A stretch of DNA of 47,168 nt, taken from the NCBI GenBank assembly GCA_913058135.1, contig CAJXPR010000015.1:1-47168 (forward strand), given 5' to 3'. Every line of letters begins with the position of its first letter. Position 1 is the stretch's first letter. Under the pieces are notes generated by a model, which did no database searches, was not told where the DNA came from, and saw only the letters and a list, made by a program, of their open reading frames with translations. The stretch comes from an uncultured Gammaproteobacteria bacterium. Its GTDB lineage: Bacteria > Pseudomonadota > Gammaproteobacteria > Pseudomonadales > Pseudohongiellaceae. The translations under genes were made by a program, and so were the position numbers. Positions 1-47,168 of the stretch are shown here, piece after piece.

Positions 1-47
1 CTACACAGAGTAGATCGTCGGCAGCGTCAGATGTGTATAAGAGACAG
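1..47. other. Illumina Nextera adapter (i5 side), not biological sequence
   Basis: Positions 15-47 equal the Nextera Read 1 adapter, ending in the 19-base Tn5 mosaic end at 29-47. Positions 7-14 (AGAGTAGA) match the S504/N504 i5 index as I remember it, and 1-6 (CTACAC) match the end of the P5 primer. Biological sequence begins at 48. Confidence 0.97.
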
Positions 48-802
48 GTATGTTGCGGATGATAGCCGGTGGTGGTGACGACCAGCGTATCACCCTCCCA
101 GTGCGCGACAGAATCTCCCATCCACTTTTGCATGTGGGGCATGGGTTCATCATCGATGCGTATGATACGGGCATCGTGAATCATTTCGGCCAGAATCATG
201 ACGTAGTCTTCGGTTTGCACAATCTGATAATTATTGTTGTACATGACCGGCAGCATGGGCGGCCCGGAGTGGGTGCCGAAGGAAATCAGGCAGCGCTCGG
301 ACAGCGGACGGCCTTCCGGACCGTCATTGGGAGCGGGCGCCCCGGGGGCACGGGCAAAACGGGCGCGGGGATCACCAGCGAAGGGAATCTGACCGTTGGG
401 TGGATCCACGATGATTGAGGACCGGGGTTCGCCGTTGATGACCTGGATACGATCACCGACTTCTTTCCAGAATTCGTTATAACCGTCATTGGTGTCGCCG
501 TCATCACCGCCCTGAGCCCCGGCGCCGGGTTCACGATCGGGGTCACTGGCAGCATACTCGGCCTCCAGAAACGCCTGGTGCCCTCCCTCCATAGCGCGAA
601 CCTGGTCGGCACTAAGCACGAGGGTTTCGCCCAGCTCCCGGTCCCGGGTCAACGGCGTGAGCGTGGCATTGCTCCACACGCCCTGCAGGTCGGGTTTCCC
701 ATAAGGCGTCCGGGGCAGGTCGTCCTGGGCCAGGGCCTGGCCTGCGCCGAGGGCAACGACCAGAGTCAGGGCCGCAACTGTCATGTTCTGTCGAGTGGTC
801 AT
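48..802 (-). CDS. Secreted protein of unknown family, C-terminus cut by contig end (paralogue of 9154-10176)
   Basis: The reading frame is open from an ATG at 802 to the adapter junction at 48, giving 251 residues without a stop. A GGGAGAA ribosome site lies just upstream of the ATG. The N-terminus is a Sec signal peptide (MTTRQNMTVAALTLVVALG, cleavage after AQA). It is followed by the segment PRTPYGKPDLQGVWSN, then conserved blocks SERCLISFGTHSGPPMLPV, YNNNYQIVQTEDYVMI and KWMGDSVAHWEGDTLVV. The same blocks occur in the protein at 9154-10176, so the two are paralogues. I know such proteins from many Gram-negative and acidobacterial genomes only as uncharacterised periplasmic or secreted proteins, and I assign no function. 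By comparison with the 340-residue paralogue about 75-90 residues are missing. It is divergent from the DUF5916 gene at 1009. Confidence 0.85.
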
Positions 803-1008
803 TGTTATTCTCCCGCTAGAAACAGTGTTTTCACCCGATTATTGATCAATAGTCGCCCTCGTACAAGTCGATCTGCCTGCAAGACATCCTGCCTGGCGCT
901 TACAATCTGTCAAACTTTACTGCAAATCATTGATGCCATCACAATTTGTTGCCGTTATACTCCCGCGGTTACGTTTTTGTCACCCAATAAAATAATAGGT
1001 ATCCCGTT

Positions 1009-3450
1009 TTGAACTCCGTGCTCCGACTCTCGCTTGTGGGACTGACGTCCTTGTGTCTTCATGTTGCCGCCCAGGCCCAGCCGGGCGTTAATGGCATCAA
1101 TCCCGCCCCGCTTGGTGTGCAGGCCCGCTTTGGCAGAGAAATGGTGATCCCGTTACAGCGTTTGCCGGACGATGTTGCGATCAGTCTTGATGGCGAACTG
1201 ACCGATTCGGTGTGGGCACAGATTCCCGCACAGAGCGGCATGTGGATCGTGGAGCCGGAAACTCTGGAACGGGCGCCCTATGACACGGAAATGAAGGTGT
1301 TCTACACCGACGATGGCATCTATATCGGGGTTAACATGGAGCAACCGGCGGACACGCTGGTGCGTCGTATCACTGCGCGTGACAATCGCGAGGTAAACCG
1401 CGATCGCGTGTCTTTTACACTGGATACTTCGGGCGAAGGACAGTACGGCTACTGGGTCAGTCTGGCCCTGGGCGACAACCAGCTGGACGGCACTATTCTG
1501 CCCGAGCGCCAGTACAACAGCCAGTGGGACGGCGCCTGGTATGGTGCCACCAACGAAAATGCCAACGGCTGGAGTGCGGAGTTCTACATTCCCTGGGGAC
1601 AGCTGGCCATGCCAGGTCGTGAAGGCCGACGGCAGATCGGCTTCTATGGTGAGCGTGTGGTTGCACACCTGAATCAGAACTGGGCGTGGCCGCCTATCGC
1701 CAAGTCCGATCCGATCTTTCTGAGTAACTTTCCGCTGCTGGAGATGGAAGGTGTCAATCCGCAGCAGCAGTGGAGTCTGTTCCCGTCTTTTGCGTCCACC
1801 TACGATGAAATCGATGCCGACTGGGAGCACCGGGCAGGCGTCGATGTTTTCTGGCGACCGTCCAGCAACTTTCAGATGACGGCAACCCTGAATCCGGATT
1901 TCGGCTCGGCAGAGGCTGATGATGTGGTTGTGAACCTGACCGCCAGCGAAACCTTTTTCCCGGAAAAGCGACTGTTTTTCCAGGAAGGACAGGAGATCTT
2001 CAACACCACATCGCGTTCAAACGGTAGTATCGGCAAGCGCTTTACCATTCTGAATACGCGTCGCATCGGTGGACGTCCCCGTTCACCAGATCTGCCTGAT
2101 GGGGTGTCATTGCCGGCGCGCGAGCGCATCCAGACCGCAGATCTGCTGGGTGCTGCCAAGGCCACCGGTCAGCAGGGCAATTTCCGCTACGGTATCTTGG
2201 CCGCTTCCGAAGATGATACTGAATACCGGTTGCCGGGTCAGCGAGTTGAACAACAGGGACGTGATTTCACCGCGTTCCGTGTGTTGTACGAGGACCAGGG
2301 TGGCGGCACCGGTGCCGCCTATCGTGGCATCGGCTACATTGGTACGCTGGTGGCACATCCGGAATCGGATGCCCAGGTCCATGCGGTTGATTTCCGGTAT
2401 CTGACCCAGGGGGGTATCTGGAGTTTTGACGGGCAGGTAGTGACCTCTGACGTTGACGACGGCGATCAGGGTTTTGGTGCTTTCACCGATATCGTGTATT
2501 CGCCGCGTCAGGGCTTCAAACACACCCTGCATTTAACCTATTTTGATGAAGATCTTGATGTCAATGATTTTGGCTACCAGGATCGCAATAATGCCAAGGA
2601 AGCCTGGTATCGTTTTGAATGGATCAAAACCGGTCTGGTTCGGGTGCGCGACGTGCGGGTGTCTTCGTTCCTGCGCTACGAGGAAAACCTGCAGGGCGAT
2701 CGCACCAACAATGCGATACCGGTGATCAGCACGGCGATCACCCTGAACAATCTGGATCGGGTCAATATCAACCTGCAGCATTTCCCGAAGCGTTATGATG
2801 ATCTCAACAGCTTTGGCAACGGTACTTTTGCCACGCGGGAGCGCACCAATTATAGCGCCAGTTATACCACTAATACGGCCAGGGCACTGAGCCTGAACGG
2901 TCAGATCGGTCGGTCTACCGAGTTCGCGGGCGGATACAGTGAATCCTATGAAGTCGGCGCCACCTGGCGGCCAGCCGCGAATATCAACGTGACGGGCGAG
3001 GTCGAGTATCAGGACCGCGACGGTTGGCTGCTGCACCAGGGGGGGCAGAATTTCACTGCGTTCCAGACCAGTCAGTGGGAAACCGGCTTCCGGCTGGAAT
3101 ACTTCCTGACCGCCAAGCAGCAGCTCAGTGCCGGTCTGCAATGGGTAGGCATCAAAGCCGCCGGTGACCGCTATTTCAACCTGCCCGCAGATGCACCGAC
3201 CCGCAATCGGGATCTGGTCGAGGTTGATCAGCACTCAGGCACGCCAGGCGATTTCTCGATTTCGCAGATGAATTTTCAGCTGCGTTACCGTCTTGAACTG
3301 GCTCCCCTGTCGGACCTGTTTATCGTCTATAACCGCAACGGCAACAAGCGTGACAACCTGATCAACTTCAATGAGCAGTTCGACAACGCCTGGAATGATC
3401 CGCTGGCAAGTCAGCTGGTTGTCAAACTGCGGTATCGCCTGGGGACATAA
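1009..3450 (+). CDS. DUF5916 outer-membrane protein with N-terminal CBM9-like domain
   Basis: This 813-residue protein starts with a signal peptide (LRLSLVGLTSLCLHVAAQAQ). Residues about 50-220 look like a carbohydrate-binding family 9-like beta-sandwich (DGELTDSVWAQIP, FYTDDGIYIGVNM, WSAEFYIPWGQL). Residues about 225 to the end resemble DUF5916, with alternating aromatic/polar strands typical of an outer-membrane barrel and the typical block FFPEKRLFFQEGQEIF. The start is uncertain. TTG at 1009 has an AGGT about 8 nt upstream, and GTG at 1018 would still give an intact signal peptide. DUF5916 proteins have no settled function; a role in binding or import at the outer membrane is inference. 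The gene faces the MocR gene with only 13 bp between stop codons, and I see no terminator hairpin there. No SusD, TonB or peptidase neighbour clarifies the substrate. Confidence 0.85.
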   Translation: MNSVLRLSLVGLTSLCLHVAAQAQPGVNGINPAPLGVQARFGREMVIPLQRLPDDVAISLDGELTDSVWAQIPAQSGMWIVEPETLERAPYDTEMKVFYTDDGIYIGVNMEQPADTLVRRITARDNREVNRDRVSFTLDTSGEGQYGYWVSLALGDNQLDGTILPERQYNSQWDGAWYGATNENANGWSAEFYIPWGQLAMPGREGRRQIGFYGERVVAHLNQNWAWPPIAKSDPIFLSNFPLLEMEGVNPQQQWSLFPSFASTYDEIDADWEHRAGVDVFWRPSSNFQMTATLNPDFGSAEADDVVVNLTASETFFPEKRLFFQEGQEIFNTTSRSNGSIGKRFTILNTRRIGGRPRSPDLPDGVSLPARERIQTADLLGAAKATGQQGNFRYGILAASEDDTEYRLPGQRVEQQGRDFTAFRVLYEDQGGGTGAAYRGIGYIGTLVAHPESDAQVHAVDFRYLTQGGIWSFDGQVVTSDVDDGDQGFGAFTDIVYSPRQGFKHTLHLTYFDEDLDVNDFGYQDRNNAKEAWYRFEWIKTGLVRVRDVRVSSFLRYEENLQGDRTNNAIPVISTAITLNNLDRVNINLQHFPKRYDDLNSFGNGTFATRERTNYSASYTTNTARALSLNGQIGRSTEFAGGYSESYEVGATWRPAANINVTGEVEYQDRDGWLLHQGGQNFTAFQTSQWETGFRLEYFLTAKQQLSAGLQWVGIKAAGDRYFNLPADAPTRNRDLVEVDQHSGTPGDFSISQMNFQLRYRLELAPLSDLFIVYNRNGNKRDNLINFNEQFDNAWNDPLASQLVVKLRYRLGT

Positions 3451-3463
3451 GTCGTCGACATCA

Positions 3464-4891
3464 TTACAGCAGGCGGGAGAGGGCGGCCAGGGCCCTCTCC
3501 AGCTTGCCGTCCCAGCGCACAGCGCAATTCAGTCGCAAGCAATTGGAGAACTTCCCGGAGGCTGAGAACATTGCCCCGGGCGCGAAACTGACACCGACAT
3601 CCAGTGCCTGCTCCATCAATTCAAGCGTGTCGGTACTGTCCGGAAGTTCTACCCACAATACAAATCCGCCCGCGGGCCGGCTGACCCGCGACTCTGCCGG
3701 GAACAGCTGCGTGATGCGGTCGGTCATGCGCGCCACTGCACGGGCGTAGTCATTGGCAGCCTGCCGCAGCCAGCGTTCATAGTGTCCATGTTGCAGAAAA
3801 TGCGCCAGCGCCAGCTGTGAGGGCGTGCCCACGGATACGGTATTGATAAATTGCAGGTACCGCGCCTTTTCCACCGTTGTATCGGGCGCGTCCTGCGACC
3901 GACCCGGCCTGGTGCCGGGAATCAGCCAGCCCACCCGCATGCCTGCAGAGAGGGTCTTGGAACTGGACGAGCAATAGTACACCAGGCCTTCTGTATCCCA
4001 GCGTTTGACGGGCGCGGGGCGTCGTCCGTTAAAGGGCAGATCACCATAAATGTCGTCTTCAACCAGTGGCACGCGGTGTTTGCTCAGGCAACGCAGCAAG
4101 GCCTGCTTGCGCTCATCGGTCATGCACACACCCAACGGGTTGGAGAAGTTGGTTACCAGTACGCAGGCAGCGACATTCCAGCGCTCCAATGCCAGATCCA
4201 GCGCGTCCAGAGAGATGCCGTGTACCGGATCGGTCGGTATCTCCAGCGCCTTCAGGCCCAGCGACTCGACCACTTGCAACAGTCCGTAGTACGTTGGTGA
4301 CTCAAGCGCCACAGTGTCGCCGGGCTGGGTCAGCAGCTTCAAGGCTATTGCCATGGCTTCCTGGCAACTATTGGTGATCAGTACGTCGTCCGGCGCCACT
4401 GGGCACTGGTATCCGGCCATGCGCCGGGCGACCTGATGTCGCAACTCCGGCGCGCCGGGCGGGAATTCGTAACCCATGCAGCGACGGCGCTGCGTGCGGA
4501 GCACATGGTGGAAAGAGCGTTCCATGATTGCCACGGGTAAAAAATCAGCTGACGGTACGGCGGCACCCAGATTGACCACATCGGGGTCATTGACAGCCTG
4601 CACCAGTCTCAGCACTCTGTCCTGGCCAGTGACCAGTCTGGGTTTCTGGCTGCCTTTGACTGATCGTGGCGGTTCGCGCAATGCCGGGGGCTGGCGGACA
4701 AAGTAACCGGACCGAGGTCGTGCTTCGATCAGTCCGCGCTGCTCCAGCTCGCGACAGGCGCTGACGGCGGTGGAGACGCTGACCTCATGCTGCTGGCTGA
4801 GCTGACGCACGCCGGGCAGTCGCGTACCTACTTCAAAGACGTCATCCTGAATCAGGGATTGCAGTCGATCGGCCAATTGTTGATACAGCAT
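3464..4891 (-). CDS. MocR/PdxR-type transcriptional regulator (GntR DNA-binding domain fused to aminotransferase-like domain)
   Basis: The 475-residue protein has a winged-helix GntR domain at residues 1-70 (LPGVRQLSQQHEVSVSTAV, LIEARPRSGYFVR). A fold-type I aminotransferase domain follows from about residue 95. PLP-site features are visible: NSCQEAMAIAL, the NFSNPLG motif and the internal-aldimine lysine in SSSSKTLSAGMRVGW (about K312). Proteins of this family bind PLP or a PLP-amino acid adduct and regulate amino-acid, GABA or vitamin B6 genes. The divergent LysE-type exporter at 5132 is the obvious target, and the shared intergenic region carries four copies of an ATACAGA-type element. Length is normal for the family. 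The ATG at 4891 puts the wHTH at the very N-terminus, as expected. Confidence 0.93.
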   Translation of the reverse strand: MLYQQLADRLQSLIQDDVFEVGTRLPGVRQLSQQHEVSVSTAVSACRELEQRGLIEARPRSGYFVRQPPALREPPRSVKGSQKPRLVTGQDRVLRLVQAVNDPDVVNLGAAVPSADFLPVAIMERSFHHVLRTQRRRCMGYEFPPGAPELRHQVARRMAGYQCPVAPDDVLITNSCQEAMAIALKLLTQPGDTVALESPTYYGLLQVVESLGLKALEIPTDPVHGISLDALDLALERWNVAACVLVTNFSNPLGVCMTDERKQALLRCLSKHRVPLVEDDIYGDLPFNGRRPAPVKRWDTEGLVYYCSSSSKTLSAGMRVGWLIPGTRPGRSQDAPDTTVEKARYLQFINTVSVGTPSQLALAHFLQHGHYERWLRQAANDYARAVARMTDRITQLFPAESRVSRPAGGFVLWVELPDSTDTLELMEQALDVGVSFAPGAMFSASGKFSNCLRLNCAVRWDGKLERALAALSRLL

Positions 4892-4960
4892 GGTTCTGCC
4901 TCCGTGGCGTCAAGCGGTGCGGACAGTGGCGCAGTTTATCAAGATCGCTCGCGTCAAAGT

Positions 4961-5045
4961 CGATACAGAGGTGCGGGATCAGGGCGATACAGATGGCCTG
5001 AGGTTTAATCTGTACCGGTTCAAAACATGATATTTATATCTGTAT
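4961..5045. promoter_or_regulatory. Candidate MocR operator: two direct and two inverted ATACAGA elements
   Basis: CGATACAGA occurs at 4961-4969 and again at 4985-4993, a centre spacing of 24 bp. The inverse element TCTGTA(c/t) occurs at 5009-5015 and 5039-5045. All four lie between the divergent MocR and LysE genes. MocR dimers commonly bind repeated short sites in such regions. A TATAAA at 5080-5085 could be the -10 of the exporter gene. Binding is inferred. Confidence 0.5.
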
Positions 5046-5131
5046 TGCCCCGAAGTGTCCAGGCATACTGACGCCCTGATATAAACAGCATTGCCGACGC
5101 AGGCCGCGCCGGTGCACAAGGAGAAATCAAG

Positions 5132-5734
5132 ATGCCGCTGGAACAGTTACTGGCCCTGGTCGGATTTGTGGTGGTGATGACCGGAACACCTGGACCCAAC
5201 AACATGATGTTGCTGGCGTCAGGGGCCAACTTCGGTTTTCGTCGATCGCTACCCCATATTTTCGGTATTACCGTAGGTTGTCAGGTCCTGCTGTTGGCGG
5301 TAGCACTGGGCATAGGGCAACTGCTGATTCGTTATCCTTTGCTGGATTCAGTGTTGAAGAGTCTGTGCGGGTTGGCGCTGATCTATCTGGCCTGGACCCT
5401 GGTGAGGCCGACCAAGGTGCTGCCGGCATCCGGTGAGGTGAAGGTGGCCAGACCGCTGACGTTCTGGCAGGCAGCGCTGTTCCAGTGGGTGAACCCCAAA
5501 GCCTGGCTGATGATGATTACTGCCATTGCCACCTACACACAACCGGCGACCATGCTCAGCAGCCTGGCGGTCATTGCGTTGCTGTTTGCGATTGTCGGCA
5601 TTCCGTGCATCAGCACCTGGAACCTGTTTGGTGCCTCGTTGCGGCAGTTCCTGCAGAATGCCCGTCGCGCCCGGATTTTCAATATCAGTATGGCGGTGCT
5701 GCTGCTGGGGTCCATGTATCCGCTGCTACAGTGA
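5132..5734 (+). CDS. LysE/RhtB-family amino-acid exporter
   Basis: This 200-residue polytopic membrane protein shows the family signature near the N-terminus (GFVVVMTGTPGPNNMMLLASG) and about six hydrophobic segments. Members export amino acids such as lysine, homoserine, threonine or cysteine from the cytoplasm. The substrate cannot be read from the sequence. The start ATG follows an AAGGAG ribosome site with 7 nt spacing. Divergence from a MocR regulator with shared repeats suggests induction by an amino acid sensed through PLP. The 3' end overlaps the end of sbcC on the opposite strand by 9 bp (5726-5734). Confidence 0.93.
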   Translation: MPLEQLLALVGFVVVMTGTPGPNNMMLLASGANFGFRRSLPHIFGITVGCQVLLLAVALGIGQLLIRYPLLDSVLKSLCGLALIYLAWTLVRPTKVLPASGEVKVARPLTFWQAALFQWVNPKAWLMMITAIATYTQPATMLSSLAVIALLFAIVGIPCISTWNLFGASLRQFLQNARRARIFNISMAVLLLGSMYPLLQ

Positions 5735-8700
5735 CGTCCCGTCTGTCAGCGCGCGGCAGCCGGGACCGCTGAGTGTGCTGCGTCCACCGGCCAGGGGTGA
5801 CACATTAATCTGTGTGGCGATACGCTCCTTCAACGCTGCGACGTGCGATATCACGCCGATCAGCTTGCCCTCCTGTTGCAGGCTGCTGAGAGTCTCCAGC
5901 GCGGTGTCCAGCGCATCTTCATCCAGTGTGCCAAAGCCTTCATCCAGAAACAGCGAGTCCACACGGACATTGCGACTGGCCATGCGTGAAAGGCCCAAGG
6001 CCAGTGCCAGGGACACGATAAAACTCTCACCCCCTGACAGGTTTTTGGTGGACCGCACTTCGCCAGCCTGGTAATTGTCAACGACATTGAGGTCCAGCGG
6101 CTGCTGGTGGTCGCGCTGTAGCAGGTAACGATCAGTCATTTTTTGCAGCTGCACATTGGCATGCTGAATCATCAGTTCAAAGGTGAGTCCCTGGGCAAAG
6201 TTGCGGAACTTCTTGCCGTCACTGGCGCCGATCAGTACGTGTAATCGCCGCCAGCGTTCCGCTTCGGTTTTCTGCTGGTCGATTTTTTCCGCCAGTGCCT
6301 GCTGTTGCGTACGCGCGTCATCGTTATCTTTCAGGCGCTGTCGAACGGCGCCCAGTTTTTCACGCAAGGCGCTGACCACGGTTTCCTGATCACGCCACCG
6401 TTGTTCCAGAGTCTCCGGGGAATCGTCAGTCAGTGACCGTGCCAATTCCTCGTTCAGCTCCCGCCGGGTTCGCGACAGCGCGCTGCGCAGCTCAATGCCC
6501 TGCTGCAGCAAGGTCTGCGATCTGGCTTCCAGTGACCTGCGTTCGGGCTCAGGCAGCTGCGCGCTGACAAACGTCTGCTCGTCAGGAAATTGCTGTTGCG
6601 CCAGTTGCTCAGCAAAAACCTGCTCAGCCTGTTTCAGTTTCCCGGCGCGTACCTTGAGACTGTTTTCATGTAGCTGAATCTGTTGCTGCAGCTGCTGATA
6701 AGCATTTGTGGAGTGCTGCAATTGCTGTTGAGCAGAGGTGACTGCCTGTTGTGCGCGCGAGGTCAGCGCGCGCAAGCGCGCCTCTTCTTCGTCCGCATTC
6801 CTGTCCTGCAGCAGGGTGTAGCGTTCAGCCTGCAAGCTGTCCTGTTTTTGCTGTAGCGTCTGTACCTCGTCGCGGACAGCAACGGTCTCGCTGATCAGTT
6901 TTGCCCGGTTCTGGTCACGCTCGCAGGATTTCAGCGCGGTCTCCAGCTCATCGATACTCTGCAGTGTGCGGGTAATTTCCAGTTTGCGCCGGTGCAGAAC
7001 CTGATGACGTCCGGCAACCGCGTCGGCGTTGTCGTCGACATCAAGTGCCAGACACAAAGCCTGAATTTCCTGCGTCAGGGTCTGAAGACTTTGGTCAAGC
7101 TGCTGGCTTTGCGCGTCAAGATTTTTAATGGTTGTACTGTGCTGAACCTGAGCTGTCTGTGTGCTGGTGCGTTGTTGCTCACTGGAATGTACCTGCTTCT
7201 CCTGTGAGCTGATCTGTTGCGACAAACTGTTGATGTTCAACTCAGGCGAATGTTCGGTAAACGGATGATCGGTGGCCCCACACAACGGACAGGGTTCACC
7301 GGCTTCCAGTTCGGTACGCAGGGTTTCCAGGTCAATAATACGTTGTTGCAGAACACGCTGGTCCTGCAGGGATTTGAGCGTGGTCTTGTGAGCTGTCAGC
7401 AATTCTTCGGCCTGCGCCAGCTTTTCGGAGCTGGTTTCCAGGTCGGCTTTGGTGCGACGAATGTCCGCTGCCAGCTGCGCCTGCCGTTGTTGCTGTTGTG
7501 TACGCTCGTTCAGGCGCTGTTGCAGGGTTTCGATGCGGGTGATCTGCTCGGACAGCGCATCGCGCTGTTCACGCCATTGTGCCGGGCTGCTGCCCTGGGT
7601 GATATTGTCCAGATCTTGCTGCGCTTGCACGGTGGCATTCCGTGCCTGCTGGTAATGTTGTTCAGCCTGCCGGCCGTCGGCAAACTCACTCAGATTGATG
7701 TTGCCCTTGTACTGACGCAGGGCGCCAGACTTCTGCTCGAGCAAGTCCTGCTGTGCCTGCAGGTGATGCCGGCTGTCGGCGAGGCGGCTGTCCAGCACAT
7801 GAACTTTCTTCAGTATCGGGCGAGCGGCATCAAATTGCTGTTCCGCTTCCGCCAGATTCCTGTTGAACAGGTCGATCTGGCGCTGTTGTCCTTTAAGCTG
7901 TTCCGCCAGTTCCGGCAGCTTCGCCTGACTTTTCAGTAACGTTTGTTGTTCCTGCCGTTGCTCCTTGCGCAGATTGCTCAACGTTGCATAAATTGCGCTG
8001 AGTTCAAGAGCGCGTGAGGCTTCTGCCAGTCTATCGCGTTGGTCGCCGAAAGCATCGTCCTGTTGTTGCCAGGATGTCAGATCCTGTGCCAGTGTGTTCT
8101 GCTGTTGCTCCAGCTGCCGACAACGCTGTTGCCACTGGTGTTGCTCGCGCAACGCGCCAGCCTTGTCAATGTCGACACCCAGCTGTGCTTTCAGTGTGGA
8201 CTCGTCGGTGCGCAGTTCGGCTTCCACGTCCGGTGTTAACAGGCGCATGCCTTCCTGTTCGGCCTGCAACATGTTCAATGCCTGATCTTCCAGCCCGCGG
8301 CGCTCATGTACGCTGACGGAAATCGCACTGTAAATGGCAGTGCCGGTAATTTTTTCCAGAATCGGTGCGCGATCATCGGCGCTGGCCCGCAGAAAGGCCG
8401 CGAAACCACCCTGTGCCAACAGCATGGACTGGGTAAAACGACTGAAATCCATGCCCGTGATTTCAATGATGCGTTTGTCGACGCTGCCAAATTTATTGTC
8501 TATGATTTTGCCACTGTCAGCATCAGCAATTTCATGTCTGGCGGCCTGCAATTTGCCATCTGGCCGTTTACGCGCCCGGTGTTGTGACCAGTGCGCGCGG
8601 TAGGTGCCGTTCTGGGTGCTGAAGGTGACCTCGGCAAAACACTCGCCGGCCTGTCGGGTCATGATTTCATTGCTGCTCACCGTGATATCACCCAGCCGCG

Positions 8701-8875
8701 GCGTCTGCCGGTACAGAGCCAGACACATGGCATCAAGCAAGGTGGTTTTGCCAGCGCCGGTGGGGCCGGTAATGGCAAAAATGCCATCGCTGGTATAGGC
8801 CGGGTCGGTGAAGTCCACTTCCCATTCGCCTGCCAGTGAATTCAGGTTCTTGAACCGGACAGCCAGGATCCGCAT
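5726..8875 (-). CDS. sbcC: Exonuclease subunit SbcC (SMC-like ATPase)
   Basis: SbcC is the ATPase and coiled-coil subunit of the SbcCD nuclease, which opens hairpins and trims DNA ends during repair. The protein begins MRILAVRFKNLNSLAG with Walker A GPTGAGKTTLLDA at about residues 35-47. Two long Gln/Leu-rich coiled-coil arms flank a zinc hook CPLC at about residue 530. The signature TKNLSGGESFIVSLALALG and Walker B SLFLDEGFGTLDEDAL lie near the C-terminus. I chose the ATG at 8875 because SbcC proteins start M(K/R)IL; an in-frame ATG at 8896 adds seven residues. Total 1049 residues, normal. The partner sbcD is not adjacent: two forward-strand genes lie between them. The 278 bp upstream (8876-9153) hold no further gene that I can support. 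Confidence 0.96.
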   Translation of the reverse strand: MRILAVRFKNLNSLAGEWEVDFTDPAYTSDGIFAITGPTGAGKTTLLDAMCLALYRQTPRLGDITVSSNEIMTRQAGECFAEVTFSTQNGTYRAHWSQHRARKRPDGKLQAARHEIADADSGKIIDNKFGSVDKRIIEITGMDFSRFTQSMLLAQGGFAAFLRASADDRAPILEKITGTAIYSAISVSVHERRGLEDQALNMLQAEQEGMRLLTPDVEAELRTDESTLKAQLGVDIDKAGALREQHQWQQRCRQLEQQQNTLAQDLTSWQQQDDAFGDQRDRLAEASRALELSAIYATLSNLRKEQRQEQQTLLKSQAKLPELAEQLKGQQRQIDLFNRNLAEAEQQFDAARPILKKVHVLDSRLADSRHHLQAQQDLLEQKSGALRQYKGNINLSEFADGRQAEQHYQQARNATVQAQQDLDNITQGSSPAQWREQRDALSEQITRIETLQQRLNERTQQQQRQAQLAADIRRTKADLETSSEKLAQAEELLTAHKTTLKSLQDQRVLQQRIIDLETLRTELEAGEPCPLCGATDHPFTEHSPELNINSLSQQISSQEKQVHSSEQQRTSTQTAQVQHSTTIKNLDAQSQQLDQSLQTLTQEIQALCLALDVDDNADAVAGRHQVLHRRKLEITRTLQSIDELETALKSCERDQNRAKLISETVAVRDEVQTLQQKQDSLQAERYTLLQDRNADEEEARLRALTSRAQQAVTSAQQQLQHSTNAYQQLQQQIQLHENSLKVRAGKLKQAEQVFAEQLAQQQFPDEQTFVSAQLPEPERRSLEARSQTLLQQGIELRSALSRTRRELNEELARSLTDDSPETLEQRWRDQETVVSALREKLGAVRQRLKDNDDARTQQQALAEKIDQQKTEAERWRRLHVLIGASDGKKFRNFAQGLTFELMIQHANVQLQKMTDRYLLQRDHQQPLDLNVVDNYQAGEVRSTKNLSGGESFIVSLALALGLSRMASRNVRVDSLFLDEGFGTLDEDALDTALETLSSLQQEGKLIGVISHVAALKERIATQINVSPLAGGRSTLSGPGCRALTDGTSL

Positions 8876-9153
8876 TGTCAGTTGTGCCCCATGCAATTGT
8901 TTCTTGACCGGTGTCAGCTAAGTTTCCGGCCAGGAGAGACTATACAGGATTGAGACCATGTGGGACGAACGGTATGGCGGCAAAGATTGTTTATCGTGGC
9001 ACCCAGGCCAAGGATACTCGTTGGCCGTTCCGATTTGATATATGTCAATGGCAGGTGAGCTTTACGGCATTTTGTGACAGATTGACAAACCTGTGGGGAA
9101 GCAATCTGGCTAAAATCGGACTCGATTAGCCAGTCAGGCCGGAGGAGTCATGC

Positions 9154-10176
9154 ATGCGTAGCCCAGAATCATATACCTCGTTCCTGCTCAAGGCAGCGCT
9201 CGTTGTCAGTGGCAGCCTGGCCAGTTGCAGCCTGGCGTATGCCGAGATTCCGCGCACTGCTGATGGTCGCCCGGATTTTCAGGGAATATGGACCAATGAG
9301 ACAGAAACCCCGGTCGAGCGGCCGGCGCAGTTTGCTGATCGCCAGACCATGACGGCAGAGGAGGCAGCTGCCTGGCGCCCCGCCTCAGCTGCCGGTCTTA
9401 CTGATCTTACCGGGGACGACAGGTTGGATCCCGACCGCGGTCCTCCGCCAAAAGGGGCGCCTATCCGACTGGAGGCAGACTGGTTTTTTGCGAGTGGGTA
9501 CGTGGCACAGGTGGACGGTGAATACCGGACGTCGCTGGTGATTGATCCGGCCGATGGCAAAATTCCCTATGCCGAGAATGGACGTGGCCAGGACTGGGTC
9601 TCGCTGCAATTGATGCGGCCAGGCGTCGATGTTTACGACGGCCCCGAGTTGCGGCCCACCGGTGAACGCTGTCTGTTGTCAGTGTTGTCCACTGCGGGTC
9701 CGCCCATGTTGCCGATGTCCTACAACAGCAACTATCGGATTGTACAAACCCCCGACTACCTGATGATCATGGCAGAGATGGTCAATGATGTGCGGATTGT
9801 CCGTATTGATGATAAGCATCAACCGGCGGCCATTTATCGCTGGATGGGAGATTCCGTGGGTCATTGGGAAGGTGATACCCTGGTCGTGAGCACCCGCAAT
9901 ATCCATCCTCAGCAATCATTCCGCGGATCGACCGGCAACCTCACTACCACCGAACGATTTCGATTTGATGCCGCTGGTCAGATCATCTATCAGGTAACCA
10001 TGCACGATGACAGGGTCTTCGGTCGTCCGTGGACTGCCGAAGTACCGATGCGCCGTCTGCCACCTGGCAGTCATATTTATGAGTATGCCTGTCATGAGGG
10101 CAATTATTCCATTGTCGGGGCCCTGGCGGGTCGGCGCTGGCAGGAATACTATGAACGGCAGGAGGCCGACCACTAA
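9154..10176 (+). CDS. Secreted protein of unknown family, full-length paralogue of the gene at 48-802
   Basis: The 340-residue protein has a signal peptide ending near SCSLAYA, then PRTADGRPDFQGIWTNETE. Blocks shared with the truncated gene at 48-802 include GERCLLSVLSTAGPPMLPM, YNSNYRIVQTPDYLMIMAEM and RWMGDSVGHWEGDTLVV. The C-terminus holds a single Cys (YEYACHEGNYS) and ends in an acidic tail. No catalytic motif that I recognise is present. The start ATG at 9154 has a strong GGAGGAG ribosome site at 9141-9147. It lies with the following lipoprotein gene between sbcD and sbcC, on the opposite strand to both, as if inserted into an ancestral sbcDC operon. Function unknown; periplasmic location is inferred from the signal peptide. 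Confidence 0.88.
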   Translation: MRSPESYTSFLLKAALVVSGSLASCSLAYAEIPRTADGRPDFQGIWTNETETPVERPAQFADRQTMTAEEAAAWRPASAAGLTDLTGDDRLDPDRGPPPKGAPIRLEADWFFASGYVAQVDGEYRTSLVIDPADGKIPYAENGRGQDWVSLQLMRPGVDVYDGPELRPTGERCLLSVLSTAGPPMLPMSYNSNYRIVQTPDYLMIMAEMVNDVRIVRIDDKHQPAAIYRWMGDSVGHWEGDTLVVSTRNIHPQQSFRGSTGNLTTTERFRFDAAGQIIYQVTMHDDRVFGRPWTAEVPMRRLPPGSHIYEYACHEGNYSIVGALAGRRWQEYYERQEADH

Positions 10177-10268
10177 AGGCGCATCCGTTGATCCGGCTCA
10201 AGTTCATGTGCTGTTGCGCACGGTATCCTTCGGCTGTTCTGATTGCACACTTTTCAAGGAGTCGCTAT

Positions 10269-10790
10269 ATGCGCCAGTCTGTTCGCTACACCCTTCTTGT
10301 GCTGGTCGCCAGCACGCTGCTGGCCGCCTGCGCGTCAGGTGGTCCACAGGTCGGCCATACCGTGACCCTATGTTGTCCGGGTAACTACCAGGCCTATCGT
10401 GCCTACGGAATTGAATTGCAGGACATGCCCGGATTTCTCAGTGACTACATGGTTGCTGAATTTGATGCAGCCTTGCAGGACAAGGGCCTCGTGCGCAATG
10501 ACCGGCTGAATGATCTGGTCGTGACGCTGTCCTATCGGCACGTGAATCTCAACCCTGAACAGGAAGAGATAGATCCGTTTGAGCGCCGCATTGAGGAGGA
10601 ACAGATGCTGCGCTACATCGCCAATATTGTTGTGGAAATGCGCGAAACGGACACTGGTCGTGAAGTTTGGGCTGGACGCATAAATCGCATTCATACGGTG
10701 TTGCCGGGTGAGTACATGCATGAGCAGGGTGCCCGACCTGAAATACGCGATGCTTTCACGCAGATGCTGGAGAGTTATCCGGCGTTGTGA
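10269..10790 (+). CDS. Small lipoprotein, DUF4136-like
   Basis: The 173-residue protein starts MRQSVRYTLLVLVASTLLAA with the lipobox LLAAC, predicting a lipid-modified cysteine and attachment to the outer membrane. The ATG at 10269 is preceded by AAGGAG at 7-nt spacing; an upstream in-frame start at 10188 would bury the signal peptide and is rejected. The body (LNDLVVTLSYRHV, REVWAGRINR, PEIRDAFTQMLESYP) resembles DUF4136 lipoproteins, whose function is unknown. It faces sbcD with 6 bp between stop codons. Confidence 0.8.
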   Translation: MRQSVRYTLLVLVASTLLAACASGGPQVGHTVTLCCPGNYQAYRAYGIELQDMPGFLSDYMVAEFDAALQDKGLVRNDRLNDLVVTLSYRHVNLNPEQEEIDPFERRIEEEQMLRYIANIVVEMRETDTGREVWAGRINRIHTVLPGEYMHEQGARPEIRDAFTQMLESYPAL

Positions 10791-10796
10791 TGCGGG

Positions 10797-12053
10797 TCAC
10801 TGCGCATTGGTATCCATTTCCTGCACCTGCTTCAGAATATCCTGATACAGGTGCAGCAGTTCGGGGCGCTGTTCGTCGGGCACCTCATGGGCATCCAGAC
10901 AGCGCTGAAAAACCTCCTGTGGACTCAGATCATCCAGCGTTTGTTCGCTCTCCTCTGCATGCAGGGTGTGCAAATCTTTACGCTGGTTCTTCACCTGAAG
11001 CAGGGTGATCAGATTCCCGACATCATCCGTCAACGCTTCCAGCAGTTGCTCACGCAAATCCGGTACGATGTCCGTGCCGGTATAGATGATCTCTACCCAG
11101 GTCGATTCGCCATCGGCCAGCAGAGACTGCAATTCTGCCTGCAGACTGGCCAGACCACCACTGAGCTGACGTAGCCGCTGAAAGCAGGGAATGTCGAGCT
11201 GCTGGATGTCAGCCTGGCGCCCCTCGAAGATGACCGTGCATACGGACTTCTGCTGCTTCGCTTCACCAAATCCCATGGGCAGAGGGGAGCCGCTGTAACG
11301 AACATGGTTCTGTCCGCCCACCGCTTGCGGGACATGCAGGTGGCCCAGCGCCACGTAGTCGAGTGTCACGGGGAAAATATCGGTGCCCACATGGGCCAGC
11401 GATCCGACATACAAATCACGCACACCATCGCCTTCCACGGTGCGCGCCCCAGCCGCCCACAAGTGACCCATGCCGATCAGCGGAATGTCAGCTTTATAGT
11501 GCTTTTCCAGCTCACCGCGCAGCAGCTCTCCGGCATCAGTCACTGCCTGGTAATGGGCTTTTATACCATCGAGAAGTTTCTGCTCTTTGTCATCAATGGT
11601 TTCACCGGCTTCTGCAGTGCGAATGTCACGGTCGCGCAGGTAGGGGATCGCGCATACCAGGGCCAGGGGTCGGCCATCGGTGTCGTCAAGCCGCAATACT
11701 TCTTCAGCCGGGTCGTCTGTTTTGGCGCCGACTACATGCACATTCAGCATTTTCAGAATGTCTCGCGGCGCATTCAGGAACGTCGGTGAGTCGTGGTTGC
11801 CGCCGATGATCACCACATGTTGGCAACCGGTGTCCGCCGCCTGTCGCAGAAACCGGTAGTACTGTTGCATGGCGTGATTGCTGGGCGCGGTGGTGTCGAA
11901 GATATCGCCGGCGATGAGCAATACATCTGTGCGTTGCTCACGCAGGGCGTTCAGCATCCATGCCAGAAACGCATCAAACTCGGCGTAGCGGCGCTGGCCG
12001 TAGAGACTGCGCCCCAGATGCCAGTCGGAAGTGTGCAATACCTTCACGGCCAC
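10797..12053 (-). CDS. sbcD: Exonuclease subunit SbcD (Mre11-like nuclease)
   Basis: SbcD is the metal-dependent nuclease of the SbcCD complex. All phosphoesterase motifs are visible: VLHTSDWHLG at the N-terminus, LLIAGDIFDT, VIIGGNHDS and YVALGHLHVPQ. The 418-residue length is normal. Translation most likely starts at the GTG at 12053, three nucleotides after the TAA of the molybdenum hydroxylase gene. A second GTG lies six bases further. Such spacing implies co-transcription with, and possibly translational coupling to, an unrelated redox operon. The usual downstream partner sbcC is displaced by about 1.9 kb. Confidence 0.96.
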   Translation of the reverse strand: MAVKVLHTSDWHLGRSLYGQRRYAEFDAFLAWMLNALREQRTDVLLIAGDIFDTTAPSNHAMQQYYRFLRQAADTGCQHVVIIGGNHDSPTFLNAPRDILKMLNVHVVGAKTDDPAEEVLRLDDTDGRPLALVCAIPYLRDRDIRTAEAGETIDDKEQKLLDGIKAHYQAVTDAGELLRGELEKHYKADIPLIGMGHLWAAGARTVEGDGVRDLYVGSLAHVGTDIFPVTLDYVALGHLHVPQAVGGQNHVRYSGSPLPMGFGEAKQQKSVCTVIFEGRQADIQQLDIPCFQRLRQLSGGLASLQAELQSLLADGESTWVEIIYTGTDIVPDLREQLLEALTDDVGNLITLLQVKNQRKDLHTLHAEESEQTLDDLSPQEVFQRCLDAHEVPDEQRPELLHLYQDILKQVQEMDTNAQ

Positions 12054-12056
12054 GCC

Positions 12057-14249
12057 TTACGCCAGCCGGAGCGGTAGCCGGGTCAACCGTTGCCTGGTAG
12101 CATCAGCCAACGCATTGGCCACCGCCGGTGCAATCGGTGGTGTGCCGGGTTCGCCGACACCACTGGGAGCGTTGGTTGATGGCAAAATATGCGTTTCCAC
12201 CACCGGCATCGCGTTCATGCGCAGTACCTGATAGTTGTGGAAATTGCTCTGATCGACCACACCATCGGTCAGCGTCAGCTCATCCTGCAACGCCGCAGAC
12301 AGCCCGTAAGCGATAGCGCCTTCAACCTGGGCTCGAACAACGTCTGGATTGACTGCAATGCCGCAGTCAATCGCCGCCACGACACGTTCCACTTTGAACT
12401 TATTGCCCTCTACCGAAACTTCGGCAATTTCCGCAACGGTCGATCCGAACGAGGTATGCACAGCTACACCACGTCCCCAGCCAGCCGGCAGTTCACGGGT
12501 GCCCCAGCCGGCCTTTTCTGCCGCCAGTTTTAGCACAGCAGTTTCTCGTGGATTGCTGGTGAGCAGGGACAGCCGGTATTCAACCGGGTCCACGCCGGCT
12601 TTGCGGGCCAGTGCATCGATGAATACCTCCTTGCTGAACGCGGTGTGAGTATTGCCCACCGATCGCCACCACTGTACCGGAATACCCACATCTGTTGTAT
12701 GGAGTTCGACCTGACGCTCTGGCACGTCGTAGCTGAATTCGGTCAGGCCTTCGACCGAGGTGTTGTCAATGCCATTGTTGACCATCATGGCTGCCATGGA
12801 CGTGCCAGCCATGATGGATTGTCCGGCGATGCGCGCCTGGAAGGCGCTGGGCCTGCCCTGGTCGTTCAGTGCAGCACTGAGTTTGTGGGCGTAGGCTGGC
12901 CGATAGAAGCCACCCTGCATATCGTCTTCGCGCGACCATACCAGCTTCACGGGTGTGTCCGGCAGTTGCCGGGCGATGCGTACCGTCTCCAGCACATAGT
13001 CAGCCTTGGGGTTGGCGCGCCGACCAAAACCACCGCCGGCAAACACCGTATTGATTCTCACATCCTGCGGGCGTATACCCAACAGTTGTGCCACTGCACT
13101 CTGGTCGCCGGTCGCACTCTGACAGCCATACCACAGTTCGGCGCTGTGGCCGCTGACCTGGGCGACACAGTTGACCGGCTCCATCTGCGCATGCGCCAGG
13201 TAGGGGAATTCGAATACCAGTTCCAGCTTGTCGCTGGCATCAGCCAGAGTGCCCACGGCATTGCCATGCTGTTCGGCAACTGCACCTTCGGTTTCCACCA
13301 GGCTGCGGTATTGTTCCAGCAAGGTTGCGCTGCTGCGGGTTTCGGCACTGGAGTCATCCCATTCAATTTGCAGCAGCTCCCTGCCTTTGGTGGCTGACCA
13401 GTAGTCGTCAGCGACAACCGCGATGCCAGTGTCGATTTCGAATACCTGGCGGACGCCTTTGCGAGCCAGCGCCGCTGATGCGTCAAAGGACCTGACCCGG
13501 GCGCCAAAGCGGGGCGCATGTGCTACCACAGCGGTGAGCATGCCGGGCAGTTGCACGTCCTGTGTGTAAATGGCAGTGCCATCCTGTTTGCCGGTGTCTT
13601 TGCGCAGGGTGGTTTCGCTACCGATCAGGCGGAACTGGTCGGGTGTCTTCAAAACCAGTGTGTCGGCGGCAGGCGGTGTCTGTCGGGCAGCATCCACGGC
13701 CAGTTCGCCGAAGGTGGCGCGGTGGGCGCCGTGTGACACAACACCCTCATGGACACTGATTTCATCAGCCGGTACCTGCCAGCGTTGCGCCGCAGCGTTC
13801 ACCAGCATGGCTTTGGCGGCAGCGCCGGCACGGCGAAGCTGCATGAAGCTGTTGGCCATGGCAGTGCTGCCGCCGGTACCCTGTTGTCCCATCAGCAGGT
13901 TGGCGTATTTGGCGGTATCAACGGGTGCGTGTTCGCAAACAACCTGTTGCCAGTCGGCGTCCAGCTCTTCGGCTACACAGGTCGCCAGTCCGGTGTACAC
14001 GCCCTGGCCCATTTCCAGGTGCTTGATATAGATGCGCACCACGTTTTCCGGGGTGATGCTGACGAAAGCGTTGTATTCCAGTGCTGTGTCGGCGACCGAT
14101 GTTGCTGCGGCCTGTGCCTGCGCACTTGTGCTGAGGCTGATGCCCAGCGTAAGCCCCGCAGTGCCTGCGGCAGTGACTTTGAGAAAGCTTCTGCGCCCTG
14201 TGTCTATGTCAGACTGTTGCTTGTTGACAGAAAATCGATTGGTATTCAT
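12057..14249 (-). CDS. Molybdopterin-binding subunit of an aldehyde/isoquinoline-type dehydrogenase (IorB-like), Tat-exported
   Basis: The 730-residue protein starts with a twin-arginine signal ([19 protein letters not shown]) and continues as a xanthine dehydrogenase-family large subunit. Recognisable elements are [35 protein letters not shown] and the C-terminal [18 protein letters not shown], which carries the active-site glutamate of the family. The ATG at 14249 overlaps the TGA of the iron-sulphur subunit gene by one base, so the two are translationally coupled. The enzyme would hydroxylate an aldehyde or N-heterocycle in the periplasm. The substrate is not determinable, and no dedicated cytochrome subunit is adjacent. 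An upstream in-frame extension to 14438 has no Tat-compatible N-terminus and was rejected. Confidence 0.93.
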
Positions 14250-14725
14250 CAGGCGGCTCCTCCGGCGTTGCGGACCTGGCTGGCAGCCATTTTGATGCCG
14301 GCCTTGATTCGGGGATAGGTGCCACAACGGCAAATATTGCCGGACATCGCGGCGTCGATGTCCGCGTCGGTTGGTGCATTGTTCTGTTCCAGCAGCGCGG
14401 CAGCTGACATCACCTGACCCGACTGGCAGTAGCCACACTGGGGTACCTGCAGCTCAACCCAGGCGCTTTGCACGGCCTTGGCTGCAGGCGTTGCCAGACC
14501 TTCGATGGTCGTGATGGCTTTGCCGACCGCATCTGCCACAGGAAGCACACAGCTGCGCGTGGCTACGCCATCAATGTGCAGCGTGCAGGCTCCGCACTGT
14601 GCCATGCCGCAACCAAACTTGGTGCCGGTGAAGTGCAGGTGGTCGCGTACGGCCCAGAGCAGCGGCATGTCTCCGTCCACGTCCAGTTCGTGCTGTTGTC
14701 CGTTGATAGTGAGAGTATAGGGCAT
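14249..14725 (-). CDS. [2Fe-2S] subunit of the molybdenum hydroxylase (IorA-like)
   Basis: The 158-residue protein has a plant-type ferredoxin domain ([20 protein letters not shown]) and a second [2Fe-2S] helical domain ([23 protein letters not shown]). This is the standard electron-transfer subunit of the xanthine oxidase family. The start ATG at 14725 has AGGAGG about 5 nt upstream. It lacks its own signal peptide, so it is presumably exported in complex with the Tat-tagged large subunit. It is first gene of the operon iorA-like, iorB-like, sbcD and is divergent from the methyltransferase gene. Confidence 0.95.
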
Positions 14726-14843
14726 GAAGCCTCCTGCGGCTGGCGCATGTTCGCTGTAAAAAGGATTAACGGGATGATACCTTGAAAGGGTTTGCTGCCG
14801 CCAGCAAGTGTGCCGCAGTAAAACCCCGGTGGAGGAGTTCAAT

Positions 14844-15431
14844 TTGAGTCACGAAGATCGCGAAAAATGGCAGCAGAAATATCGGGAGGGTGCCTACACG
14901 TCACGATGTCACCCGTCCGACTATTTGCGGCAACAGTTGCCAGCACTGAGACCGCCCTGTCGTCGGGCGCTGGATCTGGCCTGTGGTGCGGGCCGTAACG
15001 CGCTCTATCTGGCTGCAGAGGGTTATCAGGTGGATGCGGTGGACATTGCTGCCGAGGCATTGCAGCGTGGCAAAAATGCAGCCATGGAGCAACAGCTCGA
15101 TGGTCTGCGCTGGTACGAACATGATCTGGACACAGGCCTGCCAGAGCAGCTTGGACAATACGGTCTGGTCATCATGTTCCGGTATCTTGATATCGCCCTG
15201 TTGCAGGCCGCCTCACAACATCTGGTCAAAGGTGGCTATCTGTTGGCGGAAGTGCATCTGCGCACCGATGCACCGGTGGCGGGGCCTGGCAGTGACCGTT
15301 TCCGCGCGGCCCCGGGTGATCTGGAGAGAGCCGCTGCAGCGATGGATGTTATCGATTACTCTGAAGGCCTGACCAGCGATCCGGATGGCCGCTCCGTGGC
15401 GCTGGCGCGGCTGCTGGCCCGGGCGCGCTGA
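14844..15431 (+). CDS. Class I SAM-dependent methyltransferase
   Basis: The 195-residue protein has a Rossmann methyltransferase fold with motif I ALDLACGAGRNALYLAAEGY and the acidic residues of motif II in VDAVDIAAEAL. The N-terminal segment REKWQQKYREGAY is typical of TehB-like and related small-molecule methyltransferases. I prefer a TTG start at 14844 because a strong GGAGGAG lies at 14831-14837. The GTG at 14808 gives 12 extra residues without a ribosome site. Substrate unknown. It is transcribed away from the molybdenum hydroxylase operon and shares its 118-bp upstream region. Confidence 0.88.
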   Translation: MSHEDREKWQQKYREGAYTSRCHPSDYLRQQLPALRPPCRRALDLACGAGRNALYLAAEGYQVDAVDIAAEALQRGKNAAMEQQLDGLRWYEHDLDTGLPEQLGQYGLVIMFRYLDIALLQAASQHLVKGGYLLAEVHLRTDAPVAGPGSDRFRAAPGDLERAAAAMDVIDYSEGLTSDPDGRSVALARLLARAR

Positions 15432-15528
15432 ATAGGTGGCCGTCTTTAGCCAGACCGTGTTGTTATGGCATACTTAAACTTGAACAATGTCTTTTATCAA
15501 CAATCAAAATTGCCAACAGGTGAATATT

Positions 15529-17064
15529 ATGGATACATGGAACCGTCCGATACTCGCAGCCCTGGCAGCAACAGTCCTGCTGAGCGCCTGCAATGAAGAT
15601 ATGATACCTGATGAGCGACCCGCTCCGGAGCCAGCAGGGATGACCGTCGACAGAGGCGCTCCCGATCCGAATTCAACTGACCTAACCCACATTACCGATA
15701 CTGTGCAGACCCGTCTGGGCATGGTCCGCGGAGAGACCATTACCGATGAGGAAGTCGGCGTCTCAGCCCGCATTTTCCGGGGCGTTCCTTATGCTGCGGC
15801 ACCGGTCGGCGATCTGCGCTGGCGGCCACCCCAGCCTGCGGAGCCCTGGACCGGTGTTCGTGATGCCATTGAGTGGGCCGATCGCTGCCCGCAAGGTAGC
15901 AGCAGTATGGGCGAAGGCAGTGACATCAGCGAGGACTGCCTGTACCTCAATGTTGTGACTGCGGCAGAGACGAGCAATGACCAGCTGCCTGTCATGGTGT
16001 TCTTCCATGGTGGCGGTCTGACCACCGGAACGGGGAATTCCACGACCTACAATCATCCGATGCTGGCCAGCAAAGGCGTGGTGCTGGTGACCGTCAACAG
16101 CCGGCTGGGGCCTATCGGCTATCTGGCGCATCCGGCATTGACGGCGGAATCTGCAGAGGGCGGCTCGGGCAATTACGGTACGCTGGACCTCATGGCATCG
16201 CTGGCCTGGGTGCAGGGCAATATCGAGGCGTTTGGCGGCGACCCAGACAATGTCACCATATTTGGTGAATCGGGTGGCGGCACCAAAACCATCTCGCAGA
16301 TGGCAACACCGCTGGCTGAAGGGCTGTTCCACAAGGCGATCGTGCAAAGCGGGTCGGCACTGGTGTCAGAGCAGCGGGTCACCTCGATGAGCGATGCAGA
16401 GGCCACCGGCGGGCAGTTGGCCGAGGCGCTGGGTGTAGCTGATGAAGAGGATGTGCTGGCTGCGATGCGCGCCTTGAGCTGGGAAGAGATCATCGAGGCG
16501 GCGTCCAGCGATGAAGTCGGCTTCAGGGCAAACGTGGTGGTGGACGGGCAGGTTATTCCCGATACGGTACACAATCTGTTCCGTGATGGCCGTCAGCATG
16601 ATGTGCCCCTGATTGTTGGCGCCAATGCCGGCGAGTCAATGCTGCAGAGCGCAGTGCCGTTAATGGCCAATCTGCATAGTGCCACGGCTTCATCACCAAC
16701 CTACGTTTACAGTTTTTCGCAGTTGCCCAGGACCTGGCGCGATGAAGGTTGCGTAGCATTCCATGGCCTGGAGTTGCCTTATGTATTCGGATCCGTGCCC
16801 ACCGGTGTGGACTCGCCGACCATGCTGTTTTTGTCTGGTGGCGGCGGGTGTGTCTCGCAGGAACCGGTGACCGATGATGTGGACATGACGGTGGCAGATC
16901 AAGCGTCAACGCTGTGGGCGCAATTTGCCAAAACCGGTGATCCCAGCGTCGAAGGCCTGGTCGACTGGCCGCCTTATACAGAAGAAAACAATGTTTACCT
17001 GGACATCGGTGAGACCCTGGAAGTGAAAGCCGATATCGAGGACGCGTATACGCCGGCGCCTTGA
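15529..17064 (+). CDS. Lipoprotein type-B carboxylesterase (para-nitrobenzyl esterase family)
   Basis: The 511-residue alpha/beta hydrolase has a lipobox (LAALAATVLLSAC, Cys about residue 22), so it is membrane-anchored. Family motifs are FRGVPYAAAPVGDLRW, the oxyanion-hole strand MVFFHGGGLTTGTG and the nucleophile elbow FGESGGGTK with Ser about 248. The acid is probably Glu 369 in GANAGES and the histidine about 412 in FHGLELPYVFG. Ser-to-Glu spacing is normal. Glu-to-His is only about 43 residues, clearly shorter than usual in the family, so part of the cap/regulatory helices appears missing while the triad is kept. The ATG at 15529 is chosen because it starts the lipoprotein signal and follows AGGTGA. 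An upstream ATG at 15487 is less likely. Confidence 0.9.
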   Translation: MDTWNRPILAALAATVLLSACNEDMIPDERPAPEPAGMTVDRGAPDPNSTDLTHITDTVQTRLGMVRGETITDEEVGVSARIFRGVPYAAAPVGDLRWRPPQPAEPWTGVRDAIEWADRCPQGSSSMGEGSDISEDCLYLNVVTAAETSNDQLPVMVFFHGGGLTTGTGNSTTYNHPMLASKGVVLVTVNSRLGPIGYLAHPALTAESAEGGSGNYGTLDLMASLAWVQGNIEAFGGDPDNVTIFGESGGGTKTISQMATPLAEGLFHKAIVQSGSALVSEQRVTSMSDAEATGGQLAEALGVADEEDVLAAMRALSWEEIIEAASSDEVGFRANVVVDGQVIPDTVHNLFRDGRQHDVPLIVGANAGESMLQSAVPLMANLHSATASSPTYVYSFSQLPRTWRDEGCVAFHGLELPYVFGSVPTGVDSPTMLFLSGGGGCVSQEPVTDDVDMTVADQASTLWAQFAKTGDPSVEGLVDWPPYTEENNVYLDIGETLEVKADIEDAYTPAP

Positions 17065-17144
17065 CGGGGGCGAGTGGCTCGCATCTTGCTTATATCTGTT
17101 CAGTGTATTGATACCTGTAACAACCATAGGCGAGATCGACCACC

Positions 17145-18419
17145 ATGGGAAAAACTGCCAGGGATAGCGGCGTCAGAACAGCAGCCGATTACCTGACCGC
17201 CTCCAGGCAATGTGAAATCCGCAACCTCCAGTCGTTGCTGTCATTGTGCGAACTGGTGGTTGCGTGCAGCAATTTGGTGCACGTGCTGCAACGTGAGCGC
17301 GGGGCATCAAACCTGTATCTGGGGTCCAGCGGCAGTCGTTTTATCCAGGAACTCACGCGAATTCGTGAACAGACTGACGCCGAACTCCAGGTTTTCCGCA
17401 GCTCCCTTGGTGCAGCCGATGCGCATTTGCACCAGCTGGCTGACGGCACTCGCATGTTTAACGGGCTGGCGTTCGCCGTCCATGCCCTGGAAGACCTGGG
17501 TGTATTGCGAGGCAAAGTGACCGCACAGCAGCTGGATACCGGACTGGTCACACAGACTTACAGTGCAGTGATTCAGTCACTGTTGATGATTGTCTTTGAG
17601 ACCGCAGATATTGCAGCTGACCCGGAAATTGCGCGGGCACTGGTGGCCATGTTCAATCTGATGCAAGGCAAGGAGCTGGCCGGGCAGGAGAGGGCCGCAG
17701 GCTCGGCCGGGTTCGCCAGTCAGCGTTTCGACGACGAACGCCGCAGCCTGATGACTCACCTGATAGAGGCACAGGAGCGATGTTTCGAGATTTTTTTGCA
17801 GTTTGCTGATGAGCACTCGGCGGCCCGCTGGAAAACACTGCGACATGCACCAGAGTTACTGGAGGTCGAGCGGCTGCGTCGTCTGGCCCTGGCGACTGAC
17901 AGCGTCCGCGATCCGGATTTGGCGGATCGCTGGTTTGCCTTGATGACAGCACGTATGGATGTCCTGAAGGATGTGGAGAATTCGCTGGAACATTTTCTGT
18001 CCCAGTTGTGTGATGGCCGGCTTACACAGGCGCGCGCCTGTCTGCAGCAGAACCAGCAGGCGCTGGGCAAGCTCGGAACTCCTAGTGGATTCAATTCAGA
18101 GCCATTTGTTCTGGTGCGGGCGCAGCCGCTGCTGAATGACGGAGTCGATACACCGGTGGCCAGCAAGTCGCTGATGGATCTGCTGCAGTATCAGTCGCAG
18201 CGATTACAACAGATAAACAATGAGCTTGCCGAGGCGCGCGCGGCACTGGAGGAGCGAAAACTGATCGAGCGCGCCAAGGTGTTGCTGATGAAACATCGGC
18301 GGATGAGTGAGGAAGAGGCGCACAAACTGCTCAGGAACATGGCCATGAACCAGAGCCGGCGACTGATTGACGTCGCCCGCTCGGTAATTGACATGGCAGC
18401 GGTCTGGCAGGGTCAGTGA
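17145..18419 (+). CDS. nasR: NasR-type nitrate-responsive antiterminator (NIT sensor plus ANTAR RNA-binding domain)
   Basis: The 424-residue protein has an N-terminal NIT (nitrate/nitrite sensing) helical domain at residues about 35-290, including VVACSNLVHVLQRERGASN. A short coiled coil follows, then a C-terminal ANTAR domain (ERAKVLLMKHRRMSEEEAHK, LLRNMAMNQSRRLIDVA). In Klebsiella NasR, nitrate binding to NIT lets the ANTAR domain bind leader RNA and prevent termination. The targets here are evident: both leaders in 21655-22288 have two hairpins with A-x-x-G-x-x loops and a downstream terminator. The gene is convergent with the nitrate transporter operon, with a 7-bp overlap (18413-18419). 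Its ribosome site is weak, consistent with low expression. Confidence 0.94.
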   Translation: MGKTARDSGVRTAADYLTASRQCEIRNLQSLLSLCELVVACSNLVHVLQRERGASNLYLGSSGSRFIQELTRIREQTDAELQVFRSSLGAADAHLHQLADGTRMFNGLAFAVHALEDLGVLRGKVTAQQLDTGLVTQTYSAVIQSLLMIVFETADIAADPEIARALVAMFNLMQGKELAGQERAAGSAGFASQRFDDERRSLMTHLIEAQERCFEIFLQFADEHSAARWKTLRHAPELLEVERLRRLALATDSVRDPDLADRWFALMTARMDVLKDVENSLEHFLSQLCDGRLTQARACLQQNQQALGKLGTPSGFNSEPFVLVRAQPLLNDGVDTPVASKSLMDLLQYQSQRLQQINNELAEARAALEERKLIERAKVLLMKHRRMSEEEAHKLLRNMAMNQSRRLIDVARSVIDMAAVWQGQ

Positions 18420-19201
18420 GTGGTCTGGTGGCCGTCGTACAGGAAGCGCAGCACGGCCTGTCGGTAGCGGTTGTAGTTCACATCATCGGCCAGCGCCAGC
18501 CGGTCACGTGGTCGTGGCAACTGCACGTGCAGGACTTCGCCGACAGTGGCTCTGGGGCCGACCGTCATCATCACAATCTTGTCTGACAGCAGCACGGCCT
18601 CATCCACATCGTGGGTTATCATGATGACAGTGTTGTTCAGTGTCGCGTGAATGCGCATGACTTCTTCCTGGAGGTGCGCGCGCGTCAGCGCATCCAGTGC
18701 CCCGAAGGGCTCATCCATCAGCAATACCTTGGGCTCCATGGCCAGTCCGCGGGCAATGCCAACGCGCTGTTTCATGCCGCCGGAAATCTCATGAGGGCGT
18801 TTATCCCGGGCGTCTGTCATGTGCACAAGCTCCAGGTTGTGGGTAATCCAGTCATGCATTTCCGCGCGGTTTTTTTTACCTTTGAATACCTGCTTTACTG
18901 CCAGTGCCACGTTCTCGTAGACAGTCAGCCACGGCAGCAATGCGTGATTCTGGAAAACCACTGCCCGGTCCGGGCTGGGCGAATCGACCTGGCGCCCCTC
19001 CAGAATGACGCCGCCTTCAGTCGCCTGATAAAGTCCCGCGACGATATTGAGGATGGTAGATTTGCCGCAACCGGAATGACCGATCAGTGAGATGTATTCA
19101 CCTTTGGAGACTTTCAGGTTGACCTGGTCCAGTGCTTTGAACGGAACATTATTGGTATTGAATTCAATGCCAACGTTGCTCAGTTCCAGATAGTTTTGCA
19201 T
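18413..19201 (-). CDS. nrtD: Nitrate/nitrite ABC transporter, ATP-binding protein
   Basis: The 262-residue ATPase has Walker A LIGHSGCGKSTILNIVAGL, the Q-loop in VVFQNHALLPWLTVYENVAL, signature EISGGMKQRVGIARGLAM and Walker B VLLMDEPFGALDALTR. The single-domain form matches NrtD or Klebsiella NasD rather than the fused NrtC. The start ATG at 19201 has AAGGAGAA six bases upstream, and the upstream in-frame start at 19264 was rejected. It is the last gene of the reverse operon, 28 bp after the permease gene, and its stop overlaps the end of nasR. Confidence 0.94.
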   Translation of the reverse strand: MQNYLELSNVGIEFNTNNVPFKALDQVNLKVSKGEYISLIGHSGCGKSTILNIVAGLYQATEGGVILEGRQVDSPSPDRAVVFQNHALLPWLTVYENVALAVKQVFKGKKNRAEMHDWITHNLELVHMTDARDKRPHEISGGMKQRVGIARGLAMEPKVLLMDEPFGALDALTRAHLQEEVMRIHATLNNTVIMITHDVDEAVLLSDKIVMMTVGPRATVGEVLHVQLPRPRDRLALADDVNYNRYRQAVLRFLYDGHQTTH

Positions 19202-19229
19202 GCTTGATTCTCCTTGTCCGCGCTGGGGG

Positions 19230-20231
19230 TCAACGCAGGATGACTGATTTGTCCCAGCTGACATGACGTTGAACCATCAGCATGAGTTTGTCGAGTATAA
19301 AACCAATGAGGCCGATGACCAGAACCGCCACCATGATGCGGCCCATTGAATCTGAACTCCCATTCTGGAATTCGTCCCAGATGAACTTGCCAAGCCCAGG
19401 GCTCTGCGCCAGCATCTCGGCGGCTATCAGTACCATCCAGCCGGTTGCCAATGACAGGCGCATGCCGGTGAAGATCATGGGGATGGCTGACGGCAGCACG
19501 ATCTTGCTGACGTGTTGCAGTGGCGGCAGACGTATCACACGACTGACATTGATCAGATCCTTGTCGACGCTGGCGACACCAACTGTGGTGTTGATGACTG
19601 TAGGCCAAAGACAGCACAGTGCCACCGTGACACCGGAGGTGACAAATGCCTTGCTGAACAGGGCGCTTTCCGACACATACAGGGCGCTGACAACCATGGT
19701 TACCAGTGGCAGCCAGGCCAGCGGCGATACCGGTTTGAATATCTGTACGATAGGATTGACCGCACTGTATACGGCCTGGCTCAGGCCACAGAAGATACCC
19801 AGCGGAATGGCAATCGCCATGGCGATGACAAAGCCGAAGGCGACGGTCATCAGACTGGTGCCGATCTGGTCGATAAAAGTTGGCCGTCCTGTGTAGGGGC
19901 GGAGGGTGACATCTGCGTCCGGATCGTTGGCCAACCGTTCGGCATTGCGCACTTCCTGTCGCACAAAAAAATCCCGCTCGTTCTGCTGTTCGCGCTGGTA
20001 TTCCGCGTACAGGTTACCCGCCTGCTCTATGACCTGTTGTGGTCCGGGGAATTTGCCCAGTGAGGTGTCAATGTTGTTAGCGGCGCCTTGCCAAAACAAC
20101 GTGAACACCACCAATCCCACGAGCGACAATAGCCAGGCGCGCAGCAAAGTGGTCAGCCCGGCGCCGGCACTCAGATCGACACCGAGGTTCCCGGGCAGGG
20201 CACTGCGAAATTTACGTATGAGTGTTGCCAT
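19230..20231 (-). CDS. nrtB: Nitrate ABC transporter permease
   Basis: The 333-residue integral membrane protein has an N-terminal hydrophobic segment (LLSLVGLVVFTLFWQG). A hydrophilic, presumably periplasmic stretch of about 80 residues follows, then a binding-protein-dependent permease domain (FIDQIGTSLMTVAFGFVIAM onward). The EAA-like cytoplasmic loop is in VSRVIRLPPLQHVSKIVLPS. It matches NrtB/NasE and would pass nitrate from the NrtA protein into the cytoplasm. It lies 46 bp downstream of nrtA. The ribosome site is weak, so expression may depend on the upstream gene. Confidence 0.94.
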   Translation of the reverse strand: MATLIRKFRSALPGNLGVDLSAGAGLTTLLRAWLLSLVGLVVFTLFWQGAANNIDTSLGKFPGPQQVIEQAGNLYAEYQREQQNERDFFVRQEVRNAERLANDPDADVTLRPYTGRPTFIDQIGTSLMTVAFGFVIAMAIAIPLGIFCGLSQAVYSAVNPIVQIFKPVSPLAWLPLVTMVVSALYVSESALFSKAFVTSGVTVALCCLWPTVINTTVGVASVDKDLINVSRVIRLPPLQHVSKIVLPSAIPMIFTGMRLSLATGWMVLIAAEMLAQSPGLGKFIWDEFQNGSSDSMGRIMVAVLVIGLIGFILDKLMLMVQRHVSWDKSVILR

Positions 20232-20277
20232 AGTGATAAGTCCAGTTATCGTGTGCCTGTGGGGCAGGGGTAAGCTG

Positions 20278-21654
20278 TTAGTGTTTCTCGTCTTTCAGGC
20301 CGATGTCGAGCGACTGCAGATAGGCGTTGGGCTGTCGACCGTCATAGGGGATACCGTCCAGGAATTCTGTCTGCACCGGGCGATAACCATCTTCGCTGGC
20401 AAAGTCAGGGAAGTCAGACGCAGTCATCCTGCCCTCTGCAATAAGTTCCTCGGCAGCCAAACGGTAGATGTCCGGACGATAAACGCTGGCCGCAGTGTTG
20501 TGGTACCAGTCGTCAGTTTTGGGTTCGGCTATCTGTCCCCAACGGCGCATCTGGGTCAGGAACCACACCGCGTCCGAGTAGTAAGGGAAGGTGGCATGGT
20601 TTCGGAAGAAAACATTAAAGTCAGGTACCGGTAGCACTTCACCCTTTTCATACTCAAATGTGCCGGTCATTGAGTTGGCAATGACATTGTAGTCGGCACC
20701 AACATAGTCACTTCGGGAAAGTATCCTGGCTGCTTCCTCACGATTGGCATTGTTATTGTCGTCCAGCCATTTGCCGGCCCGCAGTAATGCCTTGACCAGG
20801 CGCACAGACGTATTGGGGTTCTCCTCGATGAAGGCCTGGGTCATGCCCAGCACTTTCTCCGGGTTGTACTGCCAGATTTCATGGTCCGTAATCACCGGCA
20901 CGCCGATATCCCTGTAGATGGCCTGCTGATTCCAGGGTTCACCGACGCTGTAGCCGTCGATTGTGCCCGCTTCCAGGGTGGCGGGCATCTGTGGTGGCGG
21001 CGTCACTGAGATCATGACGTCTGCTTCCAGCATACCTGAGGTGTCGCCCCGGTCCGGTGCGTAATAGCCGGGATGGATGCCACCGGCCGCGAGCCAGTAG
21101 CGCAATTCGTAGTTATGGGTCGAGACCGGGAACACCATGCCCATGTTGAAGGGCTTGCCCTGCGTCCGGTAACTGTCGATCACCGGCTTCAAAGCGTCAG
21201 CGCTGACCGGCCTGACAATGTTTCCGTCCTGTTGCGGAATGTGCGGGCGCATCATCGACCATACTTCATTGGAGACGGTGATGGCGTTGCCATTCAGGTC
21301 GAGGCTCAGGGGTGTCACGATATGTGCCTTGGTGCCATAACCAATGGTGGCCGCCAGGGGCTGACCGGCGAGCATGTGGGCGCCATCAAGTCTGCCGTCT
21401 ATCGCACCATCCAGCAACACACGCCAGTTGGCCTGTGGTTCCAGGGTCACGTACAGTCCTTCGTCCTCAAAGAATCTCTTCTCGTAGGCAATGGCCAGGG
21501 GCGCCATGTCGGTGAGTTTGATGAAACCCAGTGTCAGGTCTTCTTTCTCTGGCCAGCCCACTCCGGCAACGGCGCTCGCTGACAGTGCCAGCAGGTTACC
21601 GGTGAAGAGGACTGTTATGGCGGAACTCCGTATTGTCCTTGATGTGCCTGACAT
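20278..21654 (-). CDS. nrtA: Nitrate ABC transporter substrate-binding protein
   Basis: The 458-residue protein has a signal peptide ending near LSASAVA and the NrtA/CmpA fold: TLGFIKLTDMAPLAIAYEKR, EPQANWRVLLDGAIDGRLDG, AHMLAGQPLAATIG and GYSVGEPWNQQAI. It binds nitrate or nitrite in the periplasm and delivers it to NrtB/NrtD. The ATG at 21654 has AAGGAG seven bases upstream. It is the first gene of the reverse operon. Its mRNA leader contains an ANTAR-type RNA element and an intrinsic terminator, so expression should need nitrate as well as sigma-54 activation. Confidence 0.95.
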   Translation of the reverse strand: MSGTSRTIRSSAITVLFTGNLLALSASAVAGVGWPEKEDLTLGFIKLTDMAPLAIAYEKRFFEDEGLYVTLEPQANWRVLLDGAIDGRLDGAHMLAGQPLAATIGYGTKAHIVTPLSLDLNGNAITVSNEVWSMMRPHIPQQDGNIVRPVSADALKPVIDSYRTQGKPFNMGMVFPVSTHNYELRYWLAAGGIHPGYYAPDRGDTSGMLEADVMISVTPPPQMPATLEAGTIDGYSVGEPWNQQAIYRDIGVPVITDHEIWQYNPEKVLGMTQAFIEENPNTSVRLVKALLRAGKWLDDNNNANREEAARILSRSDYVGADYNVIANSMTGTFEYEKGEVLPVPDFNVFFRNHATFPYYSDAVWFLTQMRRWGQIAEPKTDDWYHNTAASVYRPDIYRLAAEELIAEGRMTASDFPDFASEDGYRPVQTEFLDGIPYDGRQPNAYLQSLDIGLKDEKH

Positions 21655-21694
21655 ACTGATACTCCTTTGCGGTGTTCTTGGTTAGTTCGTAAAG

Positions 21695-21725
21695 TTGCGT
21701 GCAAAAAATTTGCGTGCAAAAAAAA
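21695..21725. repeat. 15-bp tandem repeat just after the nrtA leader terminator
   Basis: TTGCGTGCAAAAAA occurs at 21695-21708 and again at 21710-21723. Read on the reverse strand, this gives two successive U-tracts each followed by GCACGCAA, between the terminator and the nrtA ribosome site. The first U-tract in that direction is the terminator's own. Confidence 0.8.
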
Positions 21726-21772
21726 GCGCCCACTCGCATCAACAGATAAGCCTGCTGACTGCGTGCGGACGC
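21718..21772 (-). terminator. Intrinsic terminator in the nrtA leader (attenuator)
   Basis: On the reverse strand, positions 21772-21752 pair with 21745-21726 to form a long imperfect stem beginning GCGTCCGC and ending GTGGGCGC, with a six-base loop, followed by eight T (21725-21718). It lies about 65 bp upstream of the nrtA start codon and well downstream of the sigma-54 promoter, so it must be read through for nrtA expression. Its 5' arm shares bases with hairpin P2. Confidence 0.85.
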
Positions 21773-21822
21773 CATTGCCCTTAAAAAACGTATCAGGTAC
21801 CCCATCATTGGGAACCGATACG
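21767..21822 (-). ncRNA. ANTAR-type two-hairpin RNA element, nrtA leader
   Basis: On the reverse strand, P1 (21822-21789) pairs outer arms CGTATC/GATACG and inner arms GGT-CCC/GGG-ACC around the six-base loop AATGAT. P2 (21780-21767) pairs GGGC with GTCC around the loop AATGGC. Both loops have A at position 1 and G at position 4, the rule for ANTAR target RNAs. The 3' arm of P2 is also the 5' arm of the terminator, so the two structures exclude each other. Confidence 0.8.
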
Positions 21823-21840
21823 GTCGGTCTACTGAGACGA

Positions 21841-21856
21841 TGCATGAACTGTGCCA
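21841..21856 (-). promoter_or_regulatory. Sigma-54 promoter of the nrtABD operon
   Basis: On the reverse strand the sequence reads TGGCAC-AGTTC-ATGCA, with GG and GC separated by ten bases as in -24/-12 promoters. The start point would be near 21830, placing P1 close to the 5' end of the transcript. It closely matches the promoter on the other side of the region. Confidence 0.8.
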
Positions 21857-22117
21857 GTCAGCTGTCAATGAATCTGGTGGCGCAGGACCCTCCTTATAGG
21901 GCATTGGGAAATTAATGGTTGTCGGCTGATTGGTGTTGGTAAAAATGGTCTGTGCCGGCGCCGGAGACTGCCTTTTTTCAGTGCATGATGCCCGAAAATA
22001 ACGCACAGCATCGAGCTTTTCCCGGTACCAGCGATGGGCCCGGCAGGCCTTTTTTATAACGCTGCAGGTCAGCGATTGCGGTAGTGCGGGTTCTATTTGT
22101 AAGGTTTTGCGGATTGA

Positions 22118-22133
22118 TGGCACAGCTCTTGCT
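22118..22133 (+). promoter_or_regulatory. Sigma-54 promoter of the nirB-nasA operon
   Basis: TGGCAC-AGCTC-TTGCT matches the consensus TGGCAC-N5-TTGCW exactly. Transcription would start near 22144, leaving a leader of about 145 nt that contains the ANTAR element and terminator. Activation by an NtrC-type protein is expected from knowledge of nas operons. Confidence 0.85.
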
Positions 22134-22157
22134 CTGCTCTTGGTACAGGTCATTGGC

Positions 22158-22228
22158 TACGCGGAAAATCAAAGGCGATTATCACCCGTAACGATGACTA
22201 AACGATTTCAGGGCAATGGCGCCCATGA
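22158..22228 (+). ncRNA. ANTAR-type two-hairpin RNA element, nirB leader
   Basis: P1 (22158-22190) pairs TACG/CGTA, GG/CC and AATC/GATT around the six-base loop AAAGGC. P2 (22208-22228) pairs TCA-GGGC with GCCC-A-TGA around the loop AATGGC (22215-22220). Both loops follow the A-x-x-G-x-x rule. Bases 22219-22228 are also part of the terminator stem, so formation of P2, stabilised by NasR, should block termination. Confidence 0.83.
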
Positions 22229-22261
22229 CACGACAAAGGTCGTGTGATGGGCGCTTTTTTT
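22219..22261 (+). terminator. Intrinsic terminator in the nirB leader (attenuator)
   Basis: Positions 22219-22234 pair with 22239-22254 (16 positions, one G-G mismatch) across an AAAG loop, followed by seven T (22255-22261). It sits 27 bp before the nirB start codon and after the sigma-54 promoter. It is therefore an attenuator of the nir/nas operon, not the end of another gene. Confidence 0.93.
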
Positions 22262-22288
22262 ATGCCTGCAGGAAGGAGGAGTGAATGC

Positions 22289-24823
22289 ATGAGCAAACGT
22301 CAGTTACTGGTCATTGGCAATGGCATGGTAGGCCAACGTTTTCTGGAAGAACTGGTCGATCTGGAGCATGATTTTCAGGTCACCGTATTCTGCGAGGAAA
22401 GTCGGCCGGCCTACGACCGTGTGCAACTGAGTGCCTGGTTCAGCGGCGCCACTGCTGAAGACCTGGCACTGGGCAGTGTCGAATTTTTCGAGCAACACGG
22501 CATCCGTTTTCTGTGCGACGAGGCGGTGGTGTCCATCGATCGTGATGCCCGGGTTGCTACCGGCAGCAAAGGTAGTAGTTTCCCGTACGATGTGCTGGTG
22601 CTGGCGACCGGCTCCTATCCGTTTGTCCCGCCAATTGCTGGCAGTGACCGTGACGCCTGCCATGTCTATCGGACCATTGAAGATCTTGAGGCCATTCGCG
22701 CGTCCGCAGCCAGCAGTCGGCGCGGCGTGGTCATTGGTGGCGGCTTGCTGGGCCTGGAAGCTGCCAAAGCCCTGAAAGATCTCGGACTGGATACCCACGT
22801 CGTTGAATTCGCACCACGTCTGATGGCGGTGCAACTGGATGCCACCGGGGGCGAGATGCTGCGCAGCAAGATCTCAGCGCTGGGCGTCACTGTTCATACC
22901 GGCAAGGCCACGCAACGAATTGAAGACGGCAGCAAACACCGCCATCGCCTGGTGTTTGCCGAGGACGAACTGGAGACTGACCTGGTATTGTTCTCGGCGG
23001 GCATTCGACCCCGAGACCAACTGGCACGTGATTGTGGTATTGAGGTCGGGGAGCGTGGTGGTGTGGTTGTGGATGACCAGTGTCGCACCTCGGATCCGGC
23101 CATATTTGCCATTGGCGAAGTGGCCCTGTGGCAGAATCGTACCTACGGACTGGTAGCGCCGGGTTATGACATGGCCCGCAAGCTTGCTGCGCAGCTGTGC
23201 GGCGATACCGGCGCTCTGTTTACCGGTGCCGATATGAGCACCAAGCTGAAATTGCTGGGTGTTGAAGTTGGTTCTATTGGCATGGCGCAGGGCGGGGCGC
23301 CCGACTACCGTGTCTGCGCCATTGAGGATGCCAGCAGCGGCGTCTATAAAAAGCTGGTGTTAAGTGAGGACGGTAAGCGTCTGCTTGGCGCTGTGCTGGT
23401 CGGTGATACCAGCGACTACGACACACTGTTGCAATACACCCTCAACGCGCTGGATTTGCCGGAATCCCCCATCAGTCTGATTGCGCCTGCCTCGGGTGAC
23501 AAACCCATGCTGGGTGTTGATGCACTGCCGGCCACGGCGCAGATATGTTCCTGCAACAATGTCAGCAAAGGCGATATCTGCGGTGCTATCAGCGCCGGGT
23601 GCACCACTATTGGCGCCCTGAAAAAAGACACGCGCGCTTCGTCTACTTGCGGTGGCTGCGCAACCCTGGTCAAGCAGGTGCTGGACGCAGAACTCAAGAC
23701 CCAGGGTATAGAGATCAATAACGACCTGTGTGAACACTTTGCCTACACCCGGCAGGGGCTCTATCACCTGGTGCGGGTGAACAGTATCAGGTCCTTTGCC
23801 GAGCTGCTGACACTATATGGTCGCGGCAAGGGCTGCGAAATCTGCAAGCCGGCGGTGGCATCGATTCTGGCCTCCTGTTGGAACGACTATGTGCTGGATC
23901 CCCGCCATGTGGGATTGCAGGACACCAATGACAACTTTCTGGCCAATCTGCAGAAGGACGGCAGCTACTCCGTGGTGCCACGTGTGCCCGGCGGCGAGAT
24001 TACTCCGGACAAACTGCTGGTGCTGGCGCAGGTGGCGCAGAAATACGACCTCTACACCAAGATCACCGGCGGACAGCGGATTGACCTGTTTGGGGCACGG
24101 GTTGATCAGTTGCCGGCGATCTGGCGCGACCTGGTGGATGCCGGCTTTGAATCGGGGCACGCCTATGGCAAATCCCTGCGCACGGTAAAATCCTGTGTGG
24201 GTTCCAGTTGGTGTCGTTATGGCGTGCAGGATTCGGTGAGCATGGCCATCTACATTGAAGAGCGCTACCGGGGCCTGCGTTCGCCGCACAAACTGAAAAT
24301 GGCGGTCTCCGGCTGCACGCGCGAGTGCGCAGAAGCGCAAAGCAAGGATGTCGGCATTATTGCCACTGAGCAGGGCTGGAATCTTTATGTATGTGGCAAT
24401 GGTGGCATGCGTCCACGCCACGCGGAACTGTTTGCCAGCGATCTGGATGACCAGACCCTGATTCGTTACATCGACCGCTTCCTGATGTTCTACATTCAGA
24501 CTGCCGATCGCCTGCAGCGAACGTCGGTATGGCGCGACAACCTGGAAGGGGGTCTGGCCTATCTGCAGGATGTTGTTATCAACGACTCGCTGGGCATCGC
24601 TGACGAGCTCGAAGTGCAGATGCAGTCGGTTATCGACACCTATGTATGTGAGTGGAAGCGCACCATCGAAGATCCGGAAGCGCTGAAACGTTTCCGGCCA
24701 TTCCTGAATGACGACCAGCCTGATGAGCAGATCATCTATGTCCGTGAGCGTGGGCAAAAGCGTCCGGCGCGCGCCGATGAAAAGCTTGAAAAATCAGCTG
24801 ACGTGCTGTTGGAGACCGTGTGA
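22289..24823 (+). CDS. nirB: Assimilatory nitrite reductase (NAD(P)H), large subunit
   Basis: NirB reduces nitrite to ammonium in the cytoplasm using NAD(P)H, FAD, Fe-S centres and siroheme. The 844-residue protein shows an FAD/NAD domain (LLVIGNGMVGQRFLEEL, LVLATGS, GVVIGGGLLGLEAAKAL) and a BFD-like [2Fe-2S] domain (CSCNNVSKGDICGAI, TCGGCATLV). A sulphite/nitrite reductase half-domain follows, with siroheme/[4Fe-4S] ligands in SCVGSSWCRYG and SGCTRECAEAQ. The ATG at 22289 follows GGAAGGAGGAG; the longer frame from 22244 would begin inside the terminator and is rejected. First gene of an operon whose overlaps imply translational coupling. Confidence 0.97.
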   Translation: MSKRQLLVIGNGMVGQRFLEELVDLEHDFQVTVFCEESRPAYDRVQLSAWFSGATAEDLALGSVEFFEQHGIRFLCDEAVVSIDRDARVATGSKGSSFPYDVLVLATGSYPFVPPIAGSDRDACHVYRTIEDLEAIRASAASSRRGVVIGGGLLGLEAAKALKDLGLDTHVVEFAPRLMAVQLDATGGEMLRSKISALGVTVHTGKATQRIEDGSKHRHRLVFAEDELETDLVLFSAGIRPRDQLARDCGIEVGERGGVVVDDQCRTSDPAIFAIGEVALWQNRTYGLVAPGYDMARKLAAQLCGDTGALFTGADMSTKLKLLGVEVGSIGMAQGGAPDYRVCAIEDASSGVYKKLVLSEDGKRLLGAVLVGDTSDYDTLLQYTLNALDLPESPISLIAPASGDKPMLGVDALPATAQICSCNNVSKGDICGAISAGCTTIGALKKDTRASSTCGGCATLVKQVLDAELKTQGIEINNDLCEHFAYTRQGLYHLVRVNSIRSFAELLTLYGRGKGCEICKPAVASILASCWNDYVLDPRHVGLQDTNDNFLANLQKDGSYSVVPRVPGGEITPDKLLVLAQVAQKYDLYTKITGGQRIDLFGARVDQLPAIWRDLVDAGFESGHAYGKSLRTVKSCVGSSWCRYGVQDSVSMAIYIEERYRGLRSPHKLKMAVSGCTRECAEAQSKDVGIIATEQGWNLYVCGNGGMRPRHAELFASDLDDQTLIRYIDRFLMFYIQTADRLQRTSVWRDNLEGGLAYLQDVVINDSLGIADELEVQMQSVIDTYVCEWKRTIEDPEALKRFRPFLNDDQPDEQIIYVRERGQKRPARADEKLEKSADVLLETV

Positions 24824-25164
24824 TGAAAAATACCAGTCAGTGGGTAGAGATTGGTGCTGTGGATGATCTGATACCCGGCACTGGCGCGGCAGTGAGAATC
24901 CAGGGCAAGCAGATCGCCGTGTTCAGAACCGACGACGGTCTGTTTGCGCTGGATAACCGCGACCCGTTCAGTGACGCCAATGTACTAAGCCGGGGGCTGA
25001 CCGGCGATATAGCCGGTCGACTGGTGGTGGCATCACCGGTATACAAACAGCACTTCTGTCTGAGAACAGGCGAGTGCTTGGAAGACGATCAACACAAGGT
25101 ACAGAGTTATCCGGTCGATATCCGTGATGGCCGGGTATTTGTGTCTGCGTCAGAGGAGGTGTGA
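24823..25164 (+). CDS. nirD: Nitrite reductase small subunit
   Basis: The 113-residue protein has the Rieske-like fold of NirD (WVEIGAVDDLIPGTGAAVRI, GLFALDNRDPFSDANVLSRG). As usual for NirD it lacks the Cys-His pairs that would hold a Rieske cluster. It associates with NirB. Its ATG shares one base with the TGA of nirB; a GTG at 24820 is an alternative start. Confidence 0.96.
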   Translation: MKNTSQWVEIGAVDDLIPGTGAAVRIQGKQIAVFRTDDGLFALDNRDPFSDANVLSRGLTGDIAGRLVVASPVYKQHFCLRTGECLEDDQHKVQSYPVDIRDGRVFVSASEEV

Positions 25165-26456
25165 TGCCCAGCCCCAAACCCAGATTGCTGGTGGTCGGTT
25201 TTGGTATGGCCGCCGGGCGTCTGCTACAGGAAATTGCACAGCTAGCGCCAGGTCAATTTGATATTACCGTGATCGGAGAAGAGTCGCAGTCGGCCTACAA
25301 TCGTATTTTGTTGTCGCCGCTATTGGCCGGGGAATCGGATACCTCCCTGCTGCCTCTGCAGTCAGCGGACTGGTATCGGTCCCAGGGGATCAAGGTACTG
25401 ACCGGTGATCCGGTACTTGAACTGGACGTCGAGGCACGACTGGCACGCACCGCATCGGGTAGCAGTCATAGCTGGGACATGCTGGTGCTGGCCACCGGAT
25501 CGCGTGCCGCGCGGTTGCCGCTGCCCGGCCGGGATCTGGACGGTATTATCAGCCTGCGTACATTGAATGATGCCAACGACGTCATGGCTCGGATGGATGA
25601 TGCCAGGCAACCAGCGCGCAACGCTGTGGTGGTAGGTGGCGGCGTGTTGGGGCTAGAGGCTGCCTGTGCACTGCAAAGCCGCGGTGTCAGCACTTCGGTT
25701 GTTCACAATGCTGGCTGGCCCATGAATCGCCAGCTGGACAGTGAAGCAGGTGAGTTTCTCGCGTCAACACTGGCTGCCCGTGGCATCCGTTTTATCAGTG
25801 ATGCGCAATGCGAGCGTTTTGTGGCGAACCAGGACGGACAGCGAGTGGCGGCGTTGCAAATGGGCGACGGTGAGTTGTTGCCCTGCGATCTGGTTATCAT
25901 GGCAGTCGGTATTGCGCCTGAAGTTTCCCTGGCTCGCGAGTCAGGTATGGCCGTTTCCCGGGCCATTGCAGTTGATGGCTGGCTGCGTAGCAGCACGCCG
26001 GGTGTCTTTGCCCTTGGCGAATGCTGCGAGATTGAGGGTGAGCAATTCGGCCTGGTGGCGCCCATCTATCAACAGGCACAGGTGCTGGCAGCCGTGTTGC
26101 AGCGCCATGCGGAATCGGGCCTCAATGCCAGCCTGACAGATATTGCGCCTTACACACGTCAGGCTCTGCCAACTCGCCTGAAAGTCAGTGGTGTTCATGT
26201 GTTTTCCGCCGGCGATCTTGATGACTTGTCATCCCTCGCATCCGGAGCCTCGGCATCAAAACGCACTCTGGCGTGGCGCGACAAGGAGCGCGGTGAATAC
26301 CGGCGGTTGTGGTGGCAAGGCGAATGTCTGCAGGCAGCGGTGATGTTTGGCGATGTCGATGACAGCGGTATCTATGAAAGCCTGATCGAACGCCGCGTGC
26401 CGGTTACTGCATCTGCGCAGGCCTTGTTGAATCCGGCTGGGCTGGCATTGTCATGA
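25164..26456 (+). CDS. FAD-dependent oxidoreductase, electron-transfer subunit of assimilatory nitrate reductase (NasC/NasB type)
   Basis: The 430-residue protein has FAD-binding RLLVVGFGMAAGRLLQE, NAD-binding NAVVVGGGVLGLEAACAL and the second FAD motif STPGVFALGECCEI. It resembles the N-terminal half of NirB in this operon (LVLATGSRAARLPLPG versus LVLATGSYPFVPPIAG), so the two are paralogues. By position between nirD and nasA it should pass electrons from NAD(P)H to NasA. Unlike Klebsiella NasC it has no [2Fe-2S] domain of its own; that domain is on NasA here. ATG at 25164 follows AGAGGAGG and overlaps the nirD stop by one base. Confidence 0.9.
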   Translation: MPSPKPRLLVVGFGMAAGRLLQEIAQLAPGQFDITVIGEESQSAYNRILLSPLLAGESDTSLLPLQSADWYRSQGIKVLTGDPVLELDVEARLARTASGSSHSWDMLVLATGSRAARLPLPGRDLDGIISLRTLNDANDVMARMDDARQPARNAVVVGGGVLGLEAACALQSRGVSTSVVHNAGWPMNRQLDSEAGEFLASTLAARGIRFISDAQCERFVANQDGQRVAALQMGDGELLPCDLVIMAVGIAPEVSLARESGMAVSRAIAVDGWLRSSTPGVFALGECCEIEGEQFGLVAPIYQQAQVLAAVLQRHAESGLNASLTDIAPYTRQALPTRLKVSGVHVFSAGDLDDLSSLASGASASKRTLAWRDKERGEYRRLWWQGECLQAAVMFGDVDDSGIYESLIERRVPVTASAQALLNPAGLALS

Positions 26457-29128
26457 ATACCGTCGATAGCGTGTGCCCCTACTGTGGAGTTGGCTGTGGT
26501 GTTTCAGTCACTGTTTCTGACAATTCACCAGAGATAACAGTCAAGGGCGATGACGCGCACCCGGCCAATGCGGGTCGGCTTTGCGTCAAGGGCAGTGCGC
26601 TGGGCGACACGCTGGGGCTGTCAACGCGTCTGCTGCAACCCCGGGTAGATGGTCTACAGGCAAGCTGGGACCATGCGCTGAGTGCGGTCGCGCATCGCCT
26701 GCAGGACACCATCAAAAAATATGGCCCGGATTCGATCGCCTTTTATGTGTCCGGCCAGTTGTTGACTGAAGACTATTATGTTGCCAACAAACTGATCAAA
26801 GGCTTTATCGGAACCGCCAATATCGATACCAACAGTCGCCTGTGCATGTCGACAGCGGTGGCAGCCCACAAGCGGGTATTGGGCAGTGACACGGTACCCG
26901 GGTGTTATGAAGACCTGGAACTGGCTGACCTGCTGATTATCACCGGCTCCAATATGGCCTGGACCCATCCGGTCGTATACCAGCGCATTGTTGCCGCCAA
27001 ACAGGCCCGGCCGCAGATGAAGATCGTGGTGATTGATCCGCGGCAGACAGCAACCAGTGAGCTGGCCGACCTGCATCTGCAGATTGCACCGGGATCGGAT
27101 ATCTTTCTGTTTGATGGTCTGCTGGCGCACCTACTTGCTTCGCCTGTGGTGGATGACGCTTTTATCAGGGATCACACGGAGAATTTTGCCGAGCTGGTTA
27201 TGCAGAGCCGGCAGCGGGACAACGCCGTCGACAGCGTTGCCGACCAGTGCGGTCTTGATACCGGACTGCTGCGCACCTTTTACCAGTGGTTCGTGCGCAC
27301 CGCCAAAACCGTCACGGTGTTCTCCCAGGGCATCAATCAGTCGTCGCAGGGTGTCAATCAGGCCAGTCTGATTCTTTATTGTCATCTGGTTACCGGCCGG
27401 ATTGGCAAACCCGGTGCGTGTCCCTTTTCAATTACCGGTCAACCCAATGCCATGGGCGGGCGTGAAGTCGGCGGTCTGGCCAATCAGCTGGCGGCCCATA
27501 TGGATCTGGACGACCCGACGCATCACGCACTGGTGAGTGAATTCTGGCAGACGCAGGACCTGGCAGCAAAACCTGGACTAAAAGCCGTTGACATGTTTCG
27601 TGCCGTCGCTGAGGGCAGGATTCGCTTTATCTGGATCATGGCCACCAACCCGGTGGTGTCGATGCCCGAGGCCAATCTGGTGCGCGATGCCCTTAAGAAC
27701 TGCGACCATGTTGTGGTGTCGGACTGCGTGACAGACACCGATACCACCCGTCTGGCACATGTACTGTTGCCTGCCGCAGCCTGGGGCGAGAAGTCCGGCA
27801 CAGTCACCAACTCCGAGCGTTACATATCGCGCCAGCGTGGCTTTCTGCCGTTGCCCGGTGCAGCGCAACCGGACTGGTGGATTATCAGTCAGGTTGCCCG
27901 ACGGCTGGGGTTTGCACATGCTTTCGAGTATGAGAGCGCTGCCGATATATTTCGGGAACACGCGGCGCTTTCTGCGTTTCGCAATGGTGGGTCGCGCGAT
28001 TTTGATATCGGCGCGCTGGCGCAGCTGGACAACGCCCAGTATGAGGCGCTGGCGCCGACGCAGTGGCCTCTCGGGCAACAGCGAATGTTCAGTGATGGAC
28101 GATTCTTCACGCCCTCCGGCCGCGCGCGTTTCATGCCAGTTCAGCCTACGCCGCTGAAGCAGGCCACTGATGCCGACTACCCCCTGTGGCTGAATACCGG
28201 CCGCATTCGTGACCAGTGGCATACCATGACGCGCACCGGTCTGAGCAGCAGCTTGCAAAAGCACATCACTGAACCCTTTATCGACATGCATCCGGCGGAT
28301 ATGCAATTGCGTGGCCTGCAAAACACCGATCCGGTACTGGTCAGCAGTCGTCACGGCCAGTGTGTGGTACGTGTGCGTGAACAACGTGGGCAGGCAGCGG
28401 GCAGTGTGTTCATGTCGATTCACTGGAACGATATTTCCGCATCCGCAGCACGCGTCGACACACTGGTGTCCGCTATCTGTGACCCGATCTCCGGGCAGCC
28501 GGCGTTCAAGCAGACGCCGGTGTCAGTGGTAAAACTGCCGGTGTCATGGCATGCCGTTCTGGTCAGCTCGCGGCAAGTGCCTGTGCCGGAGGCGGGCTAT
28601 TGGAGTGCACGGTATCTCGATGGCCTGTATTTTACCGTGCTGGCCGGTGACCGGCCGATGGGCACCGTCGTATTGAAGACCTTGTGGTCGGACGTTGCCT
28701 CACGCTGGACAGAGCTGGAGGACAGCCACGAGGAGTCCCTGCGCCTGATTGGCCGGGATGCCAATGCCGTACAGATCTGGTTTGCCATGCAGACCGGCTC
28801 ATCCCCTGATGTTGACGAGGACTGGCTGATCGACAACTGGCATCAGCCAGGCCTGTCGTCGCGCGAGTTGATGCTGGGCCGGCCAACGGGCAGTCAGGCC
28901 CGTGTCAAAGGCACGTTGATCTGCACCTGCCATCAGGTTTACGACACAACCCTGCGCACCGCCATTGAAGAAGGCTGCAATGACACGTCAGCGCTGGGCC
29001 GGGCAACCCGGGCCGGCACCAATTGTGGGTCCTGTATTCCGGAGCTTAACAAACTGCTGAACTCAGTAGCGCTGAAAAAATCCGACACCAACCGCCATCC
29101 GAATGCTGAAGAGGAATCGTTATGCTGA
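26453..29128 (+). CDS. nasA: Assimilatory nitrate reductase catalytic subunit with C-terminal BFD-like [2Fe-2S] domain
   Basis: NasA reduces nitrate to nitrite in the cytoplasm with Mo-bis-MGD. The 891-residue protein begins with a [4Fe-4S] motif (VCPYCGVGCGVSV, GRLCVKG). It continues through the molybdopterin oxidoreductase domain (LLIITGSNMAWTHPVVYQR, GQPNAMGGREVGGLANQL, IWIMATNPVVSMPE) and the dinucleotide-binding domain (LWLNTGRIRDQWHTMTRTG). A bacterioferritin-associated ferredoxin-like domain ends it (ICTCHQVYDTTLRTAIEEG, GTNCGSCIPELNKLL). No export signal. It overlaps the previous gene by 4 bp (ATGA) and cobA by 7 bp. Cofactor supply is encoded in the same operon by mobA. Confidence 0.97.
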   Translation: MNTVDSVCPYCGVGCGVSVTVSDNSPEITVKGDDAHPANAGRLCVKGSALGDTLGLSTRLLQPRVDGLQASWDHALSAVAHRLQDTIKKYGPDSIAFYVSGQLLTEDYYVANKLIKGFIGTANIDTNSRLCMSTAVAAHKRVLGSDTVPGCYEDLELADLLIITGSNMAWTHPVVYQRIVAAKQARPQMKIVVIDPRQTATSELADLHLQIAPGSDIFLFDGLLAHLLASPVVDDAFIRDHTENFAELVMQSRQRDNAVDSVADQCGLDTGLLRTFYQWFVRTAKTVTVFSQGINQSSQGVNQASLILYCHLVTGRIGKPGACPFSITGQPNAMGGREVGGLANQLAAHMDLDDPTHHALVSEFWQTQDLAAKPGLKAVDMFRAVAEGRIRFIWIMATNPVVSMPEANLVRDALKNCDHVVVSDCVTDTDTTRLAHVLLPAAAWGEKSGTVTNSERYISRQRGFLPLPGAAQPDWWIISQVARRLGFAHAFEYESAADIFREHAALSAFRNGGSRDFDIGALAQLDNAQYEALAPTQWPLGQQRMFSDGRFFTPSGRARFMPVQPTPLKQATDADYPLWLNTGRIRDQWHTMTRTGLSSSLQKHITEPFIDMHPADMQLRGLQNTDPVLVSSRHGQCVVRVREQRGQAAGSVFMSIHWNDISASAARVDTLVSAICDPISGQPAFKQTPVSVVKLPVSWHAVLVSSRQVPVPEAGYWSARYLDGLYFTVLAGDRPMGTVVLKTLWSDVASRWTELEDSHEESLRLIGRDANAVQIWFAMQTGSSPDVDEDWLIDNWHQPGLSSRELMLGRPTGSQARVKGTLICTCHQVYDTTLRTAIEEGCNDTSALGRATRAGTNCGSCIPELNKLLNSVALKKSDTNRHPNAEEESLC

Positions 29129-29922
29129 CCCTGATCAAGGCAAACCCGAACAAACTGCCGGCAGGCGAGGTCTGGCTGGTGGGTGCCGGCCCGGGTGATC
29201 CGGAGCTGATAAGTGTCAAGGGTCTGCGCCTGATCAGGCAGGCTGATGTACTGGTCTACGACCGTCTGGTTGCCTGTGAGCTGTTGACCGAGGCGCGCGC
29301 GGATGCGCAGATGATAGATGTGGGTAAACGGCCGGGGCACCATCCGGTGCCGCAGCACCAGATTGAAGCGGTGCTGATATTGCACGCCCGTGCGGGCAAG
29401 TCTGTGGTCCGGCTCAAGGGCGGCGACCCATTTGTATTTGGCCGCGGTGGCGAAGAAATGCTCAGTCTGAAAGCGGCAGGTATCCCTGTTCATGTCGTGC
29501 CGGGCATTACCGCTGCTTCGGCCTGTGCGGCGACCGCGGGGTTCCCCCTGACACAACGCAATATTGCCACCAGTGTGTGCCTGACCACAGCGCATTATGC
29601 CGACGAAAAGGACCACACACATTGGCAATCCCTGGCAGCGGACAGATCGCGCACGCTGGTGTTCTACATGGGCCTGGCGAGCCTGGCAAAAATTCGCAGT
29701 GGCCTGATGCAGCATGGTCTGCCGGCTTCAACACCCGCCGCACTCATCGAAAACGGCAGCCGCGATGAGCAACGAACCTGCTACTGCACGGTGTCTGACA
29801 TCGATTGGGTCGCCCGCAATCACAAACTGCAAAGTCCGTGTTTGCTGGTGATCGGTGATGTCGTGGCGCTGGCAGCACAAAACAACAACACAGCACAAAC
29901 AGCGAATGCCCTGAGTGCTTAG
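29122..29922 (+). CDS. cobA: Uroporphyrinogen-III C-methyltransferase (siroheme synthesis)
   Basis: The 266-residue protein is a SUMT: VWLVGAGPGDPELISVKGLR, ADVLVYDRLV, the signature VVRLKGGDPFVFGRGGEE and VVPGITAASACAATAGFPLT. It makes precorrin-2 from uroporphyrinogen III with two SAM molecules, the first step to the siroheme of NirB. It lacks the dehydrogenase/chelatase domain of CysG, so those steps must be encoded elsewhere. Its start lies inside the end of nasA. Confidence 0.95.
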   Translation: MLTLIKANPNKLPAGEVWLVGAGPGDPELISVKGLRLIRQADVLVYDRLVACELLTEARADAQMIDVGKRPGHHPVPQHQIEAVLILHARAGKSVVRLKGGDPFVFGRGGEEMLSLKAAGIPVHVVPGITAASACAATAGFPLTQRNIATSVCLTTAHYADEKDHTHWQSLAADRSRTLVFYMGLASLAKIRSGLMQHGLPASTPAALIENGSRDEQRTCYCTVSDIDWVARNHKLQSPCLLVIGDVVALAAQNNNTAQTANALSA

Positions 29923-29982
29923 ACCGGCCGGAAGCGTGGAGAGTCCGACATCCGAATTGTGTGATCTATAAAGGGACCAGCA

Positions 29983-31209
29983 ATGAGACCAGTATACGCA
30001 AATGTTTTACCTTCTCTTGTGGTTGTCACGGCGACGTTATTCACCACCCAGGGTCTTGCGCAGTCGGACAGTGATCTGGCCGCTGCCTTGACGGCAGGCA
30101 CCACCAATCTGACTTTCTGGCTACGCAGTGAGCAGGTTGATGACGCCGGGTTTGCCAGCGATGCGGTAGCCAATACATTGCGAACACGGCTAAGCTGGCG
30201 CAGTGGTGAATGGCACAATCTGGACCTGCTACTGGAAATGGATCACGTCAGTTATCTGGGCGATGACCGGTTTAACAACACACGCAATCTGAAAACCCGT
30301 TACCCGGTGATACCTGATCCTGATGGTGTGGATCTGAATCAGGCTGCCGTGCACTACCGTGCCGACAAAGGCAGTGTAACGGTGGGGCGCCAGCGCCTGC
30401 TGCGTGACAATCAGCGTTTTATTGGCAGCGTAGGCTGGCGGCAGAACGAGCAGACCTTTGATGCCGTTACTCTCAGTCTGGCGCCCGTTGAGAATCTGCA
30501 ACTGGACTATGTCTGGGTAGATAATACCCGGCGAATCTTTGGGCCCGAGGCGGGCAATCCGCCAGCAGCGCTGGACAGCGATCATCATCTGCTTAACGCG
30601 CGCTGGCAATTGCGACCCGTGTTGGCACTGAGTGCCTACCGTTATGCACTGGCATTCAGTGAGGCGCCGGGACTGTCGTCAATAACACAGGGCGTCGCGG
30701 TGACCGGTGCGGTAGACGCCACAGAGGAGCTAAAAATCGACTACCGCGCTGAATACGCCCGACAGTTCGACCATCGTAATAACCCCAATGATTATAGCGC
30801 CGACTACCTCCTGGTTTCTGCCGGTGTCAGCGTTGGCGGTCTGCGTGCTGCCCTGTCCCACGAATCCCTTGGCGCTGACCAGCGCGCTGGCGTTGCCATG
30901 CAGACACCGCTGGCGACCCTGCATGCGTTTCAGGGATGGGCTGACAAGTTTCTGACGACGCCCGGGTTTGGTATACGTGACACGACCTTAGCCCTGAGTG
31001 GCAATGTGGCAGGTGCCAGTCTGATGCTGGCCTGGCACGATTACCGGGCTGACACAGCCGGTCTGGATCTGGGACAGGAGCTGAATCTGCAAGTCTCCAG
31101 AACTTTCGCGTCGCGTTACACGCTGGCAGCAAAGTTTGCCGAGTATCGGGCCGAAGGTTTCAGTACAGATACACAAAAGCTATGGCTGACCGCAGAGGCC
31201 AGATTCTGA
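29983..31209 (+). CDS. Outer-membrane porin (alginate-export-like barrel), candidate nitrate/nitrite channel
   Basis: The 408-residue protein has a signal peptide (MRPVYANVLPSLVVVTATLF, cleavage after GLAQ). The rest is made of alternating beta strands ending in an aromatic residue (KLWLTAEARF), as expected for an outer-membrane barrel. The segments VTVGRQRLLRDNQRFIGSVG and WRQNEQTFDAV recall the alginate-export/OprD-like porin group. It lies 60 bp after cobA and is directly followed by mobA, with no terminator, inside the nitrate operon. A role in letting nitrate or nitrite cross the outer membrane is inferred from context only. Alginate export itself is unlikely because no alginate genes are near. 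Confidence 0.8.
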   Translation: MRPVYANVLPSLVVVTATLFTTQGLAQSDSDLAAALTAGTTNLTFWLRSEQVDDAGFASDAVANTLRTRLSWRSGEWHNLDLLLEMDHVSYLGDDRFNNTRNLKTRYPVIPDPDGVDLNQAAVHYRADKGSVTVGRQRLLRDNQRFIGSVGWRQNEQTFDAVTLSLAPVENLQLDYVWVDNTRRIFGPEAGNPPAALDSDHHLLNARWQLRPVLALSAYRYALAFSEAPGLSSITQGVAVTGAVDATEELKIDYRAEYARQFDHRNNPNDYSADYLLVSAGVSVGGLRAALSHESLGADQRAGVAMQTPLATLHAFQGWADKFLTTPGFGIRDTTLALSGNVAGASLMLAWHDYRADTAGLDLGQELNLQVSRTFASRYTLAAKFAEYRAEGFSTDTQKLWLTAEARF

Positions 31210-31869
31210 ATGCCCGATCACGCGACCGCATATACCCTGATAGTACTGGCCGGTGGTCAGGGCCGCCGCATGGGAGGATGTGACAAGGGGTTGCTGAGGC
31301 TTGGGCAACAGGGTTTCGTTGAGGCTCTGGTTCAGCGCCTGCGTTGCACAGTACCGGGCGCTGATCAGGTGCTGATCAGTGCCAACCGCCACCATAATGA
31401 GTATGGCCGGACAGGGGCGCAGGTCTGTGCGGATATACGTGCTGGTTTTCAGGGGCCGCTTGCCGGGCTGGAAGCGGCGCTGGTTCAGGCGCCTGTTCAT
31501 CAACCGGTGGTGGTTGTGCCGTGTGACATGCCGCTGTTGCCCGGCAGTCTGCCCCGACAGCTGTTGGCGCCAGTGATGGCAGACCCCGCTGCGATTTCCG
31601 TGCTGCATGACGGACAGCGTCGCCAGCAGCTGTGTCTGGCGCTATGGCCCGCAGCAACATTGCCGTCACTCAGCGCGCACCTGGATCAGGGTCAGCGGTC
31701 AGTGGCAAGCTGGTTATCGGGACAGTTGATAACGGAAGTATTGGGCCGTGCCGGGCCTGACGCGAATGCGCTGTGCTGGCGCAATGTCAATGCACCGGTC
31801 GACTTCCGCCTGCTGACAGAATCTGCGCAGAACAGCAGGGCGGCCGATGCAGTCTTGAGTGTGATCTGA
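31210..31869 (+). CDS. mobA: Molybdenum cofactor guanylyltransferase
   Basis: MobA joins GMP to molybdopterin to form the Mo-bis-MGD cofactor that NasA needs. The 219-residue protein has the nucleotide-binding motif LIVLAGGQGRRMGGCDKG and the VVVPCDMPLLPG block. Its ATG follows the porin stop codon without a gap. It closes the nitrate operon; the next genes have their own promoter. I see no terminator hairpin between mobA and the Pho box. Confidence 0.93.
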   Translation: MPDHATAYTLIVLAGGQGRRMGGCDKGLLRLGQQGFVEALVQRLRCTVPGADQVLISANRHHNEYGRTGAQVCADIRAGFQGPLAGLEAALVQAPVHQPVVVVPCDMPLLPGSLPRQLLAPVMADPAAISVLHDGQRRQQLCLALWPAATLPSLSAHLDQGQRSVASWLSGQLITEVLGRAGPDANALCWRNVNAPVDFRLLTESAQNSRAADAVLSVI

Positions 31870-31871
31870 AA

Positions 31872-31907
31872 CTGTCATAAAGTTGTCATACTTTCCGTAT
31901 TGATAAT
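31872..31907 (+). promoter_or_regulatory. Pho box and -10 element upstream of udk
   Basis: CTGTCAT-AAAG-TTGTCAT (31872-31889) matches the PhoB consensus of two 7-bp direct repeats 11 bp apart at nearly all positions. GATAAT at 31902-31907 lies 12 bp further, the usual place for the -10 of a PhoB-activated promoter. This predicts induction of udk and the nucleoside transporter by phosphate starvation. Confidence 0.65.
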
Positions 31908-31949
31908 TGGTAATAATGCCGCTTTGCCGCTGATTGGACTGGTGAATCT

Positions 31950-32597
31950 GTGCCTGTAAAAAAAACCGGACCCGCCACTGTCATCGCGATTGCCGGCGCC
32001 TCTGCCTCCGGGAAAAGCTGGCTGGCGGCAAACATTGGCCAACAACTGGAACGCGAAACCGGTAGTAATCAGCTGGCGGTTCTGGCCGAAGACTCCTATT
32101 ATTGTGACCAGACACACATACCCGTCGATCTGCGGGCGCAGACCAACTATGACCACCCCTCTGCTTTTGATCATGAGTTGTTAGCTCACCACTTGCTTGA
32201 ATTGCGAGCCGGCCGCTCAATCGAGATGCCACAGTACGATTTCTGCTTGCATACGCGGGCGCCAGGTACTGTGAGTGTGGCAGCCGCCAAAGTGGTTCTG
32301 GTTGAGGGCATTCTGTTATTAAGTAGCGCCGCGCTGCGACAGAGTTTTGATTTCAGTATATTTGTTGATACTCCACCGGATATTTGTCTGCTGCGGCGAA
32401 TTCGCCGGGACATAATTGAACGCGGCCGGACCCTGGCGTCGGTGATTGAACAGTATGAGCGCACAGTAAGGCCATCGTATTTTGCTTTCGTCGATCCGTC
32501 ACGGGAATATGCCGACATGGTCGTCGCCAACGATGAGCAGAACCCTATTGACCTGGACGCGATAACGAAAAAAATTCATGGTTTGCTTGCACAATAA
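31950..32597 (+). CDS. udk: Uridine kinase
   Basis: The 215-residue kinase has a P-loop VIAIAGASASGKSWLAANI, the block EDSYYCDQTHIPVDLR, NYDHPSAFDHELL and VVLVEGILLLSSAALR of the uridine kinase/phosphoribulokinase family. It phosphorylates uridine and cytidine with ATP or GTP. The likely start is GTG at 31950 with GGTGAA just upstream. It lies 48 bp before a NupC-type transporter, so imported nucleosides would be trapped as nucleotides. A Pho box precedes it. Confidence 0.93.
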   Translation: MPVKKTGPATVIAIAGASASGKSWLAANIGQQLERETGSNQLAVLAEDSYYCDQTHIPVDLRAQTNYDHPSAFDHELLAHHLLELRAGRSIEMPQYDFCLHTRAPGTVSVAAAKVVLVEGILLLSSAALRQSFDFSIFVDTPPDICLLRRIRRDIIERGRTLASVIEQYERTVRPSYFAFVDPSREYADMVVANDEQNPIDLDAITKKIHGLLAQ

Positions 32598-32645
32598 ACT
32601 GACTGAAAGTTCTTATTCCGCAGCACGACTTAAAAGGTGAGCAAC

Positions 32646-33854
32646 ATGACAGGACTGCTGGGAATCGCATCGCTGTTACTGTTGGCGTATGCCCTGTCTT
32701 CAAACAGGCGTCGAATCAATTGGCGCACTATCGGATTAGCGTTTGCCATTCAGGTTATTCTGGGTGCGTTTGTTATCTATCTGCCATTTGGACAGCAGGT
32801 GCTGTTTCAGGTTACCCAGGTCGTGGCCGCCATTATCGGATTCGCCAATCAGGGTATTATTTTTGTCTTTGGTGAAATCGGCAATTTTTCTCAAGGTTTT
32901 GTGTTTGCTGTACACGTGTTAAGTGTCATTGTGTTTTTCTCTTCGCTGATAGCTGTGCTTTATCACCTGGGGGTCATGTTGTGGATGATTCGTCTGATTG
33001 GTGGCGCTCTGCAAAAGGTGTTGGGCACCAGTCGCCCTGAATCAATGTCTGCTGCTGCCAATATTTTTGTCGGTCATACAGAGGCGCCGTTGGTGATCAG
33101 ACCCTTTATTAGCACTATGAGCCGATCAGAGCTGTTTGCCGTCATGGTCGGAGGTCTGGCAACGGTTGCCGGTTCTGTGCTTGCCGGCTACGCTGGTCTG
33201 GGTGTGGAGTTAAAGTACCTTATCTCCGCCAGTTTCATGGCAGCCCCCGGTGGGTTTTTGATGGCTAAAATGATATTGCCGGAAACCGAAGAGACCAAAA
33301 ACGACCTGACAGAAGTTGTCTCCGAAAAAGCTCACGCCAATGTGATAGATGCGGCGGCGGCAGGTGCTGCTGACGGCATGAAGCTGGCGTTGAATGTCGG
33401 GGCCATGGTGCTGGCGTTCGTGGGCCTGATAGCGTTACTGAATGGGTTGCTGGGATGGATTGCAGGCTTTTTTGGTGTGGATGGTCTGACTCTGCAATTG
33501 GTGATCGGCTATCTGTTTCAGCCGCTGGCGTGGTTAATCGGCGTCACCTGGGATGAGGCCCAACTGGCCGGTAGCTTTATCGGCCAAAAGCTGGTCATAA
33601 ATGAGTTTGTTGCGTACCTTGATTTTGTCCGGTACCAGGATGAACTGACCGAGAAAACGCAGGTCATTGTGACCATCGCCCTGTGCGGGTTTGCCAATTT
33701 TGCGTCCATTGCCGTATTACTCGGCGGGCTGGGGAGCATTGCGCCCAACCGGCGCAGCGACATTGCCGAGCTTGGGTTAAAAGCGTTGCTGGCGGCTACC
33801 CTGGCCAACCTCATGAGTGCCGCCATCGCCGGTGTATTTTTCTCGCTGATTTGA
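32646..33854 (+). CDS. NupC-type concentrative nucleoside transporter
   Basis: The 402-residue membrane protein has about eight to ten hydrophobic helices and CNT-family motifs: [13 protein letters not shown], the [20 protein letters not shown] segment, [14 protein letters not shown] and [17 protein letters not shown]. It imports nucleosides with H+ or Na+. I chose ATG 32646 after AAAAGGTGA rather than the GTG at 32637. It forms a two-gene unit with udk. The following 260 bp (33855-34114) contain no gene or clear terminator. Confidence 0.94.
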
Positions 33855-34114
33855 GCGTCGCAGTTGCGCTTCCAGGACCTGGCCATACGCGGCTATGGGT
33901 CCGACAGCTACCGCATCAGGGAAGCCTGCCGTCTGATCCGCAGCACACGGTATCCAGTGTCGCGCATTAAAATGCGACCTGCAATTTAGCACAAGCAAAA
34001 AGACAAATGCGAACCAATCGCATTGTCGTCATCGTCAGAAATGGCGCACCACACCCGTATTGGTTAAACTCGTCGGCGAGACGTGATTCGTTGCCGTGAC
34101 CCGGAGGAAATTCT

Positions 34115-34708
34115 GTGCAGATAGTCCCACAACCGCTGTTCCCCAGTCTGATCTGGACCACCGTGTTTGATGACCGGGACAGCTTCAACAGCCGGATGCT
34201 GCAGCTGGCATATCAGATGCGCGAACAGCATCCGGCCGGCGTCGCGAATACCAATGTCAAAGGCTGGCAAAGCCCCAATATCCTGCAGAATCTGCCTGAA
34301 TTTGAAGACATCAATCGCCGGATAGTGCAGGTGTGCCAGCGCATCGGGGAGTCCCAGCAATTCAAAAAAGACCTGGTTTACCGACACCAGGCCTGGATCA
34401 ATATCAGCCCACCGGGCGCCTCCAACAGTGTCCACTATCATGCCAATTGCCATTTCAGTGGCGTCTATTACGTCAGTCTGCAGGAGCCTGAATGCGGCAG
34501 TATCTATTTCCGCGATCCACGTGTTGCTTCCAGGATGCTGACGTATCCCACAGATAAAGCGACAGATTTTACCACCAGCGAGGTGCGCATGCGGCCTGAA
34601 GAGGGACGTCTGTATGTGTTTCCGGGCTGGCTGGAGCACGGTGTCGAGGTCAATCAGAGCGACCGGGACAGGGTCAGTATCAGTTTTAATGTCCTTGCCA
34701 GCCGCTGA
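34115..34708 (+). CDS. Putative 2OG-Fe(II) oxygenase (TIGR02466 / PF13759 type)
   Basis: The 197-residue protein has the family's iron-binding region NSVHYHANCHFSGVYYVSL and the distal histidine in YVFPGWLEHGVEVN, followed by an arginine (DRVSISFN) that would bind 2-oxoglutarate. The start is GTG with GGAGGAA six bases upstream. Such proteins often occur beside TonB-dependent receptors, as here, but their substrate is unknown. Single-gene unit. Confidence 0.87.
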   Translation: MQIVPQPLFPSLIWTTVFDDRDSFNSRMLQLAYQMREQHPAGVANTNVKGWQSPNILQNLPEFEDINRRIVQVCQRIGESQQFKKDLVYRHQAWINISPPGASNSVHYHANCHFSGVYYVSLQEPECGSIYFRDPRVASRMLTYPTDKATDFTTSEVRMRPEEGRLYVFPGWLEHGVEVNQSDRDRVSISFNVLASR

Positions 34709-34805
34709 GCGTGCAACGTGGCTGTATTGTACGGTACCGTGCATTCACGGCAGGAATGACAAAAAACACTTCCAATTATAATGAGCTGCTGCTAGAGTCC
34801 AATTC

Positions 34806-34820
34806 GTAACAATATGTTAC
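34806..34820. promoter_or_regulatory. Inverted repeat upstream of the TonB-dependent receptor gene
   Basis: GTAACA-ATA-TGTTAC is a perfect palindrome with a 3-bp centre. It lies 24 bp downstream of a TATAAT (34777-34782) that could be the -10 of the receptor gene, so a repressor bound here could block transcription. The regulator is unknown. Confidence 0.4.
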
Positions 34821-34932
34821 TGAATGGAGAGTCGACATTACTCCGCCACTAGTTTGGGGCGAAGCATCCGAAGTCATAAATATTTGTTTTGCTCCTCGTA
34901 TCTCAATAATTCCAATAAAAAAGGAAAGAGCT

Positions 34933-37908
34933 ATGAAGAACCGCATTCCCCACAAGCGTAACCTGCTATGCACCGCAATCACCCTGTCCCTGTTTCCACT
35001 TTCCGGCTTCACCCAGGCTCAGGATACACAGGGCGAAGAAATCGAAGAAGTTGTTGTCACCGGTACTTTTATCCGCCGCAGTGAAGGTTTCAGCCAGGCC
35101 TCCCAGGTGACCCAGCTCAATGCCGAGGACCTGATAGACACAGGCACACTGAACATGGGTGAAGTGATTCAGAACCTCAGCTTCGTCAACGGCGCGGCTT
35201 CCTCGACCACCAATACCATTCAGGGGACCAGCTCCCTTTCCAACAGCGTCGATCTGCGGGGTCTGGGCGCAAGCTCGACGCTGACGCTGCTCGACGGCAA
35301 GCGTGTCGTGGATGAGAACCTCAATAACATGATCCCCACCATCGCCATCCAGCGTCTGGACATCGTGGCTGACGGCGCCGCCGCCCTGTACGGTAACGAA
35401 GCCGTGGCCGGCGTTGTCAACTTTATTCCGTATAAGTCCTATGATGGGTTCAAGCTCGACACCTTTACTGAACAGGATTCACGGGGCGACTACGAAGAAC
35501 ATTCGGTCCAGGCACTGTGGGGTGAGCAGCTTGGCCCAATCGATCTCGTCCTGGCGGGCCAGTTCCGTACCAACAGCCGCCTCGCCTGGGACGAACGCAA
35601 CAAGCTGACCAATTCCGGTCTGGTGCTGTCCAGCAATGCGCCCGGTAACTGGTACGCACCCGTGCGTGACGCGTCTGGGCAGTATACGGGTGAGCGCACA
35701 GCCGTCGTAGACCCGGCCTGTGCCCCCGCCTCCGAGCGCACGGATTTTGTGCCTGGCGCCAACAACAACCCGTTCGGTGCCCGACTGGGCAGTAACTGCT
35801 ACTTCGACTTCGGTGATACCCGTAGTTTCCGTGAACCCCAAGACATCACGCAGTTCTTTGCCAACGCCACCTGGGATGTCAGCGACGACCTGACGCTGTC
35901 TCTGCAGGGTTATCGCACCAAGTACCATTCGCTTACCTATACGTCCACCTCAAACCCTGGGGACTCGCGTGTGCCCGAACTGCCAACCGTACGTGGCGAG
36001 CTTCCCGGCAACCCGTTTCGCGCGGTCAATGCCAATAATCAGCCACTGTTCGGCGTTGATGCCAATGGCGATGGCCTGCCGGATCGCAGTAGTCAGGACC
36101 TCAATAATGACGGGCTGATGGATGCCATCGTAGCCGGCACGGCGGCCGGGCCCGGGCTGATTCCTCTGTACGAGGATGTTCAGGCGCGCAGCCTGCGTCC
36201 GATCAACAAGACCCATACCCCCTCTGATGGTCACACGACCGATATGGACAACCTGGGTAGCTGGACCGACCGTGTCTCACGTTATACCTTCCAGGCAGAA
36301 TTTGCCGTGCCCTACCTGGAAGGCTGGGAAGGTATGGCGGCCTACTCCCGCAGCGAGGCCAATCTGAAGTTCATGTCCAACCAGAACTTTGACATTGAAG
36401 CGATGAAGCAGGGCCTGAACTGCGACGTGGTCAATGATCGCGATGCCTGCTACAACCCCTTTCTGGTCACCGACCCGTCGACCAATAATACGGTCCACGT
36501 CATGAACGCAGTCGCTGGTCGAAGTTATGAATACACACGAGATACGCTGGATACCATTGACATCGTTCTCAACGGCGAAGTTCCGCTGCCCGGTAACTTT
36601 GAGTTGCCCGGTGGTGTGATCGGCGCCGCCGTCGGTTTTCAGAACCGCTCCCAGAGCTATCGCAACACCCCCTCCCTCCAGGAGATCCGTGGCTCTACCT
36701 TTATTGGTACTGCCGCCACTGAGTCGATTACCAGCGGTAGCCGCGATGTGGATGCGTACTTCATGGAACTGGCTCTTCCCGTGCTGCCTTCCGTCATGGT
36801 TGAAGCCGCGGTACGCCGTGAGGAGTTCAGTACCGGACAGGCGTCCACCGACCCCAAATTCGGTGTGACCTGGCAGGCCACCGACTGGCTGAGCCTTCGT
36901 GCCACCCGTGGGGAGGCATTTATTGCTCCATCATTGGAGCAACTGCTGGATCCGGTCACCTGTGCTCTGGATGAAATCACCGATCCGTTCGGTCCTCACT
37001 CAGGCTTTACCGTTGCCTGTGGCGGCGGCAATCCGACGCTGGAAAACGAGATTTCAGAATCGACGCAACTGGGCTTCGACCTTGACTTCGATAACTTTGA
37101 TGTCAGCGTCACCTGGAACGAGACTGATTTCCAGAACCGTATTGTTGGTACCAGCGGTCAACAGATCGTCAACTCTGACTTCCGCGACTTCAAGGAGTGG
37201 TCCGGTTTTGCTGGCGACGGAACCGTGGGTAACGAGCCCTCTGAGGCGCAGCTGCGGGACTGGGTGAACAGCGGATTGTCCGATGCGTCCATCGTGCGCG
37301 ACCCGAACAATATCCAGTCGATTCTGCGTGTGGACAACACCGGCACCGTCAACGCGGAACGCGTGGAAGTGAGAGCCTATGATATTCAGGCGAACTACCG
37401 CTTCGGTTTCAATAACTGGGGTGACTTCCGGATTGGTCTGCAGGCAACCTACATTGATGAGTTCCTGTTCCAGGCCAATGCAGACGAGGATATCGTTGAC
37501 GGGGCCGGGCGTCAGAATGACGCCACCGGCGCTGCACCGGCGCTGCCGGAATGGAAGGCCAATCTGACCCTGGGCTGGACAATGGGCAGTCACTCTGTCG
37601 TATCGATTGTTCACTACGTCGACGATATGATCTATGACGGTCCGACATTCGGCCACATCGACTTCTTCGGCGGCACCTATCGTCCTAGCGGTATCCGCGA
37701 GACAGGCATCAAGGCCTGGACTGATATGGATATCGCCTACACCTACCGGGGCCTGCAGCTGTTTGAAGGCGAACTTGCGTTGAGTATCGGCTCCCGCAAC
37801 GTGTTCGACCGCGAGGCCCAGCGCACGCCACAGCTGGCTGGCGTTCTCGGTGAGCTGCAAGACCCGATGGGTCGTTCACTCTACGCCCGTCTGGTCTACG
37901 ACTTCTAA
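34933..37908 (+). CDS. TonB-dependent receptor
   Basis: The 991-residue outer-membrane transporter has a signal peptide ending in GFTQAQ and a TonB box-like segment IEEVVVTGTFIRRS. A plug domain follows (SNSVDLRGLGASSTLTLLDG, IVADGAAALYGNEAVAGVVN), then a barrel ending SLYARLVYDF with the terminal aromatic residue needed for assembly. It would import an unidentified substrate using TonB energy. Residues 376-397 carry two DxNxDGxxD-like loops (DANGDGLPD and DLNNDGLMD) resembling calcium-binding repeats, placed in a presumed extracellular loop. No siderophore or sugar genes are adjacent. A strong terminator follows. Confidence 0.95.
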   Translation: MKNRIPHKRNLLCTAITLSLFPLSGFTQAQDTQGEEIEEVVVTGTFIRRSEGFSQASQVTQLNAEDLIDTGTLNMGEVIQNLSFVNGAASSTTNTIQGTSSLSNSVDLRGLGASSTLTLLDGKRVVDENLNNMIPTIAIQRLDIVADGAAALYGNEAVAGVVNFIPYKSYDGFKLDTFTEQDSRGDYEEHSVQALWGEQLGPIDLVLAGQFRTNSRLAWDERNKLTNSGLVLSSNAPGNWYAPVRDASGQYTGERTAVVDPACAPASERTDFVPGANNNPFGARLGSNCYFDFGDTRSFREPQDITQFFANATWDVSDDLTLSLQGYRTKYHSLTYTSTSNPGDSRVPELPTVRGELPGNPFRAVNANNQPLFGVDANGDGLPDRSSQDLNNDGLMDAIVAGTAAGPGLIPLYEDVQARSLRPINKTHTPSDGHTTDMDNLGSWTDRVSRYTFQAEFAVPYLEGWEGMAAYSRSEANLKFMSNQNFDIEAMKQGLNCDVVNDRDACYNPFLVTDPSTNNTVHVMNAVAGRSYEYTRDTLDTIDIVLNGEVPLPGNFELPGGVIGAAVGFQNRSQSYRNTPSLQEIRGSTFIGTAATESITSGSRDVDAYFMELALPVLPSVMVEAAVRREEFSTGQASTDPKFGVTWQATDWLSLRATRGEAFIAPSLEQLLDPVTCALDEITDPFGPHSGFTVACGGGNPTLENEISESTQLGFDLDFDNFDVSVTWNETDFQNRIVGTSGQQIVNSDFRDFKEWSGFAGDGTVGNEPSEAQLRDWVNSGLSDASIVRDPNNIQSILRVDNTGTVNAERVEVRAYDIQANYRFGFNNWGDFRIGLQATYIDEFLFQANADEDIVDGAGRQNDATGAAPALPEWKANLTLGWTMGSHSVVSIVHYVDDMIYDGPTFGHIDFFGGTYRPSGIRETGIKAWTDMDIAYTYRGLQLFEGELALSIGSRNVFDREAQRTPQLAGVLGELQDPMGRSLYARLVYDF

Positions 37909-37923
37909 GGCAGTCGCTGATCT

Positions 37924-37957
37924 ACAAAAAAGGGGCTCTTCGGAGCCCCTTTTTTGT
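37924..37957. terminator. Strong bidirectional intrinsic terminator
   Basis: GGGGCTC-TTCG-GAGCCCC (37932-37949) is flanked by six A and six T, making a 15-bp perfect inverted repeat with a stable UUCG tetraloop. It ends the TonB-receptor transcript 16 bp after the stop codon and would also work on the other strand. Confidence 0.96.
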
Positions 37958-38126
37958 GGCGAACAATATGGCCTGTGGTTGATCGAATTCGGCTCCTTAT
38001 GGCACGATGTATGACGTGCATTCGCAGCGTTTTACTCCGTGACGGGTTGTATGCGCGCACGCATGGTTGCGGCCTGCACAGGAAGCACGTTCAGACAAAG
38101 AGGGTTTTCCCAAGGAGTTTGTTTGC

Positions 38127-39077
38127 ATGAGCCATTCTCATGATCTTTATCTTTCCCGCCTTGACGAGGCGCGGCCTGTGACCTCCCGCCAGGATCCTGT
38201 TGTGCATTCACGTGCACAGCACCGGTGGAGTGGTCCGCTCGACGAAGTCTCACTGTCACGTTATGAACGAGACGGATACCTGTGGCTAGAGGGCTTTTTC
38301 TCGGAAGAGAGCATGCAGCCATTTTTTCAGGCGCTCAAGGATATGGCTGCAGATTCTGACTTGATGGAGTCCGAACAGGTCATTGCTGACCCGGCAAGTG
38401 GCGCAATCCGCTCGGTATTTGGCATGCACGAAATTTCCGAACGTTTCAGCCGGCTGACCCGGGATCCGCGCTTGCTGGGCATAGCGCGGCAGTTGCTGGG
38501 TAGCGAGGTATACATTCACCAGTCACGCATTAATGACAAGTTCGGATTTCAGGGCAGCGGCTTTGACTGGCACTCGGACTTCGAGACCTGGCATGCCGAA
38601 GATGGCATGCCACGCATGCGGGCGGTGAGTGTCTCATTGATGCTGACGGACAATAACGAATTCAACGGACCGTTAATGGTGATTCCCGGCTCCCATCAGT
38701 ATTTTGTGCCCTGTGTCGGCAAAACACCGGATGCAAACTGGCGCAGTTCACTGAAAAAGCAGGAAGCCGGCGTGCCTGACAAGGACACGCTCGCCATACT
38801 TGCCGGTCGCGGTGGCATCGTGGCGCCCAAAGGTCCGGCCGGTTCGCTGCTGTTGTTCGAATGCAATCTGCTGCACGCGTCTAACGAAAACATGTCGCCG
38901 TGGCCTCGATCCAATCTGTTTTTTGTTTACAACAGTGTCGAAAACAAACTCGACGAGCCTTACGCCGCACCCGGCAGGCGGCCGGAGTTTCTGGGCGCGC
39001 GCAAAAACACCGAGCCGCTGCAAATGTACGACTATTATCCGGAACTGGCGGGGCAGGGGGTCAGGCCTCTGCAATGA
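38127..39077 (+). CDS. ectD: Ectoine hydroxylase
   Basis: EctD converts ectoine to 5-hydroxyectoine using 2-oxoglutarate, oxygen and Fe(II). The 316-residue protein carries the EctD signature DWHSDFETWHAEDGMPRMRA, the block NGPLMVIPGSHQYFVPCVG and SLKKQEAGVPDKDTLA. Iron ligands would be His149 and Asp151, and His250 in CNLLHASNEN. The spacing fits characterised EctD enzymes and excludes a generic phytanoyl-CoA dioxygenase. The start ATG at 38127 follows AAGGAG; the longer frame from 38067 lacks a ribosome site. No ectABC or ask_ect gene is within the window, so ectoine must be made elsewhere or imported. Confidence 0.92.
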   Translation: MSHSHDLYLSRLDEARPVTSRQDPVVHSRAQHRWSGPLDEVSLSRYERDGYLWLEGFFSEESMQPFFQALKDMAADSDLMESEQVIADPASGAIRSVFGMHEISERFSRLTRDPRLLGIARQLLGSEVYIHQSRINDKFGFQGSGFDWHSDFETWHAEDGMPRMRAVSVSLMLTDNNEFNGPLMVIPGSHQYFVPCVGKTPDANWRSSLKKQEAGVPDKDTLAILAGRGGIVAPKGPAGSLLLFECNLLHASNENMSPWPRSNLFFVYNSVENKLDEPYAAPGRRPEFLGARKNTEPLQMYDYYPELAGQGVRPLQ

Positions 39078-39232
39078 CGTGGATCGCCGTTGGCAAGCGG
39101 GCTGATCCTGTACAAGTTTTCCTGTGGAAGTTTGGTAAATCGCGCGCAATCAGCCCGGGGTAGCACGCTCCGGGATGGTATTGGTGCTCTGATTCGGGAT
39201 AAACTCGGTTCAACCTAGGAGTACCGAGCCCG

Positions 39233-40138
39233 ATGCAGAGCAAGATTGACGCCGCCCTCGCGCAAATCAACCAGACCGTCCTGGGCAAGGAAAAGCAGAT
39301 CCGGCTGGCGCTATGCTGCCTGTTAAGTGGCGGGCACCTGTTGCTGGAGGATTTGCCTGGGATGGGCAAGACCACGCTGGCGCATGCGCTGGCAGGCGTG
39401 ATGGGATTGTCGTTTCGGCGTGTACAGTTCACCAGTGATCTGTTGCCGGCCGATATTCTGGGTGGTTCAGTATTCGATCCATCCACCGGGAAGTTTCACT
39501 TCCACAAGGGGCCAATATTCAGTCAGGTGCTGATGGCCGATGAGATCAACCGTGCCACGCCACGCACCCAAAGCGCCCTGCTGGAGGCCATGGAAGAAGG
39601 CCAGGTGTCCATGGACGGAGAAACACGTCCTTTGCCCGAGCCGTTTTTTGTCATTGCCACGCAAAACCCTGCAGATTTGGCTGGCACTTTCCCGTTGCCC
39701 GAATCACAAACTGACCGCTTCCTGATGTGTCTGTCATTGGGATACCCCAGCCATGCTGCAGAACGGGAACTTCTGGCGCAAACCGAGTCCCGTGGTAAAT
39801 CGACAACTGATTCAGACCCGTGCTTTTCCGTTGCAGATTTGCAGCAGTGGCGTGAACAGTTGCTGCAAGTGCATCTGAGCGAGGCGGTACTGGATTATGT
39901 TCAACGATTGATTCATTGCACACGCCAGTCTCCTCACATCAAGCTCGGATTGTCTCCGCGCGGCGGACTGGCTATTGTGCGCTCCGCTCGCTGTTATGCG
40001 TTGATGGGGGGGCGCGACTATGTGACACCGGACGATGTGCAGGCGGTGTTTGTGGCTGTGGCCGATCACCGTTTATGCTCAGACGACAAGGAACTGGGTA
40101 AATGGATACTGGATTCCGTCGACGTGTTGCCCGGCTGA
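39233..40138 (+). CDS. MoxR-family AAA+ ATPase
   Basis: The 301-residue ATPase has Walker A LLEDLPGMGKTTLAHALAG, Walker B VLMADEINRATPRTQSALLE, EAMEEGQVSMDG and the sensor segment FFVIATQNPADLAGTFPLPE. MoxR proteins act as chaperone-like partners of proteins with von Willebrand or DUF58 domains. The next gene encodes a DUF58 protein and overlaps this one by 37 bp, the usual arrangement. Confidence 0.94.
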   Translation: MQSKIDAALAQINQTVLGKEKQIRLALCCLLSGGHLLLEDLPGMGKTTLAHALAGVMGLSFRRVQFTSDLLPADILGGSVFDPSTGKFHFHKGPIFSQVLMADEINRATPRTQSALLEAMEEGQVSMDGETRPLPEPFFVIATQNPADLAGTFPLPESQTDRFLMCLSLGYPSHAAERELLAQTESRGKSTTDSDPCFSVADLQQWREQLLQVHLSEAVLDYVQRLIHCTRQSPHIKLGLSPRGGLAIVRSARCYALMGGRDYVTPDDVQAVFVAVADHRLCSDDKELGKWILDSVDVLPG

Positions 40139-41127
40139 CAAGGCGCTGGAAAGCGCGCTGGTCTGATCGGCAGGCACGCTGGCTGACGCGACGTGTGCCA
40201 CCCGTTACCCAGCTGAAACTGAGCCAGAGAACCATTTTTATTTTGCCGACCTGGCAGGGTGTATTCTTTGGTCTTGGCGCGATCATTCTCCTGGTGATTG
40301 CCATCGTAGAGCGAAACCTGGTGTCCCTCTCGCTGTCCGCATTGATGCTCAGTATTTTTTTGCTGAGCCTGATATTGTGTTACCGCAACCTAAGCGGACT
40401 GAGGTTGACAACACAGGTTGCTGACGATGCGCAACGCATGCGTCGCTGTTTTGTGGGAGACACGGCACAATTCACCGTCGTGCTGTCGGCTCCCGATCGA
40501 CGCCGGCCTTATCAGGATATCTGGCTGGGCCTTGGCACCGGCGCGCTACAGAGGGTGTCCGTTGCCGCTGGTGGCATGATTGAGGTTACGCTGGAGGAGG
40601 CCGCTGAGCGGCGCGGCATAGTGAAGGCGTCACGATTGTTGCTGCGCACACGTTATCCTGCTGGCCTTTGGCAGAGCTGGAGTCGCCCGGACCTGCTCAT
40701 GCGGTGTCTGGTTTATCCACGTCCGCAGGCCTGCACTCTGCCTCTAAAGGAGAGACCGGTGCCAACAACCGGGCTCGGCCGCCAAGCTGCCGCTGTGCAG
40801 GCGGGCGTGGAGGATTTTGCCGGCTTACGTGACTTTCAGCCCGGTGATTCGGCGCGCAGAGTGGCGTGGCAGTCCCTGGCGCGGGGGCAGGGGCTTAAAA
40901 CCAAACAGTTTGTACAGGATACCGAACCTCAGGTTCTGCTGACCTTCGATGACTTTATTGGCCGCGAGGCCGAAGCCATACTGGCCTGTCTGTGCTTTCA
41001 GGTACTGAAGCTCAGCCGAAGCGGCCGGGCGGTTGGTCTGCGGCTACCGGGGACAGTGGATATACGTCCGGGGCAGGGCGAAGCGCACAAACATCAACTG
41101 TTGCAGGCACTGGCGCTATGGAATTGA
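40102..41127 (+). CDS. DUF58 membrane protein
   Basis: The 341-residue protein has two adjacent transmembrane helices near residues 50-95 (GVFFGLGAIILLVIAIVE and LSLSALMLSIFLLSLILCY). The C-terminal DUF58 core is GVEDFAGLRDFQPGDSARRV, AWQSLARGQGLKTKQF. It lies in the usual MoxR-DUF58-TgpA order, overlapping both neighbours, and probably forms a complex with MoxR. Exact function unknown. Confidence 0.9.
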   Translation: MDTGFRRRVARLTRRWKARWSDRQARWLTRRVPPVTQLKLSQRTIFILPTWQGVFFGLGAIILLVIAIVERNLVSLSLSALMLSIFLLSLILCYRNLSGLRLTTQVADDAQRMRRCFVGDTAQFTVVLSAPDRRRPYQDIWLGLGTGALQRVSVAAGGMIEVTLEEAAERRGIVKASRLLLRTRYPAGLWQSWSRPDLLMRCLVYPRPQACTLPLKERPVPTTGLGRQAAAVQAGVEDFAGLRDFQPGDSARRVAWQSLARGQGLKTKQFVQDTEPQVLLTFDDFIGREAEAILACLCFQVLKLSRSGRAVGLRLPGTVDIRPGQGEAHKHQLLQALALWN

Positions 41128-42920
41128 ATCCGGATACCGCCGGTCATGATCCGGTTGTGCCAGCAGCCCTGGTTGCGGCCACCATGCTGATCCTGCCTGA
41201 TCTGCAGACCCAGCCCTGGTGGCTGGTTCTGCCGTGTCTGATTTGCCTGATATTGCGTTGGCATACACTGGCGGTTGTGCTGTTGTTAGTGGCCATGAGT
41301 TATGCGGACACCTGGGTGACTGGGGCCTATTACACAAGTCTGGTGTTACTGTTACTTACACGAATGTACAGCGATTCGTCGGCCAGTAGCACCGTCCGGC
41401 TGGCCAGCGCGCTGAGGCAGGTTTTGCTGGCCTTGCCGCTGTTGATTGTCATCATTCTGCTGGCTATTGGTGCGGGTTGGTCCGGCCAACGTTTACCTTC
41501 CCAATCAATGACCGGTGTCAGTGATTCCATGACGCCTGGTTCCGTCAGTGAGCTGGTCAATGATGGCGACCTGGCGATGCGCGTCCGGTTTGCCGGTGAT
41601 TCCTCACCGCTACCGCGCCAGGACTTGTACTGGCGCGGCATCGTGCTGGAAGACTTTGACGGGCACACCTGGTCGCGTAGCAATCGACTCCGATTTGACC
41701 TCGATCCACTACCCGCCGAGGGCGTTCAGGGGCTCACGTACGAGGTGACACTGGAGCCCAGTTTCCAGTTTTGGCTATACGGCCTGCACCAGGCCTACAC
41801 ATCACGTGCACAAAGTTTTCGGGATGAGCGAGGCATGCTGGTGACGTCTGACATGTTGCGTCAGCGAGTGAGGTACGCGGTGACCTCGATTGAGCCACCG
41901 GTTGATTTGTCGTTTGATGATGAAACCCGGCGGCGCAACCTGGCGGTGCCGGCCAGCAGCAATCCACGGACGCAGCAATGGGTGGGTAATCTGCGGGCAG
42001 CGTACCCGGACGACCGTGATTTCACCACGGCCATATTGCGGCACTTCAGCGAGCAGCCATTTTTTTATACGCTGACGCCGGCACGCGGCAGTGGTGACCA
42101 GATCGACGATTTCATGTTTGGTTCCCGTCAGGGGTATTGTGAACATTATGCGGGTGCGCTGACTTTCATCCTGCGCGTGGCCGGCATTCCCGCTCGCGTT
42201 GTGGCGGGGTATCAGGGCGGGGACTTCAATCCCATTACCGGTCACTGGACAGTCAATCAGTACAATGCCCATGCCTGGGTAGAGGCCTGGCTGCCCGACA
42301 GTGGCTGGCAGAGACTTGACCCAACGACAGCTGTCGCACCTGAACGGATTGATCAGGGCATCGACGCCTGGCTGGCCTCATTGAGTAACAGTACCGACAC
42401 CATGCTGGACCGTGGTACCCGCCAGCGTTTGTGGCTGGCCACTTATCCGGGTTATCAGAGCATGAGCCACTCATGGGATGCACTGCAGTTCAGCTGGAAT
42501 ATGGGTGTTTACGACAGTGAGGGTAATCTGCGTAGCGACGACCTGAATGACTGGCTGGCCGGGCACGGCCTGAGCCGGTTGCCGATATGGTTGCTGGCAG
42601 CGTTGCTGGTCTTTGTCGGGGTACGAGCCTCATTGAGTGGCAGACAAGCCAGATCCAGGCAATCCCCGGTGATACGCGAATACCAGCGTTTGGACAGCCG
42701 ATTACGCAAACTTGGTCTGGCTCGCCGCCCAGCGGAGACAATGGCTGCACACCTGGAACGGGTTGGCACTGACAAGGCCTCGCAGGCGGAGGCCTGGAAG
42801 AAACTGGGATCGGATTTTACGGAAGCCGAATACCGTGACGGGATGATTGACCGTCGTACCATCCGCAGAAGGATCCGGCGCCTGCTGCCCAGAGCGCTGT
42901 TCAGATCCGCAGATTCATAG
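41118..42920 (+). CDS. TgpA-type membrane transglutaminase-like protein
   Basis: The 600-residue protein has an N-terminal membrane region of several helices (DUF3488-like), a periplasmic transglutaminase core and a C-terminal helix followed by a DUF4129-like tail. The catalytic triad is visible as Cys341 (SRQGYCEHYAG), His385 (QYNAHAWVEAW) and Asp401 (QRLDPTTA). I start at ATG 41118, overlapping DUF58 by 10 bp; the longer frame from 40992 lies inside that gene. Pseudomonas TgpA is essential and thought to act on the cell envelope, but the substrate is unknown. Confidence 0.92.
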   Translation: MELNPDTAGHDPVVPAALVAATMLILPDLQTQPWWLVLPCLICLILRWHTLAVVLLLVAMSYADTWVTGAYYTSLVLLLLTRMYSDSSASSTVRLASALRQVLLALPLLIVIILLAIGAGWSGQRLPSQSMTGVSDSMTPGSVSELVNDGDLAMRVRFAGDSSPLPRQDLYWRGIVLEDFDGHTWSRSNRLRFDLDPLPAEGVQGLTYEVTLEPSFQFWLYGLHQAYTSRAQSFRDERGMLVTSDMLRQRVRYAVTSIEPPVDLSFDDETRRRNLAVPASSNPRTQQWVGNLRAAYPDDRDFTTAILRHFSEQPFFYTLTPARGSGDQIDDFMFGSRQGYCEHYAGALTFILRVAGIPARVVAGYQGGDFNPITGHWTVNQYNAHAWVEAWLPDSGWQRLDPTTAVAPERIDQGIDAWLASLSNSTDTMLDRGTRQRLWLATYPGYQSMSHSWDALQFSWNMGVYDSEGNLRSDDLNDWLAGHGLSRLPIWLLAALLVFVGVRASLSGRQARSRQSPVIREYQRLDSRLRKLGLARRPAETMAAHLERVGTDKASQAEAWKKLGSDFTEAEYRDGMIDRRTIRRRIRRLLPRALFRSADS

Positions 42921-42956
42921 TATTGTCGGCGCAACGACAACAATCAGGGACTGACC

Positions 42957-43370
42957 ATGTTTTTTACCTTGCTGGCGATAACCCTCAGTCTTTCGGTAGC
43001 AGTTTCCTATGCTGCTGCCCGTGTTTTTAGCAAACCCGTTGGTGCCATTTTTCGGCGTATCATTCAGGATGAAATCAGTGCTGCCTGGCAGCGTTACGTC
43101 ATGTTTGCCACTTATGTTGTGGGTATCTCTGCCGGTGTCCGCATCTACGATCTGGAGCGTTATATCAGTCCCCAGTTTCAGGATATGGAAATCCTGCAGC
43201 TAAATGCGGAGCGTTGGGTGCTGGAGATTTACCGAACACTGATTGCCTGTCTGCAAGGTATTGCCTGGATGTATCTGGTGGTGTTTGTGGTGGCGTTGTT
43301 GGCCTATGTTATTGTCCGGGGTTTCGAGTTGAAACGCGGTACTGGTAATAAAAACGAAGATCGAACCTGA
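42957..43370 (+). CDS. Small membrane protein of unknown function
   Basis: The 137-residue protein has a hydrophobic N-terminal helix (FFTLLAITLSLSVAVSYAA), a second moderately hydrophobic stretch near residue 50 (YVMFATYVVGISAGVRIYD) and a C-terminal helix (AWMYLVVFVVALLAYVIV), then a basic tail. No family recognised. It follows the TgpA gene by 36 bp on the same strand and may be co-transcribed. Confidence 0.75.
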   Translation: MFFTLLAITLSLSVAVSYAAARVFSKPVGAIFRRIIQDEISAAWQRYVMFATYVVGISAGVRIYDLERYISPQFQDMEILQLNAERWVLEIYRTLIACLQGIAWMYLVVFVVALLAYVIVRGFELKRGTGNKNEDRT

Positions 43371-43416
43371 ACGGCAAACCGGTGTTTGACGCACAGAAGC
43401 ACCCACTTGCATGACG

Positions 43417-43438
43417 CTCTATGACGAGTATCATAGAG
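43417..43438. repeat. Inverted repeat CTCTATGA-N6-TCATAGAG
   Basis: Perfect 8-bp arms around CGAGTA, with a partial extension (TGAC / TCA) outside. It lies 59 bp before the start codon of the secreted-protein gene and has no T-run, so an operator is more likely than a terminator. Confidence 0.5.
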
Positions 43439-43496
43439 TCAGATACCGTTGCAAATGATGGTATTTGTCAGTCTCAGATATTTAAGGAGGTTTGTG

Positions 43497-44156
43497 ATGA
43501 AAAAAGGATTTGGATTAACCATGTGTCTGTTAGGCCTGACTGCAGCAGCAGCGGCGCAGGCAAATGATCAACCGGTTTATGATGCTGATGATGAAACGCT
43601 GACCATCCCGTCGGTAACCGCAGAAGGACAGCCCGGGTTCTTTCAGGAAATCATGCTGGCGCCAGCCAGTGACGGAACCTGGCGTGTTGATCAACTTTAT
43701 GAAGGTGAGTTGCTTGAAGAAGATGTGGTGGACGCAATCTGGACTACATCGACAGCCGGTTTACCCCGCCAGTTTTACATCCACGTCGAGGGCACATTCC
43801 CGACTGATTGCCCGGCGGTAGGGCAGATCGAGCAAATGCGAGAGGGCAATACCTTTCACGTATACGTCTACTACGAGAATAATCAGTGGCTGCGGGATCC
43901 GGACTCTGTAGCTTGTGCTCAGGTTCTGACACCTTTCGAGTTTACCGTGCCGCTGGATATTTATGGAGTGGAAGCCGGTGAGTACTCAGTGCGTATCAAT
44001 AACCACGATCTGCGGACTTTTGTACTGGAACAGGATAACATCGGCCCCGACCAGTTCGCCGGTGAGCGCCGACAGCACTGCCAATATGAACCCGTGCCGC
44101 TGAACGGTTTTGCCGCTTACGCATGCGCCGACGATTCAGACCTGATCCTGCAGTGA
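43497..44156 (+). CDS. Secreted protein of unknown function
   Basis: The 219-residue protein has a signal peptide (MKKGFGLTMCLLGLTAAAAA, cleavage after AQA) and an acidic mature part with four cysteines (TDCPAV, VACAQV, QHCQYE, YACADD) that could form two disulphides. The ATG at 43497 follows AAGGAGG six bases upstream. No known domain recognised. Single gene ending in a hairpin shared with the convergent gene at 44204. Confidence 0.8.
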   Translation: MKKGFGLTMCLLGLTAAAAAQANDQPVYDADDETLTIPSVTAEGQPGFFQEIMLAPASDGTWRVDQLYEGELLEEDVVDAIWTTSTAGLPRQFYIHVEGTFPTDCPAVGQIEQMREGNTFHVYVYYENNQWLRDPDSVACAQVLTPFEFTVPLDIYGVEAGEYSVRINNHDLRTFVLEQDNIGPDQFAGERRQHCQYEPVPLNGFAAYACADDSDLILQ

Positions 44157-44164
44157 CTTTTATG

Positions 44165-44196
44165 GCGTGACCTTCTCCTGCGGGCGAGGGTCACGC
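44165..44196. terminator. Hairpin between convergent genes
   Basis: GCGTGACC (44165-44172) pairs with GGTCACGC (44189-44196) over a 16-base loop, between the stops at 44156 and 44204. No T-run follows, so it may be a weak or Rho-assisted bidirectional terminator. Confidence 0.45.
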
Positions 44197-44203
44197 ATAG
44201 GAG

Positions 44204-45259
44204 CTACATTGCTGGTAACGGCAATCCGATTTCGACTGGCATGAGCCGCTGCCACAACGACCCGGCGTCCAGGCCCGAGTCGGTTATGGTCAGCCCGCGG
44301 TTCAGCATCATCGCCCCCATAATGATTACAAGCACCCCCGAGACTTTAATCATTTCGTGAATTGTTTTGCGGGACAGGAAGCTGGCAAAAAAGCCAAATC
44401 CAAGCAGTGGTGGCAACGTGCCCAGGCCAAAGAAAAACAGCAGCATTGCGCCTTCGCCGGGGCTGCCAGTGCCTGCGGCCAGGATGTACATGGCCTGGAG
44501 GGGCCCGCACCCAAGCAGCAGGCCGCTCAGCAAACCGATCAGCAAAGGGCTCCGACGCAGATTGATTTGTCTGGTCACTTTGTTGACAAAGGCATCGGGC
44601 AAGCGAATCGACAGAAAGCCCATGGTGGGGATGACGTTCAACATTTTGAGGCCAAAAAGACATAGAAAAAGTCCGGCGAGAATTGCTGCGTAACCACGCA
44701 TAACCGGGGTGATGGTGAGTGCGGCGCCCAGCAGCCCAAAACCTGCGCCGATAGCGGCGTAAGAGACGGTCTTGCCGGCCCCGTATGAAAAGTGCGCAAC
44801 CATGGCCTCTGCGTTGGACCGGGTGGCATCGGCGTAGCTGACAACAAAGCTGCCGCACATGCCAATGCAATGAAAGCCGGTGAGGAACCCGATGCCGAAT
44901 AACATGGCGTAACTGAGTTCGGCATTCAACTGCTGCATGACTCCCGGCATCAGGCTCTTGCCCCAGAAGGCTACGCCACCCACCAGCATCAGCAGGCCTG
45001 CGAATAACAATACCTGGTATACCAGTGGCCATTTACTGTCTGCTTCCGTCAACACCGTGTAACCCGTCGACCGTACCACCGATTCGATTGCCTGTCGGGT
45101 CACGATATTGTCGTTGAATTCGATTTTGACACGAGCCGCCACATGATCCGCTTTGACGGAGTCAACACCTGCCAGATTGCGGACTGCTGCCTCAACGGCA
45201 TGTTCACAACCGGAACAATGCATGCCAGTTACGTTCAGGTCGATTGACTGTTTGCTCAT
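44204..45259 (-). CDS. HMA metal-binding domain fused to TauE/SafE-like (UreH_2) membrane domain
   Basis: The 351-residue protein begins with an HMA domain carrying the copper-binding motif GMHCSGCEHAV (Cys15, Cys18). It continues as a six-to-seven-helix membrane domain with conserved intramembrane cysteines (GFHCIGMCGSFVVSYA and LLLGCGPLQAMYILAAG). Such fusions are usually annotated sulphite exporter TauE/SafE family, but the HMA domain points to copper or another soft metal. A possible FNR/Anr box lies 48 bp upstream. A link to copper delivery for a low-oxygen oxidase is inference; no oxidase genes are in the window. Confidence 0.88.
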   Translation of the reverse strand: MSKQSIDLNVTGMHCSGCEHAVEAAVRNLAGVDSVKADHVAARVKIEFNDNIVTRQAIESVVRSTGYTVLTEADSKWPLVYQVLLFAGLLMLVGGVAFWGKSLMPGVMQQLNAELSYAMLFGIGFLTGFHCIGMCGSFVVSYADATRSNAEAMVAHFSYGAGKTVSYAAIGAGFGLLGAALTITPVMRGYAAILAGLFLCLFGLKMLNVIPTMGFLSIRLPDAFVNKVTRQINLRRSPLLIGLLSGLLLGCGPLQAMYILAAGTGSPGEGAMLLFFFGLGTLPPLLGFGFFASFLSRKTIHEMIKVSGVLVIIMGAMMLNRGLTITDSGLDAGSLWQRLMPVEIGLPLPAM

Positions 45260-45306
45260 AGGGTTGATGCCGAGTCGGGTTAATGTGACGGTTAGTACGC
45301 AACTTG

Positions 45307-45320
45307 ATGATCCAGATCAA
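45307..45320. promoter_or_regulatory. FNR/Anr-like box
   Basis: ATGAT-CCAG-ATCAA matches the palindrome TTGAT-N4-ATCAA at nine of ten specific positions. It lies between the divergent HMA-TauE gene and the 47-residue protein gene. Its centre is about 54 bp upstream of the former's start codon, a position compatible with activation under low oxygen. Confidence 0.45.
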
Positions 45321-45430
45321 TCAGTGGCGCATTCGGGATCTTGAAAAGAACGAAACACAGTGACACCATCGAACTTGTTTTGTGCAGTGTCGCACGCGCT
45401 ACCAACCAGAATATTGAGGAGAAACAAAAA

Positions 45431-45574
45431 ATGTCCAGAGAAGTAGGCGAACGCTACCGTTGTGATTCCTGCAAGTCAGAGCTGGTATACGAAGTTGGCT
45501 GCCCGTGCCCTGACAAAATGGCGCATTCTGAAATCTGCTGCAATAAACAGATGACCAAGGTGGAGCAGAAATAG
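45431..45574 (+). CDS. Desulforedoxin-like 47-residue metal-binding protein
   Basis: The protein has Cys11-x2-Cys14 (YRCDSCKSEL), Cys24-x-Cys26 and a paired Cys36-Cys37 followed by Met41 (EICCNKQMTKV). The C-x2-C plus CC-x3-M layout matches the N-terminal desulforedoxin-like domain of desulfoferrodoxins, which holds one Fe or Zn with four cysteines. The extra CPC is unusual. ATG at 45431 follows GAGGAGA. The superoxide-reductase domain is absent, so activity cannot be inferred. Confidence 0.72.
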   Translation: MSREVGERYRCDSCKSELVYEVGCPCPDKMAHSEICCNKQMTKVEQK

Positions 45575-45640
45575 GTCGCCAGCAGGTTCAGTCCGCCAGA
45601 TCGACATTGCCGGCTTACGTTCATTCAGCAAGGTCTGTCG

Positions 45641-45656
45641 ACTGACCGGTGTCAGT
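45641..45656. repeat. Small hairpin between convergent genes
   Basis: ACTGAC-CGGT-GTCAGT is a perfect 6-bp stem with a 4-base loop between the stops at 45574 and 45684. No T-run follows. A terminator role is possible but weakly supported. Confidence 0.3.
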
Positions 45657-45683
45657 AACGCCTCTGACATCGGTCGGTCCTGG

Positions 45684-46187
45684 CTAACCCGACGCGCTGC
45701 TCTGCTGGGTATGGGAGTCACGAGCGCTGTCGAGCAACGCGCGCAGTTTTTTTAGCAGGGGCAGGATGGCACCGGCATCCTCAGCGCTGAATTGGGGGAT
45801 CATGGCGATGATATCCGGCGCGATGGCATTGATGGCGTCTTCACGCAATTTTCGCCCGTGGTCGGTCAGGTAAATCAGTTTGCCCCGGCCGTCGGCAGGG
45901 TTTGGCACCATGCGAATCAGCTCTCGTTCCTCCAGGCCGGCCAATGTGTGTGACATACTGGTTTTGGGTACCTGAAAGGCCCGCGCCACCTCCATCGGCG
46001 TACGACCGTCGCCCAATCTCACCAGATGATTCAGAACACCGAAATGCTGCTGCGTAAGCCCGCCGCTCAGTCGGGATTCCAGTAATGCCCGACTTAGCTG
46101 GGCAATAATGCCTACTTCATTCAGCACATCAAACATCAGCTGTGCATTACCAGTTCCAGGTGTGTCAGGTGAACCTGATTTTTTCAT
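45684..46187 (-). CDS. MarR-family transcriptional regulator
   Basis: The 167-residue protein has a winged helix (LTQQHFGVLNHLVRLGDGRT, AFQVPKTSMSHTLAGLEERE) and the wing region NPADGRGKLIYLTDHGRK. MarR proteins are usually repressors released by phenolic ligands or oxidation. ATG at 46187 follows TGGAGT; the longer frame from 46349 lies inside the upstream gene. It overlaps the Acg-family gene by 23 bp and probably regulates that operon. Confidence 0.92.
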   Translation of the reverse strand: MKKSGSPDTPGTGNAQLMFDVLNEVGIIAQLSRALLESRLSGGLTQQHFGVLNHLVRLGDGRTPMEVARAFQVPKTSMSHTLAGLEERELIRMVPNPADGRGKLIYLTDHGRKLREDAINAIAPDIIAMIPQFSAEDAGAILPLLKKLRALLDSARDSHTQQSSASG

Positions 46188-47123
46188 CGAGACTCCAGCG
46201 AGGTGTAGGGGGAACCGCTGCAGCATACCCCAAACGACCAAGCATCTGCACGGTTTCGCCCTCGTTGGCCAGCAGTTGATGAGCGCGCTGGTAGTGCATT
46301 CGCATTTGCGGAAACTCCTGCAGACACTGACTGACCGGGTGCAAGGCAATGCCCTGGCGGGTCGTCTGCAAATTCAGACGTAACCAGGCCTGACCGGCAG
46401 CAATCTGGCTTTCGCGACTGTTGTCGACTGTGGTCAGCCAGACAAAGGCCGGCGTGGCAGCAAACATGCTCTGGTACATATCCAGTCCGGTCTGGTAGGC
46501 GAAGGTGCCGGGGGTCGCCAACTCGCGATGTGAGAGCAGACCCAGACGCTGGAGTGCTTCCAGTGGCATGCCTCCGATATCAATGCCGTCCGGTGAAGCA
46601 TTGATGGCTGATTTGCCCAGGCGCATCAGATCGATGCTTTCCCGCAGCGTGGCGGGCGTCTCGTACTCTATCCTGAAGGCTTCCCAGATCAGCTCGCGCA
46701 GCGTGGCGACCTGGTTGTCGTCGGCGGTGCCTGCAAATCTGACGTCGTGTATCGCGGGGTTCAGTGTAGTGATGGTAGTTTCATCCACTGTACGTGTCAT
46801 ATCAAAGGGCTCTTTGGTCGAGCGTCGTGCCAATACACTGCTGAACAAAGCGTCAGCAGCGATTGAGTTACTGCGGAACTGCACCCGCGCCACAGGCCGT
46901 GCGCCGAGCAAATCGGCATCGGAACCGTCAGGAAACAGCTGTATGTCTGTCTCGAAGCCCTTTGCTGACGCAGCAATCTGCATCAGTGCCAGGAAGCATC
47001 CCAGGCCGATGGTCAGCTGTCGGTCAAAAGGGTCAGTTTCCGGGAGTCGTCGCTCAGGATCGGCGAGCAACGTCACCACGCCGGGCTCCTGCAAATCAAC
47101 CATCCATGGCTGCAGATTATGGG
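46165..47123 (-). CDS. Acg-family FMN-binding oxidoreductase (nitroreductase-like), N-terminus cut by contig end
   Basis: The frame is open from the adapter junction at 47123 to the stop at 46165, giving 318 residues. The first residues, HNLQPWMVDL, match the S-x-H-N-(T/L)-Q-P-W motif that lies near the N-terminus of Acg-type nitroreductase-fold proteins. Other family-like segments are SVLARRSTKEPFD and TTVDNSRESQIAAGQAWLRL. Perhaps 60-100 residues, possibly with a Tat signal, are missing. An internal Met at 47103 is not the true start. Acg-type proteins bind FMN; substrate unknown. It overlaps marR. Confidence 0.85.
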
Positions 47124-47168
47124 CTGTCTCTTATACACATCTCCGAGCCCACGAGACAGGCAGAAATC
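47124..47168. other. Illumina Nextera adapter (i7 side), not biological sequence
   Basis: Positions 47124-47142 are the Tn5 mosaic end in reverse orientation and 47143-47157 the Read 2 adapter tail. AGGCAGAA at 47158-47165 matches the N703 i7 index as I remember it, followed by the first bases of the P7 primer. Biological sequence ends at 47123. Confidence 0.97.

Follow-up and report, generated by a model that had tools for sequence, protein, structure and literature searches.

Mirrored ANTAR-type leaders between divergent nitrate uptake and nitrate reduction genes in an uncultured gammaproteobacterium

ANTAR-target RNAs are defined in the literature by two hairpins whose six-base loops carry A at position 1 and G at position 4, the second hairpin overlapping an intrinsic terminator (PMC3369931). 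The nasF leader of Klebsiella oxytoca combines such hairpins and such an overlap with a NIT-ANTAR regulator, NasR, at nitrate assimilation genes, and is described as one leader before one operon (PMC7496416, PMC3369931). In Pseudomonas, the nirBD leader NalA is under sigma-54 and NtrC and is antiterminated by the ANTAR protein NasT, itself held by NasS; the review in question describes a single leader (PMC12830290). The eut cluster of Enterococcus faecalis shows that one ANTAR protein (EutV) can serve several leaders, there in response to an ethanolamine signal that arrives through a kinase (PMC3369931, PMC7496416). Regulons with several leaders are known from eut and from Desulfotomaculum acetoxidans, which has at least 13 RNA hits (PMC3369931). 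As far as the accessible portions of the literature cited here go, ANTAR attenuation of nitrate genes has so far been described leader by leader.

The locus reported here shares with nasF the NIT-ANTAR regulator, the paired A1/G4 hexaloop hairpins, the overlap of second hairpin and terminator and the nitrate assimilation genes, but it carries two leaders, on opposite strands before divergent operons, where nasF has one. With NalA it shares a nirB leader that appears to be started by sigma-54 and NtrC and antiterminated by an ANTAR protein, whereas its regulator is of the NIT-ANTAR type and its leaders are two. As in eut, one ANTAR protein would serve more than one leader; the portions of the eut papers available to us mention no mirrored divergent pair. 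A search of open-access PMC, covering titles and abstract openings, returned no description of a mirrored ANTAR-leader pair or of an NtrC site shared between its members. The mechanism is already known; what is new and unusual is the arrangement, a mirrored pair that is conserved and appears to share a single nitrogen-control site.

The locus lies in a stretch of 47,168 nucleotides (CAJXPR010000015.1, positions 1 to 47,168) from an uncultured Pseudohongiellaceae bacterium, called the window below. The start codons of nrtA (21654, minus strand) and nirB (22289, plus strand) are separated by a gap of 634 bp (21655-22288). Either strand of this gap presents the same order of elements, a -24/-12 box, hairpin P1, hairpin P2 and an intrinsic terminator, and in both leaders the 3' arm of P2 is common to the terminator. 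The features, with the evidence for each, are as follows (R1 is a covariance model introduced further on).

17145-18419, plus strand: nasR, predicted nitrate-responsive antiterminator with NIT and ANTAR domains
18413-19264, minus strand: nrtC, ABC ATPase (PF00005)
19230-20231, minus strand: nrtB, ABC permease (PF00528)
20278-21654, minus strand: nrtA, nitrate ABC transporter substrate-binding protein (PF13379)
21726-21772, minus strand, plus eight T at 21718-21725: intrinsic terminator of the nrtA leader, with 21767-21772 common to P2 (folding, descriptor, R1)
21767-21780, minus strand: P2 hairpin of the nrtA leader, GGGC-AATGGC-GTCC (descriptor, R1, covariation)
21789-21822, minus strand: P1 hairpin of the nrtA leader, apical part TCCC-AATGAT-GGGG at 21800-21813 (folding, descriptor, covariation)
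21842-21856, minus strand: -24/-12 (sigma-54) promoter of the presumed nrtABC operon, TGGCACAGTTCATGC, one mismatch to the TTGC form; counterpart in 10 of 10 nirB-bearing genomes of the genus under a slightly looser pattern
21970-22004, no strand assigned: candidate shared enhancer, a twin NtrC-like site made up of 21970-21984 and 21990-22004, seen as a conserved block
22118-22132, plus strand: -24/-12 (sigma-54) promoter of the presumed nirB operon, TGGCACAGCTCTTGC, no mismatch; counterpart in 10 of 10 nirB-bearing genomes of the genus
22148-22199, plus strand: P1 hairpin of the nirB leader, apical part AATC-AAAGGC-GATT at 22167-22180 (folding, descriptor)
22211-22224, plus strand: P2 hairpin of the nirB leader, GGGC-AATGGC-GCCC (descriptor, R1)
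22219-22254, plus strand, plus seven T at 22255-22261: intrinsic terminator of the nirB leader, with 22219-22224 common to P2 (folding, descriptor, R1)
22289-24823, plus strand: nirB, NAD(P)H nitrite reductase large subunit (domain match)
25161-26456, plus strand: FAD/NAD-dependent oxidoreductase resembling the NirB N-terminus (domain match), probable electron donor to the nitrate reductase
26453-29128, plus strand: nasA-type nitrate reductase with molybdopterin oxidoreductase domains, presumably assimilatory from its context
29122-29922, plus strand: TP_methylase-family methyltransferase (PF00590), putatively of the siroheme type acting on uroporphyrinogen

The descriptor was composed after the motif had been noticed, on the model of the published ANTAR-target definition (PMC3369931): two six-base loops of the form A-x-x-G-x-x, each closed by a stem of 4 bp or more, with P2 overlapping a T-tailed hairpin. 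Across both strands of the whole window it matched exactly the two leaders, and dinucleotide-shuffled versions of the gap region, 400 per strand, gave no match. The leaders fold with z-scores of -5.3 and -3.5. Both hairpins of both leaders carry A1/G4 hexaloops, and P2 and terminator are mutually exclusive, as the bases they have in common and the fold energies indicate. A C:G pair closes the stem beneath the hexaloops, here and in the aligned leaders of the genus, as in the NasR SELEX consensus (PMC7496416). A generic promoter and terminator scan of the window flagged neither leader terminator.

An earlier note on this DNA had described a promoter, two A-x-x-G-x-x hairpins and a P2-overlapping terminator on each strand of the 634-bp region, an arrangement that sequence reading and the descriptor confirm. 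It had also read these elements as two ANTAR-type leaders, one per divergent operon, which the descriptor, R1 and conservation in the genus all support. The structure of the leaders and its conservation are well supported. Judged from their sequences, the two are very probably NasR-responsive ANTAR attenuators that fire divergently under sigma-54 and NtrC.

The candidate regulator is encoded nearby. The NIT-ANTAR protein that the note placed at 17145 has both domains and matches the K. oxytoca NasR structure (PDB 4akk) across both of them with E=1.3e-50; no other ANTAR protein was found in the genome (188 contigs, 98.5% complete). A sigma-54-like box, TGGCTCGCATCTTGC, lies at 17075-17089 on the plus strand, about 70 bp upstream of nasR. 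A box of this loose pattern precedes nasR by 71-200 bp in 8 of the 10 genus genomes, which raises the possibility that NasR is itself under nitrogen control. The nasR and nrtC genes are convergent, and their ends, stop codons included, share 7 bp (18413-18419). The nrtABC set and the nirB set presumably form one operon each.

The mirrored arrangement follows nirB through the genus. True NirB is present in 10 of 15 genus genomes, and all 10 have a P2-terminator unit behind a -24/-12 box on both strands; NasR was found in these 10 as well, and not in the 5 genomes that lack nirB. A1/G4 hexaloops are kept on both sides across the 10 genomes. When P1 stems of 3 bp are allowed, the descriptor finds 15 of the 20 leaders in the genus: every one before nrtA (10 of 10) and half of those before nirB (5 of 10). 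It misses the nirB leaders of G014, G002, G005 and G006, whose terminator is bulged and whose P1 hexaloop hairpin was recognised by inspection and folding, and that of G012, where P1 is imperfect. Forcing P2 to form costs each of the 20 leaders 2.5-15.1 kcal/mol relative to its minimum-energy fold. In 16 of them this minimum-energy fold pairs the complete P2 3' arm, four bases, with downstream sequence that belongs to the terminator; the exceptions are the nirB leaders of G014, G002, G005 and G006. Together, these fold energies and pairings are what an attenuator that is off by default predicts.

The transporter behind the nrtA-side leader has changed within the genus. Six of the 10 nirB-bearing genomes have the window's type, and the other four (G014, G002, G005, G006; L117-L119, L121) have a paralogue 36-39% identical to it. 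The leader before the paralogous transporter has the same P2 and a similar terminator.

The earlier note had named a lack of covariation in homologues as grounds for giving up its reading, and the reading withstood this check: P1 and terminator stems show compensatory changes, located in the outer stem of nrtA P1 and in the nirB terminator stem. For P1 and P2 of the nrtA leader the covariation score is 0.333 against 0.220 in shuffles, and for the nirB terminator 0.253 against 0.091; none of 500 shuffles, which ignore relatedness, scored as high in either case. The nirB P2 varies too little to be informative by itself within the genus (72 of 500 shuffles reached its score). Some rows of the MAFFT alignment of nrtA P1 (A2) seem to be shifted by one base, and the per-pair counts for its outer stem may therefore be too low.

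We built the covariance model R1 from leaders outside the genus, keeping 31 of 99 nrtA-upstream loci for a P2-like hairpin before a T-run; no such leader lay upstream at the other 68 loci examined. A 4-bp P2 stem was the selection rule, so the P2 pairing of these 31 outgroup leaders is no independent evidence; at least one compensatory change is seen at 9 of 12 terminator-stem pairs. Searched against the window, R1 gave only two matches at E up to 10, at 21720-21780 on the minus strand (37.4 bits) and 22211-22260 on the plus strand (36.8 bits). The whole genome, with 150 of 1382 first-look candidates scored, yielded only one further match at E up to 10. This candidate third leader (G000:C53:4634-4675; L145 3635-3676, minus strand; 30.4 bits) was rejected: it is the terminator after glnA and has no readable P2 hairpin. 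Since this false positive reaches 30.4 bits (E near 0.002), single weak R1 matches prove little.

Across 390 genomes of the order, R1 matched at E up to 0.01 in 105 and an ANTAR domain was found in 182. Leader and ANTAR domain occurred together in 100 genomes, leader only in 5, ANTAR domain only in 82 and neither in 203 (Fisher P about 2e-35, uncorrected for relatedness). In four of the five leader-only genomes the R1 match has E of at least 0.001.

Close divergent leader pairs also occur outside the genus, in at least three genomes (G244, G351, G374) from at least two other families among the matches listed; this count is a lower bound, weak matches being lost to the filters of the survey. 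G244 and G351, of one genus, have mirrored leaders between a nasA-type gene and an FAD oxidoreductase gene with nirB. In G374 (L156), from another family, mirrored leaders lie between the two nitrate ABC transporter types, which stand back to back; nirB has a third leader there, and nasR is nearby. In each of these close pairs (L154, L155, L156) the descriptor finds the full P1-P2-terminator set on only one of the two leaders, and the sigma-54 pattern is found on neither side of the L154 and L155 pairs and on one side of the L156 pair. With the P1 descriptor one-sided and the sigma-54 pattern mostly missing, they are weaker cases than those of the genus. In two genomes with wider divergent pairs (G107, G245), the nasR gene lies between the two leaders; at L157 (5201-7078) and L159 (5080-6958), nasR sits between divergent ANTAR leaders that point towards nasA on one side and towards nitrate ABC transporter and nirB genes on the other. 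The two R1 matches each in G315 and G164 are both strands of one place, the terminator being palindromic.

Both promoters in the window have GG and GC dinucleotides spaced as in -24/-12 elements. By itself this match is not significant, with 9 found in the window against 7.24 expected at up to one mismatch, and it gains weight only from its conserved position in the genus. Between the promoters there is a single conserved block, the twin site at 21970-22004, with 25 of 38 columns conserved in at least 8 of the 10 genomes; the best window not overlapping it has 6 of 38. The site consists of two degenerate dyads, GC-N9-GTGC and GCNC-N9-GC, 20 bp apart, and its pattern occurs in 10 of 10 nirB-bearing genus genomes. 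NtrC enhancer dyads are of the GCAC-N7-GTGC type and lie upstream of the promoter. Upstream of glnA in the same genome are two full dyads of related type, GCACTTTATCGGTGC and GCACCATATTGGTGC, which we take to be NtrC sites and which the twin site resembles. Genes resembling glnA, ntrB and ntrC, named from reading of their open reading frames, lie together in this genome.

It is likely that one NtrC enhancer, with 21970-22004 as the candidate, serves both promoters. In the window, 131 bp separate the centre of the twin site from the first base of either -24 box. This exact symmetry looks like coincidence: across the 10 genus genomes the distance to the nrtA -24 box is 130.5-132.5 bp, and that to the nirB -24 box varies over 82.5-152.5 bp. 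NtrC-like dyads can also be found between the promoters of the three outside-genus pairs when up to two mismatches are allowed in the eight half-site letters, a tolerance at which such matches are common.

We propose that the 634-bp gap acts as a bidirectional control element with two inputs. Under nitrogen limitation, NtrC would activate both sigma-54 promoters, probably from the central twin site. Each transcript would start with a leader of about 110-120 nt whose default fold is the intrinsic terminator, so that both operons would end early. When nitrate or nitrite is present, NasR would bind P1 and P2 of each nascent leader and hold P2, thereby preventing the terminator, and nrtABC, for uptake, would then be expressed together with nirB, nasA and the methyltransferase gene, for reduction. 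The locus would thus be one two-way switch, in which a single twin NtrC site fires both sigma-54 promoters and one NasR frees both attenuators: a shared AND gate at initiation and elongation that has outlived the transporter change in 4 of 10 genomes and has comparable pairs in at least two other families. We put the probability of this full reading at about 0.55.

Only one of the two leaders might respond to NasR, the other being a plain or differently regulated attenuator, in which case uptake and reduction would not be controlled alike. The leaders do differ in the P1 stem, in linker length (30 and 19 nt) and in the terminator, and the nirB side is the more variable, with 5 of 10 leaders found by the descriptor against 10 of 10 on the nrtA side and one imperfect P1. 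Yet A1/G4 hexaloops with their closing C:G pair are retained on either side in the 10 genomes, and a single ANTAR protein was found in the genome; we regard a one-sided response as unlikely. Less probable still, to the point of being far-fetched, is that the hairpins are ordinary terminators or the source of stable trans-acting small RNAs, with NasR control incidental. A related leader before a nirB-like gene is catalogued as small RNA P11 (RF00625), and in Pseudomonas aeruginosa PA14 P11 is reportedly an sRNA that plate-grown cells express at 25 C (PMC12080996); set against this are the conservation of the P1 and P2 hexaloops, the co-occurrence with NasR and the position immediately before nitrate genes, and the roles of small RNA and attenuator are not mutually exclusive.

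The same paper, a study of learning in Caenorhabditis elegans, has P11 regulate a PA14 nitrogen assimilation operon with NirB, NirD and NasC (PMC12080996). As labels for the window leaders, P11 and the narK RNA (RF03032) were both rejected: P11 scores 15.8 bits on the plus strand and 14.6 on the minus strand against a gathering score of 70, narK scores 24.4 bits on the plus strand against 43.2 with none listed for the minus strand, and an Rfam scan at gathering scores gave no match in the window. A scan of 18 stretches taken from other genomes in the order gave eight matches at gathering score, seven to narK and one to P11. Four of the seven narK matches (L166 3419-3532, minus strand; L170 820-932; L172 923-1034; L173 2641-2752, minus strand) overlap R1 matches of 28.7-31.1 bits, and the other three (L168 2787-2899; L169 2782-2894; L171 2738-2849) overlap weak ones of 19.7-20.0 bits. 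The P11 match (L178 4974-5117, minus strand), full length at 146.5 bits, coincides with an R1 match of 32.1 bits directly before a nirB-like gene. Because R1 scores in this range do not set these loci apart from the glnA false positive, the case rests as much on the sequences, and those at L166, L170 and L172 can be read as a -24/-12-like box, P1, P2 and terminator. The Rfam listing for the narK RNA and P11 carries no ANTAR label; both are probably ANTAR leaders of the same class.

How the pair arose is a separate matter. The earlier note had pointed to a 12-mer common to both P2 regions and to TGGGCGC and a T-run common to the terminators, all of which are present (the latter as TGGGCGC-T7), and had suggested an inverted duplication of one leader. 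Such a duplication in this lineage concerns origin and would be compatible with the two-way switch. The gap does contain inverted arms, one set of 19 nt with 89% identity and one of 14 nt with 100%. But the shared 12-mer, AGGGCAATGGCG, is confined to the nirB leaders of 3 of 10 genus genomes (G000, G013, G007), the other seven having an AAAGGC P2 loop. From P2 to terminator, nirB and nrtA leaders are no more alike within a genome (0.728) than between genomes (0.724), close to the 0.708 measured against outgroup leaders, and from promoter to P2 their identity is 0.655 against 0.634 when shuffled after the promoter. The GGGCGC-T6 end, moreover, recurs in leaders of other genera. An old duplication of the leaders is unsupported by these comparisons, and a second leader derived from the first in this lineage is improbable.

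Two leaders, presumably served by one protein, and a single apparent enhancer fit within 634 bp, which makes the mirrored pair a natural test bed that carries its own controls. Work on it would reveal how a regulator splits between two nascent RNAs and how uptake and reduction stay in step. The proposed link of the narK RNA and P11 to the ANTAR mechanism would give the members of both families testable functions. Directly downstream of the nitrate genes, at 29983-31209 on the plus strand, lies a gene for an Alginate_exp-family protein (PF13372, E=4.6e-09), which could be a nitrate-related outer-membrane porin.
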